From: Gammaproteobacteria bacterium
Lineage (GTDB): Bacteria; Pseudomonadota; Gammaproteobacteria; Ga0077536
DNA: 32,236 nucleotides
Reading direction: 5' to 3'
Assembly: GCA_947450495.1 (NCBI GenBank)
Contig: CANFVX010000005.1
Location: forward strand, 1 to 32,236
In this document: piece after piece, positions 1 through 32,236 of the stretch
How the letters are laid out: each line of letters starts with the position of its first letter
Numbering within the stretch: the stretch's first letter is position 1
Position numbers and translations under genes: made by a program
Notes under the pieces: generated by a model
Seen by the model: only the letters and a program-made list of their open reading frames with translations
The model's database searches: none
What the model was told of the DNA's origin: nothing

Positions 1-1
1 G

Positions 2-754
2 GCCGATTGGCCTCACGGCCTCGATTTTCTGGAACTGGCGCCCGAGAACTGGTTGGGGCTCGGGCCCGGTTGGCAGCGCAGGCTGCGGGCGCTGACCGAG
101 CGAGTGCCATGCTTTGCGCACGGTCTTTCGCTCAATCTGGGCGGCACCGCACGGCTCGATATCGCTTTCCTGGCCCAGCTCAAAACGTTTTTCGATCAAC
201 ACCAGATTCGGCGCTACTCGGAGCATCTGAGTTTTTGCGCCGACGACGGCCAACTCTTTGAACTCCTGCCACTGCCGTTTACCGACGAAGCCGTGCGTCA
301 CGTCGCGCAGCGTATTCGCGAAGTTTGCGAGCGGCTGGAGCGACCGCTCGCGATTGAAAACGTCTCCTGTTATGCCACCCCCGGCGCGGCGATGAGCGAA
401 CTCGAATTTCTCAACGCGGTGCTGGCCGAAGCCGACTGCGAACTCATGCTCGATGTGAACAACGTCTATGTGAACAGCGTAAATCTGGGTTACGACCCGC
501 GCGCCTTTATTGCCGGATTGCCGGGGGAGCGCATCGTGAGCGCGCATATCGCCGGGCATTGGGTGAAAGCGCCGCACTTGCTGATCGATACCCACGGCGC
601 GCCGGTGGTCGATGCGGTGTGGGACTTGCTGAGCGCGGCCTACGACGCCCACGGCGTGTTTCCGACGGTGCTGGAGCGCGACGCGAATCTACCGCCACTG
701 GCAGATCTCATGCTTGAAGTGCGGCATATCGCGCGCCTGCAGGCCGCCGCGTGA
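2..754 (+). CDS. MNIO-family (DUF692) multinuclear iron oxidative enzyme, BufB-like; 5' truncated by window edge
   Basis: Open frame continues upstream of the ATG at 53 ([21 protein letters not shown]...). DUF692-like motifs: [52 protein letters not shown]. Confidence 0.9.
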
Positions 755-1497
755 GTGGCTCTTCGCTGGAGGCGCAAATGGCCGCGCTCGCGGCGGCGCT
801 GCGCGATCCGGCGGCGCCCGCGCCAGCGGATTTTTCGCCCTCGCGTTTGGCGGTGTATCGCCAACTCAGCGCAGCCAACGTGGAGTCCTTGCTGACCGCC
901 AGTTTTCCGCGTTTGAGCGCGGTGTTGGGCGTGGCGGCATGGTGCGCACTGCTGGCTGATTTCTATCGCGACTGGCGCGCGCAGACGCCCCTCTTTGCCA
1001 GCCTGCCCGGTGAACTCGTGGCTTATTTGGAGACCGCGCGGCGGGTGAGCGATGACCCGCCGTTTTTACTCGAGCTCGCGACGTTTGAAGCTCTGTTGCT
1101 GGCGGTCACGCATGATGCTCGCGAATTGCCGAGCGGGCTGGCGGCACCCGCGGACTGGCAGCACGCGGTGCCGGTGCTGAATCCGCTCCTGAGGCTTCGG
1201 ATGTTTCAGTTCGCGGTGCATGAGTGCGGGCTGGGGCAGGTGCCTGAAGCGCGCGCCACTCCGGTGTGTCTGGTGCTGTGGCGTAATCGGTGGGACCAAG
1301 CGCGCTACGTAGAATTAACGCCGGTTACGGCGCGCCTGCTGGCCGTGATGCTCGAGCGACCGCAGCAGCCCGCGGGCGCGCTGCTGTTGCAGATTGCGAA
1401 GGAGATGGCGCATCCCGCGCCGGCTACTGTGGTAAGCGCCGGGATGGTGATGCTGGACGAGTTGCTGGCGCAGGAGATAGTGCTGGGCGCGGCCTGA
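751..1497 (+). CDS. DUF2063 family protein (BufC-like MNIO partner, putative DNA-binding domain annotation)
   Basis: GTG start overlaps the upstream stop (GTGA). N-terminus [43 protein letters not shown] is typical of DUF2063 proteins that follow DUF692 genes. Confidence 0.88.
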
Positions 1498-1518
1498 GTG
1501 ACCGCGCCCCGCACGGTC

Positions 1519-2733
1519 TTAGCCGCGTTTGGCCGCCACCCGCATGCGCAAGGCATTGAGGCGGATGAAGCCGCCGGCGTCCGCCTGATTGTAGCTGCCG
1601 GCGTCGTCTTCGAAGGTGGCCAGCGCGGTGCTGAACAGGCTGTCGTTGTCTGACTGCCGGCCAATCACCGTCACGTTGCCCTTGTAGAGCTTCAAGCGCA
1701 CCAGACCGTTCACGCGGGCCTGAGAGTCGTCGATCATCTTCTGCAGCATCAGGCGTTCCGGGCTCCACCAGTAGCCGTTGTAGACCAGAGAGGCGTAGCG
1801 CGGCATCAGTTCGTCTTTCAAGTGCGCCACTTCGCGGTCGAGCGTGATGGACTCAATCGCGCGATGGGCGCGGAGCAGGATGGTGCCGCCGGGGGTTTCG
1901 TAGCAGCCGCGCGACTTCATGCCCACATAGCGGTTCTCGACCAGATCGAGGCGACCGATGCCGTTGGCGCCGCCGATTTCGTTGAGTTTGGCCAGCAAGG
2001 CGGCGGGGCTCAGGCGTTCGCCGTCGAGGGCCACGGGGTCGCCGTGTTCAAACGTGATGTCGAGCATGCGGGCGGCGTCGGGCGCGGCTTCCGGTGAAAC
2101 GCTCCAGCGCCACATGATGTCTTCCGCCGGGGTCCAGGGGTCTTCCAGCACGCCGCCTTCGTAGGAAATGTGCAGCAGGTTGGCGTCCATGGAGTAGGGC
2201 GATTTCTTGCCCTGCTGGTATTCGATCGGGATCTGATGCTTGGCGGCGTAGGCCAGCAGGGTTTCGCGCGAGGTGAGATCCCATTCGCGCCAGGGCGCGA
2301 TGACGCGGATGTCGGGTTGCAGGGCGTAGGCGCCGAGTTCGAAGCGCACCTGATCGTTGCCCTTGCCGGTGGCGCCGTGAGAGATGGCGTCGGCGCCGGT
2401 CATGCGCGCGATTTCCACCAGCCGCTTGGCGATCAGCGGGCGGGCGATGGAGGTGCCGAGCAGATATTCGCCCTCGTAGATCGTGTTCGCGCGAAACATC
2501 GGGAAGACGAAATCGCGCACAAATTCTTCACGCAGGTCGTCGATGAAGATTTCCTTCACCCCCATCAGCTTGGCCTTGCTGCGCGCCGGTTCCAGTTCTT
2601 CGCCCTGACCGATATCGGCAGTGAAGGTCACGATTTCGCAGTCGTAGGTTTCCTGCAGCCATTTGAGGATGACGGAGGTATCGAGACCACCTGAATAGGC
2701 GAGAACGACTTTCTTGACGGAGTTTTTGGACAT
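1519..2733 (-). CDS. argG: Argininosuccinate synthase
   Basis: [46 protein letters not shown]; the start at 2733 fits the family better than the ORF-track start at 2826. Confidence 0.97.
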
Positions 2734-2844
2734 GATGGAACCGTGGCGCTGGGAGGGGCCAGCATTTTGCCGAAGGGGCTGCGGGCCGTCCACACGGAGG
2801 GTGTGGCGTTGCGCCGGCTCGTTCATCCTTCGACGGGCGGAGGC

Positions 2845-2953
2845 ACGAACGGACTCAGGCCTTGGGCGAGCACCGTCTTTGAATTTTGCGTCTCGCGCTA
2901 CCGTTCGCCCTGAGCTTGTCGAAGGGCGTGGGCCGGCACTGGAAGCTCAGCGC
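2845..2953. repeat. 109-bp direct repeat, copy 1, containing a REP-like palindromic core (GTTCGCCCTGAGCTTGTCGAAGGGC)
   Basis: Aligned by eye to 3038-3146 at a constant offset of 193 bp with about 6 mismatches. Confidence 0.9.
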
Positions 2954-3031
2954 ATTTGGGGTCAGAGTAAAAACTATTCGCACTCACGCGGTCCCCAAGT
3001 GTTTCTTTGAGTTTTTACTCTGACCCCAAAT
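2954..3031. repeat. Perfect 22-bp inverted repeat (ATTTGGGGTCAGAGTAAAAACT ... AGTTTTTACTCTGACCCCAAAT) with a 34-bp loop
   Basis: Arms 2954-2975 and 3010-3031 are exact reverse complements. The TTTGGGGTCAGAGTAAAAA motif resembles a dispersed repeat that I recall near IS200/REP-associated transposases. Confidence 0.88.
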
Positions 3032-3037
3032 TCCAGG

Positions 3038-3146
3038 ACGAACGGACTTACGCCTTGGGCGAGCACCGTCTTTGAATTTTGCGTCTCGCGCTACCGTTCG
3101 CCCTGAGCCTGTCGAAGGGCGTGTGCTGGCACTGGACGCTCAGCGC
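3038..3146. repeat. 109-bp direct repeat, copy 2
   Basis: About 94% identical to 2845-2953. Confidence 0.9.
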
Positions 3147-3167
3147 GAGCCCGTCACCTTGCCCCGC

Positions 3168-3947
3168 TCACAGCAGCAGGCAATCGTTGAGCGCGCGCAT
3201 GAAATCCGCCGGCGCCTCGGCGTGCGGCCAGTGGCCGGCATTACCCACCGTATGCAGGCTGGCGGCGGGAAAGTGATGACGAATAAGTGGCAGGGCTTCG
3301 GCATTTACCCGTGGCGAGTTTTCACCCCGGATGATCCTAAATGGCCCCGCATAGCGCGCCGCTGGCGCCACCGGCAGCGGTCCGATGAGATCCGGCATGC
3401 CGCTTTTGAGTGCCGCCAGATTAAACCGCCAGCTGCCGCCATTTTCGGCAGGTAGCAGGCTTTGCAGGAGGAAGAGCCGGATATCGTCTTCCGGTACGGC
3501 GGCGCGGAGCAGGGCGTCGACTTCGCTCCGCCGACGCAGGCTGCTGGGCGGCAACGTCAGCATGGCGTCGATCATCGGCGTGTGCTGGTCTTCGGACGGC
3601 ACCGGCGAGATATCAACCACCACCACGCGCGCCAGCCGCGCGCAATCGTTTAGCGCCAGCGTCATCGCGGTTTTACCGCCCATGCTGTGGCCCAGCAGCG
3701 TCACTTCGTGGAGATCGAGCTTTTCCAGCAGCGCCGCCACATCAGCCGCCATCAGCGTGTAATCCATGCCTGCCGTATGCGTCGAGCGGCCGTGATTGCG
3801 GGCGTCGACCGTAATCACCCGATAGCGCGAGGCCAGCTGCCGCGCCACGTTCTGCCAGTTGCGCGCCCAGCCGAACAGGCCGTGCAAAATCACCAGCGGC
3901 GGGCCTTCGCCCAAAGTATCGAAAGCCAGTTCAACGGCCTTGCTCAT
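3168..3947 (-). CDS. Alpha/beta hydrolase (YbfF-like esterase family)
   Basis: MSKAVELAFDTLGEGPPLVILHGLFGWARNWQ; nucleophile elbow GHSMGG; HxxxxH-like C-terminus NAGHWPHAEAP. Confidence 0.9.
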   Translation of the reverse strand: MSKAVELAFDTLGEGPPLVILHGLFGWARNWQNVARQLASRYRVITVDARNHGRSTHTAGMDYTLMAADVAALLEKLDLHEVTLLGHSMGGKTAMTLALNDCARLARVVVVDISPVPSEDQHTPMIDAMLTLPPSSLRRRSEVDALLRAAVPEDDIRLFLLQSLLPAENGGSWRFNLAALKSGMPDLIGPLPVAPAARYAGPFRIIRGENSPRVNAEALPLIRHHFPAASLHTVGNAGHWPHAEAPADFMRALNDCLLL

Positions 3948-3984
3948 ATCCGGGATCCGAAGTCTTGGGGGCGTTGGCGGGAGA

Positions 3985-4470
3985 TCACAGTCGCGGTGGC
4001 GGCACCGCGAGGCCGCCGAGGGCAATCGGCACATGTTCGAGGTGCAGACGCTCCAGCGGCCAGATATCGAGCAGCCGGATGTCTTCGTCCACGCCCCGCA
4101 TCACGGGCAAGCCGCGATAGTCGGCGGCCCCGATCCAGCGGTGGTCGGTGTGTTCGTGATTGATTTCTACCGTGCCCTCCAGCCAGCGGTAGTGAAAGAG
4201 ATGCACTTCATAGATGCCGCCAAACAGGCTGTCGCGCCGCGGGCCCAGGCGAGACTGTTCCGCCAACTGATGCTGGAGGCCAATCTCTTCGCGCAGTTCG
4301 CGCCTGGCGCATTCTTCCGGCGTTTCGCCCTCTTCGATATGCCCGGCGGGGAAGCCCCATTGGTCCGGCCCTATCACGCGGTCCGGCGCCCGTTTCAGAA
4401 ACAGGAGCCGGCCCTCGGCATCTTCCACCAGACAAATCGAGAAGCGCGCCCGGGGCGGCGAGTCCGTCAT
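3985..4470 (-). CDS. NUDIX hydrolase
   Basis: Nudix box GxxEEGETPEECARRELREEIGL. Confidence 0.93.
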   Translation of the reverse strand: MTDSPPRARFSICLVEDAEGRLLFLKRAPDRVIGPDQWGFPAGHIEEGETPEECARRELREEIGLQHQLAEQSRLGPRRDSLFGGIYEVHLFHYRWLEGTVEINHEHTDHRWIGAADYRGLPVMRGVDEDIRLLDIWPLERLHLEHVPIALGGLAVPPPRL

Positions 4471-4482
4471 CGGGCGCTTTGC

Positions 4483-6183
4483 TCAGAGCAGGATCTGGCG
4501 AATGTCGCCGAGGATCTGACCCAGACAGCGGGTGAATTCCGCCGCCGCCACGCCGTCGATCACGCGATGGTCGTAGGACAGCGACAAGGGCAGCATGAGC
4601 CGGGGCACAAACGCGCCGTTCTGCCACACCGGCTTCATCGCGGCGGGAGAGACGCCGAGGATGGCAACTTCCGGCACGTTGATGATCGGCGTGAAGCCGG
4701 TGCCGCTCACGCCGCCGAGGCTCGAGATGGTGAAGCAGCCGCCCTGCATTTCAGCCGGCGTGAGCTTGCCATCGCGCGCCTTGGTGCCGAGCTCGCGAAC
4801 TTCCTTCGCGAGCGCCAGCAGGCCTTTGCCATCGGCGTTACGCAGCACCGGCACCACCAGCCCGCGCGGCGTGTTCGCCGCCATGCCGATGTGGAAGTAC
4901 TTTTTGTAGATCAGCGATTCGCCGTCGGCCGCAAGGGATGCGTTGAAATCCGGGTAGCGCGCCAGCGCCACCGTCACGGCCTTGATCAGAAACGCCAGCA
5001 AGGTGAGTTTGGTGCCGGCAGCTTCAGCGGCCGCGCTTTGGGCTTTGCGGAAGGCTTCGAGTTCGGTGATGTCGGCCTCGTCGAACTGGGTCACATGCGG
5101 TGCCGTAATCCAGCTTCGATGGAGGTTCTGGCCGGTCACGCGGCGGATTTTGCTCAGCGTCTGCGTTTCGATTTCACCGAAGCGGCTGAAGTCGACGCTG
5201 GGCTGCTCCGGCAGGCCGAACTTGGCGCTGGCAGCGGCCGGCGGCGTGGTCAGTACCTTTTTCACATGCCCCACGATGTCCTGGCGCACGATGCGTTGCT
5301 TGCGGCCGGTGCCCACCACCTGCGTGAGGTCGACGCCCAGTTCGCGCGCCAGTTTGCGCATCGCCGGCCCCGCATAGAGACGGCCGGTGGCCGGCGGCGC
5401 TTCCAGCGAGTGCGAGTCGGCGGGCGCCATGCTGACCGCCGACGGCGGCAGTGCGGCCTTGGTGGTAGTCGGGGATTGTGCCGCTGGCACGGCAGCCGGG
5501 GCCGTGACGGCGGCCGGCGCGGGTGTCGCCGGGGCTGCGACGACTGCGGGAGCGGCGGGCGCCGGCGCAGCAAGTGCGCTACCGCTGACTTCTACCAGCG
5601 CTGAACCGGTTGCCACCTTGTCGCCGAGCTTGACCAGCACGCGCGTGATACGGCCGCTCAAACCGGCAGGAATTTCCATCGTCGCCTTGTCGCTCTCCAG
5701 CGTCACCAGCGCGGTGTCGGCGTCGATCTCGTCGCCCACCTTGACCAGCACTTCGATGACGTCGACTTCGGGGAAGTCGCCGAGGTCGGGCACGCGAACG
5801 GCCTGCGGTTCGGCGCTGGCAGCAACCGCCGACGGCGCGGCGCTTACCACCGGCGCTGCCGGCGCGGGTGGCGCCACGACCGGGGCCGATGCGCTCGGTG
5901 CCGGAGCGCTCGGCGCGGCCTTGGCCGGTGCTGCCGCTGCCGGCGCATCCGCCAGTTCCAGCACGAGAATGCGTCCGCCTTCGGCGATTTTGTCGCCGAC
6001 TTTCACGCTGATGGCGCCAATCACCCCCGCACGCGGGGCGGGAATATCCATCGTTGCCTTGTCGCTCTCCAGCGTGATGAGCGAGTCTTCGGCCTGCACC
6101 GTATCGCCGGGTTTGACCAGAATGTCGATCACGTCGACCGATTCGAAATCGCCGATATCCGGCACCAGGACTTCAATTTCCAT
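4483..6183 (-). CDS. aceF: Pyruvate dehydrogenase complex dihydrolipoyllysine-residue acetyltransferase (E2)
   Basis: Two N-terminal lipoyl domains (LESDKATMDIPAP, LESDKATMEIPAG), Ala/Pro linkers, peripheral subunit-binding domain, catalytic DHRVIDG. Confidence 0.96.
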   Translation of the reverse strand: MEIEVLVPDIGDFESVDVIDILVKPGDTVQAEDSLITLESDKATMDIPAPRAGVIGAISVKVGDKIAEGGRILVLELADAPAAAAPAKAAPSAPAPSASAPVVAPPAPAAPVVSAAPSAVAASAEPQAVRVPDLGDFPEVDVIEVLVKVGDEIDADTALVTLESDKATMEIPAGLSGRITRVLVKLGDKVATGSALVEVSGSALAAPAPAAPAVVAAPATPAPAAVTAPAAVPAAQSPTTTKAALPPSAVSMAPADSHSLEAPPATGRLYAGPAMRKLARELGVDLTQVVGTGRKQRIVRQDIVGHVKKVLTTPPAAASAKFGLPEQPSVDFSRFGEIETQTLSKIRRVTGQNLHRSWITAPHVTQFDEADITELEAFRKAQSAAAEAAGTKLTLLAFLIKAVTVALARYPDFNASLAADGESLIYKKYFHIGMAANTPRGLVVPVLRNADGKGLLALAKEVRELGTKARDGKLTPAEMQGGCFTISSLGGVSGTGFTPIINVPEVAILGVSPAAMKPVWQNGAFVPRLMLPLSLSYDHRVIDGVAAAEFTRCLGQILGDIRQILL

Positions 6184-6198
6184 GAGGGTCTCCTGTGC

Positions 6199-8853
6199 TC
6201 AGACCGTGGTCGGATTGGGCTTGTCGGCGTTGATTTGATACTTCGCGATCGCCGCGCTCACGGTAGCGAGCGGAATCACGCCCTCGTCGGCCAGCGACTT
6301 CAGCGCCGCGACCACCACGTAGTGGCGGTTCACTTCAAAGAACTCGCGGAGTTTCAGGCGCGAATCCGAACGGCCGAAGCCGTCGGTGCCCAGCACGCGG
6401 TAGCGCGCGGGGATGAACTCACGCACCTGGTCGGCATAGGTCTTGATGTAGTCGGTGGCGGCGACCACCGGCCCCACCTGCCCGGCAAGGGCGGCGGTGA
6501 TGTAGGGCGTCCGCGGCGTCGCTTCCGGATGCAGCATGTTCCAGCGCTCGCAGTCCAGACCGTCGCGGCGGAGTTCGTTGAAGCTGGTGACGCTCCACAC
6601 ATTGGCGCCGATGCCGAAGTCCGACTCCAGCAACGCAGCGGCGGCGATGACTTCGCGCAGAATCGCGCCCGAGCCCAGCAGCTGCAGCTGCGGTTTGGCG
6701 TGAGCCTGCAGCTGATAGATGCCGCGAATGATCCCTTCTTCCGCGCCTTCCGGCATCGCCGGGTGGCCGTAGTTCTCGTTCATCACGGTGATGTAGTAGA
6801 AAACGTTGTCCTGCTGCTCATACATCCGCTTCAGACCGCTGTGGATGATCACCGCGAGCTCGTGGGCGAAGGTTGGGTCGTAGGCAATGCAGTTGGGGAT
6901 GGTCGCCGCCTGCAAGAGGCTGTGGCCGTCCTGATGCTGCAGGCCTTCGCCGGCCAGCGTGGTGCGTCCGGAGGTGCCGCCAAGCAAGAAGCCCTGCGCC
7001 CGCATATCGCCCGCCGCCCAGGCCAAATCGCCCACGCGCTGGAAGCCAAACATCGAATAGAAAATGAAGAACGGAATCATCTGCAGGGCGTGATTGGAGT
7101 ACGCCGTGCCGGCCGCAATCCACGAGCACATGGCGCCCGCTTCGTTGATGCCCTCTTCCAGAATCTGCCCGCGGATGTCTTCGCGGTAGTACATCACTTC
7201 GTCGTGATCGACCGGTTCGTACAGCTGCCCCACGGAGGAGTAGATGCCGAGCTGGCGGAACATGCCTTCCATGCCGAAGGTGCGCGCCTCGTCGGGCACG
7301 ATGGGCACCACGCGCTGGCCAATCACCTTGTCGCGGGTCATCGCCGAGAGCATGCGCACGAAGGCCATGGTGGTCGACATTTCGCGATCGCCCGAGCCTT
7401 TGAGCAAGGCGTCGAAGATTTCGATCGAAGGAATCTTGAGCGGCTCGGCGCCGCGTCGGCGATGCGGCAGGAAGCCGCCGAGGGCTTCGGTGCGCTCGCG
7501 CAGGTAGCGCATTTCCGGGCTGTCTTCCGGCGGCCGGTAGAACGGCGCGTCGGCGATTTTGTCGTCGGAAATCGGGATGTTGAAGCGGTCGCGGAATTTA
7601 CGCAGCGAGTCTTCGCCCATCTTCTTCTGCGAGTGGGTGATCATCTTGCCTTCACCCGCCTCGCCCATGCCGTAACCCTTCACGGTTTTGCACAGGATGA
7701 CGGTGGGCTGGCCGGTGTGGGCCATCGCTGCGGCGTAAGCCGCGTAGACCTTGTGCGGATCGTGGCCGCCGCGGTTCAGGCGCCAGATGTCGTCGTCGCT
7801 CATGCTGGCGACGAGGGCTTTGAGCTCTGGATATTTGCCGAAGAAGTGTTCGCGCACGTAGGCGCCGTTCACCGCCTTCATGGCCTGATATTCGCCGTCG
7901 ACGGCTTCTTCCATGCGCTGCAGGAGCATGCCCTTGGTGTCGCGCGCGATGAGCGGGTCCCAGGCGGCGCCCCAGATGACCTTGATCACGTTCCAGCCCG
8001 CGCCGCGGAAGTCAGACTCCAGTTCCTGGATGATTTTGCCGTTGCCGCGCACCGGGCCATCGAGGCGCTGCAGGTTGCAGTTGATGACGAACACCAGGTT
8101 GTCGAGTTTCTCGCGGGACGCCAGCGCGGCCGCGCCGAAGGACTCGGGTTCGTCCATTTCGCCGTCGCCCATGAAGGCCCAAACCTTGCGGCCGGCGGTG
8201 TTGGAGAGACCGCGGTGTTCCAGATAGCGCATGAAGCGGGCCTGATAGATGGCCATGATGGGCCCAAGGCCCATCGACACCGTGGGGAACTGCCAGAAGT
8301 CCGGCATGATCCAGGGATGCGGGTAGGAAGTCAGGCCTTTGCCGTCGACGTCCTGCCGGAAGTTGTCGAGCTGTTCTTCGGTGAGTAATCCCAACAGGTA
8401 GGCGCGGGCGTAAATACCGGGTGCCGAGTGGCCCTGAAAGAACACCAGATCCCCGCCGTGCTGCTCGCTCGGGGCATGCCAGAAATGGTTGTAGCCGACT
8501 TCGTAGAGCGTGGCGGCCGAGGCGTAGCTCGCAATGTGGCCGCCGAGTTCGCTGTTGCGGCGGTTGGCTTTAACCACCATCGCCATCGCGTTCCAGCGAT
8601 TGATGGAACGAATGCGCCATTCGAGTTCGGGATTGCCCGGCGTGTACTGCTCGAGGTGCGGCGGAATCGTGTTGAGGTAGGCGGTGTTGGCGGAATAGGG
8701 GAGGTCGGCGCCGGAACGGCGTGCCTTGTCGATCAGGCGTTCCAGGAGATAGTGGGCGCGTTCGATGCCCTCATTCTCGACCACTGCTTCTAATGCTTCG
8801 ACCCATTCATCGGTTTCAATTGGGTCCAGATCGTTCTGGCCTGAGATGCTCAT
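6199..8853 (-). CDS. aceE: Pyruvate dehydrogenase E1 component, homodimeric type
   Basis: MSISGQNDLDPIETDEWVEALEAVVENEGIERAHYLLERLIDKARRSG...; WAFMGDGEMDEPES TPP motif; adjacent to aceF. Confidence 0.97.
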   Translation of the reverse strand: MSISGQNDLDPIETDEWVEALEAVVENEGIERAHYLLERLIDKARRSGADLPYSANTAYLNTIPPHLEQYTPGNPELEWRIRSINRWNAMAMVVKANRRNSELGGHIASYASAATLYEVGYNHFWHAPSEQHGGDLVFFQGHSAPGIYARAYLLGLLTEEQLDNFRQDVDGKGLTSYPHPWIMPDFWQFPTVSMGLGPIMAIYQARFMRYLEHRGLSNTAGRKVWAFMGDGEMDEPESFGAAALASREKLDNLVFVINCNLQRLDGPVRGNGKIIQELESDFRGAGWNVIKVIWGAAWDPLIARDTKGMLLQRMEEAVDGEYQAMKAVNGAYVREHFFGKYPELKALVASMSDDDIWRLNRGGHDPHKVYAAYAAAMAHTGQPTVILCKTVKGYGMGEAGEGKMITHSQKKMGEDSLRKFRDRFNIPISDDKIADAPFYRPPEDSPEMRYLRERTEALGGFLPHRRRGAEPLKIPSIEIFDALLKGSGDREMSTTMAFVRMLSAMTRDKVIGQRVVPIVPDEARTFGMEGMFRQLGIYSSVGQLYEPVDHDEVMYYREDIRGQILEEGINEAGAMCSWIAAGTAYSNHALQMIPFFIFYSMFGFQRVGDLAWAAGDMRAQGFLLGGTSGRTTLAGEGLQHQDGHSLLQAATIPNCIAYDPTFAHELAVIIHSGLKRMYEQQDNVFYYITVMNENYGHPAMPEGAEEGIIRGIYQLQAHAKPQLQLLGSGAILREVIAAAALLESDFGIGANVWSVTSFNELRRDGLDCERWNMLHPEATPRTPYITAALAGQVGPVVAATDYIKTYADQVREFIPARYRVLGTDGFGRSDSRLKLREFFEVNRHYVVVAALKSLADEGVIPLATVSAAIAKYQINADKPNPTTV

Positions 8854-9008
8854 AAGCGCTGGTGACTCCCGCTGTTGGCTTGATGTTCTTTTGGGGCCGG
8901 ACAGACATCCCCCAGCCCTAGTGTAACGCACGCGGAATGGGTGTCGCCGAATTGGCTTGCCTCGGATCGCGGCAGCCGAAAGACCGAAAACTTTGAAGGA
9001 AATTGCCC

Positions 9009-10496
9009 ATGAGTCCTGTCCGTTTTCAGATGCCGGAAGTCCCGCTGGTTCAGCAACAGGTAGACGCTTCCCCGGCGTGGATTCTGATGACCAGCGAGCG
9101 GCCGCAGTGGAACGATTTACCCTATGGCGCTGAACTTCTGCAACGACGGAGTCGACACGCGGGCGAGGCGCCCGAGGTCTGGGCGACGGACTTGCCTAAC
9201 CCCCACGCCACCCGCGCCGTACACGTCACCTTGAGCGATACGGCGACGGCCTTTGAGCGCTTGAGCCTCGCGCGACGGGCGATGGACCTCATCGCTGAGA
9301 TTAATCCGCGTGAATTGCTGATCAGTGGCCACGGACTGGCGGAGGCCGGGGCCGCTTATGAAGCCTTCGCGAGTGCCGCGTTAGCGCGCGTCGTGGCATT
9401 GCCGACCCACCGTCGACAGGCCCAGCAGCCCGCCCGCCTCGCGCGGATCAAACTGGTAGGGCCCGGGGCGGCGATAGACCACAAGCGGGTGCTGGCCGAG
9501 GCGCGCGCCAACGGGCTGGCCCGCCAGCTGTCGGTCATGCCCCCGAACCAGTTAACGCCCGGTCATTACCGCGAACGGCTGAGCGATCTGGCGACCCGCG
9601 AAGGGCTGGACTTTGAGTTTCTCGGGCACGCGGCGCTGCGCAAACGTGGCGCCGGGGCGTTTCTGGCCGTCGCGCAGGGCAGTAGCCGCAAGGACGCGGG
9701 GATCGCGCATTTATCCTGGCGTCCGCCGCGCCGGCGCCAGCTGCCGCGTCTGGCGCTGGTGGGCAAGGGGCTTTGCTACGACACCGGCGGGGTCAACGTA
9801 AAAAGCGCCCGCGGCATGTTCGGGATGCATCAGGACATGGCGGGCAGCGCCGTGGCCCTCGGCGTCATGCTGGCCTTGAAAGAGTTGGGGGCGCCGTTCC
9901 AGCTGGACTGCTGGCTCGCCTTGGCGGCCAACGATATCGGGCCCGAGGCCTATCAGCCGAATGATGTGGTGAGCGCGGCAGACGGCACCACGATTGAAAT
10001 CGTGCATACCGACGCCGAAGGCCGCATGGTGCTGGCAGACACCCTGGTGTTGGCCACCGCCTCCAAGCCGGACCTCGTGATCGACTACGCCACGCTGACC
10101 GGCGCCTGCATCAACGCGCTGGGCAAACGCTACAGCGGGGTATTCTCGAATCGGGACGCGCTGCTGCCGGTGCTGATTGCCGCCGGCCGGGCGAGCGGTG
10201 AGCGGGTGTGGCCGTTTCCGCTCGATCCCGACTTCGACAAGGCGCTGGAGAGTTCAGTGGCCGACATCAAGCAGTGTGCGATGGATGGCGAAGCGGACCA
10301 CATCATTGCCGCCCGTTTCCTGCAACGTTTTGTGCGGCATGAGGTGCCGTGGATCCATCTCGATCTGGCGGCGAGTAATCACAAAGGCGGGCTGGCGCAC
10401 GTGCCGACCGAGGAGACCGGGTTTGGCGTGCGCTACACCTGCAATCTGATGTTGGACCAGCAGGTGTTCCGGGTGCTCGGACGAACGCCGGCCTGA
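9009..10496 (+). CDS. Leucyl aminopeptidase family (M17) metallopeptidase
   Basis: LVGKGLCYDTGGVNVKSARGMFGMHQDMAGSA, NDVVSAADGTTIEIVHTDAEGRMVLADTL; ATG at 9009 preceded by GAAGGA. Confidence 0.95.
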   Translation: MSPVRFQMPEVPLVQQQVDASPAWILMTSERPQWNDLPYGAELLQRRSRHAGEAPEVWATDLPNPHATRAVHVTLSDTATAFERLSLARRAMDLIAEINPRELLISGHGLAEAGAAYEAFASAALARVVALPTHRRQAQQPARLARIKLVGPGAAIDHKRVLAEARANGLARQLSVMPPNQLTPGHYRERLSDLATREGLDFEFLGHAALRKRGAGAFLAVAQGSSRKDAGIAHLSWRPPRRRQLPRLALVGKGLCYDTGGVNVKSARGMFGMHQDMAGSAVALGVMLALKELGAPFQLDCWLALAANDIGPEAYQPNDVVSAADGTTIEIVHTDAEGRMVLADTLVLATASKPDLVIDYATLTGACINALGKRYSGVFSNRDALLPVLIAAGRASGERVWPFPLDPDFDKALESSVADIKQCAMDGEADHIIAARFLQRFVRHEVPWIHLDLAASNHKGGLAHVPTEETGFGVRYTCNLMLDQQVFRVLGRTPA

Positions 10497-10498
10497 GG

Positions 10499-11074
10499 CT
10501 AATGCGTGGCGTTGGCGTTCGGACAAGGCGCGGTGCGTTCGCACTTCGAGCCTTTCTCGTAGATGAAGCGGATGAAATCGCTGCCCGGCATAAAGCGCTG
10601 TTTGAGATCCGGCAGATTCGCGCCTCTGTCGATTTCGCGCAGGAAGCAGTTCATGTCCTCGCCGCTGCCGTTGCAACGGAAATCGAGCGGCTGGACTTGC
10701 GCAGAATGAGTAGACAGCAAATAGCCGCCGGACGTGCGCTCCCAGGCCCGCGCAAACCGGGTGTCGGCACAGTCGCAGGTCAGGTAGCGGTCGGCGTACT
10801 CAATGAGTTTGCCCACCGTCATGCCGGGCACGGCATCGCCGGCGGCCCGCGCGTTGATGAGGCGCGCGGTCAGGAGTTCGCGGGGCGTGAGTGAGGGGTC
10901 TACCGTCGGTGCCGGGGCGGGGGCTTCGACGACGGCGGCCGGCGCTTCGCGTTTGAGGAAACTCGGCATGCTGGGCATGCTCGGGCGCAGCGAGGGTGCC
11001 TTGCAGGCGCTGAGCAGGAGCGCGGTGCCGAGTAGGAAAACCGCGTGCGCGGCGCGAGAGCGGGTGAAGGTCAT
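10499..11074 (-). CDS. Hypothetical lipoprotein
   Basis: Signal/lipobox MTFTRSRAAHAVFLLGTALLLSACKAP; small overlap with the upstream HAD gene start/stop. Family not recognised. Confidence 0.75.
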   Translation of the reverse strand: MTFTRSRAAHAVFLLGTALLLSACKAPSLRPSMPSMPSFLKREAPAAVVEAPAPAPTVDPSLTPRELLTARLINARAAGDAVPGMTVGKLIEYADRYLTCDCADTRFARAWERTSGGYLLSTHSAQVQPLDFRCNGSGEDMNCFLREIDRGANLPDLKQRFMPGSDFIRFIYEKGSKCERTAPCPNANATH

Positions 11075-11991
11075 CGGGCATCCATTTCTGTCTTGAAAGC
11101 GTGTTGTTCGCGCTCGAACCGGATCCTCGCAATGATGAGGTCGAGGATTGTTCTGACGCGCTTTTCCAGTGTCTTGCCGCTGCGATAGTCGGCTTCAGCA
11201 AAAAAATCGATGCGCTGGCCGGCGACCAGATCGCGGCACACCGCGAGCGAATTGTCGTTGCCGGGATTGTGCACGGCGATCGCGAAGCCGCCGTAGTTTT
11301 TGGTCACCGTCATGCAGGGCACGTCGGTCAGACCATCGCCCAGATACAGCATGTGACCAAACGGCACCGGGCGCTCGGCTTCCGGCATGTATTCGTTAAT
11401 TGATTCGCCCTGCTGCTCGCGACCCTTGTTGATGCGGAACAGATACTGCGTCTTGCTGGTGTCGTTAATGACGATAGTGGGGAAGCAGGCCACCTCGTGA
11501 TGATTGAAGTGATACTGCGAGGCGTAAATGCGCTCGAAGTGATGCTTGATGCTGATGCCTTCCAGAATCTCGCTTAAACCAGCTGAAATAATGTAGTGCC
11601 GGGCCTGCACCGTGCCGCCGGAGGCGCTGGCGACGTAGCGATTGACGCGCTCAAACCAGGTTTCGACGCCCGGAAAATACTGCACGTCGCGGGCGAGCTT
11701 GCGCAGGGCGTCTCGGCTGAGATGCGCCTTGTTGGCTTCAATCTTTTCCACCAGCAAACGCATGTAGGTGAGGATGCCGTCACCGCCGGTGCGTTTGGCT
11801 TCGGCATTCACTTCGGCCCAGAAGTCCTGTGGCGCAATCCCGAGCTGGGGCAGGACGGTGTATTCCTGCATGGGCTGCGGGGTGAGCGTGCCGTCGAAAT
11901 CGTAAATGAGCGCGAGCGTGTTGCGCGCGAAATCGCCGTGGCGCTGGTTGGCCTTGGCGCTGCCGGTGCTGGTGCTGGTGCGGCGGGTCAT
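11071..11991 (-). CDS. HAD-superfamily phosphatase-like hydrolase
   Basis: LIYDFDGTLTPQPM (motif I), YIISAGLSEILEG, YLGDGLTDVPCM (motif IV). Confidence 0.85.
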   Translation of the reverse strand: MTRRTSTSTGSAKANQRHGDFARNTLALIYDFDGTLTPQPMQEYTVLPQLGIAPQDFWAEVNAEAKRTGGDGILTYMRLLVEKIEANKAHLSRDALRKLARDVQYFPGVETWFERVNRYVASASGGTVQARHYIISAGLSEILEGISIKHHFERIYASQYHFNHHEVACFPTIVINDTSKTQYLFRINKGREQQGESINEYMPEAERPVPFGHMLYLGDGLTDVPCMTVTKNYGGFAIAVHNPGNDNSLAVCRDLVAGQRIDFFAEADYRSGKTLEKRVRTILDLIIARIRFEREQHAFKTEMDAR

Positions 11992-12482
11992 CAGGGCGCC
12001 GCCCGCTGGGCCAGGGCGCTGGCAAGCTGGCCCTTACGGCGCGCTTCCGCCCATTGGTCGAGCTGCTTGATGTCGAGCTTGGGATGGGTGGGTTTGAGCT
12101 GCGCCCAGGCGTCGAGCGTCGCGCTGATGCCGGCTTCTGCATCGTCACCCTGACGTTTGCCACGTAGCTGGGAGTCGAGATTGCCGCCCATGTAAGCGGC
12201 ATACAGCACGGCCTGCACGTCTTGCGGATAGGGCTGATACATCCAGAAGAGCAAATCACTGCGCAGCACGGTGTGCACCGTGCCCCGCTGCATGAATTTC
12301 AGGAAGGTTGGGGCTTCACGCAATTGCTGCTCTGGCGCCTGGCGGAAGCGATCCCAGGCCGCCAGCGCTTGTTCCTGCGTGATGACCTCCGGTACCGGCG
12401 CGCTGGTCGTGGCTGCGAGGGCGCAAATGCTGCTCAACATCAGCAAGCTGGCGACCAAGGTCTTGGTGAATTTCCCGGCCAA
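11991..12482 (-). CDS. Hypothetical secreted protein
   Basis: Signal peptide MAGKFTKTLVASLLMLSSICALA; in a same-strand cluster with overlapping or abutting ends. Confidence 0.7.
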   Translation of the reverse strand: MAGKFTKTLVASLLMLSSICALAATTSAPVPEVITQEQALAAWDRFRQAPEQQLREAPTFLKFMQRGTVHTVLRSDLLFWMYQPYPQDVQAVLYAAYMGGNLDSQLRGKRQGDDAEAGISATLDAWAQLKPTHPKLDIKQLDQWAEARRKGQLASALAQRAAP

Positions 12483-13172
12483 TTACGCTTCCTCTAAGCG
12501 GACACGGCCTGCGCGCAACAGCTCATGCACCCGCTGTGCGGCGGCCGGCATGGACGGCAAGATCTCGTGCACCAGTTCGGCGATGGCGGCGCCGGCGGGT
12601 TTCAAGTCCGGGATCATCAAAGTCCACATGCCGGCGCTGACGGCGGCCTGGGCGCCAACATCGGAATCTTCGAGGGCGATGCAGCGCGCCGGGTCCACGG
12701 CCAGACGCGAGGCCGCAAGGAGATAGACATCCGGCGCCGGCTTGCCCTGCTTCACTTCATCGCCGGTGGCGCACACGGGCAGATAGTCGATAAGGCCGGC
12801 GGCGCTTAACGCGGCCTGGGCGTGGCCGCTACGGGTCTGGGTGGCGACCGCGATGGGTACCCCGCCGGCGGTGAGGGCTTGCAGCAGCGCCGGAATGCCG
12901 GGCTTGCTGCGCATGCCGTCGCGGCTCACGGTCTGCTGATAGAAATGCTGGAACCGCAAGCGGTATTCGGCGAGCGGAAAGTCCGCGCCGAACACTTCCA
13001 TCAACATCGCTTCCACCCGCCCGCCCGGCAGGCCGATCATTTTGAGATACAGCTCATCGGTGAGGGTTTTGCCGAAATCTTCGCCCGCCAGCTGCGCGGC
13101 GCGACGAATGACGGGCTCGGAATCAATCAGCACGCCGTCCATATCGAAGATGACGGCATCGAAGCGTGTCAT
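12483..13172 (-). CDS. HAD family hydrolase (subfamily IA, beta-phosphoglucomutase/phosphatase-like)
   Basis: FDAVIFDMDGVLIDSEPV, ATQTRSGHAQAAL, GKPAPDVYLLAASRL, ALEDSDVGAQAA. Confidence 0.93.
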   Translation of the reverse strand: MTRFDAVIFDMDGVLIDSEPVIRRAAQLAGEDFGKTLTDELYLKMIGLPGGRVEAMLMEVFGADFPLAEYRLRFQHFYQQTVSRDGMRSKPGIPALLQALTAGGVPIAVATQTRSGHAQAALSAAGLIDYLPVCATGDEVKQGKPAPDVYLLAASRLAVDPARCIALEDSDVGAQAAVSAGMWTLMIPDLKPAGAAIAELVHEILPSMPAAAQRVHELLRAGRVRLEEA

Positions 13173-13729
13173 GGGGCGGCGACCAGTGGCAGACTTTCTT
13201 CCAGCGCTTCGAGCAGGCGGTCAACGCGGTCGTGGACCAGCAAGCGCGAGACTTCTGACCGATCGAGAAAGCCTTCCTTCACGGCGTGTTCAAGCACCGC
13301 ACACCAAGGGTCGAAGTAGCCGGCGGTGTTCAACAGCGCGATGGGTTTGTCGATACAGCCGAGTTGTCGCCACGCCATCACTTCCAGCAATTCGTCGAGC
13401 GTGCCGATGCCGCCGGGCAGGGCAATGAAGCCGTCGGCGAGTTCGATCATCAGGCCTTTGCGCTCAAACAGATCCTCGACCTGATGATTCACCTGCAGGC
13501 CCGAGTGCAGCACTTCACGGCTGGAGAGAAAACCCGGAATCACGCCGGTGACTTCGCCGCCCGCGTCGAGACAGCCCTGCGCCACCACGCCCATCAAGCC
13601 CACTCGGCCACCGCCATACACCAGCGGCCAGCCGCGCGCCGCCAGCGCTTTGCCCAGCGCCTGGGCATCTTCGGTATAGAGCGCGTTGGCGCCGGCGCGC
13701 GCGCCGCAAAACACAGCAATACTCGGCAT
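13169..13729 (-). CDS. LOG family protein (TIGR00730 Rossmann fold; cytokinin riboside 5'-monophosphate phosphoribohydrolase-like)
   Basis: VFCGARAGA, YGGGRVGLMGVVA, ALPGGIGTLDELLEVMAWRQLG. Confidence 0.93.
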   Translation of the reverse strand: MPSIAVFCGARAGANALYTEDAQALGKALAARGWPLVYGGGRVGLMGVVAQGCLDAGGEVTGVIPGFLSSREVLHSGLQVNHQVEDLFERKGLMIELADGFIALPGGIGTLDELLEVMAWRQLGCIDKPIALLNTAGYFDPWCAVLEHAVKEGFLDRSEVSRLLVHDRVDRLLEALEESLPLVAAP

Positions 13730-13731
13730 GG

Positions 13732-14349
13732 TCAGGGTCTCGCTATCCAGATCAGTTCGCCGCTGAGGACGGTCCAGTTTTTCCCTTTGCGGACGGCGCG
13801 GATGAGGCGACCAGAACCGCAGGCGGGGCCACAGGTAAATTCGATATACGCCAATGCATGTCCCTCGGGGGCGTCGACGGCCGTTCTTGAGAGGCGGAGC
13901 AGCCCGGGCGCATCGGGAAATTGCGCCCGAAATCGGCCCCAGTTCGCGGCCGCATCTTCGCCGGTGAAGATGTCAGCGCGGGTCTTGTCGTCCAGCAAAT
14001 GATATTTGGCCCGCAGGCTGAACTGCCGCTCAAGGGTAAGCGCGCTTTGATTGGCTTCCACCCAGGCTTTGAGCAAGGTCGGCGAGACGTCCAGTTTTTT
14101 CGCGACGTCCTCAAGTTTGGCGCCCGGTGCCAGGACGGCACCGGTTTCGTCGGTGGTGCGTTGGGCGATGACCACCGTCTTGGCGTCCGCCCCCAGCCCG
14201 TGGGAAATCAGCGCCGACCACAGCGCGTATTGGGTGCTCGTGTCGGGTTCGGCGGCGGTGACTGCGACCGGCGGCGCTGCCAAGGCAAGGCTTTGCCAGA
14301 GCATCAGCGGCAGGAGTCGCCAGCCGAAGCGCCTCAGCAAGCGCGTCAT
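13732..14349 (-). CDS. Hypothetical exported protein
   Basis: Start MTRLLRRFGWRLLPLMLWQSLALA gives an ATGA overlap with the upstream PrpD-family stop at 14346. Function not recognised. Confidence 0.7.
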   Translation of the reverse strand: MTRLLRRFGWRLLPLMLWQSLALAAPPVAVTAAEPDTSTQYALWSALISHGLGADAKTVVIAQRTTDETGAVLAPGAKLEDVAKKLDVSPTLLKAWVEANQSALTLERQFSLRAKYHLLDDKTRADIFTGEDAAANWGRFRAQFPDAPGLLRLSRTAVDAPEGHALAYIEFTCGPACGSGRLIRAVRKGKNWTVLSGELIWIARP

Positions 14350-15737
14350 CGCGCCACCATGGCGGAGGTGAGTGCTGCCAGATTGGACGCGGTATCGAGG
14401 CCCATCACGGCGGCGATCAAGGCGTCGCTGCTGGATAAAGCCCGACACCGGTCCGCATTGCGGCGGAATTTACGCATCACATCCTCCGGGCCGAGCGGGT
14501 TCTCGGCGGCGCCGCGGTTAACGGCCTCTCGCGCTTCAAGCACGTGGCCATTTTTGAGGTAAATCCGCAGCGCCCCGCTGTAACTGGCGGGATAGCGCGA
14601 TGCCGGATCTGGCTGCCAGCGCACTTTTTGCGCGAGCGCCAGCGTTGCGACATCGCCCAGCGCGGCGGGTTCCAGTTCATCGAGGCCAAAATCCCCGAGC
14701 CGCAGCGTGGCCGCCACGCAGAACTGCAGGCTGAACTGGGCATCGTAGGGCGACTGGGGCGCCAGTTTGGCGACCACGGGTTCGCACACGATCGCGATTT
14801 GGTCGGGGTGAATCAGCGCTTCGATGTGGTCGATGGCTGCGAGGTCGAAGCCCGGCAGTGCCCGGCAGTGCCGGGCGCAATCGATAAAGGCGTGCAGGAA
14901 GTGGCAGGCCGGATACGGTTTGAAGCCGTTGTCGAAAATCGCCCACTGGCGCCCCAGCCCGTCCAGCACGCCGCTGAGGTCCGGTGCCGGGTCGTCGAGC
15001 AGCATGCGATAGAGCCCGAAACGACCCTCAAAGGCCTGCGCCGGGCCCACGAATCCGGCGTGTCCGTACGCGGCCGCCGTGTAGCCCGCGACGGCGGCCC
15101 AGCCGGGATGCAGGCGCTTGGTCCACGCGCCGTCGTTGAGAAATTCCAGATTGCCGCTCGCCATACTGAGCGTGATGCCGAGCGCGTCGGCGATACCGCG
15201 CGAGGACGCGCCAAGCAAGTGGCCGGCGGCGGCCGCGCAGCCGAAGGCGCCAATGATCCCTGTGGGATGCCAGCCCCGCTTTTGCAGGGTGCCGCGGGCG
15301 ACGGCGCCGAGGCGGGCGTCGATTTCAACCGCCAGCAGATAGGCGGTGAGGGCGGCTCGACCGCTCACCCCGCAGCGTTGTCCCACGCCCAGCATCAGCG
15401 GCACCGCGCTGGCGGAACAGTGGACGACGCTCGCGCCGTGGGTGTCGTCGAAATCGAGCCCGTGCACCAGCACGCCGTTCTGGAGCATGGCGTCGCGGAG
15501 CGGCAGGCGCTCGCTGCGGCCAATCACAGGATATTCGCCGGCCTCGCCCAGACTATGGAGGGCGGCTGCGCTGATTTCGGCAAAGTCGCAGGTGCTGGCT
15601 GCAAGCGCGGTGCCCAGCGCATCCAGCACATGGAGTTTGGCGCGTTCAAAAGCTGCCGCCGGAATGGACTCCGGGTGCAGGCTGGCGGCGAACTCGGCCA
15701 GGCGAGTGGCGAGCGTAGGCGATGAGGGCGCTGACAT
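14346..15737 (-). CDS. MmgE/PrpD family protein (2-methylcitrate dehydratase-like)
   Basis: RLAEFAASLHPESIPAAAFERAKLHVLDALGTALA..., VLVHGLDFDDTHG, GWHPTGIIGAFGCAAAAG, FDNGFKPYPACHFLHAFID. Confidence 0.92.
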   Translation of the reverse strand: MSAPSSPTLATRLAEFAASLHPESIPAAAFERAKLHVLDALGTALAASTCDFAEISAAALHSLGEAGEYPVIGRSERLPLRDAMLQNGVLVHGLDFDDTHGASVVHCSASAVPLMLGVGQRCGVSGRAALTAYLLAVEIDARLGAVARGTLQKRGWHPTGIIGAFGCAAAAGHLLGASSRGIADALGITLSMASGNLEFLNDGAWTKRLHPGWAAVAGYTAAAYGHAGFVGPAQAFEGRFGLYRMLLDDPAPDLSGVLDGLGRQWAIFDNGFKPYPACHFLHAFIDCARHCRALPGFDLAAIDHIEALIHPDQIAIVCEPVVAKLAPQSPYDAQFSLQFCVAATLRLGDFGLDELEPAALGDVATLALAQKVRWQPDPASRYPASYSGALRIYLKNGHVLEAREAVNRGAAENPLGPEDVMRKFRRNADRCRALSSSDALIAAVMGLDTASNLAALTSAMVAR

Positions 15738-15906
15738 GCGGCGATAGGGGGCTCGTCTCGGGTGGCAAAAGGGAACCCGCGCAGAGGGCGGTGAGTCCGT
15801 TAGAATCTGGAGGTCGGCCATTACACGGGCCGGCCTCCAAAGCGTCAAGCAGGCTCGAGGCTTGTTGAGGGACGCGATCCTTTTCACCTCAAATTGCACT
15901 GGATTC

Positions 15907-16749
15907 ATGCGCACGCTCATTTTTTTCTGTTGCCTCGCCGTTCAGGGTCTCGCTCAAGCCTGGAGCACGCTCGACAACTGGGCCGACGTGGTGCTCCTGC
16001 AAACGCAGGCGCGCCGACCCTTGCCGACCATCACCGCGTTGGAGCCCACCTTGAAGCTGGAAGATGCCTATGGCATCCAGCAGCTGGTGGTGCGCGAACT
16101 CGGGGGCCGCACGCCGCTGGTGGGCTTTCGGTCCGATCTCACCTCGCCGCTCAGCCGGGCCCGCTTGCGCGGCACCGAACCGATTACTTCAGCAGTCCTC
16201 AAGGACCAGTGGCTGGCGCCCGGCGCGTGGGTCACGCGGGCCGCCAAGAGTCAGTTGAAAGTCGCGCCCGCCTTGGGTTTTACGCTCAATGTGCCAATTA
16301 CCAGCCCGGTGACCGATGCTTCCGATCTCGCCGTGAAGGTAAAGGAAGTGCGTCCGGTAGTGGTGCTGGTGGATTACAACTTCGACGACTCAGCGCCGCC
16401 GCAGGTGCAGGATTTGGTGGCCGCCAACGGCGCCAAGGCGAGGCTGGTGGTGGGCGAACCGTTCAGTAGCAGTGAGCCCTCGGTGGTGGACGCCACGTTC
16501 GTGGAGATGCGGCGCGCCGACGAAATAGTGGTGCGCGGCAAAGCCACCAATGTGATGGGCGGGCAGTACGAGGCGTTGCGGTGGCAGGTTAATCAGCTGA
16601 TTGCCCGTGGCTGGCAATTGAAGCCCGGATTTTTGCTTGTTACCGGACCCTTGGCCGAACCGGTGGCGGCCGAGGTTGGCGACTGGCAGGCGGATTACTG
16701 GGAGCACGCGCAGCTGAAGTTCAGCGTGGAATACGGCAAACCGCTGTAA
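15907..16749 (+). CDS. Exported fumarylacetoacetase/2-keto-4-pentenoate hydratase (MhpD)-like protein
   Basis: Signal peptide MRTLIFFCCLAVQGLAQA followed by an MhpD-like region (LEDAYGIQQLVVRELGGRTPLVGFRSDLTS). Confidence 0.7.
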   Translation: MRTLIFFCCLAVQGLAQAWSTLDNWADVVLLQTQARRPLPTITALEPTLKLEDAYGIQQLVVRELGGRTPLVGFRSDLTSPLSRARLRGTEPITSAVLKDQWLAPGAWVTRAAKSQLKVAPALGFTLNVPITSPVTDASDLAVKVKEVRPVVVLVDYNFDDSAPPQVQDLVAANGAKARLVVGEPFSSSEPSVVDATFVEMRRADEIVVRGKATNVMGGQYEALRWQVNQLIARGWQLKPGFLLVTGPLAEPVAAEVGDWQADYWEHAQLKFSVEYGKPL

Positions 16750-16755
16750 GCCTGC

Positions 16756-18054
16756 TCAGCCGGCGTTGGCCCACCATTGATAGCCAAAGAGCACGCCCAC
16801 ACCCACGCAATATCCCATTGCGACATAGCCCAGGTTCCAGCGCAGCAGGTCCATCGAACCAAGACCGAAGCGGGTTTGGAACACGAGACTAGTCCCTGAG
16901 AACGGCGAGGCGACCAGACTCAGGCCCCATACCAGCAGGAACACGATACCGAGCAGGTTGCCGTCCAGATCGTTGAAGTGCCAGATGCTGGACAGCGCCG
17001 AAATTGCCGCCACCGGGTGAACGCCCACAATCCCCAGCACGACGAGCCCCGCCAGCAACACCGCCGCGCCGCTGGCATCGAGATGCGCCGGACTCAAGGC
17101 GATATCCCCGTGGCGCACCGCCGCTTCAATGCCGGCGCTCATCACTGCGGCGCCTAGGAACATCGCAATTTCGCTGCCCATGCCGGGGAGACGTTCGCGC
17201 AGGTGGGTGATGAAGACCTGCGGTGCGGCACGACCGCGCACCAGCGGCAGCGTCGCGAGCACCACGCCCAGCGCTGCGCCATCAATCAGCGTCAGCACCG
17301 AGATTTGCGGTAGCAGCCAGTGGCCGCCGAGCACGCAGGTGCTGAGCAATACCGGCGCCCACAGGGCTTGCACGCGTAAAGGGTAGCCAATGAACGCGTG
17401 GGCCTCCGGATCGCGTGGCAAGTGCCAGAAGTTCCACGCCATAAAGCAGCCGGAGGCGATGAAGCCGGCGGCGGAAATGACCGCGAACTGCGCTTTGGGC
17501 AGCAGCTGCAGGATGATCGCCATGGCGATGAAAAACGGCGACCACATCGATGCCGCGACGAACGCGCGGCTGATGGCCTGGCTTTGGAGCCGGCTCAGGC
17601 GTTCGTTCTGCGCAATCCGTTCGCCAATCACCACCGGCGCCGAGATATTGATGACGGCGCCGAAGAGGTGCGTCGCGAGTAGCGTCTGCACCACCGCCCG
17701 CGGGCCGCGGGGCAGGGCCGCGCTGTGCGCCACGCCGGGCTCCGTGATCAAGCGCAGAAAGCTGACCGAGGCGAGCATTGCTAGCATCGGGTGGTTGCCC
17801 TTCTCCAGCGTTGCCCACCAGCTGTAGTCGCCCGCGATGATGGCAACCGAGATCCCCGCCAGACCTATCCCACTCATGATGAGTGCCTGGGTGATCTGAA
17901 AGCGGTTGAGGCCGAACACCAGAATGAGGCCCGCCAACCAGGCGCAGGCGCCCGGCAGAGCGGCGAGTTGGGGCAGAAATCCCGCCCCGGTGAGAAACGA
18001 GGACAGGGTCATCACGGCGACGGCCGTGCCCGCCACCGAGCGGAGCGCAGGCAT
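16756..18054 (-). CDS. Polytopic integral membrane protein, putative permease
   Basis: 432 aa with many hydrophobic helices; no confident family assignment. Confidence 0.75.
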   Translation of the reverse strand: MPALRSVAGTAVAVMTLSSFLTGAGFLPQLAALPGACAWLAGLILVFGLNRFQITQALIMSGIGLAGISVAIIAGDYSWWATLEKGNHPMLAMLASVSFLRLITEPGVAHSAALPRGPRAVVQTLLATHLFGAVINISAPVVIGERIAQNERLSRLQSQAISRAFVAASMWSPFFIAMAIILQLLPKAQFAVISAAGFIASGCFMAWNFWHLPRDPEAHAFIGYPLRVQALWAPVLLSTCVLGGHWLLPQISVLTLIDGAALGVVLATLPLVRGRAAPQVFITHLRERLPGMGSEIAMFLGAAVMSAGIEAAVRHGDIALSPAHLDASGAAVLLAGLVVLGIVGVHPVAAISALSSIWHFNDLDGNLLGIVFLLVWGLSLVASPFSGTSLVFQTRFGLGSMDLLRWNLGYVAMGYCVGVGVLFGYQWWANAG

Positions 18055-18056
18055 TT

Positions 18057-18881
18057 TCAGCGCAAACCCTTGTCTCGCACGATGGTGGCGGCAATTTCCT
18101 CGATCGATACCGTGGTGGTGTCCAGAAACTGGATGTTTTGGGCTTTGAACAGGGCCTCAGCCTGCGCCACTTCGGCCCGGCATTGGGTCAGCGTGGAGTA
18201 GGTGCCGTGGGGGCGTCGTTCATGGCGGATGCGGCTGAGTTGTTCCGGCACGATGGTCAGCCCGTAAACCTTCTCGCGACAGCCCACGAGACCTGCCGGC
18301 AAGCCGCCGCGTTCAAAATCCTCCTCTGTCAGCGGGTAATTGGCCGCCTTGAGCGAGTATTGCAGGGCTAAATAGAGGCAGGTGGGGGTTTTGCCGCAGC
18401 GGGAAACCCCGGCGAGCACCACGTCGGCCTGAGCGAGCCCGCGCAGGTTCACCCCATCGTCGTGCGCCAGCGTGTAATTGAGCGCGCTCATTCGCCGCTC
18501 ATAGCTGCTGACGTCGCGAATGCCGTGCATGCGTCCGGCCGTATGCGAGGACTCCTCCCCCAGCGCTTCTTCCAGGGGCTCGATGAAAGTGCCGAACAGG
18601 TCGAAAACGTGTTCGGACGCAGTGCCAATGAAGTACTGGGTGGTAGGGTCAGTGAGGGTGGAAAAGACCACCGGCGCGACCCCATCTTCGTGTTTGGCGG
18701 CGAGAATGATCTCGGCCGCGCTCTGGGCCGCCGCCTGATTGGTCACGAAGGGTAGGGTCTGGGTGACGAACTCGGTGTTGGGAAACTGGGTCAGCAAGGT
18801 CTGGCCGAGCATTTCAACCGTAATGCCGGTCCGATCGGAGACAAAAAAGACCCTGCGTTTTTTGATGATGGAATCGTTGAT
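18057..18881 (-). CDS. ppsR: Pyruvate, water dikinase regulatory protein (PSRP, DUF299); proposed AUC start at 18881 (first ATG at 18812)
   Basis: P-loop GVSRCGKTPTCLYLA, DYTLAHDDG-like NYTLAHDDGVNLRGL; frame extends 5' of the ATG as IINDSIIKKRRVFFVSDRTGITVEMLG (codons read by hand), matching the family N-terminus; divergent from ppsA. Confidence 0.9.
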   Translation of the reverse strand: MNDSIIKKRRVFFVSDRTGITVEMLGQTLLTQFPNTEFVTQTLPFVTNQAAAQSAAEIILAAKHEDGVAPVVFSTLTDPTTQYFIGTASEHVFDLFGTFIEPLEEALGEESSHTAGRMHGIRDVSSYERRMSALNYTLAHDDGVNLRGLAQADVVLAGVSRCGKTPTCLYLALQYSLKAANYPLTEEDFERGGLPAGLVGCREKVYGLTIVPEQLSRIRHERRPHGTYSTLTQCRAEVAQAEALFKAQNIQFLDTTTVSIEEIAATIVRDKGLR

Positions 18882-18961
18882 AAGCCAATCTCCCCGGGTC
18901 GGTTACAATGCCGCTCCCCTTTTCGCCGCGACTGTGCGGAACAGCCTACGAGTAAGCCTGA

Positions 18962-21331
18962 ATGACCGATTATATAGTTCCCCTTGATCACATCGGAATC
19001 GACGATATCGACCGGGTGGGCGGCAAGAACGCCTCGCTGGGCGAGATGATCCGCCATCTCAGCGCCGCCGACGTGCGCGTGCCGGGTGGATTTGCCACGA
19101 CGTCCGAGGCTTTTCGCGAATTTTTGGCGCAAGACGGCTTGGCCGAGCGCATCCAGATCCGTCTGGATACCCTTGATACCGATGACGTCGCGGCCCTGAC
19201 CGCCGCCGGCCGCGAAATCCGCGACTGGGTGTCCAGCACACCGCTACCGGCGGGGTTCGAGGCTGCAATCGCCGAGGCATATGCCGCCATGGCGGCCAGC
19301 GCGCCGGCCGGTTTTTCGGTCGCGGTGCGCTCCTCGGCCACCGCCGAAGACCTGCCCACCGCCTCCTTCGCCGGCCAGCAGGAAACCTATTTGAACGTGA
19401 CCGGTCTGGAGCAGGTTCGACGCCGCATCAAGGACGTCTTCGCCTCTCTCTTCAACGACCGCGCCATTTCCTACCGTGTCCACCACGGTTTTGAACACCA
19501 CAAGGTTGCGCTTTCCGCCGGCATTCAACGCATGGTTCGCAGCGACGTGGGCGCCAGCGGCGTAATGTTCACGCTCGATACCGAATCCGGCTTTCGCGAC
19601 GTGGTGTTCATCACCTCCAGCTATGGTCTGGGCGAACTGGTGGTGCAGGGCGCGGTGAATCCGGACGAATTCTACGTTTACAAGAAAGGCTTGGCCGAAG
19701 GTCGACCCGCAATTCTCCGCCGCAATCTGGGTAGCAAGCATGTGCGCATGAACTACGCCGACGGCGCGGGCACCGGCCACAGCGTGGAAACCCTCGAGGT
19801 CGATGAATCCGACCGACGGGTGTTTTCCATTAACGACCAGGACGTCGAGGAACTGGCCAGACTCGCGGTTGCGATTGAACTGCATTACGGCCGCCCGATG
19901 GACATCGAATGGGCGAAGGACGGGGTGGACGGCAAGCTCTACGTGGTGCAGGCGCGGCCCGAGACCGTGCAAAGCCGCAACGGGCAGGTGATGGAGCGCT
20001 ACGACGTGGGCGCCCGCGGCAAGGTGCTGGTGGAAGGTCGCAGTATCGGCCAGCGCGTGGGCAGCGGCGTGGCGCGGGTTATCTCCGACGTGACCGACAT
20101 GGCCACCTTGCAGGATGGCGACGTGCTGGTCACCGATATGACCGATCCGGACTGGGAGCCGGTTATGAAGCGGGCAGCGGCCATCGTTACCAATCGTGGC
20201 GGCCGCACCTGTCACGCGGCGATTATCGCGCGTGAACTTGGCGTGCCGGCGGTTGTGGGCTGTGGTGACGCGACTGCCAAAATCGTGAACGGCCAGCCGG
20301 TCACCGTGTCGTGCGCCGAAGGCGATACGGGCTACATCTACGAGGGACTGGTGCCTTTCGAACGGCGTGAAATTCGTCTGGATGCCATGCCGGATCTGTC
20401 GGTCAAAATCATGATGAACGTGGGTAATCCCGATCGCGCCTTCGCCTTCGGCAGCTTGCCGCATCGGGGCGTGGGTCTGGCCCGACTTGAGTTCATCATC
20501 AATCGCATGATTGGCATTCACCCGCGAGCGCTGGTCGACTATGCCAAGCTCTCACGCGATTTGCAGGAAAGCATTGCACCGCTGATCGCGGCTTATCCGA
20601 GCCCGCGCGAATTCTTTGTTTCACGGTTGGTTGAGGGCATTTCGACCATTGCGGCGGCGTTCAATCCGCAGCCGGTGATCGTGCGTTTGTCGGACTTCAA
20701 GTCCAACGAATACGCCAACCTGATCGCGGGCAACGTGTATGAGCCCGAGGAGGAAAATCCGATGCTCGGCTTCCGCGGCGCCTCGCGTTACATCGCCGAC
20801 AACTTCCGCGCCTGTTTCCAGATGGAATGCGACGCGCTGAAGCGGGTGCGCAACGACATGGGCCTTACCAACGTGGAAGTCATGGTGCCCTTCGTGCGCA
20901 CGCCCGATGAAGCGCGTCAGGTCATCGACCTGCTGGCCGAAGCCGGCCTGCGTCGCGGTGAGAACGGGCTGCGCATCATCATGATGTGCGAGTTGCCGTC
21001 CAACGCGCTGCTGGCCGAAGAGTTTCTGCAGTATTTCGATGGCTTTTCGATTGGTTCTAACGACCTTACCCAGTTAACGCTGGGACTCGATCGGGATTCA
21101 GGTCTGGTGGCGCATCTGTTCGACGAGCGGAACCCGGCGGTCAAAATGCTGATGGCGAAAGCGATCAGCGCTTGCCGTGCAGCCGGCAAATACATCGGTA
21201 TTTGCGGCCAGGGGCCGTCGGATCACCCTGACCTCGCGGCCTGGTTGCTGGAACAAGGCATCGAGAGCATTTCGCTTAACCCGGATACGGTCGTGGAGAC
21301 CTGGCTAAGCCTCGCCCAGCGTCACGGCTAG
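18962..21331 (+). CDS. ppsA: Phosphoenolpyruvate synthase
   Basis: [74 protein letters not shown]. Confidence 0.97.
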
Positions 21332-21347
21332 GCGTGGGTGTGGCGCC

Positions 21348-22073
21348 CTAGAGCAGGCGGAGTTCGTCTTCCAGAACCCGCCGCTCTATTTCGGACAGGT
21401 CTGCGCTTTCCAGCCGGGACCTCACCACTTCGCGCGGCACCAGGCCGTGCTTGATCAGGCGACGCTTTTCTTCCGGCAGGATGCTGTTGCGGAAGAAGAT
21501 GTCCCCGAGCGGGATGATCCGGTTCTCGATAATCATCTGAACCTCGCCCAGCAAAGTGCGGAAACCGGTGTGCACTTCGCGCAGCCGCGTTTCCACAAAA
21601 TCGGGCCACGCCAGACCGCTGCCGTAGAGCGCCCGGATTTCTTTCTTGTAGCGCTCGATCACCAGCGGATTGACCTGAGCTTCGATCTTTTCCTCCACGC
21701 GTCGCAGCCGCTTTTGCAAAAGTGTTTGCAGGTGCTGCTCAAGCCAGGGACTGCGCTTGGCATTGGCGTAGATGGCAAGCACGTTCTTGACCGTTAGCCG
21801 CTCATAGACGTCGTGCGTGAAATAGCGATCGCGTTGATGCGCCAAGCTGTCGTAGCTGTCGGCACCCAACATGGAAATAACGTCGGGCAACTGGCGAATT
21901 GAGGGGTGGAAGCCGACGGCGCAAATGAGTTGTCCGTTGGCCAGCCCTAAAGCGCGGGCGATTTCGCGCGAGCGCTGGGCGTCTGCGCCGCGCGCGCGGC
22001 TGGAGGCCGCCCGATAGATGAGTTTCAGGAGATCTTCGTCGGCAGCGAGCAGGATTTGTTCGAACAGGGTCAT
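21348..22073 (-). CDS. Protein of unknown function, gene immediately downstream of mtdA
   Basis: 241-aa ORF, 17 bp after the mtdA stop on the same strand; no recognisable family. Confidence 0.75.
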   Translation of the reverse strand: MTLFEQILLAADEDLLKLIYRAASSRARGADAQRSREIARALGLANGQLICAVGFHPSIRQLPDVISMLGADSYDSLAHQRDRYFTHDVYERLTVKNVLAIYANAKRSPWLEQHLQTLLQKRLRRVEEKIEAQVNPLVIERYKKEIRALYGSGLAWPDFVETRLREVHTGFRTLLGEVQMIIENRIIPLGDIFFRNSILPEEKRRLIKHGLVPREVVRSRLESADLSEIERRVLEDELRLL

Positions 22074-22090
22074 CGGAATTGAGCGCCGCT

Positions 22091-22957
22091 TTAGCGCGCC
22101 AGCACCAGCGTTTGGGCGGTGGCGAGTACTTCAGGCGCGTCAAAAACGCGGTCATTTGCTTCAAACATCTGGGCGATACAGGCGCGCTGCAGTTCCAGCT
22201 TGAGTCCCCCGAAGCCCAGCGCGCCGTAGCAGCGCTTGCCATGACGAAGCGTGCCGCGGTCCTGCATCTCGATGCCGGCAATTCCCAGCGGCGGGGTGGC
22301 GTTGGAATCCAGCACCGCCTCCAGCGTGGGATGGGTGGACCATAGCGCCTCGGGCAGCAGTTCGATGCCGGCGGCACCGGTGGTCATCACAATTTGGGCG
22401 CCTTGCAGGACGTCCTCTACCGCCGGGAGTTCGGGCGTGGCGGCGGGTGTGATTGCCAGTTTGAAGCGGGTATTCATCGCCTCGCAGGCGCTCGCTGCGC
22501 GGTCATGCGTGCGTGAGCACAAGGTCACCAGTGCGCCCTGCTGCGCCAGCATGGCGGCCGCGCGCTGCCCCACGGGGCCCGTGCCGGCCAGAATCACGGC
22601 GCGCTTTCCGGCCACAGGCAGGTCTTTCCCCAGCAGCGCGATGGCCGCTGCCGCCGTCGTATTGCTGCCATTGCTGTCCAACATGACCGACACCCGGAAC
22701 TGGCCAAAAAACTGCTGACGGACCGCTTTGAACAGCGCCTCGCCATCCGCCATGTTGGTGCCGGTGATGAACAGTGCGGTAAATTTTTTTGCGCTGGGTG
22801 GGCGCGTGAACACCACGCCTTCCACCAACTTCGCGACATTCGCCGCCGAGATGCCGCCTAGCGGAGTCACGTGATCGGCACCGGCGTCGTAGGCCACAAC
22901 TACATCGAAGGTGTTGGGCGGGGTGTCGGTGTCGAAAATAAACAGCAGCTTTTTCAT
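22091..22957 (-). CDS. mtdA: NADP-dependent methylenetetrahydrofolate/methylene-H4MPT dehydrogenase MtdA
   Basis: MKKLLFIFDTDTPPNTFDVVVAYDAGADHVTPLGG, FRVSVMLDSNGSNTTAAAAIALL, AVILAGTGPVGQRAA: strong recall match to Methylobacterium MtdA and unlike MtdB. Confidence 0.9.
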   Translation of the reverse strand: MKKLLFIFDTDTPPNTFDVVVAYDAGADHVTPLGGISAANVAKLVEGVVFTRPPSAKKFTALFITGTNMADGEALFKAVRQQFFGQFRVSVMLDSNGSNTTAAAAIALLGKDLPVAGKRAVILAGTGPVGQRAAAMLAQQGALVTLCSRTHDRAASACEAMNTRFKLAITPAATPELPAVEDVLQGAQIVMTTGAAGIELLPEALWSTHPTLEAVLDSNATPPLGIAGIEMQDRGTLRHGKRCYGALGFGGLKLELQRACIAQMFEANDRVFDAPEVLATAQTLVLAR

Positions 22958-23065
22958 GCAATACCAGCGGAGAGACTTTCAATGCGCGAGGGCACACTAA
23001 CCGCAGGCGAGAGCCCTCACAAGCCGCGCTAGAAACTGCGGATGAGTGCAGCGCGCGTCGCTGCC

Positions 23066-23071
23066 TATAAT
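23066..23071 (+). promoter_or_regulatory. Candidate sigma70 -10 element (TATAAT) upstream of fchA
   Basis: Perfect consensus hexamer 35 bp before the ATG in the mtdA-fchA divergent region; -35 weak. Confidence 0.4.
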
Positions 23072-23106
23072 CGACGCCTTACCTTGAGCCCTGCGGAGTG
23101 CCCCCC

Positions 23107-23730
23107 ATGCTGACCGAGCAAAAAATTCAGGAATTTCTCGACCAATTGGCCAGCCGTGCGTCGACGCCGGGCGGCGGTAGCGCTGCCGGCCTCATGGGGG
23201 CCATGGGCGCGGCGCTGATCGGCATGGTGTGCAATCTGACCCTCGGCAAAGAAAAGCACGCCGCGGTGGCCGATGAAATGGCGCTGGTGCTGGCCGAGGC
23301 CGAGCAACTGCGTGAACGCTTAACACAAGCAATTACGGCCGACATCGCCGCCTTTGATGCCGTCATGGCAGCCTACGGAATGGCCAAGGACACCGAAGAA
23401 CAAAAGCTCGCGCGCGCGCTAGCCGTGCAGGCGGCGCTGGTGCTGGCGACCGAAGCGCCGATGGATTGTGCGCGATTGTCGGCGCGGGTTATCGCCCTGT
23501 CAGAGCCGGTTGCAGAGCGCGGCAATCCCAATGTGATCAGCGATGCCGGGGTTGCCGTGATGGCCGGATGGGCGGCGCTCAAGAGTGCGGCGCTGAATGT
23601 CTACGTGAACGCCGGCGTGATTAAGGATCGGGCGTTTGCCGAAGCACGCCTGACGGAGTTGTCTGCGCTGCTGGCGAACGCCGAGCCCGCTGTGAATCGC
23701 ATCTATGAGAGCGTCCGCAGCCGGCTTTGA
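23107..23730 (+). CDS. fchA: Methenyltetrahydrofolate cyclohydrolase (FchA; formiminotransferase-cyclodeaminase family)
   Basis: IQEFLDQLASRASTPGGGSAAGLMGAMGAALIGMVCNLTLGKE; divergent from mtdA. Confidence 0.92.
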   Translation: MLTEQKIQEFLDQLASRASTPGGGSAAGLMGAMGAALIGMVCNLTLGKEKHAAVADEMALVLAEAEQLRERLTQAITADIAAFDAVMAAYGMAKDTEEQKLARALAVQAALVLATEAPMDCARLSARVIALSEPVAERGNPNVISDAGVAVMAGWAALKSAALNVYVNAGVIKDRAFAEARLTELSALLANAEPAVNRIYESVRSRL

Positions 23731-23733
23731 GGG

Positions 23734-24624
23734 TCAGGCGTCGTTGGCGTGCGTGATTCGCATCGAGAAATCCGTCGCCCGTAAATGTTTGGTCAGGCTG
23801 CCGACGGAGACAAAATCAACGCCGGTGGCGCCAATCGCTGGCAAATCGGCTAACTCAAAGCCGCCCGAGGCTTCAAGTTTCACTCGCCCGGCGGTGAGTC
23901 GCACCGCCTCGCGCAGCATGTCCGTTGAAAAGTTATCCAGCAGCAGCATGTCGGCGCCGGCGCCGATGGCCTCTTCAATTTGAGCAAGGTGCTCTACCTC
24001 AACTTCGACCGGCAGACCAAGCCCGGTGGCGTGAATCAAGCGAATAGCCGCGCTGACGGAACCCGCCGCGGCAATATGATTTTCCTTGATGAGCACGCCG
24101 TCGTAGAGACCGGCGCGGTGATTGAAGCCGCCGCCACAGCGCACCGCGTATTTTTGCCCGCGGCGCAGGCCGGGCAGGGTTTTGCGGGTATCGAGCAAGC
24201 GGGTCCGGCTGTTACTCAGCGCGTCAGCATACCGACGCGTCACGGAGGCGGTGCCTGATAGCGTTTGCAGGAAGTTGAGCGCGCTCCGTTCACCGGTTAC
24301 CAACGCACGGGCGGGGCCCTGTAGCCGGCAGACGAGGTCGTCCGCGGCCAACGGGTCACCGTCCTGCTTGAGCCATTCAATCTGGACCGCCGGATCAATC
24401 GCACTGAAGACACCGTTGAACCAGCGCTGACCGCAGAGCACTGCGGCTTCGCGGGCAATGACCGTCGCAGTTGCTTGGCGGCCTGGCGGAATAAGACTCG
24501 CGGTGGCGTCGCCGCTGCCTACGTCTTCGGCCAGCGCGGCCGCGATGCTGCCCTCAAGGTCTTTGAAGTAATCAATTTCGGTAGCGCTACGATCGAATGA
24601 AGAAGGCACTGAGGCGGCTCGCAA
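23734..24624 (-). CDS. nadC: Carboxylating nicotinate-nucleotide diphosphorylase
   Basis: AEDVGSGDATASLIP, ERSALNFLQTLSGTAS, DTRKTLPGLRRGQKYAVRCGGGFNHRAGLYDGVLIKENHI; TTG (24624) or GTG start likely. Confidence 0.96.
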   Translation of the reverse strand: MRAASVPSSFDRSATEIDYFKDLEGSIAAALAEDVGSGDATASLIPPGRQATATVIAREAAVLCGQRWFNGVFSAIDPAVQIEWLKQDGDPLAADDLVCRLQGPARALVTGERSALNFLQTLSGTASVTRRYADALSNSRTRLLDTRKTLPGLRRGQKYAVRCGGGFNHRAGLYDGVLIKENHIAAAGSVSAAIRLIHATGLGLPVEVEVEHLAQIEEAIGAGADMLLLDNFSTDMLREAVRLTAGRVKLEASGGFELADLPAIGATGVDFVSVGSLTKHLRATDFSMRITHANDA

Positions 24625-24739
24625 CTGAAGGGGCGCTAGCCTAATCGCTCCGGGGCCGGATGTTCAAACGCGGCATGCAGGGGCGGGTGGTATCATCGCG
24701 TCCGATGATTCGCCCGCTCCCTATAGAGAGAAAAAATTG

Positions 24740-25717
24740 ATGTCGAACGCATTGCTGGCAGTAGTCCCACCGTCACGTCCGGTACCCTCGTTAGCGGATG
24801 ATGTGCGCGCGGGTTTGCTCAGCGTGCCGCGGGAATTGCCGCCCAAATATTTTTACGACGACCGCGGATCGGCCTTGTTCGAGGCCATCTGCGAGACGCC
24901 TGAGTACTACCCCACACGCGCCGAAAAGGCCTTGATCGCAGCGCACGCCACTGAGGTAATTGAAGCCTCTCAGCCGCAGTTCATTATTGAACTGGGGAGC
25001 GGGGTGGCGTCCAAGATAGGCCCGTTATTTGCCGCTTGCGCGGCCTTGGATCTGCCTACCGTGTACTGCCCGTTTGATGTCTGCGAAGCGGTGCTCATCA
25101 AAACGGCGGCCTTGTTGTCTGGCCAATTCAGTTCGCTTGAAGTCAGACCCCTGCAGGGTGATTTCACTGCCGGGCTCGAGCATCTGCCGCGCCTGCCAGG
25201 GCGCACCCTGTACATGTTTCTAGGCGGAACGATTGGCAATTTCACCGACCCAGCCGCCATCGCCTTGCTGAGCGAGATCCGCGCCATGATGGGCCCGGAG
25301 GATCGTTTGCTGCTGGGCGCGGATCGCGTGAAGGATGCGGCGAAACTCAATGCTGCCTACAACGACGCCGCCGGTTACACGGCCGCCTTCAATCTCAACG
25401 TACTTTCGGTGCTGAATCAGGCTGTCGATGCGGATTTCGAACTAGACAAGTTTTCGCACCGTGCGTTCTACAACCAGCGTGAAGCGCAGATCGAAATGCA
25501 TCTCGAAAGTCTTGTAGAGCAATCGGTCACCCTTGGTGGTCTCGGGCAGTCGCTACAACTCGCCAGTGGCGAGACCATCCGCACCGAGATTAGCCGCAAG
25601 TTCTCCTCGCAATCGATTGCGAGCCTGCTGTCGGCGGCCGGTTTCCAAATCGAGCAACATCACAGCGGCCCTGAGGGTGAGTTCTCCTTGTTGCTGGCAT
25701 CGCCGGCAGATGCCTGA
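24740..25717 (+). CDS. egtD: L-histidine N(alpha)-methyltransferase (EgtD family)
   Basis: LPPKYFYDDRGSALFEAICETPEYYPTRAEKALI, IIELGSGVASKI, MFLGGTIGNF, LLLGADRVKD, FSHRAFYNQREAQIEMHL. Confidence 0.93.
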   Translation: MSNALLAVVPPSRPVPSLADDVRAGLLSVPRELPPKYFYDDRGSALFEAICETPEYYPTRAEKALIAAHATEVIEASQPQFIIELGSGVASKIGPLFAACAALDLPTVYCPFDVCEAVLIKTAALLSGQFSSLEVRPLQGDFTAGLEHLPRLPGRTLYMFLGGTIGNFTDPAAIALLSEIRAMMGPEDRLLLGADRVKDAAKLNAAYNDAAGYTAAFNLNVLSVLNQAVDADFELDKFSHRAFYNQREAQIEMHLESLVEQSVTLGGLGQSLQLASGETIRTEISRKFSSQSIASLLSAAGFQIEQHHSGPEGEFSLLLASPADA

Positions 25718-26285
25718 AACGCCCGCCCTGGAATTGGACCTCGCTACCGGCTGGTGTAAGACAGCCAGACGCTGTTCATCCCCTAACTTCAACGCACGAC
25801 CCGCAGGGGTCTGCATCGATCTGCTGGTGATTCACGGCATTAGTTTGCCCGCCGGCCACTACGGTGGCCCGTTTATCGAGGCGCTATTCCTTAACCAACT
25901 CGATCCACACGCCCATGCATCGTTTGCCAGCCTGGGCGATTTGCGGGTCTCGGCGCACTTTCTGATTCGTCGCGACGGCGCCTTGGTGCAATTTGTTTCT
26001 ACCCACGACCGCGCCTGGCATGCGGGCGTGTCGAGCTTCGGAGGCCGCAGCGGGTGTAATGATTTTTCGATCGGGATCGAACTCGAAGGCTGCGATGACG
26101 AGCCGTATGAGTCATTTCAGTACGAGCGACTCATCGCGCTCACTCGGGTGCTTTGCGCGGTTTATCCGGCGATTACCCCGCAACGTATCGTGGGGCATTG
26201 CGAGATCGCGCCAGGCCGCAAAACGGATCCGGGCGCGAGATTCGACTGGTTGGGCTATCGGGCCGGTCTTATCCAGACCCGCTAG
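25710..26285 (+). CDS. ampD: 1,6-anhydro-N-acetylmuramyl-L-alanine amidase AmpD
   Basis: ARRCSSPNFNARPAGVCIDLLVIHGISLPAGHYGGP, VSAHFLIRRDGALVQFV, RAWHAGVSSFGGRSGCNDFSIGIELEG, GHCEIAPGRKTDPG; ATG at 25710 overlaps the egtD end. Confidence 0.95.
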   Translation: MPETPALELDLATGWCKTARRCSSPNFNARPAGVCIDLLVIHGISLPAGHYGGPFIEALFLNQLDPHAHASFASLGDLRVSAHFLIRRDGALVQFVSTHDRAWHAGVSSFGGRSGCNDFSIGIELEGCDDEPYESFQYERLIALTRVLCAVYPAITPQRIVGHCEIAPGRKTDPGARFDWLGYRAGLIQTR

Positions 26286-26291
26286 CCCGCT

Positions 26292-27029
26292 TCAGGCAAG
26301 CGCCAGAAATTCGCTGGTCGTAAGTAACCGGTACTCGCCTTCGTTCACCCACAGCACGATGCCTTCCTCGTACCAATCGCCGAGCACGTAGCGTCGGAGC
26401 GTGCCCGACTCAGTCTCGAGGCTGTGAACACCGGGCCGATGCGTGTGGCCGTGGATCAGAACGCTTGCGCCGTTGGCCGCCATCACGCGCCGCACTTCGG
26501 TCTCTTCGACGTCCATGATCTGGTCGTCTTTCTCGGTCATCGAGGCCTGTGTGCCTTCGCGAGTTTGCGCGGCAATCCGGCGCCGCTCGGCCAGCGGGGC
26601 AGCCAGAAACTGTTGCTGGTTGGTCGGGTTCCGGACAAAGCCCCGAAAGGCCTGATATTTGAGGTCGCGCGTGCAGAGCAGGTCACCGTGACCGATCAGC
26701 ACCTTCTCACCGGCAAGTTCGATAACGGTGTAGTCATCAAGCAAGCCAGCGCCGGTGTCCCGTGCGAAGCGCTCCCCGAGCAGAAAATCCCGATTGCCCA
26801 GCGCCACCTTGAGCGCGCCGCCGGCCGCGCTAAACCTTGCGAGTGCGGCGACGACCTCACGATGGAAGGGCGCGTCGTCATCATCCCCCGGCCAGAACTC
26901 CACGAGGTCACCGAGAATGTAGACCTCGGCACCGAGTGCCGAGGCCTGAGTCAGGACGTGCTGAAAATGGCTCAGCTGGACGGGCCGCAGCTCACTCAGG
27001 TGAGCGTCTGACAAAAACAGCGTAGGCAC
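26292..27029 (-). CDS. lpxH: UDP-2,3-diacylglucosamine diphosphatase
   Basis: TLFLSDAHLSELRP, YILGDLVEFWPGDDD, LGNRDFLLG, IGHGDLLCTRDLKYQAFR, IHGHTHRPGVH. Confidence 0.95.
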   Translation of the reverse strand: MPTLFLSDAHLSELRPVQLSHFQHVLTQASALGAEVYILGDLVEFWPGDDDDAPFHREVVAALARFSAAGGALKVALGNRDFLLGERFARDTGAGLLDDYTVIELAGEKVLIGHGDLLCTRDLKYQAFRGFVRNPTNQQQFLAAPLAERRRIAAQTREGTQASMTEKDDQIMDVEETEVRRVMAANGASVLIHGHTHRPGVHSLETESGTLRRYVLGDWYEEGIVLWVNEGEYRLLTTSEFLALA

Positions 27030-27043
27030 TTTGTGTCGTCCGC

Positions 27044-27547
27044 TTAGAGTACGGTGGCGCCCGTAATTTCAACGGTTTCGACCGGAACGTCGGTCATTCC
27101 CGCAGCGCGGCCGGTTTTCACAGCCTTGATGTCGTTGACGACTTCTATCCCTTCGACCACCTCACCAAACACACAGTAGCCCCAGCCCTGCATCGACTGG
27201 TCGCGGTGATTGAGGAAGTCGTTGTCCTTCACGTTGATGAAGAACTGGGCGGTGGCGGAATGGGGGTCGTTCGTGCGGGCCATGGCGATGGTCCCCACCT
27301 TGTTGCCCTTGCCGTTGTTGGCTTCGTTGCCGACGGGGGCATTGGTCTTTTTCTGATTCATGTCTTTGGTGAAGCCGCCACCCTGAATCATGAAACCATC
27401 GATTACCCGGTGAAAAATGGTGCCGACGTAGAATTGGTCCTGCACGTATTTCAGGAAATTGGCGACAGTGGTCGGCGCCGCTTCGTCGAAGAGTTCGAGG
27501 GTGATGGCGCCTTTGGAGGTGTCGAGTTGTACGCGCGTGCCGGCCAT
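27044..27547 (-). CDS. ppiB: Cyclophilin-type peptidyl-prolyl cis-trans isomerase
   Basis: [82 protein letters not shown]. Confidence 0.95.
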
Positions 27548-27676
27548 GGAAATTTCCTTCGTAATAGGTGATGAGAAAAACGATGCTGTCGGCGCGCGCG
27601 GCGCGGGCAATCGGCAGCGGGCGGAATGGTGCTGGACGATGGCCTCGCCCGCAAGCTTAAAACTCGCTCACGCGCG

Positions 27677-27705
27677 TTGCTTCCACGCGTTTCGCTGCGT
27701 ATCAT
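27677..27705 (+). promoter_or_regulatory. Putative sigma70 promoter for the tRNA cluster (TTGCTT-N17-TATCAT)
   Basis: -35 at 27677-27682, 17-bp spacer, -10 at 27700-27705, about 38 nt before the first tRNA. Confidence 0.5.
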
Positions 27706-27742
27706 CCGGTCTCTTTCGCGTAGGGCCAGTGACCGAAATAAT

Positions 27743-27819
<77 letters not shown>

Positions 27820-27852
27820 TCCGGTAGCGTCAACAGCGTCTTGGTTTCGAAT

Positions 27853-27929
27853 GCGCCTGTAGCTCATCCGGATAGAGCATCGGCCTTCTAAGCCGAGGGT
27901 AGCAGGTTCGAGTCCTGCCAGGCGCGCCA
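27853..27929 (+). tRNA. tRNA-Arg (TCT)
   Basis: GCGCCTGTAGCTCATCCGGATAGAGCATCGGCCTTCTAAGCCGAGGGTAGCAGGTTCGAGTCCTGCCAGGCGCGCCA; anticodon TCT. Confidence 0.96.
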
Positions 27930-28002
27930 CCTTTTCGGGTGGTCCGTTGTGGCGGACGGAAACCTGCCGCAGGTCTGCGAAAGAAATGCCTTCAAGTTCG
28001 AT

Positions 28003-28079
28003 GGCGGGCGTAGCTCAGTTGGTAGAGCACAGGTTTGTGGCACCTGGTGTCGTGGGTTCGATCCCCATCGCTCGCCCCA
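28003..28079 (+). tRNA. tRNA-His (GTG)
   Basis: G(-1)GCGGGCGTAGCTCAG...TTTGTGGCA...GGTTCGATCCCCATCGCTCGCCCCA; G-1:C73 pair present. Confidence 0.96.
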
Positions 28080-28094
28080 TCTTCTTGCCTTGAA

Positions 28095-28170
<76 letters not shown>

Positions 28171-28389
28171 TCTCTTTACGCCGCAGGCTCTTTCCTCCGC
28201 CGGTTACTGCTGGTCTCCAATCTTGCCTCAGGCTCCCAAAGTCCCGCTCCGATTTGTTACCCCATCGCTTCTGGGGACTCCCGCTGACGTGGTTTTTTTC
28301 TGTCTCTGCGCTAGCAATTAGTTTAGGTTCGACAGTAGGATAGCCGCGAACCTTCCCGCAAGCTGTTACAAGTTGGGAACCTTTTTTGG

Positions 28390-29214
28390 ATGTTGCACGA
28401 AAACCTTCTGAAGTTCGCCAGCTTTCGCTACCTCAAAGTCGCTACATTGCTGGTGCTGGGTAGCATCGGGGCCTACCTCTGGCATACGCCCCGGACCATC
28501 CCTAACGGTGGCACCTGGCTGGGCTATACCTTGGGGACGATCGGCGCGGTCCTCATTCTCTGGCTGATGTTTTTCGGCCTTCGCAAACGCGCTTACCGCT
28601 CCAGGCTTGGCACTGTGAAAGGCTGGCTGTCGGCGCACGTTTATCTCGGCCTTTCGCTCATCGTGGTGGCCACGCTCCATACCGGATTCCAGTTTGGCTG
28701 GAACATCCACACGCTGGCCTACGTGCTGATGCTGGGGGTGATTTTCAGCGGGATGTGGGGCGTCTACGTCTACTTCCGAAATCCGGTGTTGATGAGCGGG
28801 ATGCTGGACGGGAAGACCGTTCAACAACTGGGTGGCTCGTTGCGCGAGATTGACGCCCAGTCACGCAAAATCGCCAGCAACCTCAACCCCGACTTGCAGA
28901 CCCTGGTGCAGCGATCGTCTGAGGCGGCGATTGTCGGCAGTCTGTTCGGTCGATTCCGTTCTCAGGTCATCGGTTGTCCCACGCGCCGAGCTGTTAGCGT
29001 TCTCGAGCAATTGGCCAAGGCGGAAGGCGCTAGCAAGCCCATACGCGATCTTCTCAACCTGCAGTTCCGGCGCCTGTCTCAACTGGATGAGATTCGCGAG
29101 TTCGTGAAACTAAAAACCTGGACCGATTTGTGGCTGCTGTTGCATGTGCCGCTGTCTTTCGCGTTGCTGGCGACCCTGACGGCGCACATCGTCTCGGTCT
29201 TTTTCTACTGGTAG
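28390..29214 (+). CDS. Integral membrane protein, putative diheme cytochrome b-like subunit
   Basis: Several hydrophobic helices; two His pairs with exact H-x13-H spacing (HVYLGLSLIVVATLH and HVPLSFALLATLTAH); next to a decaheme cytochrome c gene. Confidence 0.8.
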   Translation: MLHENLLKFASFRYLKVATLLVLGSIGAYLWHTPRTIPNGGTWLGYTLGTIGAVLILWLMFFGLRKRAYRSRLGTVKGWLSAHVYLGLSLIVVATLHTGFQFGWNIHTLAYVLMLGVIFSGMWGVYVYFRNPVLMSGMLDGKTVQQLGGSLREIDAQSRKIASNLNPDLQTLVQRSSEAAIVGSLFGRFRSQVIGCPTRRAVSVLEQLAKAEGASKPIRDLLNLQFRRLSQLDEIREFVKLKTWTDLWLLLHVPLSFALLATLTAHIVSVFFYW

Positions 29215-29220
29215 CCGCTC

Positions 29221-30810
29221 ATGCAGCATAAACAGGACGACCCGATAACTGCCCAGATCAAATCTCTGCAGCGCCCGCTGGGCGGGCGTCGACTACTGTC
29301 CTGGAGCTTGTTTGTCATTGCGGCCGTCGTCTGCTTGCTGCTCCCCGTTGCAAGTTCCAGGCATGCGGAAGAACTGAAGGGCTGGCTGCACAAGGTGCCG
29401 GGTCTCGCCGAACACGTTCAACCGCTGATGGCGAGTATGGAACAAGCATTCCTCGCGCGCCGACCCGACCCGGCGGTAAAAGCCCCCGCTGAACGCAAAT
29501 CTCACGACGACATTCATGCCCTGCTGGTCGCGGGGGCCTACACCCCACCGCCGCCGAGCTTGCTCGGTTTGGACCGGGTCTGGAATCCGGGCCCGCTGGC
29601 GCAAGCGCATCAGCCTTGGGCGAACGATTGTAAAGTTTGTCACAGCGTGCCGTTCAAACAGGTCATGGATAAAGACTGCAGAACCTGCCACGCGACGATC
29701 GGTGACCACGTAAACGCCAAGGCGGGCGAAATCCACGGTCTCAGTGACCGCAGCTGCACGAGCTGTCATCAGGACCACGAAGGGGAGTTTGGTCTTGCCA
29801 CGCAAAACCGGCATTTTGTCGGTCGTGATTGCGCAGAGTGTCATCGAGACATCAAGGGCGCGATGCCCACCACGCAAACCGAAAACGTCGCTGACTTTGC
29901 GAAGCAGCACCCCCAGTTCCGCGTGCAACTCGCTGGCACGCCACCCGAGTCGGCACTGACCCGGGTTCGTCTTGAGCCTGGCAAGCCGCTGGAGGAACCC
30001 ACCGGGCTTAAATTCCCGCACGACGTCCATCTCAGCGCGAAAGGCATCGACAGCCCCAAAGGCACGGTGCGGATGGAATGCGCGAACTGTCATGTGCTGC
30101 AGCCGGACGGTCTGCGCTTCGTCCCGACAAACATGAAGGACCATTGCCAAAGCTGCCACGCGCTGAAGCTCGAGCCCCAGATGTCTAACCGCGAAGTGCC
30201 GCACGGCTCGGTGCCTGAAGTCCTCACAGCCTTGCGCGAGTTTTATGCCTATGTGGCGCAGCAGGGCGGACTACCGGCGAGTGCCGAACCCCTCACCCAC
30301 ACCATCCAAATCACCCGGCCTGGCGAACCCGGGGCGGTGCCGCGCAGCTTCATTGATCTGCCCGGTGGCGTGCGTGAACGCGCGGCGGCGGCGGCGGCCG
30401 AGTTGTTCGAAAAAACCTCCTGCGTGGTATGTCATGAGGTAAGCCGCGAGGCTGGCGCCGGACTGGCTGGGACTCCCGGATCAGACCTGCCGCAGTGGAA
30501 GATTGCGCCGGTGCAGTCCGTCCACGTGTGGTTGCCGAAATCGGTGTTCAGCCACGCGACTCACGCCAATGAAGCGTGCACGGACTGCCATCAGGCCGAG
30601 CACTCCCAGAAGGCCACTGAGGTGCTGATGCCGCGCATTGAGGTCTGCCGTGATTGCCACGCGGGAACTGCGCCGTCCGTCAATAAAATCGTCTCGGATT
30701 GCGGGCTTTGCCACGGCTTCCATCAGCCCGCCCGCTTGCCTGTCACCGCGCAACTCACGCGTCCGTCGCTTTTGCCAACCGACAAGGCCGGCGAGGCGCC
30801 CCCGCGATGA
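29221..30810 (+). CDS. Membrane-anchored multiheme (ten CxxCH) cytochrome c
   Basis: Motifs CKVCH, CRTCH, CTSCH, CAECH, CANCH, CQSCH, CVVCH, CTDCH, CRDCH, CGLCH; N-terminal hydrophobic helix LLSWSLFVIAAVVCLLLPVA. Confidence 0.93.
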   Translation: MQHKQDDPITAQIKSLQRPLGGRRLLSWSLFVIAAVVCLLLPVASSRHAEELKGWLHKVPGLAEHVQPLMASMEQAFLARRPDPAVKAPAERKSHDDIHALLVAGAYTPPPPSLLGLDRVWNPGPLAQAHQPWANDCKVCHSVPFKQVMDKDCRTCHATIGDHVNAKAGEIHGLSDRSCTSCHQDHEGEFGLATQNRHFVGRDCAECHRDIKGAMPTTQTENVADFAKQHPQFRVQLAGTPPESALTRVRLEPGKPLEEPTGLKFPHDVHLSAKGIDSPKGTVRMECANCHVLQPDGLRFVPTNMKDHCQSCHALKLEPQMSNREVPHGSVPEVLTALREFYAYVAQQGGLPASAEPLTHTIQITRPGEPGAVPRSFIDLPGGVRERAAAAAAELFEKTSCVVCHEVSREAGAGLAGTPGSDLPQWKIAPVQSVHVWLPKSVFSHATHANEACTDCHQAEHSQKATEVLMPRIEVCRDCHAGTAPSVNKIVSDCGLCHGFHQPARLPVTAQLTRPSLLPTDKAGEAPPR

Positions 30811-32236
30811 GGGGATCGCCGCGACGCGGGCGGACGCTCTACGCGCTCGCGCTGACGCTGGTGACCGCCTGGGCGCAAGGCGCCAGCCTGTCGATTGCCG
30901 ACGTTAATCGTGTCGCGGGGCAGGCCGAACAAGCCGCAGAGTCGCTAGGCCAGACTCGCTTCACCATTGCCGTCGTCGATCGCGTTGGCAATGTGCTGGC
31001 AGTGTTTCGGCGCGGCGCCGCCAGCGCACTGACCATTACTTCAGGCCTGCCTGTCACCGGCGGTCTGGAAGGCATTAGTTCCGCTGCCACGGGTTTGGAC
31101 CTTGCGGCAGTGGCGGCGATTTCCAAGGCCGTGACCGGCGCATATCTTTCCTCATCGGGTAACGCGTTTAGTACGCGCACTGCGAGCTTCATCATCCAGA
31201 ATCACTTCGCGCCGGGCGTTAAAAACACACCGGGTGGCCCGCTCTACGGTGTGCAGTTCAGCCAGTTGCCATGCGGTGACTTTGTGCAGACCACCGATCC
31301 CGGCGCTACCACCGGCATTGGCCCACGTCGTTCGCCACTTGGTCTGGCCGGCGACCCGGGGGGCTTTCCGCTTTACAAGGCTGGCGTGGTGGTGGGTGGC
31401 GTCGGCGTCATCGCGGGCGCGACAGCGACCTATACGCTTGATTTGGATCCGCGCCATCCCAAAGCCGACCTTGAAGAGCGGATTGCGCAGGCCGCGACTA
31501 CGGGATTTGCGCCGCCGGATGCCCTGCGCCAAATCACCGCCGGCGGCATTCGCCTGCCATATTCCACTTCAGATGCTAGCGTGCCCGCCGTGACCCGAAG
31601 AGTTCCGGTGCATGCCACACCGCAGACCATTCCGGGTTACACCACTAACGTCGTCAAAGCCGGTCGAGCCTACGGCAGCCAGGGCTCCGGCTATGTGCCG
31701 GCCACGTCCGCGAACGCGACGCCTGCACTTGTCGCCCGCCGCGCCTTCATCCTCGAGGACGGCACGGGCGTCAATCGGTATAAGCCCAGAAGCAGCGTCG
31801 CGCCATCCGCCTTAAGCGCAACGTTTGTGAATGAAATTCTCCAACAGGCGCTAGGTGTGGCGAACCAGGCGCGGGCGCAGATTCGTCGACCACTCAATTC
31901 CACAGCGCAGGTGACGGTGGCCGTGGTGGATGTTGCCGGCAACATCCTCGGGGTGGCCAGAACACCTGACTCGCCGGTCTTCAGTACCGATGTCTCTGTG
32001 CAAAAAGCGCGCACCGCGGCCTTGTTTTCGCGGCGTGACGCGAGCGCCAAAATCAGGGCGATTGCCCCCGACAGCATTGCCGGAATTTCCATTCCAGGTG
32101 GCGCAATCCGCATGAGCGCGGCCCAGCGCTTCTTTGGCCGGGACGTCTTCGCCGGAACCGCCTTCACGGCGCGCGGCCTTAACAACCTCGCCCGCCCGAA
32201 TTTCCCGGACGGGATTGATGCCAACGGTCCTGGACC
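30807..32236 (+). CDS. Exported heme-binding-like protein with two GlcG/HbpS (DUF336) domains; 3' truncated by window edge
   Basis: ATGA overlap with the cytochrome stop; frame read open by hand to the window end (missing from the ORF track). Signal-like N-terminus; FTIAVVDRVGNVLAVFRRG and VTVAVVDVAGNILGVARTPDSPVFSTDVSVQKARTAA; GGFPLYKAGVVVGGVGV. Confidence 0.85.
   Translation, partial: MRGSPRRGRTLYALALTLVTAWAQGASLSIADVNRVAGQAEQAAESLGQTRFTIAVVDRVGNVLAVFRRGAASALTITSGLPVTGGLEGISSAATGLDLAAVAAISKAVTGAYLSSSGNAFSTRTASFIIQNHFAPGVKNTPGGPLYGVQFSQLPCGDFVQTTDPGATTGIGPRRSPLGLAGDPGGFPLYKAGVVVGGVGVIAGATATYTLDLDPRHPKADLEERIAQAATTGFAPPDALRQITAGGIRLPYSTSDASVPAVTRRVPVHATPQTIPGYTTNVVKAGRAYGSQGSGYVPATSANATPALVARRAFILEDGTGVNRYKPRSSVAPSALSATFVNEILQQALGVANQARAQIRRPLNSTAQVTVAVVDVAGNILGVARTPDSPVFSTDVSVQKARTAALFSRRDASAKIRAIAPDSIAGISIPGGAIRMSAAQRFFGRDVFAGTAFTARGLNNLARPNFPDGIDANGPG

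Follow-up and report, generated by a model that had tools for sequence, protein, structure and literature searches.

Through porin-cytochrome conduits, bacteria pass electrons to minerals and electrodes or take them up from these. At the end of a contig from a gammaproteobacterial genome, three consecutive genes raise the question of whether they belong to such a conduit and, if so, where its electrons would enter or leave the cell. A preliminary description had read them as a candidate undescribed three-gene module that links the quinone pool to a periplasmic or extracellular partner. Our analysis indicates that the trio is probably the 5′ part of a seven-gene conduit of the porin-cytochrome type, which would connect NAD(P)H, FAD and Fe-S clusters with the cell surface via an inner-membrane cytochrome b.

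A seven-gene operon interrupted by a contig end

The window, i.e., the whole 32,236-nt stretch of DNA analysed here, is the entire contig C5 of a 395-contig genome, and this contig stops within the third gene of the trio (Table 1). The three reading frames, their common plus strand, the 6-bp spacing of IMP and DEC, and the ATGA overlap between the DEC stop and the HBP start are all as previously described. DEC contains exactly ten CxxCH motifs, and IMP two WX3HX13H motifs.

Table 1. Features of the window at and next to the locus
Feature	Position	Strand	Length	Description
tRNA-His + tRNA-Lys	28004..28170	+		lie shortly upstream and mark the operon boundary; outside the system
IMP	28390..29214	+	274 aa	inner-membrane di-heme cytochrome b
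DEC	29221..30810	+	529 aa	decaheme cytochrome c, N-terminal membrane anchor
HBP	30807..32236	+		exported double-DUF336 protein (HbpS/GlcG-like), runs off contig end

The final 60 nt of the window recur near the start of another contig of the same genome (C294, reverse strand), which carries the remainder of HBP, the gene of an outer-membrane protein (OMP), and residues 1 to 708 of a large multiheme cytochrome (GIANT). A third contig, C73, holds GIANT from residue 694 on, followed by TET and FAD. We infer the join of C294 and C73 from synteny, the overlap between them being short and imperfect. In a genome of the same genus, whose DEC is 91% identical, all seven genes are contiguous in the order IMP-DEC-HBP-OMP-GIANT-TET-FAD; this operon is tightly packed, with several gene overlaps, and is flanked by a tRNA block and tig-clpP-clpX-lon. 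The source genome likewise contains the complete operon, spread over three contigs.

What had looked like a three-gene module thus comprises seven genes, the trio being joined by OMP, by GIANT and TET as further multiheme cytochromes, and by the cytosolic FAD/Fe-S protein, and the reported absence of a porin is an artefact of the contig end, as OMP directly follows HBP. The order of the trio is kept in the relative with a DEC identity of 91% and in relatives at 69% and 46%, and ten hemes are present in 33/37 DEC homologues, which argues that the arrangement did not arise by chance.

The inner half: a proposed route from the cytosol to the periplasm

IMP possesses five transmembrane (TM) helices, with WX3HX13H at TM3 and TM5, SGMWG on TM4, and a domain of ∼110 aa between TM4 and TM5. 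The four histidines (His83, His97, His252, and His266) are near-invariant among 33 homologues, and both motifs occur in 32/32 full-length homologues. An AF2 model of IMP also shows five membrane helices (pLDDT 61); searched against the PDB, it gave no match with an E value of <0.001, and the only Pfam match of the protein was a sub-threshold one to b561. Based on positive-inside charges and on this model of moderate confidence, the TM4-TM5 domain is predicted to lie on the cytoplasmic side.

FAD (820 aa) combines a Pyr_redox domain of the TrxB/YpdA type with two cyclic-nucleotide-binding (cNMP) domains and a ferredoxin-type C-terminus. It contains PF13247, two GxGxxG motifs, and 16 near-invariant cysteines, a set with potential room for four [4Fe-4S] clusters; searches for a signal or a TM segment found neither. 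In two species, FAD and IMP form a single polypeptide, in which the Fe-S end runs into the N-terminus of IMP, on the cytoplasmic side. Together with the predicted cytoplasmic side of the TM4-TM5 loop, this fusion points to direct electron exchange between FAD and the b hemes of IMP, as in enzymes of the NOX/FRE type. In the latter, too, TM3 and TM5 of a di-heme cytochrome b carry two HX13H pairs, and a cytosolic FAD/NAD(P)H module supplies the electrons. However, their module is of the FNR type, as opposed to a TrxB/YpdA type with ferredoxin domains, and electrons in the present system would go on through multiheme cytochromes.

The first of these cytochromes would be DEC, which matches the Cytochrome_C7/c3 families of Pfam (PF14522, PF14537, and PF02085) and has a single hydrophobic segment, at the N-terminus (TM at approximately residues 19 to 50), so that its heme domain is predicted to be periplasmic. 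Many DEC homologues carry an FHA domain ahead of the membrane anchor, on the cytoplasmic side, which scored above the Pfam cut-off in two of those scanned; the DEC of the window has none. Together, the cNMP domains of FAD and the FHA domains of DEC suggest control from the cell interior. TET is a cytochrome c554-like protein with four CxxCH motifs and one CX4CH, a pattern fixed among its homologues.

This set of proteins has known counterparts. He et al. (2017) defined the putative porin-cytochrome clusters PCC3 and PCC4, and the passages of their paper on these clusters describe an inner-membrane protein of ∼300 aa with five TM helices, SGXXG on TM4, and WX3HX13H on TM3 and TM5 (PMC5566968). 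With 274 aa, SGMWG, and both motifs, the IMP of the window carries the same signature. For PCC4, these passages list a porin, cytochromes with 4, 5, and 10 hemes, the inner-membrane protein, and an Fe-S protein (PF13247) plus another redox protein, and they include no extracellular multiheme cytochrome (PMC5566968). Our locus resembles PCC4 in its five-TM IMP with both motifs, its deca- and tetraheme cytochromes, the PF13247 protein beside IMP, and the presence of an outer-membrane protein. It differs in lacking a separate five-heme cytochrome (DEC has ten CxxCH, and TET the four plus one described above), in GIANT as an additional exported decaheme protein with a proposed outer-membrane location, and in the DUF336 and propeller proteins HBP and GIANT, which do not feature in those passages.

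The relation to PCC4 is best seen in sister clusters of the same family (L097, L100, and L101), which have the composition five-heme cytochrome-porin-TET-TET-FAD-IMP-DEC and fit the PCC4 description, an assignment made by gene content only. By hhalign, the OMP profile is unrelated to the porin of these clusters (probability 0.1%, E value 0.66), and we rejected OMP as a PCC4-type porin. Since the sister clusters share FAD-IMP-DEC-TET and their porin is unrelated to OMP, one inner module apparently serves two different outer modules. HBP-OMP-GIANT would then substitute for the porin and five-heme cytochrome of PCC4-like clusters, and the window system would be a conduit that combines a PCC4-like inner half with a so far undescribed outer one. 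In one genome (G189), the cNMP/Fe-S partner in a second PCC4-like cluster has no pyridine-nucleotide domain; therefore, NAD(P)H is not universal in such clusters.

The IMP profile also matched the inner-membrane proteins of 14/14 inspected PCC3-like loci (E values of 1e-16 to 1e-26), which we assigned by gene content, i.e., by cytochromes with 21 to 24 hemes and with many hemes (up to 67). The cluster passages of He et al. report no significant homology between the inner-membrane proteins of PCC3 and PCC4 (PMC5566968); the profile appears to bridge the two. In 11 of the 14 loci, a FAD-related protein adjoins IMP divergently. Two such relatives were scanned and showed 4Fe-4S/Pyr_redox domains and an N-terminal hydrophobic segment, with an ankyrin-repeat protein encoded next to them. 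Neither the Fe-S/FAD nor the ankyrin-repeat protein is part of the PCC3 model as presented in those passages (PMC5566968); PCC3 is also covered by a survey of Gallionellaceae (PMC10734462). PCC3 thus shares with our locus a homologous IMP and the sequence of inner-membrane protein, periplasmic cytochrome, outer-membrane protein, and presumed outer cytochrome. In contrast with PCC3, the present system has a cytosolic FAD as opposed to a membrane-anchored, divergently transcribed partner without cNMP domains, and it includes the DUF336 and propeller proteins. Membership in PCC3 was rejected on heme counts, DEC and GIANT having ten each, as against ∼21 in the periplasmic cytochrome of PCC3 and many in its extracellular one.

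These similarities bear on a reading that we consider unlikely, namely quinone-linked uptake, in which Fe(II) or some other extracellular donor would supply GIANT and OMP with electrons, to be fed into the quinone pool by IMP. In its favour, H-x13-H cytochromes b act on quinones in complex III. The PCC3/PCC4 motif set of IMP speaks for it as well, and the model published for both clusters, as laid out in the passages cited above, is one of quinone-linked uptake (PMC5566968). However, FAD consistently adjoins IMP and would be left without a role in a pure quinone model; its fusion to IMP and the usual presence of an Fe-S/FAD partner in PCC3-like clusters both argue against a purely quinone-linked device. 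In addition, Sphingobium and Sphingopyxis, the named carriers, are not known iron oxidisers, and the RuBisCO match in the source genome is weak (70 bits); it probably represents a RuBisCO-like protein, and we discarded it as a clue to autotrophy. A link to the quinone pool, as initially proposed, is therefore conceivable but not our preferred reading, the constant partner of IMP being a cytosolic flavo-iron-sulfur protein.

MtrCAB, MtoAB, and PioAB follow the same logic of inner-membrane donor, periplasmic decaheme, outer-membrane protein, and outer cytochrome. They use a CymA-type quinol oxidase, however, where the window system has its cytosolic FAD/Fe-S partner, and the sequence of OMP matches no solved structure. 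DEC reached 31.6 of the 192.2 bits required by the MtrA/DmsE family (TIGR03508), on which grounds we rejected Mtr membership, in line with the earlier view that this is not a classical Mtr conduit.

The outer half and its distribution

HBP matches PF03928 with an E value of 2.6e-12, above the gathering score (47 bits when cut at the contig end, 66 to 80 bits at full length). In most relatives, HBP has a lipoprotein signal with Gly/Ser after it; the genus of the window lacks this signal, and the HBP of the window has a plain signal peptide. HBP may be an outer-membrane accessory, with putative heme binding and, as initially suggested, a candidate redox role.

OMP is exported, ends on F or Y in 18/18 sequences, and contains no Cys; some homologues have an N-terminal SH3 domain. 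These features are consistent with an outer-membrane protein and putative barrel, a fold that is confirmed by no database family or solved structure: the match to Alginate_exp was weak and confined to 2/18 sequences, the OMP profile found nothing among PDB sequences, and an AF2 prediction from three sequences yielded no usable fold (pLDDT 27). By strand alternation in single sequences, OMP could not be told apart from soluble proteins; the alignment-averaged signal was weak and at best suggestive (z 1.5).

GIANT (1,258 aa) has a fixed count of ten CxxCH motifs and a C-terminal LVIVD propeller. Because a lipobox is missing in 21/22 GIANT sequences, its surface exposure is a guess, and the protein could alternatively be periplasmic or sit within the barrel. 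Mean pairwise identity is 64% for GIANT, followed by OMP (54), HBP (53), FAD (45), IMP (42), TET (40), and DEC (35). These values indicate that constraint is strongest on the outer module, especially on GIANT, and hint at a specific partner instead of a bare wire.

The same conservation, unusually high for a wire, would suit a reductase of a soluble substrate such as an oxyanion, with OMP as the substrate channel and GIANT as a multiheme enzyme that receives its electrons from the inner module. A local domain of GIANT is indeed common to ExtM of the Geobacter selenite/tellurite operon (NF040943, E value 1.5e-17), and the ext cluster similarly encodes a porin and cytochromes with 4, 5, 10, and 12 hemes (PMC5877670). 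The extHIJKLMNOPQS genes thus resemble our locus in a porin-like protein, several multiheme cytochromes, and a cytochrome b, but have no DUF336 or propeller protein and different cytochrome b and Fe-S subunits. The best stretch of the ExtM match spans only ∼50 residues and the score is 63 bits against a cut-off of 800, for which reason we rejected GIANT as an ExtM and regard the reductase as quite unlikely.

HBP-OMP-GIANT is contiguous in ∼20 loci of Gammaproteobacteria (in the GTDB sense, i.e., including Burkholderiales) and Alphaproteobacteria, and FAD-IMP-DEC, again in both classes, in ∼30; in both blocks, the genes overlap or nearly touch. A module confined to one lineage is thereby rejected. 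The carriers of the outer block include sphingomonads and uncultured Gammaproteobacteria, and the block is found on plasmids in Sphingobium herbicidovorans (pMSHV) and Sphingopyxis indica (pMC4). In S. herbicidovorans MH, OMP-GIANT and FAD-IMP carry locus tags in the range B6S01_RS18410-18455. GIANT was detected in 12/274 sampled genomes of the class and FAD in 15/399 of the phylum, the inner block being widespread as well; both numbers refer to a genome sample in which contig ends truncate some of the loci. HBP follows GIANT in its occurrence: it was present in 9/10 GIANT-bearing genomes checked, the exception (G023) having OMP-GIANT without HBP, and in 0/10 genomes that have the inner block and in which no GIANT was seen. 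A further genome (G552) also possesses HBP.

Might the halves instead be separate systems that are adjacent by chance, FAD-IMP-DEC serving as a general electron exporter of the inner membrane and HBP-OMP-GIANT as a surface module unrelated to it? The halves lie apart in many Sphingomonadaceae-like genomes, the outer half of Sphingopyxis indica has no inner counterpart nearby, and same-family genomes contain the inner half without the outer. Yet where Sphingobium separates the two, they still lie ∼2 kb from each other, and Gammaproteobacteria of many families have both in a single contiguous operon with overlapping genes. We hold separate systems to be distinctly improbable.

As to novelty, the label "undescribed" no longer applies to the inner half, which matches PCC3/PCC4 (PMC5566968). 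It stands for HBP-OMP-GIANT, of which we found no description in the literature searched, largely freely accessible main texts.

A proposed electron path

From gene content, synteny, cofactor motifs, and the FAD-IMP fusion, all directly observed, we infer the following path, including its direction, protein locations, regulation, and substrate contact. Cytosolic FAD (NAD(P)H/FAD, four [4Fe-4S] clusters) would trade electrons with the two b hemes of IMP, from where they would cross the inner membrane to DEC, the anchored decaheme cytochrome. TET, in the periplasm, would then relay them to the outer membrane and its components OMP and GIANT; HBP would act there as an accessory, and GIANT would be the likely contact site for an extracellular substrate. 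The preliminary proposal of an electron-transfer set that spans the inner membrane toward a periplasmic or extracellular partner is supported.

Electron flow is probably outward, given that the b-heme relay resembles that of ferric reductases and NOX and that the membrane potential favours this direction. Because electrons that leave the cytosol run down the membrane potential, the energetics speak for export from NAD(P)H, the opposite transfer to NADP+ being doubly uphill. More tentatively, the IMP-family cytochromes b of this system, PCC4, and PCC3 may form, in place of quinol oxidases, a NOX-like line, regulated by cNMP and phospho-signals, that connects cytosolic NAD(P)H to outer-membrane cytochromes without the quinone pool; the inner stage would be exchangeable and HBP-OMP-GIANT a new module.

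The seven genes represent a real, conserved, and largely undescribed version of the porin-cytochrome conduit, whose HBP-OMP-GIANT half is new and whose inner half is of an already known type, resembling conduits put forward for iron oxidisers. To our knowledge, nearly all conduit models begin or end at quinone; the conduit described here brings its own cytosolic NAD(P)H/flavin/Fe-S partner along with regulatory domains. Since its carriers include the culturable Sphingobium herbicidovorans, the electron entry point is directly testable, and, with an Fe-S/FAD partner beside most inspected PCC3-like clusters, such a test could revise the understanding of both PCC3 and PCC4.

Fused and additional redox genes among relatives

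In two species of one genus, FAD, the cytosolic cNMP/Fe-S protein, is fused to the di-heme cytochrome b IMP, and the adjoining decaheme cytochrome DEC carries nine CxxCH motifs plus one CX3-4CH. After DEC, a metallophosphoesterase-like gene is found in sphingomonad-like loci L086, L088, L092 and L094, as well as in L052.

Genome G189 harbors the outer-half HBP-OMP-GIANT cluster together with a second, divergent PCC4-like cluster, which encodes an outer-membrane-like protein, a tetraheme cytochrome, a cNMP/Fe-S protein lacking a pyridine-nucleotide domain, IMP and a decaheme cytochrome. At PCC3-like loci L133, L134, L136-L140 and L143-L146, IMP is adjoined by a divergent 4Fe-4S/pyridine-nucleotide flavoprotein, followed, in the two loci pursued further, by a gene encoding ankyrin repeats; the portion of the published PCC3 model consulted (PMC5566968) mentions neither gene.

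Locations of variant features at relatives' loci
Feature	Location	Remark
FAD-IMP fusion	L083:3052-6423; L084:8850-12206	single protein, 1,118-1,123 aa
Second PCC4-like cluster	L147:2634-11522	G189
System or its outer half on large plasmid	L052:10748-27037; L053:8444-18143	Sphingobium, Sphingopyxis
Double-FHA protein and PP2C phosphatase genes	L032:740-2620	after operon

FHA domains at the proposed conduit

Decaheme DEC homologues in L030, L028, L052 and L095 start with a predicted cytoplasmic FHA domain. Together with the double-FHA and phosphatase genes of L032, these sequence features hint at phospho-regulation of electron flow.

Genomic setting and mobility

L003 (CAMCQE010000013.1) and the genome that holds the window fall in one genus; the public title of L003, Klebsiella pneumoniae MAG, looks wrong. 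Both sphingomonad plasmids are typed as conjugative, and the system may therefore pass from strain to strain.
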